This document shows positions 1 through 64,000 of a stretch of DNA of 64,000 bases, one piece after another. Position numbers and translations under genes: made by a program. Position 1 is the first letter of the stretch. Each line of letters begins with the position of its first letter. This DNA comes from Cryphonectria parasitica EP155. Lineage: Eukaryota; Ascomycota; Sordariomycetes; Diaporthales; Cryphonectriaceae. The stretch lies in the NCBI RefSeq assembly GCF_011745365.1, contig NW_024468912.1:3844001-3908000 (forward strand), written 5' to 3'. The notes under the pieces were generated by a model, which was not told the origin of the DNA, ran no database searches, and was given only the letters and a program-made list of their open reading frames with translations.

Positions 1-201
1 TTGGAAGAGGTGCCGGAGATTGCGCAGCCGAAGAACATACTCTGCTGGGGAGGGGCCTCGAACATCTCGTGGTTTATCTGCAAGGAGCGTGGGGTTGCGG
101 GGTTCTTTGCGACGCAGATGTCGCCTTTTGGGGATCCAGTGGTGAGGGAGCTCGTCAATGGGTGGAAGAAGGATTTCTGGACCAGTCTGGGGAAACTGTA
201 G
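1..201 (+). CDS. C-terminal end of a beta-lactamase/transesterase-like protein (partial)
   Basis: Only the last 66 codons are inside the window; the frame is open from base 1 and stops at TAG 199-201. The segment has the pattern WGGASNISWF, then KERGVAGFFATQ, then a short C-terminal helix. This resembles the C-terminal strand pair of class-C beta-lactamase-like serine hydrolases (EstB/LovD-type), where a W-G-G...W block is followed by a G-v-a-G...tQ block. The catalytic SxxK and YxN motifs would lie upstream, outside the window, so activity cannot be judged. The family call rests on remembered pattern similarity. An unrelated fungal hydrolase is possible. Confidence 0.5.
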   Translation: MEEVPEIAQPKNILCWGGASNISWFICKERGVAGFFATQMSPFGDPVVRELVNGWKKDFWTSLGKL

Positions 202-538
202 GGGATCTGTGTTATTGTTTCGCCTCTCTCGGATGAGAATTGAAGTGTCTCAGTTGTGACTGATACTTGGGACGGCAACTGACTTTGTACTGGAAATCAC
301 GAGTTACTTTTGTCTGTCTATAACATTACGGATGGCCTGAAGTCTGTCGAATGACTCGGCTTGGGACAACACAATGCCTCTTCTCCTGGACTGAAAACCA
401 CCGATCGGAAAGACGTTCTTGACAGAGACAACAATTTAGATCCAAAATGTCTGGGCGTCTATTGATCCTAGGCACAGCTACGCTCTATAATTCCACCGTC
501 CATATACTAATAATGGCATAAATCCCACCGTGTCAAGG
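202..538. other. Convergent intergenic spacer
   Basis: About 340 bases between two convergent stop codons (TAG at 201, and the SEC18 TAA at 539-541 on the minus strand). It presumably holds both 3' UTRs. I see no coding frame, repeat or RNA gene in it. Confidence 0.6.
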
Positions 539-3121
539 TTAATATTGCGGGGTGGCCAAGCTGGCCATTGCAGTGCGCATCTCCTCAGCGAACCAGTTGA
601 CCTTCTGGTCTTCGTTCCTCAGAGACTTTGCAGATCCCGCAATCTCCAGGATGCCCTTAATACCCACGTTCACCTGGTTGGAACCCTGGGTCGCCTCTGC
701 CACCATGTTCATGGCTTCGACCAGATAACTCTTGTCCTCGAATACCTGCTGGTCCTCCAGAACGTACTCCAGCTCGTTGAGACTGTGCAGGCTAGGTACA
801 GGGATCTCCTTGTTGAAGATGGAGGTGAAGTCGAGCTGCTGAAGAATACTGCGTCGAGACGTTGTGCCCATAATGAGAAGGCGGTGGCCCTTGGGCGGGA
901 TGGCGCGGATGAGTGTCCGCAGCGTCTGGAGGATTGTATTGGACATGCGGGGGCCAACAGGGTTCCATTCGATTAGACCTTCAATGTCATCGCTAGAATC
1001 GAGGTCAGCAGTGATCCTGATTTAAGAGGGGGGGGAGGTGGGGGGGGGGGGGGTAATGCAGCCAGGGGATACTTACACAATCAGAATGCTCAGAGGAGAC
1101 TTTGTAGCATCCGTGAAGATTTTGTGGATGTGGTCTCGCTTGGCCATCTCATCGCGATAGCCGACCAAGGATTCTGGGGAGATGATCTTGATGAATGGGA
1201 ACTCGGATGCTTTGGCGATATGTGATGCCAGGGACGTCTTGCCGCTCCCGTCGGGGCCATGGAAGAGTAGAGAAAATGAGGGCGACCTCGACGTCTGATC
1301 CCGGAGTGCGTCCAGATAGATCATGCACGAGTTGATGATCTGGTCGACGCTGGACGAGAAATGTACGATGCCGTAGATAATAGACTTGGTGAGCTCTTCG
1401 TCCGAAACACCAAACGCCGGTGTCACCTCCGAGAGTGCCGCCATAAAGTCTTGTCGAGTAATCACGAGGTTGCTCACGTCCTTTGACACGGCTGCCATGC
1501 TTCCGGCTTGCGTGTGTCTATTAAATGCGAAGGACGCCGCACTCTTGGCAAGACCGTTGAGCTCGGCACCGGAGAAGTTCTTGGTCAGTGCAGCGAGCTC
1601 GGCGAGGTTCACATCATCCGCTATACGGCCGTTCTCTCTCATCTTGCTCGTGTGGATCTTGAGAATCTGCTGTCGGCCTTTCTCGTCGGGGAGGCTGATT
1701 TCAACCTGGACCTCGAGACGACCCGGACGGAGGAGTGCATCATCGATCATATCCTTCCGGTTCGTCATGCCGATGAGGAGAATGTTGTTCAGCTGGTCCA
1801 CACCGTCAAGCTTGCTGAGCAGCTGGTTCACCACGCTGTCACCAACGCCGGTGCCGCCACCAGCGCCGGAGCCACGCTGCTTGCACACGGCATCCAACTC
1901 GTCAAAGATGATGACGTGCAGCTCACTCTCGTCGCCCTTCTCCTTGTACTCCTTCTCGGCGTCTGCGAACATCTTTCTGATGTTCTCTTCCGACTGACCG
2001 ACATACTTGTTCAAGACCTCGGGACCGTTGATGACCTTTGGCTCGCGGGCCTGCAGCATCTTACCAATCTGGCGGGCGATCAACGTCTTTCCTGTTCCAG
2101 GGGGACCATACAGCAGGATACCCTTGACGTGCATAATGCCGAGCTGTTCAATCAGATTGGGAGGAAAGATTCGGGAGGCGAAAGCACGCCGGAAGATAAC
2201 ACTGAACTCATCATCCAGACCACCGATGCCCAGCGTCTCGAACTTGAAATCGGGCCGCACAATGGCATTGGCGCTTCGCTTGGCGCTGCCCTTGAGGTTC
2301 ATCGGCTTGGTCGCAGAGGCCGGTGCCCTGATGAAGGTCACCTCGGACTGGCGTGTCAAGATTCCCCTGGCGCGTGGATTGCTGTCTGCTGGTGATCCGC
2401 CTTCTCCGGGCTTCTCCAGGCTCATGTCGATCAGCTCCACGGTAGAGACTGTGCCGCGCAGCGGAATATTCTGGTACATCATGATGACCTGCTGACCCGG
2501 GGCGAAGATCTGGTTCTCGTACGTCTTGATGAACTGCTTTGCAAGGGAGTCTTGGTCGTACGGGGCGTCGGTCACCTTGTTCTTCAGCGCGAACTCGATG
2601 GCGATCTCTACGGAGCCCAGGTAGCCCTTTTGGCCGAGCTCGATGGGGTTGAAGCTTTCCACAATTACCACGTCTCCAGGACTGGTATTGTTCATCCACA
2701 CCCGCTGGGGCTCGCCGAACGCAATCTTGCCCGGCTCAATCATGGAGAAGCCCTTGGCGTTGAGGATGTAATCTTCTCCTCGAAGACGATCACCACTGAC
2801 CCGGATGGCGACCTCCTCCATATCACCAATATTCCAGTCACGAGGGTGGACCGCAGCATAGTTGCTGAAGATGAACTCGGCGTCCCTCGTGGCTTTGGGT
2901 ATAGCGTCCATGTTGGTGACGAGGACCTGTCTCCCCGGGCCGCGTTGGGGTTGGGTTTGGGACTGGGGACGATAGCCGCTCGGAGGCTGTCGAGGGCTCG
3001 GTTGAGGAGGAGGAGGCTGCTGTCTGTAAGGATCTTGGCCGTAGGACCCGCGAGGTGGCGGCTGCTGCGACTGGCCCCGCGGGCCTGAGGGCAGCCCACC
3101 TCGTCCGCCGAAGAGACTCAT
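539..3121 (-). CDS. SEC18: Vesicular-fusion ATPase Sec18/NSF
   Basis: Hexameric AAA ATPase that disassembles SNARE complexes after membrane fusion. Two exons: 3121-1077 and 992-539; the 84-nt intron has a GTAAGT donor and a CTAG acceptor, and joining restores a codon in the D2 Walker B region (ILIV-DD). The product is 832 aa; yeast Sec18 is about 760, and the excess is largely the Pro/Gln-rich N-terminus (residues about 10-65). An N domain follows, then D1 with Walker A GPPGTGKT (339-346) and Walker B IIFDELDA (about 404-411), then D2 with GPDGSGKT (622-629). The start was chosen at MSLFGGRGG; an in-frame ATG 35 codons upstream adds only a low-complexity Leu-rich stretch. Diverges from the LENG1-like gene. 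The intron holds long runs of C on the coding strand. Confidence 0.95.
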
Positions 3122-3933
3122 AGCAGCGATGTGGTGAAGGTGGCAGGAGGCGGTCGAGAGTAGGAGAAGCAGACACAGTGTCTGTATTTGAAGAGAGTCT
3201 TGAGGAACTGACAAGCTCCGTCGCAACGAAGGTGGGATGTCTTGTCTCGACGCTCGTGGTGGTGTAGCGGTGTCGGGAGAGGCGGTCTACCGTATTCACA
3301 GAAGGACAGATGGTTGGGAAGATGTCGATTCCTTTTAAATGGCCAGCAGTTGAGGCTAGTGGTGTTTCAACGTGGCTTGTTGAGTCGAGGAAGGGGATGC
3401 GAGCAGATGCGACTGGTTTGTGCTGTGCTCATGTTTGAGAAGTCACCAATGCGCTGGGGGGTCAGTCAGTCCAGCCAGCTCAGCCTTCCAACGATGAGAC
3501 CGCAGTACGCGGGGCCGCCCCATGACGTTGCATGATGAGTACCTTTCCATATATTGTGTGGCTGTAAGGTACTTCCTTGTCACTTGACACCTAGTCGACC
3601 TACCCCTGTAGGGCACCTGCAGGGTCAGGCACATGGTGCAGTCGAGACCTACCGCCAGAACGACCCTGACTGTGCTTGCACTTGGACATTGGAAGGGCAT
3701 ACACCATCTATTCTAGACGTCCGCCCTATCCCATGCAATACTCTACGTGCAGGTTGCTCAACTCGCCAGTGTCTAGGTATATCAATGCAGTATTTGTGTG
3801 GTCATCTCTTTATTAACCTCAGGGCTACTACTATCTGGTATTAAGCCTATCGGCGTGGCGCTCAATGTCTCTCAACTTGGGAAGATATTCCTATGTCTCT
3901 GTTGGTCACCACCACTGCTGAGCTCAGATCAAG
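3122..3933. other. Divergent promoter region SEC18 / LENG1-like
   Basis: About 810 bases between two divergent start codons. It must hold both promoters. No third gene or repeat is visible; short open frames here lack protein-like composition. Confidence 0.5.
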
Positions 3934-5176
3934 ATGCCTCTGTATGTTTTACCTCCTTCTTTTCTTCCTCGGCGTTCTTTTAACTGGCCACTGACACCAC
4001 TTCAGCCACCTTCTAGGAAAGAAGTCCTGGAATGTCTACAATACAGACAACGTCGCCCGCGTCCGGCGCGACGAGGAAGCAGCAGCCGCCGCCGAGCATG
4101 CCGCCGAGCAGCGCATGCAGGAGGCTGATGCCGCACGAAGGCTCGCCATCCTGCGCGGCGAGACACCGCCACCCCTACCCGAGGCCGAGCCTGAGAACGA
4201 TCCCTCAGATAAGAACTTCGCGCGCCAGGATAGGGGAAGAAGTGCCTCGGGATTCACCTCCCGCAAACGGAAGCGCGCGGGTGAGGACGATACCGACTTT
4301 GAGATGAGGCTGGTGAGGGAGAGGGCTGAGATTGGAGCGAATGTGGCGGCTGAGCTCGCGATTCCGGGTGGCGCCAAGAAGGGCGACACGCAGATTGTCG
4401 ATGGGCGTGGGCATATTGACCTGATCGGACCGCCTCCGGAGACCGGGAAGGAGAAGAATGCGGAGTACGAGCGAGAGAAGGCGAAGAAGCAGCGGGAGAT
4501 GGAGGATCAGTATACCATGCGCTTCTCGAATGCGGCCGGTAGAGATGGCATCGCGGCTGGTGACCCTTGGTATACAAAGTCTGACAGCCGATCGCGGGTT
4601 GCTCTCACCAAGGAGGAGCTCGCCGCAGAGACCGGGATCGAGGCTCCGACCAAGAATGTTTGGGGCACAGATGATCCTCGGAGGAAGGCTCGTGAGACGC
4701 AGAGAATGGCCTCGAATGACCCGCTGGCCATGATGAGGAGGGGCGCGCAAAAGATCCGCGAGATCGAGAAGGAGAGAAGGCAGGAAAACGAGCAGAGAGA
4801 GCGAGAGCTTAAAGAGCTTCGCAGGGAGGAGCGCAGGCGAGAAAAGCGCCGCAGGAAAAACAGGCGCGAAGAAGAAGACGAAGAAGAGAGCGGATATCGC
4901 AGTAGGCGTGAATCTCACCGTTCAGAACATTCGGAACGACGACGACGACTAGACGATGCAGATGGAAATCGGGAGAGGCACAGGCACCGCCACCGTCATC
5001 GGCACGGTGACGAGGAGGAATATGAAGACAGCAAGGATAGATACCGTCCTAGAGGCGAAGATCGAGACGAGGAGCGGGGACGAGACCGGTCTACTCGGTC
5101 ACCCCGTCACGCTGATGAAGGACGGCGACACCATCGTAGACAGCATGACGATGGGAGTCAAGGAGAGACGAGATGA
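3934..5176 (+). CDS. Cir_N-domain splicing-associated protein, LENG1-like
   Basis: Two exons: 3934-3941 (ATG CCT CT) and 4006-5176. The 64-nt intron has a GTATGT donor, a CTGAC branch-like site at about 3991 and a TTCAG acceptor. The product is 392 aa. The spliced N-terminus reads MPLHLLGKKSWNVYNTDNV and continues into a charged helix: the Cir_N signature (KKSWNVYNxxNxARVRRDE) of LENG1-type and Cwc25-type proteins linked to splicing complexes. The C-terminal third is a long Arg/Glu/Asp/His/Ser-rich low-complexity tail typical of spliceosome-associated factors. The start depends on the small first exon; without it the protein would begin after the conserved motif. The gene ends 186 bp from the convergent neighbour's stop. 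The exact orthologue (LENG1 versus Cwc25 family) is inferred. Confidence 0.85.
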
Positions 5177-5362
5177 TAACTTTCATGCCCAAGATACCCA
5201 ACACATCAGAAGCCGCGTGGCTTATCGACCTTTGCCGTTGATAACTTATATCATACATTTTCTCTCTCTTTCAATATAATCATGCCTCTTGTTACACCAC
5301 AGCTTGATAGTCCCCAGATTGAGAAACTCTATCTTTCTGCAGACATGCCTCGCATGTTCCAA

Positions 5363-6016
5363 TCACTGCTCCTTCCAGGGTAATTGAATCTGTACTTCTT
5401 TCATATCTGCCTTGACCATCCCCACGACATCATTCGCACCTAGGCCCTTGAGCTTCTCCAGGATCTCCTCGGCCAGCTTTGGGCTCATTCCCTCCCGTCG
5501 GCTCGAGTACAGGTCCACGCCCTCCTTGGTGAACAGCGTCGGCGCGAACCACGTCACCACCCATGCCTCCGTCCCCTCGCCGCCCTCGACCTCTCGCTCA
5601 CCCCATCCCAGAACCTCCCAATGGCTCGTGACGAAGCCTAGCAGTCCCTTTCCCCGCCAATCCCATGAGCCAGTATCGCTCTGCCCGCATGCGGTGTCAA
5701 TCCCAGCTACGGTCTTGAGCCCGCCCTTGCCCGATGACTTCTCGTACTCGACGAGGTCATCCACGCGCGGGCGCGGCCCGTCGGCCGAAGGGGGTGATGG
5801 TGGGAGGGAGGTGTAGGTGATGCGCACGTTGCGGGCGGAGCGCCACATGGCGAGGGTGGAGTGGGTCACCGTCCAGGTACGGGCGAGCCAGTCCAGTGGG
5901 GGGTTTGTGAAGTCTGATGTTGCCTCATGGGCAGGTGGTTGTGCTGGTGTTGATGGGGTCTTGGGAGGTGGGCCGTATTTGGAGGGAATACGGAGGTTGA
6001 TGTCATTGCTGGCCAT
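5363..6016 (-). CDS. Conserved fungal hypothetical protein, 217 aa
   Basis: Single-exon gene starting at ATG 6016 in a good context (AAGATGG); the frame extends four codons upstream but without an ATG. After a short Pro-rich leader it has an aromatic-rich beta-strand-like region (LDWLARTWTVTHSTL), a run ending SWDWRGKGLLGFVTSHWEVLG, and WVVTWFAPTLFTKEGVDLYS near residue 160-180. The spacing of Trp-rich strands suggests a small lipocalin-like or calycin-like barrel, but this is inference. No signal peptide or membrane segment. The C-terminus (about 185-217) looks helical and charged. Function unknown. Its stop is 186 bp from the stop of the convergent LENG1-like gene. Confidence 0.75.
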   Translation of the reverse strand: MASNDINLRIPSKYGPPPKTPSTPAQPPAHEATSDFTNPPLDWLARTWTVTHSTLAMWRSARNVRITYTSLPPSPPSADGPRPRVDDLVEYEKSSGKGGLKTVAGIDTACGQSDTGSWDWRGKGLLGFVTSHWEVLGWGEREVEGGEGTEAWVVTWFAPTLFTKEGVDLYSSRREGMSPKLAEEILEKLKGLGANDVVGMVKADMKEVQIQLPWKEQ

Positions 6017-6456
6017 CTTGGCACACAAGTGATAATGACGTTTTCTGGTGAAAAGAAATATAGAAATGGCTTGGCTTGGCTTTCAGACCGTTGAGTTTAT
6101 TTGAATGGCAGAAGGGTGTGAAAGGAAATGAAGAGAAATGAAGAGAAATAAAGAAGAAAAACTTCATGAGACAAGATAAGTGAGATTGATGTTGTGCCTG
6201 GGCAGGAACCATCTGAGCGCTGCCCCTGGCTGGGCAATGTCTTAGCGGGTGATGTCAGAAATGCCGCCGCCCCTTCCTCATGGCACAGCGCCAGAACTTT
6301 AATTCAGTATAGAGGAATGCCTATCCTATTTCAAGAACAGAGTTCAAATTCTTCACCTTACCTCAGCTTGAGTTTGAAATGAGCCAATGGGTAAATTCCC
6401 TCACCAAGTAAAATCTGTCTTGGTTGGGATGAAACCACGATCTCTGGACGCAGGTT

Positions 6457-6531
<75 letters not shown>

Positions 6532-6995
6532 GTGTAAGCAGTTGCATTGATTTTTGGAAGCTCCACACTACAGTGGTAATTGCAAGTTTGTTATTGTTGC
6601 GGTTGTTGCATGGGTTGTGAACGCTAACCCTCTAGGGCCACAGGCGACACCACACCCTGTTCCGCTCCTCTTTCCTTTCTGTGATGGTGGCGGAAATACT
6701 CCCTACTTGCTTCATTCATTCATGTGGAAGCTCTTCTCTGTTCCTTCGGCAACAACCTCACCTTCACTCGAAATACTGACATCGAAGAGACAAGATGGCA
6801 GCATATCACAGCAGCTGCTAAGAACACATCATTCGCTGCTTCAAATTCTATCATACCATTCCCGACTCGTTTCAGTGGCCCACTATCGATAGTCCTTGCG
6901 CTGTCAGAATCTGGGCACAAACAGACTGTGAAAACACTCAGGAGGTTGATCAGCCCCTATCATCTTGCTACATCAGCGTATCTCAAAAAAAAAAT
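6017..6995. other. Divergent intergenic region with compound microsatellite
   Basis: About 980 bases between two divergent hypothetical genes. It contains a (GA)n(GT)n block at about 6461-6530 and otherwise no recognisable element. Short frames across the microsatellite are Ser/Leu or Arg/Glu repeats and not genes. Confidence 0.5.
6461..6530. repeat. Compound microsatellite (GA)n(GT)n
   Basis: An uninterrupted run of GA dinucleotides switches directly to GT dinucleotides. It lies in the shared promoter of the genes starting at 6016 (minus) and 6996 (plus). Confidence 0.95.
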
Positions 6996-7793
6996 ATGGC
7001 AGAAATTCCCCTCGACGAGGATATGGATTCAACTGCCATGGCAGAGGCGATGGGTTTCTCCGGCTTTGGGATGCAGCCAGGGGCCAAAAAGCGCAAGTTC
7101 AACCCTCATGCAGACGCCTCCGTCTCTGGCCTTCCAAAGAAGCCCAGCGCAGCCGGCAGCAGAAATACCACGGGCGCCAATTCTGCGCCGCTGGGCCAGA
7201 GATCTCTCCCGCCGCCGTCTGCCAGCCTGCCCTCCCGGCCTCCTATCGCGGCTGTTGCAGGCAGTACGGGAAATGCAGAAGAGATTGACCTTGATGACGA
7301 CGAAAACGGCGTGGGCGCGGTGGATAGAGACGTCCAAGTTCCGGCTGGTCTCGAAGAGGCTGATGATGACCCGCGGTATCTCGACACATCGCGGCCGTCA
7401 CGTGGATATATTCCCGAAGACATCGTGGACATGGAGGCACAAGTCCGGCCCGGCCATCAAATCAGCTCCCAAGCCAACGCAGCGGGCCTATCTCAGAAGC
7501 CCCAGGTCCCGAGACATGCGCAGAATCAACGCCAATCTGGGAGACGGATGCGGGGATCGGACCAGAATGCGGATGATCAGCCTTGGTGGGAAGGTTATTA
7601 CGACGCCAAGATGAATCAAAATCCATGGGAGAGGCTGGAGAAGCAAAGAGGGCTAGAGCCGCGTGGTACGTGGCTGACGAGACACACCAATGCGAATGCT
7701 GGACCGTCAGAGACAGAGACAGTGCAGGGTCCCAAGACGGTCGATGAGGGCGGGCAGGAAATCCCGGACGTGGAGGCTGGAGACGAGCCGTGA
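6996..7793 (+). CDS. Conserved fungal hypothetical protein, probably nuclear
   Basis: Single-exon frame of 265 aa starting at ATG 6996 after an A-rich leader. The N-terminus has a short conserved-looking motif (EAMGFSGFGMQPGAKKRKFN, residues about 17-36) with a basic KKRK patch that could be a nuclear localisation signal. A Ser/Pro/Ala-rich disordered middle and an acidic EIDLDDDEN stretch follow. The C-terminal part contains QPWWEGYYDAKMNQNPWERLE, an aromatic block likely to be the functional peptide. No catalytic domain, membrane segment or signal peptide is visible. Composition and the two ordered islands support a real gene. I do not recognise the family. Confidence 0.7.
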   Translation: MAEIPLDEDMDSTAMAEAMGFSGFGMQPGAKKRKFNPHADASVSGLPKKPSAAGSRNTTGANSAPLGQRSLPPPSASLPSRPPIAAVAGSTGNAEEIDLDDDENGVGAVDRDVQVPAGLEEADDDPRYLDTSRPSRGYIPEDIVDMEAQVRPGHQISSQANAAGLSQKPQVPRHAQNQRQSGRRMRGSDQNADDQPWWEGYYDAKMNQNPWERLEKQRGLEPRGTWLTRHTNANAGPSETETVQGPKTVDEGGQEIPDVEAGDEP

Positions 7794-9750
7794 CCCGGCT
7801 TCTCGATTAGCTGTTGTTTCATTGGCAGTCTGAGCACAATCGCTGTTGGTTCAATGTGATCAAAGCCCCTTTCTCGGGCCAGTCTCAGGCCTTGTCAAGA
7901 CCCCTGTGTCGGCAGCCTCCAGCCGGGGATGTTGGGGCAGTATGGACGGGTCTTGGATTGGGAAATAAGGCGAACCTTAATTTATTTGGACAGGTAAGAC
8001 ACGGACCACCGAGGCGAACCACTGCTACGCAGCCGTTTTCCACTACATCCTTTCCAATATCCAAGAACGACGATATCAGCATTACTTCTCTTCTTTTTAT
8101 AGTGATTCGATGCACGAGCTCTCGGTCCGGGCCGGACGATGTGGAAGAGCAAAGATGAAGCTTCGAAAAGCCAGAAGTTTGTCACGTGATGTACAGAACG
8201 GGTAAACGCCCAGCCGCAACACCAAGCCGCTGTGAAGGAAGAGGGCACCACATCGTCACATGACGCAGCCCATGTCGTCTTCACAGTGTGCCTCTTGGCC
8301 CGACAGCACACGAGGGCCTCTTGTACCTGCCTACCCGCGTGGAAAGCCACACTGTACGGTCAGGCTTCACGTCAGCAGCGCGTGGGACGACCGACAGGTG
8401 ATTACAAGGGATCGGGCAAGGGTGGTGGCAGGTCACAGCACCTGTTACTACGTTTCCTAGGCTCGAGGGAGGGGGTGAGGGCCGGTCAGACCCCCTCAGA
8501 GACCTCAGAGACCTCAACAGAAGTGTACGACAGTGGCATTGACCTATGAGCTACGGAGAATAAATCATCAAGCAACCTGAGAACCCCCCACAACGCCGTC
8601 CCCTCCGTCCAATGAGAAAGGGGAGCAGAGACCTGCGTGGACAGAGAGGGAGACACGACGACAGTAGCCCCATGGGGGCGCTGCCCTTCCAGAAGGGGCA
8701 GTATCCACGGCCCCGAAGAGGCAAGGTGCCTGTTCTCTCTCCCTCCATCTCGCCCATCCCTGTCCCGACCCGTCCTGATCACACGTCCACGCCCTCCTCA
8801 GCCCTGGCTCCCTGCCGCAGTGTAGCTCTCGGCTCGGGCCTTGGGAGGGGGTGTGGTAGGGGGTGTGGTAGGAAGGGCGGGTGCTCCCTTCGCGCGCGAA
8901 CCATGATTTGCCGCAGCCGCTCCACCTAATTGTGTGCTCGTGGGCTCCGCTTGTCAGGCTGCGAGATCAGAGATCAGATCTCGCACCCCCTCCCAACCCC
9001 TCTCTTCTAAACGGTCCTGTTCGGCTCCTTCCAGGAATTTCACACCACGCGCCCCTCATCCATACTTGCAGAGAGAGGGGGCTTTCACACCTGAATGTAC
9101 CTGTACTTTTGCGGCCCTTTCGTCCAATCATGAGTTTGTGAAATAGCAGTGCCCATCAGGGGAAACCATGGAGAGGAAGTATGAATTTCCCAACCGCCAA
9201 ATGGGGGGAGAAGAAGCAAAAAAGAAAAGAACAAGAACAAAACCCCCAGTAAACGCCTGCCTATCCGTTGTCATGTAACTCATATACCCTCCCCAAAGAC
9301 CCTGCGGCAGACGCACGTGGACGTCCGCTCGCTTGCCGCCCAACGTCATCTCCACCCTCATCCACCTATGATCTGCCCCCAGCACTCATGCAAGCAGCCA
9401 GGGCCGCTGGAGAGCGTGTGCAGATGGCAGGGGAGGGGAGGGGTGAGTCGAGCGGGCGGTATGCAGCCCTATGTGCAATGCGTGAAACCCAAGATCTGTG
9501 GTGTGCGGCAAAGTGAGATCCGTGGGCCCCTAGCCAATTTTTCGACAAGGGGGTTGTCGATTTTCCTTTGAAGGTGGGTACTTGCTGTGACGTTTTGGTT
9601 AATTTTGTCGTGTATTTTTGGTCGAAATGAAACGTTAATCCTGGGAAATGAGATTTTGATGGGTTAGGGGAGTTTTGTGTGTTTGTCTCTTTTTTTGGCC
9701 CATTTTGAGCCTCCCAACTCAAATTGGACAATGGCTGAAAAGCCAGGCGC
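7794..9750. other. Long convergent spacer, no gene recognised
   Basis: Almost 2 kb between two convergent genes. Open frames are short, overlap on both strands and are Pro/Ser/Arg-rich without domains. Small GC-rich direct repeats occur (CTCAGAGACCTCAGAGACCTC at about 8497-8517; a repeated GGGGGTGTGGTAG at about 8846-8870). No RNA gene was recognised. Confidence 0.5.
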
Positions 9751-10804
9751 CTAATAACCGTCTGGAGACGGGTATCGAGCGCGGGCCTTGCTGTACTCCT
9801 TGCCGTGCTTTTTCGACGCCTTGGTCTTCAGAGATCTGGAAAATTTCAATTTTGATTAGTTTCTTGTCTCTTTCTTTCTTTTTCTTTTTCTTTTTTTGTG
9901 TCATTTTGCTGGTGGTCTTTTGCACAGGCTGGCCAGTTCTGCGGGTACTGCAGCCGCGCCCGCCTCCTCCCACGAGAGAGGAGACACAGTCGCGGCGCCC
10001 CAAATTCCCGACAACGCCGAGTCCTGAGAACTAGGGCGAAAAAACTCTTTTGGCGAAAGATAATACTCACGAGACTTTCTTCTGCGTCCATTCGAGATTC
10101 TGGCGCACTTCGCGCGCATCCTCCATACCCTCAGCAAAGCGAGCCCGCGACCTGGCGAGGCGGGCCTGCGCCTGCTTCTGCAGCTCCAGGAGCTCGCGGT
10201 GCTTGGCGTTGAGACGACCAGAACTGTTTCGCAAAAAGTATCATGTCAGCCAATCCGTCTTGTCAATCTCTCAGAAACATCAAAAAACTCTGGACTCGTG
10301 CGAGTCCTCAAAATCATCGCGTGACCCAAAAGGTCTCGTAAGTGACCTCGGCCGCCAAAATCGGAGCCGAGACCCGTCCACGATGCAACCGAATCCTGCC
10401 AATTTGCGGGTTTCGGCGCGGAGACGGTAAGCAAACTGGGGGGGGGGAGCTGAAATGCCAAAAACTTACGTCTGTGCTTGCGTAGCCACGGCCTTGTCCA
10501 GAGGGAGAGGGTCGAAGGCGTTAGCCAAGTGCTCGTGCATGTACTCATTGAAGTCCACGCCACTGGCGGAACGCTCTGACTCGTAGTCACCATGGCTACT
10601 ACAGGCATAGCTGGCGGTGGCTGAGTAGCCAGAGTTGCTGTACGAGGGGACGGCGGAGCCGGAGCTCACAGACGCGTCGGCCTCGGGAGGGGAGACGGAG
10701 TAGGTACTCTCTGAGTGATAATAGGTTGGGTAGTGCTGGCCCTTGTTGGGCACGGGCATGGGAAGAGTCCCAGAGTAGAACTGCGTTGGGGAGTAGGAAG
10801 ACAT
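9751..10804 (-). CDS. KxDL-domain protein (BORC/BLOC-1-related, KXD1-like)
   Basis: Three exons on the minus strand: 10804-10470, 10223-10071, 9835-9751, joined by introns of 246 and 235 nt with GTAAGT and GTGAGT donors and CAG acceptors. All phases close, giving 190 aa. The N-terminal 110 residues are Ser/Tyr/Pro-rich and disordered. From about residue 112 comes the alpha-helical KxDL domain: SGRLNAKHRELLELQKQAQA, then RSRARFAEGMEDAREVRQNLEWTQKK spread over exons 2-3. The diagnostic K-x-D-L tetrapeptide is R-Q-N-L here. Family members act in BORC/BLOC-1-like complexes positioning lysosomes and endosomes. A short basic tail (KKHGKEYSKARARYPSPDGY) ends the protein. Upstream is a very pyrimidine-rich leader on the coding strand. 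Confidence 0.88.
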
Positions 10805-13800
10805 GGTGGTGGTGAGGTGATGACGGCCTGTAAACGAAATAGTATGATGATGATGGCGGAAGGGTAGGTGTGCTGGAGCTCTGAGGCAGACTGCTTGTGG
10901 AGAGATGAAGAGAGGTAGGTTCGTCTGATATGGTTTGTGTGTATGTGTGGGCGTGGGTAGGTGAAGGGGACTTGCTGTGAGGTTGTTGAAGGTCTGACTG
11001 ACGGGGCAGGACTTGTGCTGGGAGCCTGAGAGCTGATGTTCTTGAGGAGGAAGTTGAAAGAAAAAAAGAAGAAAGAAGAAGAAGGAGAAAACTGATCAGA
11101 CTCGATCAAGAGCCACCCTTTTATAGTTTTTCCCATGGCTTCCCCTGTCAACAAGAAGCTCAAGTCCCGTGATCAGAGGATAAGACAGGTTGACTTTATT
11201 CGTCGAGCGAGGAGGGAAGGCCCCCGCCCGAGATGAGGCCAAGATAGCATGACGAAGGGGGACGATGATGGCCAGTATCCCTGCCACGGGTACTGGATGG
11301 CCTCCTACCCACACCCCCTTACCACGAAAGTTGGACCAACGGGAACGAGGAGAATGATGCCGGTTGGGGGTTAATCCCTGAAGGAGGAGGAGGAGGAAAA
11401 GGACGGGTCCGGATTGGCCTGCTGATGATTTTCTTTGGTCAGAAGAAAGGCAGAATGAAAGGAACTGGAGGTCAACATATGCATGTGCCGAGAGGCAAAT
11501 ATCACAGGCTAACATTGGTGGGATGAGACAGGGTGGAGGGGTGGAGGGGGGGGCCGGACTGGGGGAAGGGAACGGTCTGGTTCGGGACCGCATAGCTTGA
11601 AGAAGCTGGAAGCAAAAGAACGGGGGGTGAAAGGATGGGGCAAAATTCTTTCAAGACGGGCTCCAGAGGAGAGCCTGGAGCCTCGGAGAGACAGAGAGAC
11701 AGGTACGTTGCAGCGTATGAAATGCACATGAGAGTGAGGGTAGGAGGGTGGAGGGGTGTACGTATCGGAATGGGGAATGAAATGGACATGAATTTGAACC
11801 AGGGTTCATGGCTGGCAGAACGTTGGGATGGAAGAGGAAAGGCCGGGTATGATCGAGGTGACCAGGGTAGAGCACGAATTTCAAAGCGTGTGACAGGTTC
11901 TAGGGGCTCTGATTCTTTGGAGGAGATGTGGGCAGAGGCTGGAAGGGGGAAGGGCAACACAGTGTACAGAGCCGACCAGACCAGGGAAGTACAAAGTACA
12001 GGACAGGGCAGAGAGGGTTCAAGGAGGGGCAAGAATCGGTTAACTGGGGCTCTGTTGGCCTGTAGTATGTGTGTGTGCGTGTGTGCGTGCGTGCCTGCGT
12101 ATGTGGCCGACGAGTGGGAAAGTACAATATGCAAGATGTAAGATGGACGATGTAATCCCAGGTAGCTCGGTGGTCCGGGCGACAAGGCCCTCCTTCCCTC
12201 CCGTCTTGGATTGTCTGATAGCGTGTACACCCAGGCGGGTATTGGAGGGAAGAGGGTACGAGACGGGACGAGACGGAGAACCGAAAGAAGAAGGGGAAAA
12301 AGGACGATCGTTGACCACAGACAGAGGACATCAAGGATTCGAGGCTGAGAGTGGGAGCGAGCATTGGTTGAGCACCTGCACCATCCATCCGTTTTCACCC
12401 TCCTCGCGTACAAAGTCCACATCCTCGGAACGACTGTGTGTCGTGTCTGCTAGCAACAGAGGTAAAGTACAGGTACATGGGGGAAGAATACTGCCCTGCC
12501 GGATGGTGTGCCCAATGGCTGGCCTCAATGCAACAGGAACAGCATCATCTTTTTTGCGATGTACGATGCACCAAGGAGTACAATAGGAAAAAAGATCTAG
12601 AAGAAAGAAAAAGTAACTTTGGTTGTGGTACACAAGAGGTACAGATGCGCCCCACGGCCTGTGTGGGCCCTATCCCTGGGAGATTGAGAAAGAGAGGAAA
12701 AGGAACTCGGACAAGCTCAGACGGTGGCCAAAGTTGGACAGCGACAGCGACAGCGAACGTTTGTTGTCCAGGTCCCGCAGATCTGTAACGCCGACGGGGT
12801 AGCACACCCAAGACAACAAGGTAAATGGCGGCCGGCATGCAAGGACTGGTCGTCGTCAAAAAGAAAGAGATCCTGAGCTGCATAGTCAGCCTCCTCTCCC
12901 TTCCTCCAGAGCGGTCAGGTAAGGTCAGTAAGGTCAGGTCAGGTCAGGTCAGATCAGAGTCGGGCCGGGAGGTCAGGCATGAGTGCAGCAGAGTGGCTTC
13001 TTAGTCTTTGCGCGATGATGTTTTTAGTGTTGAACGTTGCAGGTCAAGTGCGGCACGAAGCAGTTCCAGTGCAGCCCAGCCCAAGCCCAAGACCAAGCCA
13101 AATGGCCACAGTAGGTAGGCCCAGCCCCCCGACCGGTGGGTGGGTGCGCATTGCTTGTGTCAATCCAAAAGTGGGTGGGTGAGTTGGCGAGGAGAGGTTC
13201 AAGCCACGCACCTAAAAAAGTTCAGAAGTAGTAGCCCGAGACGAACTGCTTGGGGAAATATTTTCTGCAGCGGCAGGGGCCCAAGAAGCAGGGGCTGGGG
13301 CCGCTCTCTAGAAACGGCAAAAGGTTTTACAAGGCAAAGTGCGTGTGTCTGCAGTAGGCACTTGCCGTGGCATTTTCCAGCGAGTAAGAAATGCGCTGGA
13401 AAATACGTACATGGACCACTTCGAATTAAGGCACGGACCTGGACGGGCTATGATTGGCTGTACACCATCAATTGACGTGGGGTGCTCCCCTGTGTCCAGG
13501 GATATCCCCTCGTGACTTTTCGCCAATCCATTTTATCTTGCGAGTGCTGCCCAAAAACGCCCCCTGCCACGGCTTCTGACGACATTCCTTCTTAAACAAG
13601 TCTTCCTTCGGCTTGCATCAAGGTCCCTTCACTTGTTCATTTTTTGTTGCCTCTCCATTTCGTTTTCATTTTCAATTTTTTTTTATATGTTCTTCTGAAT
13701 TGCTCCATACGAGGTACCTAATTCATCTAAATTCTTAATTCAAGATTTAACGTGTAATCTTGAACGAGAGCAACTTGTTCCAAAACTTTTGCCTCAATCA

Positions 13801-16700
13801 CTGATCAACTGGCCAATACCAAAAAGGCATGCAGTATACGAATAAGTGCATCACGTTGCAGCTTGCTTTGCTTGCATCGTCTCTCTGGTGGGCCTTGCCG
13901 ATCCAAGCAAAGGTGGTGGGGCCAAAGGTACCTCAACCGGCTAGGACCTGCGTATGTACTGGCTGGCTGACTGACTTTCTCTCGTCTGGCTTGATCGTAT
14001 AAGTCTTGGGCACAAACGAGTACCTGCAGATACTTCAACTGTCGAACCCCTGCGACGGAGCCTGTCCCGTACAGTACTTACCATATACACTTGCCGCACC
14101 CCAAGGAACAGAACTTGACGCTCATGTTGCCGTTCGCCTCTTTCCCCTCCCGATTTTTTTTCTTTCTTCTTGATGTCCTTGAGAATTATGAAATGGCACT
14201 CGACATCTTTCCAAAATGTTTCCGGCGTGACCTCGACAGTCTGGTCGTGAGAACCCTTGGGGATCAGTCCGAATCGTTTGTTGTCCACACCGTGTTGGGG
14301 CTTGACCTGCGAGATGCGAGGAGTCCGCGGTCTCGTCAAAAACCTGTATGCAAGCTGCAGAAGGATGGGGCAAAGAAGATTATGGGCAGTCTCAGACTTA
14401 CAGGCTGCGTCTCATCATTTCCTCTTGGAGGAATCGCCACAACGGACGGCTCGTGGGCACTTGGTGGTTGGAGTGGGCATTGGACCTGCGAGGTTGGACA
14501 CACCGTCCTCGACTAGCCTTGGCCTCCCTCTCGCCAGGCCGTACCTGAGCGTATCGCAGTCCAAGGTCATGGGCACTGCCCGCACTTCAGTCTGACACAC
14601 CGGCGCGTGAGGCTTGGTTCTTTCCCGTGGACTGGTCTCAAATCGTATCAGGCCATACCTGCTGATTCTCGAAGGACCAGATGCAGCTACTCGGTATGAT
14701 CCTCCCTTGGGGCTGCCACGACTCTTCCCTCTTCCCTGATCCGAGTCCGGTGGCTTTCCCCCCACATGATAGTCGATGCTACCTTCGTCTTCACCGCCAC
14801 GTGCTGGCAGCCCTCCTGCCTCTAGTCGACATCACGAAGGCGTGAGGCACAACAAGCCCGGCACTAAAGAATCTGGAGAGAGAAAGGGGCCCCAGTCCTG
14901 GGGAAGCCAGGCATTTTGAGGCCATGGATCCTCAGTCAACGACACAACGGCCACACGAGTTACAAGGTCACTCACCACTGCAGCTGGATCTGCAGAGTCC
15001 GTGTCGAGTCTAGCCCGAAGATATGGTTGCGCTCAAGTGTGCTCTCGACACTAACCTTCCTGCTGGTAGTCTTCTGATTGCCTGCTTGCACCAAATAAAA
15101 ATAGAAAAAGGAAGGCCGGAGCCTTGTTCCTTTCTGGGGCTTGTTTAGTGCCTGTGTTGTGCATTTGTCTTAATTTCGAGCTTCGAGACAGCTGCAAGAG
15201 GCGCACAACGGCCAATGTTCACTACCACACCACGTGCAGAGCTAACAAAATGCATCAAGCGTGATAATATGCACGCTCGGAATCAAAGTGACCGCCACAT
15301 GCCAGGACTTTTATCATCGTTCGGATGGCTGTACTGCGGCAGGCTAGAAGATGATGGGCGTTTGATGGCTTCCACCCCCCTCGTGCGTCCTTGATTCTTG
15401 GTGAATGAATGAACAAGGCATGATGCGGAGGGCTTGTGACAGCTATGGCTCGTCAACTTGTGTTGTCGACGTCAAGCTTGCACGAATGGATAACAACGGG
15501 AACATGAGCACACACTCATCTCTGACTAGACAGTCTTTCGGCGATAGTTTACCGACTCGGCAAACCAAGCACATTGGCAAGTTGCCGGTCGAAGGGAGCC
15601 ACTTCTCGTTCCGACATGCTCGAAGACACCCACAAGTCAGCTGCAGTTCCATCAGGTGTAACTTGCCAATACCAAACAGGCATCAGCAGGCGCCTGGCCG
15701 CCCGGCAGGGCAGACCACTCGGATCTAGCCCAGCTACAGGCTTGTTGTGACACGAAAGGTTCTAGGCCACGAACAGTCCAGGAACCGTCCCCACGGTGTG
15801 GGCAACACCACTCATTAACTTCCTCCGGTAAGGTCATCTTATGATCCTCAAGAGGGTAATGTTTCTCTGGTCATGACAATATTCTCCCCTTGAATCTGGA
15901 GAAATATAGTGTCCACGATGGCATGGCATTTTCCATGGCCCCACAAGGTACCAGTTGGACTTGGTAGGCTGCTCAGTGTACATGGCCACCATATGGTTGA
16001 TAATGTATCTCGCCGGCATCATCTTCATTCCAGTTCCAGAGATTAGAACTCTGAGTCTCGTCGCTATCTCGTGTGTATTTACAGTAAGGGGGTCACTGCT
16101 AATGTTATAGATAATAGACGATCGTCTTGGGCGCAGTGGTCCTGGAGAGGCAACCCGTTTCTTTCAAGATCTTGAACAGAGACAAAAGGTAAGACGCACA
16201 AAAGCACGAATTCGTACCTGGTAATTGAAGCTTTCTCTCAGTAGCCATCTCACGACACATTGCAGTCCAGCGATCTCGACACGGACATGATCTTCCTATC
16301 GTGTTGGACTCCATGAAGGCTCCCACATTTCAGCACTGTGCTATGACAAAGTAAGGGCGGCTGAGCGGTTAACCTGCCCCACGGATCATTTAACAATAGC
16401 GCTCAGTGAGTAGCTTGCAGTTCCAATTAGAGGCCAACACCACCACATGTACGAGTTGGGATCCCTTTGAGCATGGCTTGAACCATTCCTCTCAAACGTA
16501 CAACTCTCCCAAGTCTCAACTACTCAGGCCGAGATATTTTCAGATCTTTATGACCATGGCCATGCCATGACGAATGCGGCACGGAGACGTTGGGCCCTGA
16601 AAGCTTCAGCTGGAGACGACTGCCACCTTGTAGGGATTCATCTCATGAACAAATGCCTGCTCATCATTCTTCTCCTCTGTGGTACTATAACGTCGAGTGC
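10805..16700. other. Long gene-poor region with pyrimidine/purine bias
   Basis: Nearly 5.9 kb without a gene I can defend. From 10.8 to about 12.9 kb the plus strand is purine-rich, probably including the 5' leader of the KxDL gene; the minus-strand frame at 11502-12422 (306 aa) is Ser/Pro/Leu low complexity and looks like translated leader DNA. A GGTCA-type tandem repeat lies at 12905-12977 and a short perfect inverted repeat at 13372-13404. At 13.9-15.1 kb on the minus strand there are several coding-like pieces with good splice signals, described under findings, that I could not assemble into one protein. Confidence 0.4.
12905..12977. repeat. Degenerate GGTCA pentamer array
   Basis: Four consecutive GGTCA units at the core, flanked by further GGTCA or GGTAA units spaced by a few bases. 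Short and imperfect; no associated gene. Confidence 0.75.
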
Positions 16701-17129
16701 TGCAGCCTTCAGCGCCTAGCCCTCCGTGAGTGTGCCAAGTAGCAACACGACTTCTCATCCACGCTTTGATAAGATCGAATCTAATGAGTCTGGTGTCAGC
16801 GTCAGTCGTACAGGCGATATCGAGGTTGGGAGCCTCCGGAGACGGAACAGGCACGGCGCCACTGGCAATGAGCATGTGGCCAAGTTGAACCGGCGGGAAG
16901 ATGCTCGAGTTCCGGGTTCTTTTCCAGGGATGGGAAGGACGGCGACTGAGATTCCCATTCTTCCCTGTATCGGAAACAGGCATGTTTCATGGTTGACTGG
17001 ACGGGTATGTCTATTGGAAGAGCCGTCGTGAGCAACATATCCTGCGTATTGCCATTCTAATTGCGTTCGTGACTGACAAGATCTGAACCGTCGAGTATCG
17101 CAACAATAGATCTTCTCTACATCACCAGC

Positions 17130-17900
17130 CAGTTCTCAATGATCATCATCAACTTCGGCGCACAGCTTGTCGTCCCTGTGTTCGTAGACATCTTCAACGA
17201 AAATCCTCCTCTCCATCTTCGTCTACGCGACCGCGCCAGCAAGCGGTGGGCACATGAGCCCCGTGATCACGATTGCAACATTTCTGTGTGGTCTTTGTCC
17301 AGCGCCTCGGGCTGCCGCCTACAATTTGTATCAGACGATCGGAGCGGCGATTGCGAGTGCTTTTTTTCGTGGGAGCTGGGGCACGGACAAGGCTGCCGCG
17401 TAAGGTGGTATCATGAACATCGGCCACTGATCCTCAAGGAAGTCGGAACCTGAACCACTGAATGGAGCTTGAAGACACCACGGCACAGGATTTTTCTTCA
17501 ATAGTGCATCCATAAGTATGGGGTAGGTCTTCCTGGTGGGGTTCATATCTTCAGACATCCTCCTCCTAGCCATCCCCCCAGTGCCTCTGAATAATTCAAC
17601 TCGATGCAACTTTCCCCTGGCTGACCGAGTTTCTTCCACTCTCAGCTTCCTCACCTTTGGAACAAGTCTCGATCCCAGCCAGTCTGCCATATTTGGGCCA
17701 CAACTTGGACTCTTCCTCACCGGTCTCTCCCTCGGCGTCGTCACAGCGTTAACTACCGGAGGCGCCACAAGCTACGGTGGCGCAAGTGTCAACCCAGCGA
17801 GATGCATGGCGTTTTCTGTGGCGCGGAATAGCTTTGACCTTAATCACGCCCGCGGTCTGTCAATATTCCTCTCCCCCACCTCTCAGTTTTTCTTCAATTT
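17130..17900 (+). pseudogene. Aquaporin (MIP family) relic
   Basis: Plus-strand pieces match the two halves of a fungal aquaporin in order but not in one frame. First half: a hydrophobic stretch near 17137-17190 (QFSMIIINFGAQLVV), then in another frame GGHMSPVITIATF at about 17245-17283, in the place of the first NPA loop. Its tail (AYNLYQTIGAAIASAFF) ends at a TAA around 17400. Second half: FFFNSASISMG followed by TAG at 17524-17526, then VFLVGFIS, and later GTSLDPSQSAIFGP...GGASVNPARCMAFSVAR (about 17660-17830), which holds the second NPA motif. Frame changes and the in-frame stop argue for a decayed gene. An unusual multi-intron gene is the alternative, since GTAAGG (17400) and GTAGGT (17523) could be donors. 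The open stretch at 16726-17031 may be the cytoplasmic N-terminus. Confidence 0.6.
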
Positions 17901-17913
17901 TCAGTGTGCGTGA

Positions 17914-19732
17914 CGCTACATACTCCTCGTTCACAGACCATTAGATCTAGTTGTCTAGCACGGTAGGTGCTCGGCACCGTGTTAGATTTTGCGACCTAAA
18001 GGCTGACGATGAGATCAGGTTGCCGGTGCGATTTTCTGTGCACTGATATAAATCTTGTATCGCCGTGTCACCAAGCGCCCAACAACGGCCGTTCTGGGCC
18101 CGAGAGAGAGAATACAAACGAGCATGCCACTCGATGGAGATGGTTACTCGTGGCGGTCGAGACTTGTTTCGATAGGACCTAATTCGCTGATCTGCTGCTG
18201 CTTTACCAAGTTGAGAGACCTTACATGTTTGTCTACTTTCTTGGTTGACTTTTTAAGCACTTGGCGTCATCATTCGCAAAAGTCAGAGCAATGGAAAGAA
18301 ATCGAGCCAAAAATTGTTGGATGTTTAAATACCTGGTTCCTATCACCCATCTTGCTCCAAGATATGATCTCGTTCTTTCTTATCGAATCCCCATTTTAAT
18401 CACAGCATGCCAACTCTATATAATCACTGCCATCTCTTCTCGCGATCAGCAGGACTTCAACACGCTTATTTGGGCTACCTTTATAGACGTAAAGAAACAC
18501 TCAACGACATACATCCAGCCCCATGTACTTCTACACTTTACCCTGCCCCTTTTAAATCACCCTACAAACAACTGACAACACAACGGTTACGACCTTCTCC
18601 ACCATCTCTGCTAGCGCCAGCAGCTGGCCCTCTTAGGCATGAGTAACAAGGGGCGAGAGGATGGAGCGAAAGGCCCCAGACAGTGACAACGCATCTCCGC
18701 CTCTTCCGGCATCGCACCTGGAGGCCATTTTCATGGCTGCGTGACTGCAGGCTAGGGGGAGGCACGCACGTGTAGCGCTCACCGTCGAACCTCGGAGGTT
18801 TTTTGTGAAGCTCGCCACGGATCCAGGCGAAACCTAGGAGGGAAAGAGGGATCCAGAATGGAATGGTCTGTCCTAATAGGTGTTATGGGCGCTTGGGAGG
18901 GGTGGAAATTATTCTGTCGGCTTGGGGCTCCCGGGGCAGCGTTGATCTTTGGGGGAGGGGGAGGGGTGGGAATAACCCGTCTCCATCATGCCTTCGGTCG
19001 GAATATGCTTGAGTATGGCGATACGGATTCTTTTTCTAATGAAATTTTTGTCTACACCTTAGCTGTACCGGAGGGATGTTTGAGCACATGAACATAGTCA
19101 TTGGGAAGGCCTTCCCTTCTTTCTTCTTCATCTTTCATGGTAGGTCAGCATTGTTGGCCACATGAGGTCCGAGAACTATGGAAAATGTTTATTTGAACCT
19201 GGGATGAGCTGGTAGATGTTTGGGCAAGTATATAGACCACCAGGAATCTCGTGAACTCCATCTCGTCTATTATCTTGTCCAAATTATGAGTGGGTACGCA
19301 TTTATGGATTCTGATAATCATGGTATTACTAGTTGCACATAGTCAGATATATGTTTGAGATAGACACATGAATATATTTTCTATACTCTTCAAGATCATC
19401 TGGGAGATTGGTCTAAATTTCGGGTGCCCAAGCCCTATTGTCTAGTCCCAAGCTGTCGCCGACATCGAAACCACAAGAACGCCAGCCACTGAACTTCGAA
19501 TAATTCGTTCCAAAACGTCGCTCATGAGGACATCATGTTTAAACCACACACAAAATTACGCGAGATATGCCGACCATAAGTCATGAAATTCAAACCAACC
19601 AGATCATTCAGCATAGCCAAGGGCCTCGGGCACAAAAGACAGGACCGATGTGTTTTCCAAGATCCATACGATGACACTAGTGACGAGATGTTTCCTGATG
19701 GTGTTTATCCTGATAAGATGGATCCCTTGTTC
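17914..19732. other. Intergenic region, nothing recognised
   Basis: About 1.8 kb, AT-richer than the flanks. No frame with domain-like content, no tRNA-like cloverleaf and no clear repeat. Confidence 0.5.
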
Positions 19733-20914
19733 TTATCCAAAAATCTTCAAGAACCCCCAAATACCGAGCCCACTCAGGACGGGTATCGTCAGGTTATCGT
19801 CCCAACCGAAGATGTCGACAACCTCACCCGCGGCGGCGGCGAATCCGGACCAGGCACTCATGAGAGCGAGTGCAAAGCCACCAGATACTGTGGCCTGTGT
19901 ATCGGTCAGACCCACGGCATTCGATAGGACAGGGGGAAGGCGGAGAGAGCCTGTAAACATGAAGGTCTCGTCGCCGGGCATCGGCCCAACAGTGGGAGCC
20001 AGCCATCCCCAGAAGCACCAGGCGGTGATGACGCCTGTGACGAAGGCGGCGGTGGAGCCCGCGAGGGACTTGCCCTTCCTGATGCGGGGTGTGTAGCGCC
20101 CGTACAGTCTGCCAAAAGTGCTAGCGGCGGTATCACACCAGCTCAACAGCAGAACGCCCATGACGCCAACGTCCTTGGGAAAGGAGTAGAGCACAATCCA
20201 GGCACCCAGCAGGTAGAAGACGACGCCGTTCCAGCCGGCGAACTCGCTCTCGCGCATGAAGGCGCCCATGACCTTGACGTAGAACCTGTTGAACGAGTCG
20301 TTGGCGTGGCGGATGTAGTCGACGGTGGCGATAGGGAGCAGGGCGCCCATCAGCCAGGGGCAGACGGAGGCGGTCTGCGTACCAGAGACATAAAGCCAGG
20401 TGACGAGGAAGCCGATGGACGTGTGGAGCAGTTTCCGCGGCACCTCGTGCTTGTGCACGAACGTGCGCCAGTGTCGATGTATAGGAATCAGCCCCAGGGG
20501 ACTCGGGCTGCGGCTGAAGTCCCGCCAGCTCCAGCCTGAAGACCGGGCCGAGTTTGGCGACAGGTGTCCGTTCGCCTCGGGAGCCTTCTTGCCATTCGCT
20601 GCTGTAGCTGTCGATGCTACTGCGCTGGCGGTACCGTTGTCGGTAGACACAGGCGTCAAGCCGTTCAGCTTCTTGGTGGCCAGCGGGCTCCTGCTCCTCG
20701 TGCGTGACCTGCGCAGGCCGTTGCGTCCCTCCTCCTCCTCATCTGGGCTCTCCTCTACAGGCTGCGGCGTGGCGAGCCGTTTCCTCCTTGCCGCAGACCT
20801 TGTAGTTGGACCAAAGTAGGAGCCATCTTGGGAGGATTCTCGTTCAGAGGGTGTCGGACTGGGGGATATGACACGAGGGGTCGCCGGAATGACCGGCTTC
20901 GCTGCGAAAGACAT
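19733..20914 (-). CDS. DGK1: CTP-dependent diacylglycerol kinase, Dgk1-type
   Basis: Single-exon frame; ATG 20914 (MSFAAKPVIPATPR) gives 393 aa. The frame is open for 94 more codons upstream, but that part is Ser/Leu-rich and likely 5' leader. Residues 1-150 are Ser/Pro/Arg-rich and disordered (THRSAARRKR-like basic patches). From about 165 comes a conserved membrane domain: HRHWRTFVHKHEVPRKLLHTSIG, then several hydrophobic helices, SWCDTAASTFGRLYGRYTPRIRKGKSLAGSTAAF (displayed here in order, separated by loops) and a C-terminal SGLGIWGFLKIFG. The R-K-L-x-H-x-S-x-G and GKSLAGS motifs mark the Dgk1/Hsd1 family, ER and nuclear membrane enzymes that use CTP to make phosphatidate from diacylglycerol. 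It diverges from SPB4 with 1.27 kb between starts. Confidence 0.88.
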   Translation of the reverse strand: MSFAAKPVIPATPRVISPSPTPSERESSQDGSYFGPTTRSAARRKRLATPQPVEESPDEEEEGRNGLRRSRTRSRSPLATKKLNGLTPVSTDNGTASAVASTATAANGKKAPEANGHLSPNSARSSGWSWRDFSRSPSPLGLIPIHRHWRTFVHKHEVPRKLLHTSIGFLVTWLYVSGTQTASVCPWLMGALLPIATVDYIRHANDSFNRFYVKVMGAFMRESEFAGWNGVVFYLLGAWIVLYSFPKDVGVMGVLLLSWCDTAASTFGRLYGRYTPRIRKGKSLAGSTAAFVTGVITAWCFWGWLAPTVGPMPGDETFMFTGSLRLPPVLSNAVGLTDTQATVSGGFALALMSAWSGFAAAAGEVVDIFGWDDNLTIPVLSGLGIWGFLKIFG

Positions 20915-22182
20915 GACTTGGGTCGGGAAGGGCGGCAGGACCGGATAGGCGACGGTGCCGGAAAAGGACTTGCGGACGACGTCGTGCACTCTGACAAAGG
21001 GCCAGAGAGAGAAGGTAGCAGTAGAGTGGAGATGTATGTCCCTGCGAGACTGACGCGCGCTGGCTGCGTTGAGGGAGGAGGAGGGAGGGACGTGTTTGTA
21101 GTGGTGCAAATTCAGGCGAAGGCAAGCCGCGCTATCGTCGATGGAATCCAGATTGAAAACGGGTCTTTTTATTGCGGCAGAGCGTACCAACTCCACCGCA
21201 TGATCGATAAAGAAGAGGAGGGGATGAAGGGGATTTGATAGATAAATAAAAAATGACCGCAGGTCAAGTCAGATCAGGTCCAGGTAGGATGACACCCTAG
21301 GAGGGTGGGTGGTGCACTCCGGGGCGGCGGCCTCTCTCAGCACCCCGAAAATGGCTTGACTGATGGACCTTTATGTGACTGACTGACTGACGGACGGGAT
21401 AGTGTGGAAAGTACTAGACAACAAATCCAGGAGAATTTGTGCATATGCACGCACATGAGAGGGAAGAGGGAGAAGAGAGAAGACAGGTGGATAGATGACA
21501 TCGACTTGTCACTTTTGCTTGTTTCTGTTCTCGCTTGTTCACTGGCGCTCAACTGGCTCAGGCCCTCCTAAAAATCTTTGACAGGGCCCCTCGAGGACCC
21601 CCCAAGGCAAGTACATGAGTCCCTTGTTGGCCTGTGCACGAGACCAAAACACCCCACTACACAGGAGGAGGAGCAATGTACTGTGTACAGTCCAACTAAA
21701 GCATGTGACAGGTCCAACACTGCTTTTAGATCCTTCCGCTGTGCTCAAATAGCATTTGAAAAAGTGTATCGCACGCAGACAGTGTTGTGCTCAACAAATT
21801 AGTTCATAGCAAGTTTCAACCTCCTTTTTCTGTATTTTTTATGGGAAACTGCATTACCTATCTGCACTGTGACAGTGTCAACTGTACATCTCATACAGCA
21901 GTTTTTGGAGACAGGCACGAGGTAGGGCCCGAGAAAAACCATGACGCTAGAAAGATACAAAGTACATGAAGTACAGCTAGAGGCGATAAGATAACCTTAT
22001 TTTTGTTTCTGCGGCTGGCAAAGAAAGGGAAGAAAAAGTTCTTGGCTTGTCCGTCATTCTCAAGGCTGTCTGTCCAAACATTGTCAAGCACCTCGCCAGC
22101 TTCGACGGCATCTGCGAAACGATTCGGGGACTGATCGGATTTGTCGTCTCAACAGGAAGGGAGGAAGAAAGAAAAAGACTCA
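20915..22182. other. Divergent promoter region DGK1 / SPB4
   Basis: About 1.27 kb between two start codons. Contains DGK1's purine-rich (plus strand) leader and several GACTGACTGACT-like short direct repeats near 21372-21392. No additional gene. Confidence 0.5.
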
Positions 22183-24174
22183 ATGCCTCCCAAGGCCACG
22201 AGCAAAAAGGACCCACGAGCCTGGGATGCCCTCACTCCACCGCTGGCAGACTGGATCCTCGACTCGGTCAACAGCAATGGCTGGGGCGCGCGCATGACAC
22301 CCGTCCAGGCGGCAACCATCCCACTCTTTCGAAGGCATACTGATGTGGTCGTCGAGGCCGTTACTGGCAGCGGCAAGACCCTCTCCTACCTGATCCCCGT
22401 TCTCGACAAGATATTACGAGCAGACGAGTCCCTAAAACCACACAATGTCACGGGCATTATCGTCAGCCCCACGAGGGAGCTGGCACAGCAGATCTACGAC
22501 GTCCTCACGACAAACCTCCTCCCCTTCCACCCGCCGTCCGCCGAGATATTACCCACCCTGAAGGAGGATGATGACAAGAGGCCTCTCGCCAAGGAGCCCG
22601 TGGTCGTACCGCAACTGCTCATAGCAGGCCTGACGAAACCACGTGCTGACCTCTCCTTCTTTGTGCGAAAATCGCCGAACCTCCTCATCGCCACTCCAGG
22701 CCGCCTTGCCGAGCTGTTATCGTCCCCCCTTGTCAAGACTTCCAACCTCGAAGTGCTGGTCATGGACGAGGCGGACCGTCTGCTGGATCTGGGTTTCAAG
22801 CCACAGCTTAATACCATATTGGGATACTTGCCCAAACAGAGGAGAACTGGTCTGTTCAGCGCCTCCATGAGCGAGGCGGTGTCTGAGCTGATCAGGGCGG
22901 GGTTGAGAAATCCTCAGAGGATAGCTGTCACCGTCAAGAGCCTGAAGGATGGCAGCATAATAGAAGAGGTCGGTTCCCATTTGTATCATCAAGTAAAAGA
23001 GAAAACTTATGTGTGCTAATTTCTTTCCGTACAGAGAAAAACACCGGCCTCTCTCCAGCTGACGTATCTTGTGCTCAAAGCATCTCACAAATTTCCTGCT
23101 CTTGCACAGCTGCTGGAGAGTGTATCTCCACGGCCTACCAAAAGCATCCTGTTTTTGAACACTTGCGAGTCGGTCAGGTACTTTGCCAAGGTTCTGCCAG
23201 CCGTCATGCCCGCAGGTTTCGAATTAATTTCGCTCCATGGCAAGCTGCGGCCCGAAACTCGAGACAAGAATTTCGCCCGTTTTCTCGCATCCACATCGCC
23301 TACGATCCTTCTTTGCACAGACGTGGCAGCGCGGGGTTTGGATATCCCACAAGTCGATCTGGTCGTCCAGGATCCGCCGCAGGATCCCAAGACCTACATA
23401 CACCGCGCGGGCCGAGCAGGACGAGCTGGCAGGAGGGGTCTGGCAGTGGTCATGCTCCATCCGGGCCGGGAAGAAGACTTTATACATTTCTTGGATGTGC
23501 GCAAGACGCCCGTACAGCCATTGAAAGACCCCAGAATCTCTATCACAGACCAAGAAGCCGAAGAAGCAGCGGGCAAGATCAGGGCACTGGCCATCGCTGA
23601 CCGCGAGGTATTTGACATGTCTCATAAAGCTTTCCCTGGTTTCGTCAGAAGCTACAGCAAGCATGAGGCCTCGTCAATCTTCCGCGTCCAGGACTTGGAC
23701 TGGTACGAGCTCGCGAAACAGTACGGTCTAGTCCAGCTGCCTAAGATGCCGGAGCTGAAGGGGCTCGATATCGACCGTACACTGGGGCTTGACATCAGCA
23801 TCCAAGCCATTCCATATAAAGACAAGGTCCGTGAGAGGAAGCGGCAGGCTGCGCTTGTGGAGTGGCAGGCTGCGATAGAGAATGGCGACGTGGCTGCTGC
23901 GGCGCAGAGGGCCGTTGCTCAGAAAAAGAAGAATGAGGCGTGGAGCGGTAAGGCAGAGAGGGAGGACGATCGCAGAAAGAGACGCGAGAAGAAGGAGAAG
24001 AAGAGGGAGGCCGCCAGGCTAGCTAGCCTAACGGATGAGGGCAAGCAAGAGCAGCAGAAGCTAGAGGAGCTTCTTGCGCAGGTCAGGGCCAAAGTCAGGA
24101 AGGAGACGGGAGGGGACAAGATGGAAGTGGACGGAGGAGGTGGTGATGATGGTTTCGACGGATTTGACGACTGA
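22183..24174 (+). CDS. SPB4: ATP-dependent rRNA helicase Spb4 (DEAD-box)
   Basis: Two exons: 22183-22968 and 23035-24174, 641 aa. ATG 22183 begins [17 protein letters not shown]. Motifs in order: motif I TGSGKT (61-66), Ia PTREL (96-100), TPGRL, DEAD (195-198), SAS (226-228); after the intron [14 protein letters not shown] and HRAGRAGR. A Lys/Glu/Arg coiled tail and an acidic end follow, as in Spb4, a nucleolar helicase of 60S pre-ribosome maturation. The intron is best placed with an unusual GTCGGT donor (22969) and TACAG acceptor, joining IIEE to RKTPASLQ, which agrees with family spacing. An alternative donor GTAAAA 24 nt downstream keeps the frame and would add eight residues. An A-rich branch-like TGCTAAT precedes the acceptor. 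Confidence 0.93.
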
Positions 24175-25926
24175 AGTCTCTGTCCTCCCTAAAGAGAACT
24201 TCAACGGCTGTGCTCCAAATGTCAACCTTATCATAACGTTTTTCCTTCCCCTTGTGCGCGCGGTCTAGATGGGGTGTGGATGGTCTCACCGTTGTGTGTG
24301 CCATAGCAAGTCCCTATTCCGACAACGTAGCACTCACCAGTTCCATTTCTGATGAACATACTCATGCTTCATGCAGCCAGCCAAATAAATTTTCTAACAA
24401 GACCACGAGAGTTGCCCTGCCATCCATTTTCTCTCACACTGCTCTACTACACACCAGCCATGACGTACCGGCGCACCGGCTCCCGCTGGATTCTGGGCGA
24501 CAAGTTTGACCAGCTCTACGGCTATCTCACCTCCATCTCGGCCCTCTGGCACAAAAGTCCCTGCCACCACGGTCTCTACCCTTCCACGACGATGCATACG
24601 AGAACTTCACCCCGTCTTCGAGGCGCTCATCGAGAAGGCCATCCATGACGACTACATGAACGGGTACACGGGTGTTCCTCCCCACAACAGAGGACCTCAT
24701 ACGGCGCGGCGACGAGAGCCTGGTGCGTGGATGGAGTGGGTGCTGGCTATGGCGGGCTGAGGAAACAGAAAGTTATGGGAATAGAAGAACAAAAGAACGG
24801 CTGACAGGTATGCAATATGAATGAAACACATATGAAATTGAGATAGGAGTATACTGGTTGTCGCTGGCTAATTCGTTGTCACTGAAGTAGCAGCTCTGAA
24901 AGCATCCAAACAGAGTGGGCTACGGAGGAGGATATTGTTAGAGAGAAAGAAGAAATCGTACAAGGGAAGATTGAACGGACAGCTGGCAGAGTTTGAAATT
25001 GTGAAGCGCTCAGCTGAATGCAAAACCTTCTCCCAGAAGCCGGAACACAAAGTTATCCCGGGCTGAAACTCTCCAACAATGCGATTCAAAGGGCCAGCCT
25101 TTGGTCTTCACTTGTCGATAATATAATGATTTATGACGACTCGTATTTGGAGCAAAGAGTGGTTACTTATTTCAAGCATAGGCACATAGGTAACCATACT
25201 ATGCACAATATCTAGGTAGCATACATTATTCAGGAAAGCTATCATGATGTGGCGTTGAAACGGTGGACAAAGTTACATTGTATCCGGTCGGGCTGTGCGC
25301 TGTTCTCAGAATATGGTTTCTTTCTGAGAACGGCCCATTACATATTTGTAAGACCATATACATATATACGGCTGCGTACGCACTTTAGAATTGTATAGAT
25401 CCTCAGAACCTGGAGTGTTCCAGTTCAGCAGGCCTGACCACACCACATACCTCACCACCAGGCTCACTACCTGGTCCGCTATCAAGCGTCCAGGATCATT
25501 TCTCACTCTTCTCACCACCGTCGAAGAAGGGAGAAGTGGGGGAGAACAGCACCCATCGAGAACGGCTTTGCACTTCTCAACATGCCCACCGTCCACCACT
25601 GTCCAGGACGTCGGGGCTACATGCCTGGCAGATGTTCCATATTGAGACGGACCCCGAGAAACCCTCGGTACTGCAAAACCCACCAGATGCTATGCCCCCA
25701 GCACCCTCGTGTCCATCACATGAAGACAGAACCTTGCCCTAAGTGTGAGACGGATTCGGTCCTGGAGACCAGACGGAGTGCTTAGCAGCCAGGAACCTAC
25801 CCACGCAACCCGTGAGATTGCAAGTGGTAGTGTGGTCCTTGCTAGGGAAGACGCCGAAGCCAGAGTGTCTCAGAAACTCTTTGTCTGCCGCGATCAGAAA
25901 GAGCGCTGTTGTTGTTGTTGTTGTTG

Positions 25927-25963
<37 letters not shown>

Positions 25964-27011
25964 AGGCCTTGGGAGCTGGCCTCTCCAAAGGGTGCTCAGC
26001 CAGCATGCAGGCTGCCTCTGAGATCTCTTTCGCTTACCCAGGAAGAGGTCGTGGTTGCTGCCGACTTGCATACCAATAAGTTGGGAAAACAACATAAGAG
26101 GTTGCTTGACGGAAATTGAAAAAAAATAAAAAAATGGATATAGGTTGTCATGTATTCTTATACTCATAGATTCATGAATCATCCATGTTCATTCAGCCTG
26201 TCCAACCGTAATCAGCAAGTAGATATTGAAGATGGTGCTTTTGGGTCGCTGGGCACCTGAGCTCGTGAGCTGTACGAGACCCTTTGTGAGAGCACCTTTA
26301 TATATGGCTTGATGCTCAAAATAAGTACTGGTGCCATTTAATGTTCCTGTGCAGAGCAGACAAATGCCTTCATCCTGACACTGGCTGTATCTTATATTTC
26401 TCCACAATTCCTGCCGCCCATCATGCGAGATTGGTTGTTGAGGGTGAGAAGTATACTGTCAGGGATTTCTGTTTCAAACGACCATGATTCGCCTCCAGGG
26501 CTCGAATGTGTATACCAGTGAAGAATGAGGAGTGACTTCTAATTACTCTGTATGCTTCTGCCAAGAATCGAAGAATCCATCAAATTTTTTTATTATATGA
26601 CCCAAGTCCCAGAAATCCAGGAAATAAGGGAAAGCGTGAATACTATGATGCGCTGTGGATCTGGGACTTCCTTATTCACGAGTGGTCTGGAAATTTTGAC
26701 GAGTGCTTCCGTGACCTCCAAAATATATCACACTCAGGACTATAATACCTGAAGACCAGTAACGAGGACTCAGTTCCCTGCTCTGTGAGGCCTGCCATAG
26801 CCAGCCAAGGGACGTCTCGCACTGTATTCCCTTACCTAAGCGATCCTCCGCGGAGATCGGATCGGAGTACTCGGTGCTACAAGTATAAATCAACACGCTA
26901 CCCTCCGACAATTCGGTTGCGTAGAAAGACTTTGTATGAGACAAAAAACTTAACGAAACTCGAATACTCCACCAGCCTAGCCGTGACGGAAACGATTATG
27001 ACCATATCAGC
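24175..27011. other. Intergenic region with possible gene relic and trinucleotide repeat
   Basis: About 2.8 kb. A coding-like segment at 24461-24760 begins MTYRRTGSRWILGDKFDQLY and continues in a different frame (HPVFEALIEKAIHDDYMNGY), so it may be a frameshifted remnant of an unidentified gene. A (GTT)n(GCT)n tract lies at about 25906-25965. The remainder is AT-rich and featureless. Confidence 0.45.
25906..25965. repeat. Compound trinucleotide microsatellite (GTT)n(GCT)n
   Basis: A run of GTT units passes directly into GCT units. Both strands are open across it, producing poly-Cys/Val or poly-Ala/Thr frames that are not credible genes. Confidence 0.95.
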
Positions 27012-29675
27012 ATGTCGACTTCAAGCATCGGGTGCACTTCAACTGATAATGGGCTTCAACTGTTAGCATCCAAAGGGCCAGTCTCTGTCTCGCCATCGGA
27101 CAGCAGTACTAGAAAACCATCTTCTTCTTCGATGCGCCGTGACAAGCCCCAGCTCAGTTGTAACATGTGTCGAAGAAGAAAGTAAGTAGCAATTATTACT
27201 CAACTTATTCAGTACCATGGCCACTCTCTGGTTTTCAAGCCCACATGAAAGAAGTTTCCAATCTGAAATACTCGGTCTCTCACAGGCAAAGATGTGATCG
27301 TCAACATCCTTGTAGCAATTGCTCAAGCAGAGGGGTTGGAGCATTATGTGTCTACCCAAGCTCTTCCACCACTGTCGTCGGCACAAGACCACCAAGGCGG
27401 ATGACTGGGACAGCCGAAGTACAAGATAGGCTGAAAACGCTTGAGAATATGGTTGTCAGCCTCATGCAGCAATCTCAGGCTGCTCCAGAGCGATCGTCGC
27501 CCCCGTCGAGTGACATGGCACCCGAGGAAGCAGGCAAACTGGGTCCCAAAACGACGACGGAACAGCACCCAGTCTCACCTTTGTTGAAGACAACAAAGAC
27601 TTCAAGCTCAGTCTCACCATCACCATCCGATTACGGAAGTATCAGAGTTCACCAGAGTAGTGTGAGCTATAGTGGCTCTACGCATTGGTCGGCTGTCCTT
27701 GACAGTATTGCTGAATTGAAAAGTCTCTTTATTGAAGAGGACGACGAACAATTGCAAGATTTCGACCCTGATCCTGTCGGCTTGCAGTCAAGCTTTGCAC
27801 AGCCAACGCTGTTGTACAGCGGATTGACGCACGAGTCTCTGTCATCAATCCTTCAAGCTTTACCAGAACGAAGTATTGTGGATAGACTGGTGTCTCGTTA
27901 TTTCAACATACTGGATATGGTACCAGGTGAGGAACTGCTGCCCCCTATGAGTGGCTAAATCTTTATTATTATTATTTTTCAGCTTACCTTAGAATGCAGG
28001 TATGATACACAGCGGCCAATTCCTCCGGGAGGTATGTCTGACTAAACTGATCCGTACTGATCTGTCCAACCCCTTTCTGACTTTGTGTGCAATAATTAGT
28101 ATGCTAAGTTCTGGGAATGCCCAGAAGCTGCACCCATCATGTGGATTGGCCTCCTTTTCGCTATGCTGTGTGTTTCTGCCCAACTTCCTCAGGCCTTCAC
28201 TGATCCTGCTTATGCACTACCCCTAAACGGCGGAGAATACCCCCGCCAGTCCCCTCAAGCTGCGAGAACACAGGCCGAAGTAGATTTACTCAGAGAAAAG
28301 GCAACACAATGCCTCAAGCTAGGCGAGTACACCAGAGGCGGACCGTACGTCCTGGAGACCTTGATCATCTACTTCCTTGGAGAAGTGTTCCACAAGCGGG
28401 GGGTGAATCTTGGTCTCTGGATTATTGTGGGCAATATAGTACAAATCGCCCTGCACATGGGATACCACCGAGATGCTTGTCACTACACCAATATCTCTCC
28501 TTTTGCAGGCGAGATACGGAGACGTGTCTGGGCCGTGATTCTCCAGCTGGACTGGAGCTTCGCGACGCAACTCGGTCTCCCCAGACTGATCAAAGAGACC
28601 CACGCTGATACTCTGGAGCCGCGGAATCTGTACGATTCGGATTTCCACGAGGATACGGCCGAGATGCCTCCATCACGCCCTGAAACCGAGGTCACGCCCA
28701 CGCTCTACGTTCTCGCCAAACTTCGGCTGCGGGCCGCGGGTCTTGCTATTCTCGACAAGGCTACCGTGGCCAGCCCGCGATCCTACGATGAAGTTCTCGA
28801 GCTCGACGGTCGGATCGAAGCAGCCAGGGAGACTATTCCGCCCATATTCAAATGGACAGGACTCTCATCTTCTCTCGGCGTATCATCGCAGATCATCATC
28901 CAACGGATGTGGCTGGAGCTATGTATCCAGGAGATGAAGATGATGGTCCACCGCAAATTCCTCGAGTTACCTTACAATAAAGACCAGCAGTACGCTAAGC
29001 CGCGCACCGCCTGCCTTACTGCAGCCATGAAGTGTCTCGACTTCCAACAGCTCGTCAACGAGGAGACACAGGTGGATGGCCTCTTATACCAAGATCGTTG
29101 GAGGATCTCCTCAGCAGTCATGAACACCTTTCTTCTCGCCACAAGTATCTTGTGCTTTTACTTGAAGACACATACTGGAATAGATGGTCAAGGAGGAGGT
29201 CTTGGAGATGTTGCTTCCGTGCCTCTGGACAAAATCAGGAAGCTCCTGGAAAAATCTCTTGTCGTATGGAGCCGTCAGAGCGTGACCTCGAGAGAAGCTC
29301 GAAAAGCGGTCGCAGCTCTACGATATGTGCTGGGCCATTCTGATAATAATGCACGATCAGACTCTCAACCATCATCTCACGAGGCAGCACCGCCAACTAC
29401 CCTTGACGGGTATAGCATTCCTCAATTTTCAGGTAAGTTGAGAACCGAAGACCCTTAACTAAATTTTGTGTTACTCTTGGTGAGTGTAATATCAAAGCTC
29501 ACTTATGACAGGGTTTTCGGACTTGATGCCAGATTATGAGCTCCTCAGCCTGGGCCTGGAACCCTCTAATATGGGATCGTCATGGCAAACCTTTCCGGCA
29601 AATAATGTTGATATGGATGTTCACATGGGTCCTTTGGCTTCTGTGGTGGATTCTCAACAGATGGACACGATGTAG
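27012..29675 (+). CDS. Zn(II)2Cys6 fungal transcription factor
   Basis: Five exons, all phases closing: 27012-27181, 27286-27926, 28000-28031 (only 32 nt), 28100-29432, 29512-29675; 779 aa. The first intron splits the zinc cluster. The joined cluster has Cys 50, 53, 60, 66, 69 and 78 with spacing C-x2-C-x6-C-x5-C-x2-C-x8-C, the Gal4-type binuclear zinc DNA-binding domain. A short coiled segment follows (residues about 100-118, QDRLKTLENMVVSLMQQ). The middle homology region (Fungal_trans) spans roughly 230-500 and contains SGQFLREYAKFWECPEAAPI and LFAMLCVSAQLP across the small exon, then YILETL-like and GEIRRRVWAVILQLDW segments. The C-terminus is short and acidic/aromatic, perhaps an activation region. 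It converges on an MFS transporter 132 bp away. Target pathway unknown. Confidence 0.92.
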
Positions 29676-29807
29676 CGAGCTGGATACTTCAGAAGAGCCA
29701 AATTTTGAAGTTAGCAGTTCATTATATACTTGCAACGCGAGCAGACAGACTTTCGTGATAATTTCGTGGTGAGATGGCATTTTCCCAAGTACACGAATCC
29801 AGTCTCA

Positions 29808-31316
29808 TTATGCCTCTTCCGATGGTGCAGTCTTTGTAGCTTCTCTCTCCGTCTTCAAGAAGAACGTCATCAAGCCCAGATCATATGACGCCTTCAACAT
29901 ACCCGCCACTGTGAACGCAATCCAAAATCGCCCCTCTCCAGCCAACACACCTGTGACCGTAGGCCCGCCACTCTGGCTCAGGGTCTTGACCACGTTAACG
30001 ATGCCCATGACGGCAGTTCTCTCTTCAGCCTGCACTACTTTGCTCAAGAAAGCCGACCTGGGCGCCTGGTCCATACTCGCCAGCGTACCTCTGGCGACCA
30101 ACAAGACGACGGTGAGCCAGACGACGTTCGGTGCGGGCAGCAGGGCGAGGAAGATGGCCGAGGGCAGGTGGGTGAAGACCATAGTCTTGATGAGACCGAT
30201 GCGCTTAGAGATGGCGGAGGCGAAGATGTTGCCGATGCTGCTCATGATCCACACAACGGACATGATGTCGCCAAGGGTGCTTTTCGGCATGTGAAACTTG
30301 CGATCCATGTAAAAGTTGATGAGAGAGTAAGGGACCATGCCGCTGGCGATGGAGTCGATGGCGAAGAGCGCGCAGAGTCTGAGGAGGGTCCAGCGTGTTT
30401 TTGTCGAGAGCTGTGCAAAACCTCGTTTCGGCTTTGGAGGAGATGGGGAAGGGCTTCTTGTGGCAGCAGCTGGCGTTGGTGTTGTTGCAGAGAGCTCAGC
30501 CATCTCGTGACCAGAGTCTTCCTCGTCATCTGACGATCCGACGAGAAATCCAGCTCGTTCACTCTCATCAGCATCATCCTCTCCTTCCGCTCCAGCCGTA
30601 TTTGCTGTGGAATTTCCACTTTGTCTCGTCCCGCCCCTCACAGGTTTGTAGCCATCCGCACCACCGTTGACTTCACATTTGGCGCTCAAAAGTCCCGTCA
30701 GGACCGCCTTGGCCACACCCACCAGCGCATATCCCCAAAAGACCACCCGAAAGGCGTCAAGTTCGACCCAGCCTCGTCCCTTCAGCCCTTCCACCACCCA
30801 TCCTGCCCCCGTGAGGCCCAGCGCGCTCCCCAGTGTGCCCACAACCACGTACCAGGCAAAGACATCACTCCGCCCGTCCTCAGCGACCAGACCCGCCAAG
30901 ACACTCTCCTCCACCGCGCGAAACGGCCCGATTTCGTTGCCCGAGACGGAAATCACACCGACGACCGCGGCCACGAGCAGGATCCAGTAGCTGCTCGCCA
31001 GCGCAAACGCCGTGCCTGCGACGGCCATGCAGGCGCAGCCCAGGAGCAGGATCTTTCTGCGGCCCACGGCGTCGGCGACTAGGGTGAGCAGCAGCGAGAG
31101 GCCGACGTCGCCGAGCAGGGTGAGTGTCATAAACAGGCCGATGCGCGCCTCGGAGATGCCCAGCGCCGAGAAGAAGAGAGCTAGGACGAGTGAGGCGCCG
31201 CCGTATGCCGCCATCCTCAGGCAGCGCGTTAGCAGGATGAAGTGTAGGTCGCGCGGGGCCGCGAGAATTGTCGTGATGCCGAGCTCGGCGGCGAGGCTGT
31301 GGAGGCTGATGGCCAT
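29808..31316 (-). CDS. Major facilitator superfamily transporter
   Basis: Single exon, 502 aa, from ATG 31316 (CCAAAGATGG context); an upstream in-frame extension is poorly supported. The N-terminal half has about six hydrophobic helices with the MFS motif A in loop 2-3 (VADAVGRRKILLLG, residues about 80-93). A hydrophilic central loop (residues about 245-310, acidic DDADESE and Ser/Pro-rich) separates it from a second set of about six helices. In the second half, SAISKRIGLIKTMVF takes the motif-A-like position. Such proteins move small molecules across the plasma membrane by proton or solute coupling. Substrate cannot be read from the sequence. Convergent with the Zn2Cys6 gene, which could be its regulator (inference from position only). 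Confidence 0.9.
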   Translation of the reverse strand: MAISLHSLAAELGITTILAAPRDLHFILLTRCLRMAAYGGASLVLALFFSALGISEARIGLFMTLTLLGDVGLSLLLTLVADAVGRRKILLLGCACMAVAGTAFALASSYWILLVAAVVGVISVSGNEIGPFRAVEESVLAGLVAEDGRSDVFAWYVVVGTLGSALGLTGAGWVVEGLKGRGWVELDAFRVVFWGYALVGVAKAVLTGLLSAKCEVNGGADGYKPVRGGTRQSGNSTANTAGAEGEDDADESERAGFLVGSSDDEEDSGHEMAELSATTPTPAAATRSPSPSPPKPKRGFAQLSTKTRWTLLRLCALFAIDSIASGMVPYSLINFYMDRKFHMPKSTLGDIMSVVWIMSSIGNIFASAISKRIGLIKTMVFTHLPSAIFLALLPAPNVVWLTVVLLVARGTLASMDQAPRSAFLSKVVQAEERTAVMGIVNVVKTLSQSGGPTVTGVLAGEGRFWIAFTVAGMLKASYDLGLMTFFLKTEREATKTAPSEEA

Positions 31317-32322
31317 CTTTGGAGAATCGTGTTGCGCTGATAAGAAAGGAGGTGAAACAATAAGAATCAAATGAAGAGAAATCAAGACTTTTCGTGAGAA
31401 TGTTCTCTTTCTCGCTTATGAGAATTTCTGATGGGATGTGGAGTTCGCTGGGTGTGACGACCCATTTACTTTTTATGTGACAGCAAGAAACGCCGAATTT
31501 CAGGAACGACTTTGAGACGAGTCAAGCAAAGGAAAGAGAGCAATGGAGATGAAGGCTCAAAGGCGGCCCACCGACGGCGAAAAAGAAGATTCTTATATGT
31601 GATTAATTATTAATTCATTCTGTATGTCTCCTGATACTGTATGTGTGGGTGAAGCTGGAGAAGGCCTCTTGACTTGTTAGGCAAAATTCTCGGAGCTCCG
31701 CAGCGGCCGATCGGCCTCGTCCCGCAGCGAAAGCGTTCCCACCCACTCTTAGTCAAGCTCGTGGCCTATGTACGTGTATCTGAACCACTTCGTCGGAGGT
31801 GATGTCATGCATGGAATTGTCATGAACAACACGCCAAATGCAGAGCACATCCGATAGAAAAGTCGGAAAATAGAGGAGAGGAGAGAAAAATTGGGAGAGA
31901 GAGAGAGACGAGTTTTGAGGATACAAACAGCAAAAGAAGGAGTAAGAGGGAGAGAACAACAAAGGGAGGACCAAGAAGTTTCTTGCTTCAGAAGTATTGG
32001 CCCGAATTATGAGATTACCTTTGGTTTGAAATCATGTACAAGGTTTTCAGGCCTGTCTCAGGCGTTTGTTGAGAATGATTACTTACTTAAGTATTCAGAG
32101 AAACGTGATACAAGTGCAATTAATTGAAAGCCGCACGAAATAACGAGAAACTAAAGAAATCATTGTGGCAACGAACAACGGTGGAGTTTCGCGTTGAGAA
32201 ACTCTTCGACGTGCTCAACACTGATGTCCTATCTGTAGTGAAATACTCGTCAGCAGGTCGATGATCCAAGAGAAGAAAGTGTGTATAATATTTAGGTGTC
32301 AGGCACCCTCGCACACTCACAC
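31317..32322. other. Intergenic region
   Basis: About 1 kb upstream of the transporter gene and downstream of the next minus-strand gene. A purine-rich GAGA tract lies at about 31874-31910. No gene recognised. Confidence 0.5.
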
Positions 32323-32928
32323 TCACTTGAACTTCACAATAAAATCAGGGTAGTTCTCACCCTCCTCCCAGATAAATTGGAAGGACTCGATCTGCACGCC
32401 AGCAAACTCGTCGTACTCGGAAAGCATCTGCTGGGCGCCGTTGCCGAAAGGCGTGCCGTTGGCGATCATCTGAAAAACCTCCTCGTCTCCGCTGCTGATG
32501 AGGAGGTCAGTGAACAAGCCCGCGCCCATCTTGTTGTATATCTGGATGATGAGGTTGGTCAGGCTGGTCTCCTGAACATAGACGTAGGTGATTTGCTTCA
32601 GGTCGCGGGGGTTGTGGCCCAGGGTGAATTTCCAGAAGCCCAGCAGCAGCTGCCGCAGGGACAGCTTTTCGTGGCGCGCACGCTCGTCCAGCCCGTTCCA
32701 CGCGCACACGATGTCGAGGGAGCCTTCGTCCTCAGCGCTGTATCGGAAAACATCGATCTCGCCGTTGATTTTTCCAAAGATGTCCTTGTACTCGGGGTGC
32801 GTGATGGAGTAAATTAGGGGCGACCCGTTGCTCTGGGGACTGCGTCGCTTGACTTCGTATCCCCATTTGACAGGTTCTTGCACCTCCTTGGAGGCGCGTT
32901 TCTCGGCAAGGGTCTCAGGAGTAGCCAT
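32323..32928 (-). CDS. Conserved fungal hypothetical protein, 201 aa
   Basis: Single exon from ATG 32928 (MATPETLAEKRASKEVQ) to a stop at 32323. The protein is soluble, mixed alpha/beta, without signal peptide or membrane helices. Notable segments: VKWGYEVKRRSPQSNGSPLI near residue 20-40, a helix-rich ERARHEKLSLRQLLLGFWKF at about 83-102, and ESFQFIWEEGENYPDFIVKF at the C-terminus. Composition and codon use look like a real gene. I do not recognise the family. It is transcribed in the same direction as its neighbours, the MFS gene downstream and the carboxylesterase gene upstream, but wide gaps make co-transcription unlikely. Confidence 0.75.
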   Translation of the reverse strand: MATPETLAEKRASKEVQEPVKWGYEVKRRSPQSNGSPLIYSITHPEYKDIFGKINGEIDVFRYSAEDEGSLDIVCAWNGLDERARHEKLSLRQLLLGFWKFTLGHNPRDLKQITYVYVQETSLTNLIIQIYNKMGAGLFTDLLISSGDEEVFQMIANGTPFGNGAQQMLSEYDEFAGVQIESFQFIWEEGENYPDFIVKFK

Positions 32929-33802
32929 TGTTGGGAACAGGACCGTTTGGGTAGTGAGGAAAACAGGAAGTCAGTGAATCCAGTAGAGGCAGATTGTTGG
33001 ATTCAACTGATCTGAAAGTTCTGCTTTGGTAAGCACAGACTTCATCAAAGCTCAAGGCTGTCGACTAAGCAACTATAAAGCTGAGTTCTAGAATATCGAC
33101 ACCAAATGCTATACAAATATTTATGTCGTCAAGAAACTACCCATGTTTTCCACTGTCTTCCTCGTGTTGTGTGTTGAGTATGATCTAGTGTACAATGTGC
33201 AGGTTATACGAAGAAAGGCTCTCGACCTTTATCTGTCCTTTGAGATCATAGAGGAAAGAAACAACACGCTACTTCTGCTGATGAACACAAAATTTGATAG
33301 ATATTCCTTCAAATAGAATTCTGTTTCCTTAGGCTCACAGTCCTCAAAGTCTATAAAGGGCCTGTTGTCACAAAGACAGCCGAAGAACTCAATAGCCTTA
33401 TGCAGACACAATTCTATTGTTTGTCTTTGCCAATGACAATAAGCATGCACAATGCATAAATGAAAATGTTGAAGATGAGGCCCAGGTTATGCTGATGCCA
33501 GGCGATGCAACTCGGTGCATGATAGACTCATCTCCATTAATCAACAGCTCCTTTACAATTTGTGCAATCCACTTGGACTTGAGATTAGAAAAGGCAAGAA
33601 ATAATGATGCTGAGTGTATCGCATAAAATTGTAATCATCATTGTGCCTACTGGTGATACATTGTGCAGTCATTGCAGTCATTGCAAAGCTGTTTGTCCAT
33701 CTGGATCGATTGATACACACACACACACACAGACACTCAAATACATGCTGCTCACTACACCCTGACACATATGACATTATCTCCATACACACATCTGGCA
33801 CT
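32929..33802. other. Intergenic region
   Basis: About 870 AT-rich bases between two minus-strand genes. A short CA repeat occurs at about 33716-33730, just beyond the carboxylesterase stop. Nothing else recognised. Confidence 0.5.
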
Positions 33803-36337
<2,535 letters not shown>

Positions 36338-39300
36338 GATGTGTGTTGATACCTTCTAAAAGCTTAAGAACTTACTTACTTAATCATGTAACACGACAAG
36401 TAATATTGATCACACGAAAGCAATTATTGGAGAAAAACAAAAGGGTAAAAGGGAGTTGCCCCCCTTTCCATGGAATATCAACACCGCTGCAGGCGTGCAT
36501 GTAAGTAATGTAAAGACAAGTTGCTGTTTGATTAGAATCGTTCTCGGCCACCGATGACCCGAGCCTGGATATCATAAACATGCAGGAAATGACACAGTTG
36601 GGCCTGAATACGTTAAAACTGGGATGTCAATATAATTAGCCTATCTCCTAGGTCTCCTAAAGGTTTTGTCATTTTGAAAAGTACTCTAGATCTCTCTGCA
36701 AGGCGCTGGCTGAGTGTTATCATTGCTTAGAAAGATTGGACATGTCCGCAACATTGATACAAAGCGGCCCCCCGAGGCGGTGGATGGAATTGTATAAATT
36801 GTATACCTAACTTGATTAATGTTTCTCAATTCCTTCTGATTTTTGACCTGATTCCTGATTCATGTGCTTCTCTACAGATGTGCACAAATGTGGATAAATC
36901 CAGCTATCATGTTCTGCCACATAGTAGGTAAACCACCAGTGGCCCTGAGATAGCTTTCCCACCCTCTTTTGTCCCTTCATATGCGTGAAAGGCTATTTAG
37001 GGCATGAGGAATTTATTGAGTGAGCTCTGAAACATTTCAATTGATATCATCATGTCAGAATGAACCTTTGGGTCAAACACTGCTGCTCCCCTCAATTGTA
37101 TCTACTGAACTTGGGATATTCATAACAGAGGTAAGCATTTCTAGCAACGTTGCTTCCACCTAAAGTCGAGGAGGTTCGGTCCCATAGCACACATGCCGCC
37201 CCCCCCTCTAAATTCGCTTGGACTGGTCTAAGCCAGGTTCCCAGACGTTGTTCCTTGACAGATTCATCCTGCCTAGAAGCGCTGTGGGTCTGGTGCTGTA
37301 AATGCCCAACCCTGCAAGCTCCCCCCCCCCCCCAAAAAAATGCCTTACCTCGGTGCCTAGATAGCTCCAACAAGAAGTGGAACCGCCTGGAGAAGAACAG
37401 CAGTAGCATACATAGAAAGGCAAGGCACACACCACGCGGTGTGGAACACCATCTGCTCGTGATGATAAGGCGTACTCACCTCCTCCCCTAACCTCTGAAC
37501 TTTTTTATGAGTGGCAAGTAGCAGAACCCATCTTTCACGGATGTTGTATGCAAGAATTGTGTATGTGTGTGTGAGTGTGTGTCTGCCTGTGCTTGATTGT
37601 GGCAGAGGTTTTACCAGCCTCGTGACCATTACCTCCAGGATCGTCCCAGTCAAGTCTTGCGACCAGGGGTCAGAATGCCTGCTGAGCAAGACACTTGCGA
37701 ACATCGTGAGTGATATTACCCAGAACCACCACAAGACGTGGTGGAACCTAGGGCTAATTGTGAGATGGTACGAGGCTGAGGCAATGTCGGCCAGACTCAG
37801 CAGGTGAATGGCTGACTCGGATTCCCCTGCTGCCAAATTGACAAGCTTCTAGAAAGCTTCCATGTTTGGCCTCTCATCGGAGCCAAATTTGGGCCATGGC
37901 TATGCTTAAGGAGCGTGTGGCACTGTGATTCCTGACCCAGGGACCGGTTTTCGGACCGTGCGTTGTCTAAAGGATCGTAAGATCTACGTACGTAGTACAA
38001 GCTCGATCAGCAACACAATTAAGTCCGCAAACAGACGGCTGACCCTAGAAGGGTAAATAGCGGTATCTTTTCGTCAGTGTGAGGATTATCCATTTGTTTG
38101 TCTTGGCATAGGATGAGCTGTTGAGGCTGTGCTGGGATCACGCTGGCAGCTAACAAAGGGACCAGAGTAAGATACCGATGAGTGGCCAAAAAAACCACCG
38201 TCTCATCCCGAGCCATACAGACTGAGATGACATTTCTCTAACAAGTCGGGCGTAGATGTCATGGCTGCAGGTAGTAATTAAGCCGACCTTCGAGATGCCT
38301 CACAATTATGGTGGGGGAGGACCGCAAGTGGCAGGTCGACGCGAGGACGGCAAGCTCTCCAAGGGCAGAGAGACGAGGCTTGGATCTTACTCACGTGTCT
38401 GAAAAGGGTCTTAATTTTTCGAGGGGTTGATCGACTTGGACGACGGCAGAGATGATATCAGTATCAATTCAGAAGCGTGAACGACCCCTTCGCCTTGCGC
38501 CAGGAACACATGCCTTTCGACCGCAAGATGTATTCAATTCTCGCATCTGTCTTGATGAGCGGTATTATTCAATAATATGACTCGGATAATAGTTTAGCTT
38601 TGGGATAAAGCTATGGGGGCGCAGTATCGCCAGTAGTAGCTCATGACCGGACTGTCGGGCTTAGAGACGATTTGACCGGAGAGCTACCCTCTTTGATCGA
38701 CGGGGTCGAGTGAGACCAGGAGGGGGAGCGCGATGGAACTTCATAGCGTAAAGAGATTAGTCTGTAGCGAAAGGTTTCATGGCCCCGGATCGCCAGAGAT
38801 GCCGTGCGCGGAAGAAGGGGGGGGGGGTAGACGGGCTGATCTTCGATTTGCTGGGAACCATTCTTCCGATTCTGCCATTGGGGGTTTTCTGGTTCTGCTG
38901 CGGCAACTCGGCACGTTAGCACTCGATATCAAATTTCTAGTGCAGAACTGTAGAGGTTGCATCGAGTACCTCCTGTCCCAATGGAGGAGGAGCTGACAGG
39001 AGTGGTGCGGGCGAGTGGCGTGCCTCCGCTGTCTGAATGCCATCAACAGTGGCACTAGTCTGGCAGTCATAGAACGTCCTGTGACATGCTTGATTGATAG
39101 TCGATTGGACAAAGAGGACAGACGTTGACAACCCACACCAAGGTGCGTGCGGTAATAAAAGCCAAGAGGCAAAGATGATGATGGCGATGATGCAAAAGAC
39201 TTTGGAGGGAGGCAGTGCCCGCGGATATAACTCGGGCGAGAACCAGGGCAACACGCTATGAAAGAAAGAAAGAAAATCCCTGTCTAGTCGGTGCTGAAAA

Positions 39301-40239
39301 GTTCAAGAAGCTCGAGAGCTGGTGTTTCGGATCTGCCTTTGGAGCGTTTGAAGGGGGAAGACGGGAGGCACTGGAGATAATGATGGTGTCCATTGGCTCC
39401 AACTCTCTATCGCTGTGGTAGGAAGGTTGACCCCTGCAGAGAAGGCACTGAAGACCCAAGAAATCCGCTGTGGCTCAGGGTCCTCGCCACTTCCCCAGGC
39501 CCATATGATAGTAGAGGTCCCCACCAGCACCCCGTAGTAGTCACGGGTCAGCGTGCCGTACTGTTAGATGCTGAGGCGGTGCCCTCATGTGGGACACTAA
39601 CAGTGAAGCTTAGCTCGGGTGCAGGGGTTGAGTTGCTTCCGAGGTGCAAGCGTTCCCTGGGGTGTCACTGTCACCTGCATCTCATGTACCTTTGTACCAC
39701 AATACTGCGTGTCATAGCAACGAACGAGCGATCTGCCTCGCCGCAAGCGAGCACTCATCCTTTCTTCTCCTTAGTTTTCCCCTCTTTTGACAAAAGGAAC
39801 AGAACAGTCAGTCAATCAGTCCACAGTAAGCTTATTCTCCGTCTGAGCAGGGAAGAACAAACAGGGCTATATACGAAATACGCTGGACACAGCCAAATAC
39901 GCCCTCGATCATCCTTTACACACACATACTACCATAGTGCATACAACAACCCTGGGCCTAGACAAGGGCAGCTAGATTGGATTTGAGGTCGCGCCACCTG
40001 CGCCAGATCGTCACAGCACTGCTCACCCAACCTTCCATCCTCCACCTCAATCAATAGATAAATCCTCGACCTCCTCCAATTCTTCCTCTCGCCCACATTT
40101 TTTATATCTTCCCGTCTCACCACCTCATTATCTCTCAACTGTCTATCTACAACCGTCACAGTGACACCATCTCTTCCCATCGGCAACTGTTTATCTACCA
40201 ATTCAGGATTGCATCGTGCAAACATAAAACACCTACACC
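36338..40239. other. Long intergenic region
   Basis: About 3.9 kb. The longest frame (37357-37836 minus, 159 aa, partly hydrophobic) has no recognisable domain and I do not accept it. Poly-C at 37321-37333 and poly-G at about 38817-38827 are present. The last few hundred bases before 40240 are pyrimidine-rich, consistent with the promoter and 5' leader of the stomatin gene. Confidence 0.45.
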
Positions 40240-41468
40240 ATGGACAACCGAGACACAACCCCCAGCTCGTCCAAGGCCCCCGAGCTCAACGGACAACACG
40301 GTTTTAGGCCCCAGGCCAACATGACCGTGCAGCCTCCCCGCCAGGAGGATCTGCAGAGGAGTTATGCCAGCGTTGTTGGAAACGATGCGAACCCGAAGGG
40401 ATGGTACGGAAGCATGAGTATGTGATTCCAACCAGCACCGTTCCCAAAGGCCCAATCCAAAGCGTCAAACATATCCTCGCGACAACGAGAGTACTGACAA
40501 CCATTCACACGTACAGTCAACAGCCTTGGCGCCGTCATTGGTACCTGTGGCGCTATTCCGTGCTGCATCTGTTGTCCCAACCCTTACAAGAACGTGAATC
40601 AGGGCAATGTCGGTCTCGTCACGAAGTTTGGTCGTTTCTACAAGGCGGTCGACCCTGGTCTGGTCAAGATTAACCCCCTGTCCGAGCGCCTGATCCAGGT
40701 CGACGTCAAGATTCAGATCGTCGAGGTTCCCAAGCAGGTCTGCATGACCAAGGACAATGTCACCCTCCACCTGACGTCTGTTATCTACTACCACATTGTC
40801 AGCCCGCACAAGGCCGCCTTCGGCATCGCCAACGTCCGCCAGGCTCTCATCGAGCGTACTCAGACCACTCTACGCCACGTCGTTGGTGCTCGCATCCTGC
40901 AGGACGTTATTGAGCGCCGTGAGGAGATTGCCCAGTCCATTGGCGAGATCATCGAGGACGTCGCTGCCGGCTGGGGTGTACAGGTCGAGAGCATGCTCAT
41001 CAAGGATATCGTCTTCAGCCAGGAGCTCCAGGAGTCGCTGTCCATGGCCGCCCAGAGCAAGCGGATTGGTGAGAGCAAGATCATTGCCGCCAAGGCTGAG
41101 GTTCGTCTCACATAAAAGCTACCCCTGCAATGCGCTCTTTTCGGTGACGAATCAATGCTGACACTGTTGCTGCACCCGAATAGGTTGAGAGCGCCAAGCT
41201 TATGCGCCAGGCCGCCGATATTCTGTCCTCTGCGCCTGCCATGCAGATCCGCTACCTGGAGGCGATGCAGGCTATGGCTAAGAGTGCTAATTCCAAGGTC
41301 ATCTTCCTGCCTGCGCAGAATACTTCCACCATGAGTGGCCTGTCGGCTCCGTACATCAGCAACAAGGACCAGGAAGAAATTGGAGAAGGCAGCAACTTCA
41401 GGGACTTCGGAGGTCAGGATCCCGGCTTGCAACAAGCCATCAACGCTCGCGTTGTCGAGAGCATCTAG
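40240..41468 (+). CDS. Stomatin-like band 7/SPFH protein
   Basis: Three exons: 40240-40417, 40517-41100, 41184-41468; 348 aa, phases close. The last intron uses GTTCGT as donor and ATAG as acceptor. Residues 1-59 are polar. A short hydrophobic hairpin follows, with a Cys cluster at 70, 75, 76, 78 and 79 (CGAIPCCICCP), likely a membrane-inserted, acylated segment. The SPFH core then has NVGLVTKFGRFYKAVDPGLV, PKQVCMTKDNVTLHLTSVIY and the stomatin helix RREEIAQSIGEIIEDVAAGWGV. Towards the C-terminus come the coiled KLMRQAADILSSAPAMQIRY and SNSKVIFLP-type strand. Stomatins scaffold membrane microdomains and tune channels or transporters. The soluble tail ends FGGQDPGLQQAINARVVESI. Convergent with the LTE1-like gene, 2.58 kb away. 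Confidence 0.93.
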
Positions 41469-44050
41469 ATTCCTCTTTCCTCCTTTTCATACTCCGCTAT
41501 GACTGGTTGAAGGGCTGTCCAGTTGTGCTGACTTGAAGTCTTTTTTCGGTTGCCCGGCCCCTTGCAGGCTGGTCAACATGATCCTGCACCGTCTTTCTGA
41601 GGCCCCTTTTAGGGGTTCCCACAGAGCCAGGGACGAGAAAGGGTAATGGCAGCTCACTGAGAGATAGGATTCCTGGTGGCGATGATTGTACGATATGAGT
41701 GATACTGCTCGGGCCAGTTTGGCAAAGCGGGAGGATTCCCTTGGACTGGATAACGAGATACCACAGATGGATGGAACGAGCCCTTCGGGGGCAAAGGTTG
41801 CTCTTCTGCCGACATGGATACCCAAAATACCTTCTTTGATTTTCTCTGATCGTCTTCGTTGTTTTATCATGATTGGTTTCAGGCCAGACAAGGGGGGGAA
41901 CACCGGGATTGAGTTGTTACTGGTCTGAGGCTTGCGCTCTTGCATTCTAATTTTGATAGTTGATGAATATTACGACATTCGTTTACTTTAGCTCTTGTCA
42001 GTCTGCGAACTCGCCCTCGTTCTAGCAGTGTCGAAATATAACACTCGTGATATGTATATTAAGATTTCAAGTGATTATTGATGTTAAGCATAGGTCTCCA
42101 GTGCCACAAGACTTTCAACAGCTGAGTGGCTATCATCGGGGTTGTAGGGAGGATCAGAAAAAGCAACCTCTCTCCGCTTTCCCTTTCTCATACAAGACAA
42201 TTCGTCCGTCTCCACGTTCACGCATCCAGTTCAATTCAAGTCCACCAAACCTTGAGAGATAGAAAGAAGAAAACCGAACTCGCTGGATGAATTTCAACCC
42301 CCTCATTCTGCCTGAGCGATTTTCTACCTCATCCAGCTCCCCCCCCCCCCCCCAGGCCACCCAAGCTTGAGCCATGCCCAAAACCTAAAGTTAGCTTTTA
42401 ACCCACCATCCTTAACCCACCCACCATCCTCTAACCCCTCCACCCTCCCCCCCCCCTCCTCAAGGTTGTCTTCTCGGCCACCCTCCATCTACCTATTAAG
42501 AACACTCCCGGTGACGTTTGCGCCCCGTTGGGCCCATTCCTCTTCATACCAACGTCCCGAAAAGCACTGCCACCCCCGCCCAGATTGGAGGGAGGGGAAG
42601 GGGAGGAAAGAAAGTGTACGAACCGCATCTTACTACTGCTTTTGCCTCCCGGGACCCCCCCCCCCTCCTCTTTATACCCATTCCTCGTTTTCAAATTAAT
42701 CCCTCAATCGCGCATTCTGTACTGTTACTCGTTGAAAATGACCTGGTCGACCGTTACAGACTTGTCGTGCATAGAAGAGGTAGAGGTGAGTGAAGGGAGC
42801 AAGGCACCACACGCAACAACATACAGTAGCAATTTAGAACAACACAAGGTCTTATGGGATTTTGTGCCTTCTCCCTTTCCCGTCATAGTATCTTGGGTTT
42901 AACTGATGCCTTGCCTCATAAACCCTGAGGTGCTGTGTCTTCATGCTATCCTACGACAAGGACGCCAACACACTGCCAATTCATAGACGCACGAAGCCAT
43001 GCATGTCCCAACCCAGGACTTGAAATACTCATGAGGTGGGTGTGCTCACGAACGTTCATGAATTCGTGTATGTTCCAAAGCCGCCGGCCTGGTTGGTCGA
43101 GGGCCAACACATCAACTCTATTCACTCTCACGGGTCGTCTTTGTCACCTGGAAAGGCTGCCGGGTGCGTGGGACTTTTTATTTAAGATCGATGCTCATAT
43201 TGCCTTATTCTTCCCTCAATCTTCCCAACCGCTGTCATATGCCTTCAAGCTCGGCCCGCGCCCTCCATCCCAACGAGAAAGAAGAAAATAAAAAGGAAAA
43301 CAAGGGGTATTTTGGGTAAAAATCGCTCCACGCTTCACGACGCCTCTACCACTGTTCGCAGCAACACAATCAAACAAGGACAAGATGCAGTGTAATGGGG
43401 CTCCAGAAACAAGAAGCAAGGTCGGTCTTATCTCTCTTCTCACACGAGTTTCAATGAAACTCGATATGTCCATTCTCTCAATTGCACGCCAACTCCGAAG
43501 AAACTCATCCGCCCGTCTTCTGCTGGGATTCAAGAAATATCCCACTTCCTGCCAATCCATCCAAAAAAAAATCTTCAAATCTGCTAAATAATTCGAAAGC
43601 GGAAAATGAGATCGTTTATGTGTGTTAAAAGCGATTGTTGCCACGATATTGATGCTTTGATGATATGGTATGCTTCATAAACGGGCGTAACGACGTAATG
43701 ATTAGGTATTAGTCAACTTTTGTTGCTCGGGGTTGGATTCGTGATGGAAGCCACTGCTTCTGCACCGTCATCCAGTACATCCTCCCGCAGCGCGACTGCT
43801 AACCAAGCCCATGCGGGAAGCGAAGACTGAAGAGCTATTCAGCTTGCACGGATGGAAGCGGCAGCTGCACGTTGGAATATTTCGGGATCATAGTCTATGT
43901 GTCGGATCTTATCTGGGCGTCTCGCTCAGGTTCGGTGTGGTCGGCCGTGAACAGCAATGTACAGGGTATCATAAAATGTAGAGCTGGCGAGTCTCTCTTG
44001 TCAAGATGCATGCGTGTGTAGCTTTGTCGAGTCCCAAGCCTGAGCCTGCA
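41469..44050. other. Convergent intergenic region
   Basis: About 2.6 kb between convergent stops. The stretch 42170-42700 is C/T-rich with several C homopolymers (for example at 42341-42352 and 42657-42665) and looks like a promoter or leader, but no convincing gene follows. A small frame at 42738-42786 with a GTGAGTG donor-like site is too short to judge. Confidence 0.4.
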
Positions 44051-47000
44051 CTACTCCAAGCCTTGAGAGTGCCGTCGGATTTCTTCGTCGGTCAAAGCGC
44101 TCATCCAGAGGCAGCGTTCTGTAATGCCCTCGATCGGTTGGAAGTTGTACAATGTGCTTGCCTCCAGCAGACGTAGTAAGGCCTTGACAATGCCCGCCGC
44201 GATTCTGCAGCGCTCAAAGTTAACTAATGGCGCCGTCGTCGGGCTGCTGGCTATCTCAGCGGGCCGTTGCGAGTTGAAGATGAGATCGTGGGTATAAATT
44301 CCCACAAACGGTATGCAACCCATTCCAGCACTCGCAAGACCGCCCCCCTCCATTTCCGCACGCAGGGCATAAAAATTGCGGGTGGGTGAAATGAGAGCTT
44401 CGAGCTCGTGCAGTGCCCGAGTGTCGCCAGCAGGGACTAGGTCCCATGTCTTCGCCAAGCGACTGACCTCCGTGCTAGTCAGTGCAATTGCGATCTGGCT
44501 CATGGTCGCAAAATTGCGATAGCGCCTGCAGTGAGCGGCAATGTGTATGTACTTGATAATGCAACGGGCTCGTTCCTCGATGTCCTGAGTAAGAACAATT
44601 TCGGAGATCGCCCATTTGACCACGATGTTGAAACGCGCAATGACCACCTCGACACCTCGAGCATCTGTGTCACGCAAAAACTGCACCCACGAGCGGGCGT
44701 CGTTGTTCTCGGCGTTCTTCCATCGCATGTCGATGAGCTCCTTCCAGTCAATCTCGTTAAGAGCGTCCTTTTCTATGAGCGTGAACTGCTGTGCAAGGAC
44801 TTCTGAGTCAAAAGCCAATATGAATGGAAGGTGTGCAGAGTATCTCCGCGCGTTTGCGTCGCGCTCTTGGGCATTGGTCGCGATTCGTGGCGCTTCAGTC
44901 ACGCCAGCAGAGTCTGGAGATGGTTTTGGGTTTGCGGCTGGCTGCGTGAATGTAGGCGTGCATTCAGGTGTCGGAGGCAAGGGCTTGACGCCCCATATCT
45001 GTGCGGTGTGAAGCTCCGGAATGTTGTCCACGTGAGAAGCCATGGGAACATCTGGTGCCATGGCAGGCGACGACAACCAATCGTCTTCCATTGGTTGCGA
45101 CGGGTCCTCAGACGTACGGATCTTGCTCAGTGACACGCCGGGTTGGAGAGATGGGAATGCGATGATATCCTCATCTTCTTCCAGTGGCATCTCAGACATT
45201 TCGGACGAAAGCTCATCGTCGTCATCAGTATCGCCAATGTTCAGGAAAAATTGCTGTGACATCTGAGAAACCCTCGTACTGCTGCGTTGCCTGGTCGGCA
45301 TGGTGTCTCCGGGCTTGATCTTCTCAATGCTCTCAGACCTTTTGACAACCTCATATGAGGCACAATCCTGGGCAGCCTCTCCCTCATCAACGGTGCTAGC
45401 GCCACCGTCTGCGGCGTCGCCAAGAATGGACCGGTCCGCCCACACCGCTCTGCTCCGCCGCTCGTCGTCTGTCAACCTGCGTTGGAGCAGAGGGATAGAT
45501 GCCAGAGAGGCATTTGAGCCCTCAGAGAGGAGCGATATGACTTCCACACGCGGCTCGCGGGCAGATGGGCTGTTCCCAGGACCCGGCTGGCTCAAGAGGC
45601 GGTTTGACGAGACGGGCGAAACATCGCCATCGGAGGGAGGGAACGGGCTGACACCCTCATCGCCAATGTGCTCATTCCGATGTTTCTTCTTCTCAGCCTT
45701 GAGCTCCGTATTGTCCGAGGCTTTCTGTGACAGATCGTCGGCGTTTTCAAACTCTCTGAGTGGAGATTTGGTGGGTTCCATCGACAGTCTGAATACCTTC
45801 TTCTGATACTTGCCCTCTAGCTTCAAGAGAGCCGATTCGACCCCGCCATCGTCATCGTCATCAGGGATATTTGCCAGCCGCTGTGCCTCGACCTCGAACG
45901 ATGGCCTCATGACTGGTTTTGAGGAAAGTGTGCTTAGAAGCGACTGTCTCCGTTTCGACCTATCTGCCATCATACCAACCGAAAATGCCTGTGTCCGATC
46001 GCGGGAGGAGGCACTGTTAACCATGTCCAGCAGACCCGTGGAGTCCCGAGCCATGTTCGGGCTCTGAATGAGAGAGGTTCCAAGAGAAGGCGTGTAAGTG
46101 CCGGTCGTCAAAGATCCAAGAGATCGTGATCTGCGCAGCTGGGCATGCCCAAGGTCGACCACGTTATTGACTGCTCGAAGATCTCCACCGGGGCGTCTCC
46201 TCAAAAGTCGAAGAGGATGTGGCATGGCAACTTCAGACGACTGTTCTGAAAGTCTGTTCGAATCGGATACAGCATCAAAACTGCGGAGCGTCGACCGATG
46301 ATCCATCCCGCTGTGGAAGGAAGCGCGTCTTCGAGGGCCCATTGTACCATTTGAAAACAGTGACCGGCTGTATCGCTGCCGCGAGAAGCGCGAGACGCCA
46401 CTCAATGGTGGACGAGACTGCGATTGCGAAAAGGAGTTTGACGACCGACGCCTAGGATACACCGACGGTCTTTCATAATTCTCGCCTCGGCGCAAGCTCG
46501 AATCATCGTCAAGAGATTCCAGATCCGGAATAAATGGTGGCAGATTATCGGCAGACTTTGCTGATCGCAGCATGTGTTGCCCGAGCAATTGCGAGGACCT
46601 CCTTGGCGTGTCTGTGATCCTACCCGGTGGAGTGTTCGGCGGCGTTGGATCAGCACCAGACGGCATGAACGAGTCAGCGAAGGCTTCGACAGACGGCGTC
46701 AACACAGGGATAGCACCGGACATGGCTGGATGCCCGCTGGACGCCCGCGTGCCGTCGAATATGAGAATCGACTTGCTCCCGGCCGTGACCCCCCCTTCAC
46801 TTGTGGGTCGCCTGTCTTCATCTCCATAGCGGACTCCTAGCAGACTTTCAATGCGTGTTGTGTCGTGCTCTACTAGCCCAACCGGGTTCCTGATGGTGGT
46901 TGGTGTTGATGGTGTAGAGCCATGAAAAGTGCGCGCTGCCGCTTCCGCTGCATCCTCACGCACAACTCTTTTGAAGTCTTCGACAATCTCAGCCCCCAAC

Positions 47001-49713
47001 AGATCAATCCGAACAGGCGGTCGAAAGTTGTTTGTTCTTGTGCGGGACTGCGGGACTATTGCGGTCCCCGGTAACCTGTTTGCAGTTACTCCTCGAGGTC
47101 CTATGGGCGTGATATTGAAGTTTCCCTGCGTCGGTGACATCTCTTGGCCCCTAGAGGTCAGTGCGCGACGAACACTGCCTATAAGGCGTCGCATGCCCTG
47201 GCCTGACATCGCAGAAGGTGGGAACTTGTCCTTGGCAGCTTCGTTGGTCTCTAACCGGAGGTACGTTGTCTGCCTGCTTGGTCCACCGACTGAGTTTGGC
47301 GCAAGGACCTCGACAAAGGCCTGGCCGGGCGGCAAGACATTGCCCCTCACAAGACTCCCTGCGTAGGGCAGCGATAGGGTGGTCTCAGTATTTCTCTGAA
47401 GCAGCCTCTCCAAGATTGGATCACGCTCTCTCAATGAGTCCGAGGTACTCTTATTGCGCTTGTGCGAGTGCTGTGCGCGCGCACGCTTTCCTGCCAGAGC
47501 ACGCGGGGTTGGAGCGACTGGTTCAGAGTCAGTGTAGAGCGCACTCGGATCCACCGGGTGTGCAGCAAGAGGATGGTTCGATCGTGGAGCTCCAAATTTT
47601 AACGGGATTGAACACGAAAGCGCATCCACACTCGACATGCTTGTGGGCGAGAACTGGGCATTTTGCCTGAGGATTTTCTCGCCCATCTCGTTGCTGGGCG
47701 TTCGTGATCGAACTTGTGCGTGCCCATAGTCATTTCCACCGGCTTCGGCGACCTCGCGGTAGAAACTTGTCTCAACATCGGGCGGGTTACTTGTCAGTGG
47801 TGCATAGATCGTTTCCAACTGTGGCGGGCCGTCGAGCGAGTATTCCTCCAAGAGACTAGGATCGAGACTCGGGTCACGGTGCCCTGGGATGCCGCCAGGG
47901 GTGATGGGAGCTTCCGGTGGCAGATTTGCATCGAATTCGGATCCGTCCCAAAACTGCGCACACACCCGTCTCCAGCATTTCTTCAGTTCAGCCAGGATTT
48001 TGAGCTGCACCCGGCGCGCCTTGGCACATTGAGCCATCTCTTCCGCCAGACCATTCATCAGAATGCAAAACTTCACGCGCACATCGTACTCGCAGACGAA
48101 GTCATCCACAAAGTAGTTGAGAATCCAGTGCCTCAGCGCCACAAAAGTTCGAACGCGGACAACGGTTCCGATTTCGTCATTTCTGGCAAGAGACCAGCGC
48201 ATTCTGGCGAACAACATCTTGAGCAGATCAAGGGGTGCCAAGTAAGAGCGGAAAGTAAGGAAGAAGTCGGACAGGAGCTCATAGTCAAGAAAGGTCGGCG
48301 ATGTGATCTCTGCTACAAGGCGGGGTGGGGTGGCCGCCGTCACCGCAGTCGTGGATGGAGAATATCGGACCAGGGCACGGTCGTCACAGGCCGGCTTGAA
48401 GGTCAGAGCATCGAACATGGCGGGTTCAATTGCCTGGTGCGTGGACATGTACGTCGAGCGGAGTGCATGTTCTGGTGACAAACGAACAGAGGTTATGAAA
48501 GGGGACCGCAAGGAACTCGATAGACGGGCCGAGGGGATTCTGATGGAGCCTGGGCCGAAACGGGGCGGGAGAGGAGAAGGATGGCTGGAGCGGAATTCTT
48601 CGGTCGGTGCGTAACTAGAGCCTCGAAGGAAAGGAGTGCCCCTCGTAGACCATCGCGGAGTACCCAGTTTCCACGAGGGTATAAGTATCTCAAGAAAGGG
48701 TGGATCTCGAGGATCGATATCCTCGAGCGTTTTTGACCGGCTCTCGTTCCCGGGCTTGGTGATGACAATCTTAAAACCGCCGGCGTCTGATTCTCGGGCA
48801 ACGCTGGCGTCCTGGATCGTAGAGTCAGACATGGCTCGGCGGTGCGCTGGTGTCTGCCCCGACCGATCACTGAGAAGGAGTGTTTGTAGCGGTTGGTTCG
48901 TAGGTGTGGCGGGTCCCTGGCTCAATGTCCACTCCAAATCGTGCGACTTGCCAACATCGAGGAGGTCTGGCCGCCTGCTCTGCTCGTTGCCCTTCGAACC
49001 CAGCCCCGCTGTCTGAGGCGGCGTCATCGGAAAGACAAAACTGGGCGCCTGATGTCGCTCGTGAGCGGGCCGTACGGTGGGTCTGCAGAATGGATGACGG
49101 CAAGTTAGTATGCCACTCTCCTCTAGCCATACCCAGAGGTTCTGAAAGTATCGGCCAGGCGCTTTCCATCGTCGTCGTCATGGTCGAAAACCTACCTGAG
49201 ATAAATCCGCCCATTATTGCCGACATTGGACACAGCAAATCGCCGGCCTTCTCGGCCACCAGAGCCACCATCCGGCGTAATGTCCCATCTCTCCGTCTCC
49301 GAGTTGGTCCTCGGCCGCTTCAATGCTGCATCCAGTTCTGGGTTCCTCCGCTCGGCCACCGGTAGGAGAGGCCTCGTTCTCGTATTGACGGTGTCGCGAG
49401 GGGCGATGGACGACGGATTCGCAGGAGCCGCTGGCATTGGCGCTGCGGCGCGGTCCAGGGCTCGCCTCGAACTGACAGGAGGGCGCCTCTGGGCTGAAGC
49501 TCGGGGTGTCACTGATCTGGCTGAGGCCGGCAACCTTGACACGGGCCCCCTCTGCGATGGTGACGGCTGCGCAATGCGTCTCGCTGGTTGTCGAACATCC
49601 GGCTTGCCAGCGGTGCTCTTGGGGTCACTCGTACTTGTCGCAGCCCGGATACGAGAGCCCTGCAGAGGGAGCAGAGGGGGCTCGACATCGGGTTCCATTT
49701 CTTCGCTCGTCAT
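44051..49713 (-). CDS. LTE1-like Ras-family guanine nucleotide exchange factor
   Basis: Two exons, 49713-49196 and 49082-44051, 1849 aa; the intron (GTAGGT donor, TGCAG acceptor) lies inside a conserved-looking stretch reading GRIYLRPTVRPAHERHQ after joining. A disordered Arg/Pro/Ser N-terminus leads to a RasGEF_N domain at about 406-531 (ITSPTFLDYELLSDFFLTFR, LRHWILNYFVDDF). Roughly 1000 residues of Ser/Arg/Pro/Asp-rich disordered sequence follow, then a C-terminal catalytic RasGEF (Cdc25-homology) domain from about 1586 to the end (IARFNIVVKWAISEIVLTQD, RRYRNFATMSQIAIALTS, NFERCRIAAGIVKALLRLLE). N-terminal RasGEF_N, long linker and extreme C-terminal RasGEF match yeast Lte1, which acts with Tem1/Ras-type GTPases at mitotic exit and cell polarity. 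A Cdc25-type Ras GEF is less likely, since no SH3 is seen. Confidence 0.88.
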
Positions 49714-52700
49714 TGCTGTGAAGCGCAGACGAGAGTCTGCTGGGTCTCACTGCAGTGCGGGTTAGATTCCGACATTGAGAAATGCTCGCCCCAAGGGCAA
49801 TCGGTAAATTGTGCTGGTATGAGAATAATTGAAGTGGCGCATCGAGGCCCAAGGCGGAGAGGGATTGGTGGGGGTCGCGATCGCTAAGCATTAAATGGAC
49901 AGGACAGGGTGCAGGGCAGGGCAATTGGATCCAGGCATTATTATGTGTATAATGCTGAAGAAATCCGCAGTAGAGGGAGCCGAGCCGGGATGTAAGCCCA
50001 CTGATGCAAATGCAGAGATCCATCCCGGGGCGTGCAGAGCCAGGCATGACAAAAGAGGGAGGGAGGGAGATTTGCGTTGATGCTGGTCAGACAATGACGG
50101 CCTGGGCCACACAAACACTGACTGATCCTGCACTACAGGAACGCAGTGGGAATTGATAAGCAACATGCCATGCAAATGCAAATGCAAATGCAATGCAGTA
50201 AAAACGCCGTGTAATCTGCCAGTGCGAGGGCGGGAATGCAGGTGGGACTTTCAGGTATGTGGGTGCTCCAAAACATGGGACGAGACGTCACTCTGGGGAG
50301 ACGAGAGGATATGCGAAATGTTTAAGCGTGCTTGGACAGAAGCTCGACTCACAGAAACGGTCCTCGTGCACCACGCCATAACAACAAATCCAATCCAGCT
50401 GGGAAGACAGAGAGGGCAAACTCTAAATGCTCCTGAAAGCCAAACAGATGGTGACAAGATTTGATCTGCAACGACGAGTGCTGATACACTCCAATCGAGG
50501 CCAATTGGTGAAGAAGGGTGGATTGGACCAGCCAGTCAGTCTTGTCGGTCGGTTTTCTTTCCCTTCAGTCTCCACGCGCGCCCTCCCAGGATTGCGCGCC
50601 CTCGGGCAGCCGGGGGCCCAACAGTGGTCAGATGTTGAGGAAGGCGAGGAACCCGTATGCTGCACCACTACAACCACGCAACAAACTCGAGAGGCGAAGA
50701 CGGTGGGCGATGGTGGACGAGAGATCGTGTGTGTAAGAAAGGTGGACGTTTGGTAGGAAAGTCTGGGAAGATTGGTGAGAGAGGGCGAGGAGGAACAAGA
50801 GGAAGGAAGTAGAGGCAAGTAGAGGCAATAGCAAGGTAGTACCAGCAAGGCAGAGACCGACCGGGGGGAGGGGGGAAAGATGACAAGGATGGTCCGAGCT
50901 TGTCCTCACCTGCCTTGCATTTCACAGTCCACACGAGGTCCAGCCCCACCTGGAGGGGGGGAGGGCCACCATTCTGACTTACGAAGTAAGTACTATGGAG
51001 ACCCCCATACTATGACTATGGTTGCCATGACCTGGTTCTGTCTGGGCCGGTCTTGGCCATATAAATGTTGTTTTTTTCCCTCGTCCCTCGTCCCTCTTCT
51101 TTCCTCTGTCCTTTATCCCCCTTCTCTCTTCCCTTTGTGTTTTTTTGGTTTGGATATAGAAAGTATCAGCATCGTAGTAGTGTTGAATGAAAACTTGACC
51201 AAAAAGTGATCAACAAGGCCCAACGTTGCCTGATCTTTCATTAAAACTATTGTATACTCTAGTAAAATTGTTCAGTTTTTTATACAGACTCTGGTACCTG
51301 ATTTTTGGGGGGTCCTGCAGGAAGTAGTGTATGTACTGTATGTACCGCAATACCCACAGTACCATTGTAGTCTTGACTCCTTTTGGAGCCGTGAGTACCT
51401 TGGTACCGGCTGTGGTACCGTCATGTCGGTACGTACCGAAAGTGGCACTTTTCATATTACTGAGGGGAAACGAGAGAAAAAGAAAGGCCCCTTGTATCCA
51501 TGGTGTCTCGTTCGTCTGACCCTCTTGATAAATTACTTACTCCTCAACCACTACTTGACTTGCCACTCAAATACATCCTTGGAGAATGACCAAATACTGA
51601 GGCGTGCGACGGCGTGTGGCCATGTTCGTGTGGTACTCGTTCATACTGTGAATGCTACTAGATACGAAGGGCCTGCCCGTGCGCACGGTTGAGGCCAAAT
51701 TAGCGTCCTGCAAGAAGGATGGGACCCAGAGCAGTGATCAAAGAATTCGCCCACCATCCTGTTCTGGATGAGCAGCTGACCTGCACACTGACTGGCCTGA
51801 ACCAATTCCTCGCAATCAATTGTGCACACAGTGGTCAGGAGCAGTAGTAGCTGATTTTTCTTTCTTTTTCTTTTGCGTCGTTTCATCATATTTGACGTCT
51901 TTTTCCCTTTCCTTTCTTTTTTTTTCCTTCCTTTTCTTCTTTTGGGTTTTGCTGGGTCTCTTTGATTTCTACAAAGAAAGGAAGAAGTAAAAAAATTTAC
52001 GGGTCTGCAGTGACTTGTTTCATTCAGTCCCAGGTGTTATGATGCATAGTATCAAAACTCCATCCACCTTATTATAACCTTGTTATCGATCCTTTCCCCT
52101 CCTCTTCCTCCTCCTTCCTCCACATGCCAACCTCATAAGTAACGGATGATTCCCATGTTGTGGTTTAGTCTCGTTCAAATCTATGGTAACGGTCCGAGCC
52201 AGAGCCAGAGAGCTAAAGTACGAGCCAGAGCCAGAATCAAGCGAATCTTAAACAATGACATGGATTCAAACAACACTAATAGGAAGAACAATTATAACAA
52301 AACAGAGCCGCAAGGTTATCCTCTGTTGATGAGGGATTTGTCAATGTCATACAAGCCATAGTGGATAGGGTTCTCTGAACCAGCTCTTGGCCACAGGAAG
52401 TTTTGACACCCAGCTCCAGTCTATGATGAGACGAAGGACCCAGTCACGACAGTCAGGAGGAGGAGTTGTTGTACCATAGTAGTTGTTGTTGCGCAGCGGT
52501 GCTACCGTGCCCATCTGTACAGTACCATCTGGCCTGATGAGAGTGGAGAAGACTGGGTATGAAGGGCCACCACTGGGGAGAACCAAGGAACCCTATCTAT
52601 TCGGGAAAGGGTCACCGCGGCACAGCAATCAAAGGAGAGTGTCCAGACCCGCAGGCGCACCAGGTTTCCCAGGTCGCATCCGCTAATTGCTGCATGCACG

Positions 52701-55700
52701 GCCGCTTCCTGCGTGACAGCCTCAAAAAGCCACTCACATCCAATGACGACTATCAATTCGACATGGTGTCAGCCTACTACTGTATGTATATGCTGCAGGC
52801 CTTATGCACCTCATCGTCACGGCACCGACTCGACCTGCAGCTTTTTTATCCCCGCCACCAGACATGCGAAGGACTAATTTGTGTCTTTTGCGAACTGCAC
52901 GGATCCATTCTTAACGCCCTGGTTCTTCCATCACACACAGACACAATTACGGTGGTCACCCCCGAGTCGCTGACCGATTTCTTATGACGGCGGTGCCCGT
53001 CCGACCGTCTAGACTTTTTTGCGCCAAAAGGGAGGCTAATCTCTTGTACCACACGTGGCATTCGGGGGGGTTAACGGAGGCCATCCTAATCCAGAAAAGC
53101 CCGGGCCGATCATTATCGACGGTACTTAGTAGAGAGGGGGGGCCTTCGGCTACAGCGAGGAGTCAGGAGCTTCTCGCCTACCTTGAGATCTGGTAGTGAT
53201 GGTGGTGGTGGTGGTGGTGGTGGTGGTGGTGATGATGATGATGATGCTGATCTCGAGAAGGACAACAATATACCCTGCTCCAGGGTACCCAGGCGGAGAG
53301 AAGGTCTTTCCCTGAGATACTTGCATCGTCACGATGCTACGGTTGGGCGTGTGTCCCAGCTGGACCGGTGGCGTTCGCGCTGGGACCTCCGTAGAGCGCC
53401 GCAAAGCGCAACGAGATGAGATTACTATTTTTGCAGCAAGCTTGAAAAGTACTGTAGTTGGAGAGAAAGACATGAACAGAAACTGCCTATAGTGAACTTT
53501 TTTTGACAGAGGAGGATCGTTACGTGGATCCTTCCAGCCCTATCAAAGCACCCGAGCCTGTAGAAGAACGAACAACGAACCTTCGCGAATAAGCTCACTC
53601 AAGCCTTGAGCAGATCAGCAAAACCTTCCCCCCCTCCCTCCCTTCCCCCATCCCCCTTGCGTGCTGCCCTCCGGTCCGAAGCGGGACCGTCACCGTCCAA
53701 GCTCGTCAATCCCCAGATGTTCCAACACAGCTAGCTCGCTTCTCCCCTCGGTCGTCAGGAGATATTCACGCAAAACGCATCCACATAGGACCGAGAAAGC
53801 AAAAGTGTCAAGACGGCAGTTGGATGCCATCATGTCCTCCGCGGCCCACCTACCACGGTTTTGTTTTTGGTTTTTTCATCGTGGACGGCGCTTGGGAGAA
53901 CCCCAAAGACCCCGCTGAGCCCTGCCCTCGACTCGCACTCTAACCACTAGCGTCAGGATCCCGGGCAGCTCGTGGGAAGTGGTTGTTTCAAACGTCTCAC
54001 TCCCCACGCCGAGGAGTCGCTGGAGATGTCTTCCTCGGCTAGGATGGTGTGGTCCTCAGGGGAGCTGCGTTAATTACTGTCGCATGTTTAGCCAGGGCGG
54101 ATGACTCCTACATGGAACATGCCCTTACTATGTTCGTATACTATGGTACACATCATACGAATACCTGTGCATGACGGCATACCTGCAACTTCCTTAAACC
54201 CTCAATCTCGTCAGCCGAATCCACGGCGGACTTCCTTCAAGTTCCATCTGCATCACTCCTGAAGTCCTCAGGCCAGACGATGCACACCAAAGGGGAGGAG
54301 GGGGTTTAAGGAGAAGACGAGAAACAAACAAAGTAGAAGTCAGCTCGGACTTCGAATTGAAAAAAGCAAGCAGTAAGCGAATCATGAGAAAAGAAGGATC
54401 AAAGTGGTACGCCTGATCAGCTGACGCCCCCGATTGGTAACCCTGTTCAGTCAATTCCTGGACATACACCAGTTCAAGCACGTGGAGCAACAATCCATCA
54501 AGGCGAATGCCACGAACTTTTTCATCATGTCCAACGAGATTGCAATGACCAGGGAGTGCGTCATGTCAGATCTGGACACTAATGACTTGCTTAGCATTCG
54601 GATCTGGATCGGTCGAACGTGTTATACAACGTACCCTGGAACAGACCCAAGCGTCTGGGTCGCTCTAATCGAGAACGATTCATGTCGGCCCGTCCGAGTC
54701 AAAAACTTCCCATTTTGCCCTACAGTATGTCACACAGCCCAGAAAATATACAATTTGCGGCCATTCACAGATTTCCAAGGAGACAATTAGGCTAGGCGGA
54801 ACCGCATTCAGCTCCATCTTCGGACACGGATGTTCGTTGTCATCGCAACCGTGTATAGCATGTTCATGATATCCTCACCAGCACGCTGTCTATTTGATAC
54901 TGACAGTATAAACCAGAGTCATCAGATAACAATTGAGATCTAACCCAACTATTGCGTAGAGCCCTGATATCGAACTCTGCTAGCTGCCTGCTGGATTGTC
55001 ACGATCTATATCCATCCTGCTGCAGCGTTCCGTCAAACCATGACGATCCCCCACGCCGAATCACATACCGAGGTAGGCACCACATCTGAGAAACGATCTC
55101 ATTCGTGCACACCCTACCCTACGACTCTGATTTCTATCCAGTTCGTGGAAAGCGTTGCCCAACAAAACCTCTTCCTCCTCCCTCCTCTTCCCCGGGGGCC
55201 CTCCACGATCTAGAGATAGGTCCAGGTCCCCCACCCATAGACTATTTGTTACCTTCCTCCACCGGCACCATAAGCAACAAAGTCTTCCCATATCGGACGG
55301 CACTTCTCTGTCACCTACCTTAGCCTGACCGGCGATGCGCACATGCAAATCATTAGATCAAGTGACGAAACTTTCACCGCCCAACAAAATTCTGGCCATA
55401 TCTACCAGTGGGCCAGACCACCTGCCCATCTGGGCAAGACGTCCACCTGCAGAACCATCCATCAACCCCCTCTTTCCACAGCACTCGCAGTGCGAGGCTG
55501 TTGCAACGGCCCTGACGCAGAAGAAGACAAGCCATGGGGCTGCGGCTGGCCACACCGCCCCCGAATTGTGCTGGACACGCCACCCAGGGTCGCACTGCAG
55601 CTGCACACTCCGGATGAGAACACCTTTATACGACATGTGGTTTTTTTTTTTTTTTTTGGTTTTTTTGTTCTACAGACGGTATTTCAGCAGCTAAGATGCC

Positions 55701-56577
55701 CGATGTCTCTCGCCGGGTTGCTCGTCATGTCCTCTTGAGTGAAGGTGCTGCGCCCGCGAAAGGCCCACCACAGACATATGTATGACTATCTTGGGGAGGA
55801 GTCGACGGTGGGGGTATTCTCGTGAGGGCAACTGGATCTGTGTCGGCGCTTGCTTGGTCCGAGATGTGTAGCGTGTGGCCACCGAGACCTCTCTTGGGCA
55901 ACTTGGAATCAAAGTTGTGCTGTACACCCGAAGCGATGCTTCGGTATCATGAAGTTCGCGAGATGGTGGGCACAGGAGAGTATTCATACGATGATCGCAT
56001 CCTAGTATCAAGCGGAGTTGAGGAGCATATCGCTTAGTTCATGTACTGGAAGAATGTTGTTCAAGGTCGGAGTCAAGTCAATTCATGAAGGACATTCTTA
56101 TGCCGTATGGCTGGCAAGGTTCTGGGTTTGATCATTTTCTGCAAGGAGTCCTAAGCTTTTCCGAGAGCTTACTGTTCAGTCTGTGTTGAGTAATGCACCG
56201 ATGACATATATCGCCAGTAGCCTTGCATCAGTGCATGGAAGGCGAGGAGATACAAACCAAGCTCTCGATCTGACATGCCTTCATGGAGCAGACACACTAG
56301 ATATGAAGCCCGTTCTAGCTCGCAACTGTCCATCTACTACTTCACACAGAATTTATGGACATCTGACGCATTTCTCTCAGAATATCATCTTTTCTTGCTT
56401 CCCTTCCCCTCAGTGTCTCTTCCACTGCGCTACAAGCTAGCTAAGGAGGTAAGAAGCCTTTCTTGTGCGTATGGATTCCATCAAACCTGGGCAGAGAAGC
56501 ACTCGAATGCTGTGCACTAGTAGGGGACTGCACCGTCTGCTTGCAGAAAGATGAGCCAGTCCATACGAGCAGGCAGG
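49714..56577. other. 6.9-kb region without a defensible gene
   Basis: The first 1.2 kb is probably the leader and promoter of the LTE1-like gene (pyrimidine-rich on its coding strand around 50.4-50.9 kb). Beyond that I find simple repeats: ATGCAA units at 50168-50194, a cluster of GTACC/GGTAC motifs at 51320-51437, CCAGAG repeats at 52197-52233, and (GGT)n(GAT)n at 53197-53246. The longest frames (52559-52987 and 54434-54790, plus strand) show no domains and unconvincing composition. No tRNA found. Confidence 0.45.
53197..53246. repeat. Compound trinucleotide microsatellite (GGT)n(GAT)n
   Basis: About ten GGT units followed by about five GAT units, imperfect at both ends. Intergenic. Confidence 0.95.
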
Positions 56578-56876
56578 TCAGCAGCTGGTCCACTCCTGGA
56601 TACCAACAATGACATTGAAGCCATTGCTGTCAAATGCCTGGCCCCAGGCTACCTGCTCATCGATGCCGCTGCCTTCAACATCGTTCTCTATCCACTATTT
56701 TTCATAGTATATTTCATGATCAGTAATCGATCTGACTCAATTGGCTGATCGGATCCGGTGGTAGTAGTGAATAGCAGTAGACTCACGGCACAAGCAGGCT
56801 GGGAAGTATCCTGGTAGTTGATGACGTACTGGGCGTACGCTGCCATGGTGGAGTAGTAGACCCAGATATCGTGCTC

Positions 56877-56881
56877 GTTGT
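56877..56881. repeat. Target-site duplication GTTGT, left copy
   Basis: The five bases immediately before the left LTR; the identical pentamer follows the right LTR at 60766-60770. Five-base duplications are typical of LTR-retrotransposon integrase. Confidence 0.88.
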
Positions 56882-57047
56882 TGTGGGAAGGAACGACTGC
56901 TCGGATAGTAGTTACCCTAACAGCTACCCGTATTTACTACATAAATTGAGCTAGACAGGAGTTCTTCTCTTCTCCTCTTCAATGAAAAACAACAATCAAC
57001 ACCCATCACAGCGAACATCGTACATACGTACTTGCTTAGCAATCACA
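56882..57047. repeat. Left LTR of outer element
   Basis: 166 bp starting TGTGGGAAGG and ending AATCACA. Aligns along its whole length with 60603-60765; differences seen by eye are mostly C in this copy versus T in the other, plus a few bases at the 3' end. Confidence 0.88.
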
Positions 57048-57208
57048 GATCTGCAAGGTTAAGGAGATACAGGCTCTCAGGAACTCCCTGCACATCGCAT
57101 ACTTACCTAGCTGCCTGTATGCTATATATCGAGCATTATCACTCCAGATCTTCCTGTTGTTAAACTCCCTGAACGAGGCTTGAGAAAGATCGAAGGCACC
57201 GACTCACG

Positions 57209-58142
57209 ATGCCGCCTACCCGCAAGACCAAGAGCGCCCATCTGGAGGCCACCAAGCGTGACCTCCCCTTGGTCGTGCAACACCTGGTGTGCATGAAATG
57301 TGCTACCATCACTGAGTACGATTGCGTGCCCTCCTGCGAGGAGCCCATCACGCTGGCTTGCCAGCATTCCACGGCCTCGTCGTCCGCCTGCGACGTATGC
57401 TCAGCCAATAATAAGGTGTGCCAACAGATAGGTTGCGTCTCGTGTGTGTATTGCCTGCAACTCGCGTCTGATACGTGATCTAGCATCCAATCGTGCTGCA
57501 GGGCAACCTGTGGCACCTGCAGGCCCTTCTCCATTACGGCGCTACCTTCTAGCAGAAGAATTCCGTGGAGAATGAGGACGAGGGTGAGGACATGGACGAG
57601 GACGACTGTGCCAATCTATTCGATGACGAGGATCGCCTCTTGGTTGCTAAGGTGCAGCACCGACTCGTGTGCGCGTTCCTGGCGGCTCGCTCGGCCCACC
57701 TGTCCGAGTGGGCCATGACAAGCAACAAGAAGCCTACTATGGCGGCCTACCAGGCCTACATGGAGTTTGCCGACCGTTGTACCACAATGAGGTTTGACTT
57801 CGTTAAGGCTAGTTCTAGCTTCAAGAAGGTGAGTCTCTGATGCGTCTCTGTGGTTGCTCCAGCGATACTATGGCTGATCTCTGGCGATAGTGGTTGATTA
57901 TCAAGAGAATCTGGGCCCTGCTGCCCCGTCTGATCCCTGTTGACTCGGGTTTTATTATCTAGTTGCTGGCTGTTGAGGAGTATTGCAATGCTTTTCGTGA
58001 TATTATCATGAGCTATAACAAAATCAGGGAGATTCACGGGCTGACTGAGAAGAAGCTGGAGAATGTTCTCGTTTCTGCTATTAATCGGGCTATGATAGCC
58101 TGTCTTGATAACTTCTCTATGGATCTAGCTTTAATTAATTAG
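57209..58142 (+). CDS. Cysteine-rich protein encoded inside the LTR element
   Basis: Three coding segments with usable splice sites: 57209-57415, 57553-57828 and 57963-58142 give an uninterrupted 220-aa frame (donors GTGTGC and GTGAGT, acceptors TTCTAG and ATCTAG). The first 69 residues are rich in Cys pairs (HLVCMKC, CVPSCEE, LACQH, ACDVC), suggesting metal binding. The second segment has a very acidic stretch (MENEDEG-like, EDMDEDD) and a helix-rich region; the third is alpha-helical (EEYCNAFRDIIMSYNKIREI). A competing model uses nearer acceptors (GCTGCAG at 57501, GATAG at 57890), giving longer exons interrupted by TAG at 57550 and 57960, which would make it a pseudogene with CAG-to-TAG-like changes. 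It is not Gag, Pol or a transposase I know. Either captured host gene or element-specific protein. Confidence 0.5.
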
Positions 58143-58539
58143 AGCGGATTGCATAAATGCAACTCTCTGTTAATATGAGTATTAGTTGGGAATTGCTAGG
58201 GAAATGGGGGCGGGAAAGGCTCTGACAGGAATATCGGCGATGATTTGATAATTTGGCGTTTTGATAGCTGTTACCGGTTAGGTAGGGTAGGGAAGCATTC
58301 CTATTACAGTAGGCTTTTTTAAGAATGCAAGAACCAATTGTAGCCTAATCTCTTCTGGAACTGTGACTATGCTATCTTCTGATGCTTGCTGTCTCCTCAA
58401 GTGCTTTGTAGATTCTTCTTCTTAGCTTATTGCTGTGTAAATTGATATAACTTTTGTAGAGTATTTCTTAGATAATCCTCAGGTTCCCAGGTGTTGTATT
58501 CAGATAGCTATCCTTGCTACTTCACCAGATAATGCTTTT

Positions 58540-59001
58540 TGTAATGATGCACTGCAATATCCGAAGATCCTGAAGTATACAAAGAGTTTATGCTAGCAAG
58601 AGCGGTATCAAAGTAAGAACCAATTGAATACAGAAATGTAACTGAGTAATCCGTGCAAGTGCTTTCATTCGCCTTTGGGGCTATTCAAGTATATAACAAA
58701 TGAATACTTAGATTAACGACTGAAGAGCTATGTTCTGATAGTCTATCTAATAGTAATAAACGTGTTCTTATATATCCTGCTCTTCAGTCCTGTTGACTAT
58801 GTTTCCGTTGGATTACTTGGATTATCTGAATGATTCTACTGATCCGGATCACCTTGGATCAGCTACTAATTCATACTGATCCTGTGATTCTAACCCTTGA
58901 TTATCTAATCCTAATTAATCTTATTCATATGCTGAGCTGTATTGCTAGCTTCTTGTTAGCAGGGCCTGTTTCATGATCTGTATATTGGATGGATTATAAC
59001 A
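58540..59001. repeat. Left LTR of nested element
   Basis: 462 bp, TG...CA ends. Homologous to 59661-60068 along nearly all of its length. Confidence 0.78.
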
Positions 59002-59152
59002 TCATCTTTCTTCTATTAGTTATTATTCTCAATGATCTTCTGTAAGTATTCTAGCAAATTGCTTATATGTTTGATCATGCCTTCCTGATCGAGATATCAA
59101 ATAGAATCAACAAAACTTATTTTGTCGGAATAAAGGCATTGGTCTCATGTGG

Positions 59153-59194
59153 GTGAAAGGGCCTTTCAGGCCCCTGACACCAGGGCCCTTTCAC
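59153..59194. repeat. Perfect 11-bp inverted repeat in nested element
   Basis: GTGAAAGGGCC at 59153-59163 pairs with GGCCCTTTCAC at 59184-59194 around a 20-base loop. It is GC-rich within AT-rich surroundings, and a further GGCCCTTTG follows at 59212. Confidence 0.9.
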
Positions 59195-59660
59195 TAGGTT
59201 TCGGGCTAGCCGGCCCTTTGTTGTACTTTTCCTATAGAAACGGGTGCACCAGTACCTCTGGCCCCAGGATAGTTAGAAGGATTAGTGCAAGTGAACTATG
59301 ACCTGGCTTTTCACCCATCCTTCACCCCGATGAGTTCACTGCCCCACATTTGACATATTTCAATCATTCAGTGAAAATCCAAGAGCGCTATTGTCTTGCT
59401 AAGCTTATTTCTATCTTTGGTATCGAAATGCCTGCTTGTGCTTATTGCTAAGAAACGAAAGCTTCCTGCTGTTTTGCTAACAACTCTTCTCGTTATAGAG
59501 AGTATATTTCCTTGAGCTAAAGTTGCAATACTGGTTGTTTTTCAGCATCTGCTAGTTGGTATTTCTCTTTCCTAGTTATCTGCACATGCTAATGATCCTT
59601 TGTTCTTTAGCAGAACGCCTGATTCATAAAAAGTATAAGATCTTAAGCAAGGAAGCTGAG

Positions 59661-60068
59661 TGTAATGATGCACTGCAATATCCGAAGATCCTGAAGTACA
59701 CAAAGGGTTTATGCTAACAAGAGCAGCGTCAAAGTAATAACCAATTGAATACGGAAATATAACTGAGTAATCCGTGCAAGTGCTTTCATTCGCCTTTGGA
59801 GCTATTCAAGTGTGTGACAAAAGAATACTTAGATTGACGACTGAAGAGCTATGTCCTGGTGGTCATCTAATGGTAATGAACGTGTTCTTATATATCCGGC
59901 TCTTCAGTGTGGCTCACTTGGCTCACTGATGATCCAAATGATCCATCCCTGTCATAACCCTAACCCTTGATTACATAATCCTGGTTGGTTGTCCGTCGTC
60001 GTGTTGTAATGCTTGGTTCCTGTTGCTGGAGCCTGTTTCGTAACCTGCAAGCCGGGTGGGTTATAACA
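59661..60068. repeat. Right LTR of nested element
   Basis: 408 bp copy of the 58540-59001 repeat. Shorter, mainly through a deletion in the AT-rich 3' third; ends GGGTTATAACA. Confidence 0.78.
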
Positions 60069-60602
60069 CTTTGTTTGAAACTTGCAATAAATAATAAGCA
60101 TACTAAGCATATCATTTTAGCTATTATAGCTCTTGTTAGCAATACTGCAATTTCCAGCAAACTTTGGAATTATATTAGCAATACTAAGACTGAGATTAAG
60201 AAATGAGTTATTTTTCTGATAGAACTGCAGAGCTTTCTGAACTGAATGAAGATTAAACAACTTTGCTTAGCTAGCATCAAAACTATTGTATGCAAATATA
60301 TTCCAATCTTCTGCAAGATTACAGCTAAGATTGCTGCTAATCCCAAAACTTCTGCTGCAATGCTTGTTGATCCCGATTACAATAGCAATCCCGATTACAA
60401 TAATAATCTCTTTGAATTTACAAATCTTAATATGAGCGAATCTGATTATAATAATAATAACAATTCCTTTGTCTGAATCAAAGATGATTGTTATTGGAGG
60501 GTGGAGGGATGGAAATTTTGGAACAGTGATAGGGATGAGTGAACTGATGATACTTGTCAAGGTTGGAAGAATGGAGCATTATTACATTTTAAAGACTGCT
60601 AG

Positions 60603-60765
60603 TGTGGGAAGGAATGACTGCTCGGATAGTAGCTATCCTAATAGCTATCCGTATTTACTACATAAATTGAGCTAGACAGGAGTTCTTCTCTTTTCCTCTT
60701 CAATGAACAACAACAATCAACACCCATCACAGCGAACATCGTACGTACGTACTTGCTAACCAACA
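60603..60765. repeat. Right LTR of outer element
   Basis: 163-bp copy of the left LTR, starting TGTGGGAAGG and ending CCAACA, followed directly by the GTTGT target duplication. Confidence 0.88.
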
Positions 60766-60770
60766 GTTGT
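60766..60770. repeat. Target-site duplication GTTGT, right copy
   Basis: Identical to 56877-56881. On the minus strand it is part of the Asp-Asn codons of the interrupted gene's fourth exon. Confidence 0.88.
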
Positions 60771-61562
60771 CATTGCAGACATACTATGGACCTTGTAAGT
60801 AAGTGATTACTCTAGTAGGGTAGAGCTGAACAAGTGCCCGGGAGAGACTTACGATGCCAGAGTCCTTCTCGCAAGAGACACGGGTGCAGCAGCCTCCACC
60901 AACCTTCCTGTCCGATGATACAGCATCAGTCATTGTATACATACATTTTACCCCTTCTCTCCCTCCTCATTGGGGAAAAGAGAACGCTTACCAGCCGAAC
61001 TCAGTGTAGCCGTCTTTGTCGTTCAGGTAGGTGATGCCATCAGCAAGCATCTCGGTGGGAGACCAACCAAATCCAGGGTTTCGGCAGATGACATGAGTGA
61101 TGTTGGTGGCGAGCCCACCAGTCTATGTTGCATATTAGCATAAGGCCCTTTATGCAGGGTTGAAGGGGACATACCATGCTGTTGTTGAGGGACTTGTCCA
61201 GGTCCAAGACGGCAGGGGAGATTGCCTTGGCTGTGTCCGCAAGGACACCAGCTGCAATGGGAGCAATGATGTTGAATACCATGGTCATTGCACATAGGTG
61301 GTGAGTGTACATAAGCCTAGGTGCTTGGTAGGGATACAGGTCTGGGCTTTGAAGAAAAGAATTCGACGTTGAAAAGTTAGTAGGTAGGTTAGTGAAGTCT
61401 TCGAAGTGACGTCCAGCTGTAGTACAGCCTCGTCATTGAGGCCAGGTGGTCACTTGGACAAGTGAGAAAGATAGAATCACATGAAAATGTTATTTTCAAG
61501 CATTCACCTGTGTCCCACGACTCTCGTGATTTGAAATGGAGGTCAGTATTTATAAGTCTTCG

Positions 61563-61564
<2 letters not shown>

Positions 61565-61597
<33 letters not shown>
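61565..61597. repeat. (CA)n microsatellite
   Basis: An uninterrupted CA/TG dinucleotide run about 275 bp upstream of the interrupted gene's start codon. Confidence 0.95.
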
Positions 61598-63393
61598 CGC
61601 AACGTGACCTCTGTGCATAAAGGATTCAGACCCCCCTTCCATCTAAGTAATGAAGCAATTCTAGGAATCAACAGGAACGTGGTCTTTCATATATGCACTT
61701 CAAAAGGAAATTGCTCTGAACATGACAAAGATTTAGCAAATTGGAATATCCTTCCTTCACCATGAATGTAACTTGAGATAAGTGCTGTCACTTCAAGTGA
61801 CTGACAAAAGTGTGACTCGCTCCAAAGAATTACAATCAAAGAAAATTGGGGATAGTTTCAGAAGGAACAAGTTGATATATCTGCTCTTGACGTTGCTAAG
61901 ACTTTCGAGGAAAGGTCTGGACATTCATTAAATATCACTACGAAACGCAGCAGGCTTGCTAGTGTGGTGGGAACCAGACATATCGAAGTATCCAGGGGAA
62001 TAGATGATTTTTTGAGCCTATTGACCATGTGTAAAAGTGCCACTGAATCTGGGCAACACTTTCTAAAGTTGACAGGTCGACGTTACAGTTTCCAAGTAGC
62101 CTGAGGCCGATTCCTTTAACTAGCAACTTTCGCATAAGTAGACAATTTAAAGAAAACCCAGCTCTAAGCTGGAGTGACCTGCACGGCTTTGTGTGAGTAA
62201 GTGCTCTTTTAATTTGCTGCTGCCTCTAGGGCTGTGTACACACGCAACTGAGCCATCCCAATCACGTTCCCGCTCAAGCCTACCATCAGTTCACAAGGGC
62301 TTGAGAAGCCAAATTGAGTCAAACTAAAAATGCAGTAGATTGGATGAAAGATACTGAACTTAGGGACAAACTAAGCGCACGTCCATTTCACCCTATAATG
62401 CGTCTCGAGTCCAATAGTAATCGGCCTGCCAAGATCTATATGAAACATTGCATCACTTCTGGTCATTCGATGAACATAGCATCAAGGAGGATTTTGCCGA
62501 GGTTGTGTGGTGGAAGTCTCGTCGCAGCTCAGTTTTTTGGTAGCCCTACCGCCTGGTTTGGAACCTCGGCTCATGAATCAAGGAGCTCACACAGCCTTGG
62601 GGGCTTTTGACCAATCGCGATGCTTCCTAGAAACAACCTTCAGTTCCGATGGCATTACGATCGCAGTGAACCTCGTCTCAACACTTATTTTTCATCATCT
62701 TGACTTGTTTAAGTATATATTCGGACTCAGATTGCTTTAAAGTACATCGACTTTACTTGCTGCCTTGGGTGCTTAATTAATGCCTAAAGATTAGAGTCTC
62801 TGGCATGACTGGATAGCTGTCCCGGTTTCCGAGTTTCCGCTTGCAATTACAGAGGCTGACTTGACAGCTGGATGAGTCTAATCGCAAAATGATGGACCAT
62901 CAGTGTACCTCGCTCTGATGACACTGTTGCAAGCAGATAGACAGCTGCCACATAAATCAGTCGATTCAGTGGTGTTCGTGCCTGGTCTTCGGTATAGGAT
63001 GAATCAACTCGAAACAGGGGGGCCTGGGCGGCGCCGCTAGTCCACAAACAAGTTTGACAAGCCGCAAGAAATCCCCAAAGAGGTATTTTATGTATAAGAT
63101 TGGCCTCAAGAATCTCGAAATTAATCCTTGTTGCATTGTGCCAATGTCTTCTATTCGCTGTAGAATTGCGACAGGAAATCGGACGGTCCTGTTCGAGCAA
63201 CCATTTATTCGATATAGAACTGAGACGGGGACTGGGCGGAGTCTCGGTCGCGTGCAATGCTTTCCTCGGCGAATATGCAGGACACGCCAACTGCCTTGGA
63301 GTCGAATATATAATCTGAGGCGGCCATCATGATGCGAAACAAATCATGAAGAAATATATGCATTCTTTTGGTTCAAGTCTCTCACTGTGTAAA

Positions 63394-63400
63394 TATAAAA
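63394..63400 (+). promoter_or_regulatory. Candidate TATA box of the cutinase gene
   Basis: TATAAAA about 100 bases upstream of the cutinase start codon, followed by a pyrimidine-rich stretch. Position and sequence fit a TATA element; not proven. Confidence 0.4.
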
Positions 63401-63497
63401 TTAGCCTTTTACTCTCCTTCTTTGAATTCGATCTAGCCTGGCGCTGTCGACGATATTTCGATAATCAACTTTGTTCCATCTTTTAATACCCCTCACG

Positions 63498-64000
63498 ATG
63501 AAGCCATCTATTCCTCTCACCATCCTCACTGGACTTTCAGTCGTGGGTGCTGCCCCGGCAAAAATCGAGGGCCGCCAGCAGGAAACGACTTCCAACGACC
63601 TCAAAGACGGCGCGTGCAAACCCGTCACCTTCATTATGGCTCGCGGATCCACAGAAGTGGGCAACATGGTAAGCCGAGAAAACAATACCGTCGCACCCCC
63701 ATAATTATTCACAGGCAAGCAACTCACACACAAGTCAACCACACAGGGAGAGATTCCCGGACCACCGACCTGTGCCGACCTCAAGCAGCAGCTCGGCGCC
63801 GACCAGGTCGCCTGCCAGGGCGTGGGCACCGAGGACGGCTACCCAGCTGCTCTCTCGCCCAACTTCCTCCCCAAGAACACTGACGACACGTCCATCGCAG
63901 CCGCTACCACGATCATGAACCTAGCGGCCACCAAGTGCCCCGACACGACGATGCTCGTCGGTGGCTACAGCCAGGGCAGCGCTGTGATGGACAACGCGAT
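63498..64000 (+). CDS. Cutinase (partial, runs off right edge)
   Basis: Exon 1 is 63498-63668 and exon 2 starts at 63747 and leaves the window; the 78-nt intron has a GTAAGC donor and a CACAG acceptor, phase 0. ATG 63498 opens a signal peptide (MKPSIPLTILTGLSVVGAAP). Cutinase landmarks follow: CKPVTFIMARGSTEVGNM with the oxyanion-region RGSTE, the second exon's CADLKQQLG and GVGTEDGYPA, and the nucleophile elbow GYSQGSA with Ser at about residue 132. The Asp and His of the triad lie beyond the window. Cutinases are secreted serine esterases that hydrolyse plant cutin and are common in plant-associated and saprophytic ascomycetes. Close to the transposon-split gene. Confidence 0.95.

What the first reader, a model, noticed from the sequence alone, without database searches (positions are those of the whole stretch)
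56578..61288. Cysteine-rich secreted-protein gene cleanly split by an LTR element
Five exons of a small Cys-rich protein are recoverable on the minus strand with every splice site and phase intact. The fourth exon is interrupted by 3.9 kb bounded by LTRs and a perfect GTTGT duplication. Absence of other damage suggests a recent insertion, so other isolates may carry the intact allele. For a small secreted protein of a plant-associated fungus this could be a presence/absence effector polymorphism.
Basis: partly seen in the sequence, partly recalled or inferred. Interest (0 to 1): 0.85.

Follow-up and report, generated by a model that had tools for sequence, protein, structure and literature searches.

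The report
Mobile element splits small secreted-protein gene
In the reference strain of the chestnut blight fungus, a gene for a small cysteine-rich secreted-type protein has been cut in two by a jumping element, which very probably killed it; this is an ordinary kind of event, and whether other strains keep the gene whole is still unknown.

Summary
The window is Cryphonectria parasitica EP155. A minus-strand gene of five GT-AG exons (61312-56578) is interrupted in exon 4 by a 3,884-bp LTR element (56882-60765) between GTTGT duplications. The two pieces, tested apart, fit consecutive parts of one small-secreted-protein family (profile 108-173, E 2e-12; 183-224, E 0.009, weak) and keep its six near-invariant cysteines. 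An intact paralog's model looks KP4-like; the insertion would remove the last helix, two strands and two cysteines. Most likely a null allele. The annotated model M406DRAFT_68632 ends in a tail read from the element. Effector role and polymorphism are not shown: relatives occur in many fungi, no second genome is held, and lack of damage is weak evidence of recency. Raw LTR divergence is no clock either, as the element carries one-way C:G>T:A hypermutation (126 of 127 differences in 534 bp against a sister copy). It contains two nested insertions. The two other loci found have inverted U3 ends with their own 5-bp duplications. New member of a known kind.

The parts
61175..61312 (-). host gene exon 1 (start codon uncertain: 61312 is the first ATG taken here; the annotated model begins further in, at MVFN)
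60992..61122 (-). host gene exon 2
   Evidence: GT-AG introns of 52 and 84 nt on either side
60853..60907 (-). host gene exon 3 (Cys-rich core)
   Evidence: family profile match
60766..60783 (-). host gene exon 4, part upstream of the insert; includes one copy of the target-site duplication
60766..60770 (.). target-site duplication GTTGT, right copy
56877..56881 (.). target-site duplication GTTGT, left copy
56787..56881 (-). host gene exon 4, part downstream of the insert
56578..56694 (-). host gene exon 5 with stop codon
   Evidence: with exon 4b fits the C-terminal part of the family profile, weakly
56882..57036 (+). 5' LTR (begins TGTGGG; inner end deleted relative to copy L026)
60603..60765 (+). 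3' LTR, TGTGGG...CCAACA, 163 bp; carries five C>T relative to the 5' LTR
57209..57962 (+). element gene with introns, annotated M406DRAFT_68631 (P0123, 183 aa); no Pfam domain; relative M406DRAFT_326833 in L028. End read off the sequence (stop after ...SGFII)
58540..60068 (+). nested composite inner LTR element: LTR1 58540-59001, LTR2 59661-60068 (two different LTR subtypes)
59123..59355 (+). solo LTR nested in the inner element, TATTT duplications at 59118-59122 and 59356-59360; 1 difference in 233 to copy L025, 3 in 240-245 to L021 and L022
60069..60602 (+). RIP-like hypermutated tract: 126 of 127 differences to L027 are C>T or G>A towards the window; tapers towards the 3' LTR and the host gene

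Best explanation
A low-copy, apparently non-autonomous LTR element integrated into exon 4 of a gene of an unnamed small-secreted-protein family whose C-terminal domain is predicted to be KP4-like, duplicating 5 bp (shown by sequence, the fold by prediction on a paralog only). The insert separates the conserved Cys core from the C-terminal helix, two strands and two cysteines, so the gene is most likely a null allele in EP155 (inferred). A composite inner LTR element and a solo LTR lie inside it, added later or already aboard, and RIP-like hypermutation struck the 3' half of the element, fading towards the host exons (shown, apart from the order in time). The annotated gene M406DRAFT_68632 is the 5' remnant plus a tail read from the element.
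Against: The 3' piece matches the family only weakly (E 0.009; exon 4b alone E 3-4, exon 5 alone E 0.12-0.13) and keeps 4 of 8 near-invariant positions, against 16 of 24 in the 5' piece. The N-terminal part of the family was not found, so the gene may have been divergent or decaying before the insertion. Foldseek's match of the paralog to Zt-KP4 is not significant by E-value (0.23). No transcript data.
Confidence: 0.85

Rival explanations
1. Recent, segregating insertion (differs from the best explanation in age and frequency): other isolates carry the uninterrupted gene and the locus is a presence/absence polymorphism of an effector.
For: No stops or splice damage in the pieces. Between the LTRs only 1 of 8 differences is a transversion, K 0.0065 (95% range 0.0002-0.036), a figure that leaves out all C>T and G>A change and so is low. 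Polymorphic TE insertions and within-species variation of effector candidates are reported for C. parasitica (PMC7935491 section 10; PMC7565894 passages).
Against: Intactness says little at these ages. Two further insertions and hypermutation lie in the element. PMC7935491 found no preferential association of candidate effectors with TEs (passage). Relatives in many fungi, saprotrophs included (lifestyle recalled). No empty site was seen and none could be sought.
Confidence: 0.25
2. Old decayed copy (again the same event, other age): the gene was a divergent, non-essential member of the family, and the insertion is fixed in the species.
For: No orthologue found with the 5' piece (1 protein, itself, of 3 candidates; word-limited search). 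Missing N-terminal part. 8 of 24 and 4 of 8 near-invariant positions changed or absent. Raw LTR K 0.052.
Against: The near-invariant cysteines are kept, frames open and splice sites intact; most LTR differences are of RIP type.
Confidence: 0.5
3. The locus still makes a product: a shortened protein with an element-encoded tail, as annotated (M406DRAFT_68632).
For: The public model P0001 has this form; tail at 60636-60589.
Against: Lacks the last helix, two strands and two cysteines of the domain, judged from the paralog model. A gene model is not proof of a transcript.
Confidence: 0.1
4. The two exon groups belong to unrelated genes and the apparent split is accidental.
For: The 3' piece alone matches the family weakly.
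Against: Perfect 5-bp duplication at both edges, open frames on both sides, consecutive family positions.
Confidence: 0.03

Closest known systems
Zt-KP4 of Zymoseptoria tritici (PDB 8acx) and the KP4-like fold
   Different: 7% identity; the Foldseek E-value (0.23) is not significant; the window gene itself was not folded and its activity is unknown
Ecp2/Hce2 effector family (PF14856)
   Same: Some relatives carry a UniRef label beginning 'Ecp2 effector prot...'
   Different: Neither the pieces nor the paralogs and members tested match PF14856; the genome's four Hce2 matches lie elsewhere
Inactivation of AVR1 by transposon insertion in Fusarium oxysporum f. sp. lycopersici (PMC3428301, seen as title and start of abstract in a search listing)
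   Same: Secreted-protein gene inactivated by a mobile element
   Different: There linked to race emergence; here no phenotype, population or function data
Small non-autonomous LTR elements (TRIM, PMC6934838, title and start of abstract in a search listing; LARD, recalled)
   Same: Direct terminal repeats around an internal part in which no reverse transcriptase or integrase was recognised
   Different: Carries its own gene of unknown family; the two other loci found have inverted U3 ends instead of direct LTRs

Membership tests
LTR retrotransposon insertion | direct terminal repeats beginning TG and ending CA | tested here: met
   TGTGGG...CCAACA; 147 of 155 aligned bases identical; the inner end of the 5' copy is deleted
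LTR retrotransposon insertion | short target-site duplication | tested here: met
   GTTGT on both sides
LTR retrotransposon insertion | gag-pol (reverse transcriptase, integrase), for an autonomous element | tested here: not met
   No Pfam family over its cut-off in the 10 ORFs of 60 aa or more inside the insert, nor in P0123, P0122 and an L027 frame; short or mutated remnants could be missed; hence called non-autonomous
Hce2/Ecp2 (PF14856) | match to the Pfam profile above its cut-off | tested here: not met
   0 families for the 5' group, exon 4b and exon 5, given as three separate queries; no PF14856 match for the 4 paralog frames or 6 family members
unnamed small-secreted-protein family | conserved Cys core and C-terminal Cys motif | tested here: met
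   5' group E 2e-12; 3' group E 0.009; the 6 near-invariant cysteines kept
unnamed small-secreted-protein family | N-terminal region (profile 1-107) | tested here: inconclusive
   not found in 197 upstream open segments; a diverged exon could be missed
KP4-like fold | alpha/beta sandwich superposing on KP4 structures | tested here: inconclusive
plant-pathogen effector | secreted and acting on the host plant | not testable with these tools
   hydrophobic N-terminus but no secretion predictor, expression or phenotype data
RIP | one-way C:G>T:A change in repeated DNA | tested here: met
   126 of 127 differences; in the inner LTR family 2 of 7 copies compared with L024 show it strongly (49 of 60, 52 of 64), the other 5 do not (15 of 44 to 24 of 63)
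RIP | CpA preference as in Neurospora (recalled) | tested here: not met
   rates CA 38/78, CG 45/84, CC 34/85, CT 9/51

The most novel reading that the evidence does not exclude
The element family integrates in two forms: direct-repeat LTR (window) and inverted, with the U3 end at both termini (L026, L027), each with its own 5-bp duplication. This would mean that snap-back reverse-transcription products are genuine substrates of the integration machinery. In addition, C. parasitica hypermutates repeats in CpA, CpG and CpC contexts alike, so that the dinucleotide RIP index fails to flag a tract in which a quarter of the sites have changed.
Probability: 0.4. Interest if true: 0.5.

Novelty: new member of a known kind. 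Interest (0 to 1): 0.3.

Why it matters
It corrects a public gene model (M406DRAFT_68632 is a truncated gene with a tail read from a mobile element) and defines a concrete locus for testing presence/absence variation in the chestnut blight fungus. It also shows that neither intact exons nor raw LTR divergence can date such an insertion where RIP-like hypermutation acts without the usual CpA bias.

Tried and rejected
Dating by raw LTR divergence: rejected, since at least 6 of 8 differences are of RIP type. Dating by the inner LTR pair: rejected; 18 of 61 differences in 406 bases are transversions, and LTR1 differs from L024 by 5 transversions where LTR2 differs by 19, so they are not one insertion's pair. 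Left-flank homology of the inner element to L027 with a purine/pyrimidine alphabet: no signal (27 against a shuffle mean of 29). Composite RIP index: negative over the hypermutated tract (-1.38) and over the host parts (-0.67, -0.71), near the window's mean (-0.66), but positive over the two outer LTRs (0.65, 0.34), so composition alone neither finds the tract nor tests leakage well. L028 against the window shows change in both directions and 23 transversions in 837 bases, so it is an older relative and no RIP yardstick. PDB sequence search with the paralog alignment A1: 0 matches. Paper search for the gene name: 0 papers. DNA search of the genome with the upstream host part: only itself. Folds other than KP4, Y3, a fungal lectin, DUF26 and ERH did not appear among the second-look rows, which shows nothing about them.

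Full report
What it is in. The 5' part of the gene finds one protein among 3 candidates: M406DRAFT_68632 of Cryphonectria parasitica EP155, 100% identical over 91% of the query. The window lies at 3844001-3908000 of contig C4 of a 43.8-Mb assembly in 17 contigs; C4 has 5.1 Mb.

Observation. Five exons on the minus strand with four GT-AG introns of 52, 84, 69 and 92 nt are present. Exon 4 is cut by 3,884 bp (56882-60765) that begin TGTGGG, end CCAACA and are flanked by GTTGT on both sides. The terminal direct repeats differ at 8 of 155 aligned bases.

Same gene on both sides. I kept the two exon groups apart throughout. Four other loci in the genome match the 5' piece (E 1.9e-4 to 0.024). An alignment of frames from these four found 660 relatives among 1,186 candidates, 120 of them listed; a profile was built from 73 of those 120 (length 180-250 aa, starting with M). 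The 5' group matches profile 108-173 (41.6 bits, E 2e-12) and the 3' group matches 183-224 (10.1 bits, E 0.009); the best of 200 shuffles of each scored 0.3 and 7.1 bits. Exon 4b alone (E 3-4) and exon 5 alone (E 0.12-0.13) are not significant. Placed one at a time into a 44-protein alignment, the groups cover P0002 residues 32-158 and 158-211. They keep 16 of 24 and 4 of 8 near-invariant positions, including the six near-invariant cysteines. The 3' evidence is weak on its own, but together with the target-site duplication it is convincing.

The public gene model. P0001 ends in residues that the family profile does not match; the last 15 and the stop are encoded at 60636-60589, that is 34 bp inside the 3' LTR and 14 bp of the adjoining interior of the element, antisense. 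The next model, M406DRAFT_68631, is the element's own gene (P0123). The two annotated genes are therefore a remnant with a mobile-element tail and a mobile-element gene.

The insert. Its LTR was found at three loci: here, L026 and L027 (7 matches, all 6 first-look candidates scored; counts of repeats are lower bounds). No reverse transcriptase or integrase was recognised in its 10 ORFs of 60 aa or more. Inside lie an inner LTR element made of two LTR subtypes and, within that, a 233-bp solo LTR with its own TATTT duplication that differs from another copy at 1 of 233 bases. L026 and L027 end in the U3 sequence at both termini, in inverted orientation, with ATTAT and GTCTT duplications; the left end of L026 reads TATGGG.

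RIP-like hypermutation. Between 60069 and 60602 the window differs from L027 at 127 of 534 aligned bases; 82 are C>T, 44 G>A and 1 is other. Rates by context are CA 38/78, CG 45/84, CC 34/85 and CT 9/51. Density falls from 17 of 60 to 5 of 54 towards the 3' LTR, which has five C>T in 155 against the 5' LTR. In the inner LTR family, 2 of 7 copies compared with L024 show the same direction (49 of 60 and 52 of 64 differences); the other 5 do not (15 of 44 to 24 of 63). Pooled context rates are CA 0.16, CC 0.18, CG 0.24, CT 0.07. The composite RIP index is negative over the hypermutated tract and positive over the outer LTRs. PMC8545091 (passages) states that RIP evidence exists for C. parasitica and that CpDmt1 is the rid orthologue.

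Age. Lack of damage is weak evidence: in a neutral simulation the pieces remain free of stops and splice hits in 85, 69, 50, 35 and 19% of cases at 0.5, 1, 2, 3 and 5% divergence, indels ignored; at 10% it is 3%. LTR divergence gives K 0.052 in full and 0.0065 for the single transversion (0.0002-0.036), the latter too low because it drops all C>T and G>A change. With assumed rates of 1e-9 to 1e-8 per site and year (recalled) the ranges run from about 8,000 years to 51 million years. The window and L027 share all but one non-RIP base in 534, which bounds only the younger of the two insertions. Age and allele frequency remain open.

Context in print. PMC7565894 (passages) reports candidate effectors that vary within C. 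parasitica; PMC7935491 (section 10 and passages) reports polymorphic TE insertions and no preferential link of candidate effectors with TEs. In what I saw, neither names this gene; a search for its locus tag together with 'Cryphonectria' found 0 papers; supplementary files were not read. Loss of secreted-protein genes through mobile elements is known (PMC10823647 passages; PMC3428301 listing).

Verdict. A real and cleanly resolved disruption of a member of a widespread small-secreted-protein family. The effector and polymorphism parts are speculation until other isolates are examined.

Noticed in passing
L026:594-1202 (C7:2633993-2634601): Sister copy is a near-palindrome: LTR plus leader followed by their inverted repeat, U3 end at both termini, with its own ATTAT duplication.
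   Followed up: partly
L027:742-1712 (C2:4364141-4365111): Second sister copy: U3, a run of about 29 A, then an inverted LTR and 3' interior, ending in an inverted U3 fragment, with GTCTT duplications; looks like an aberrant reverse-transcription product that integrated.
   Followed up: partly
window 60069-60602: Hypermutation with almost no CpA preference, not flagged by the composite RIP index.
   Followed up: partly
window 57209-57962; L028: Element gene with a Cys-rich N-terminus; 2 proteins, both of C. parasitica EP155, among 121 candidates, no Pfam domain; fragments also on C3 and C6.
   Followed up: partly
window 60766-60783; L035, L036: In at least two paralogs an intron follows the CND codons directly (frames against annotated proteins P0003 and P0002), within a few bases of where the element inserted here; may be coincidence.
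   Followed up: no
window 58060-58540: Stretch of the element for which the genome search found only itself.
   Followed up: no
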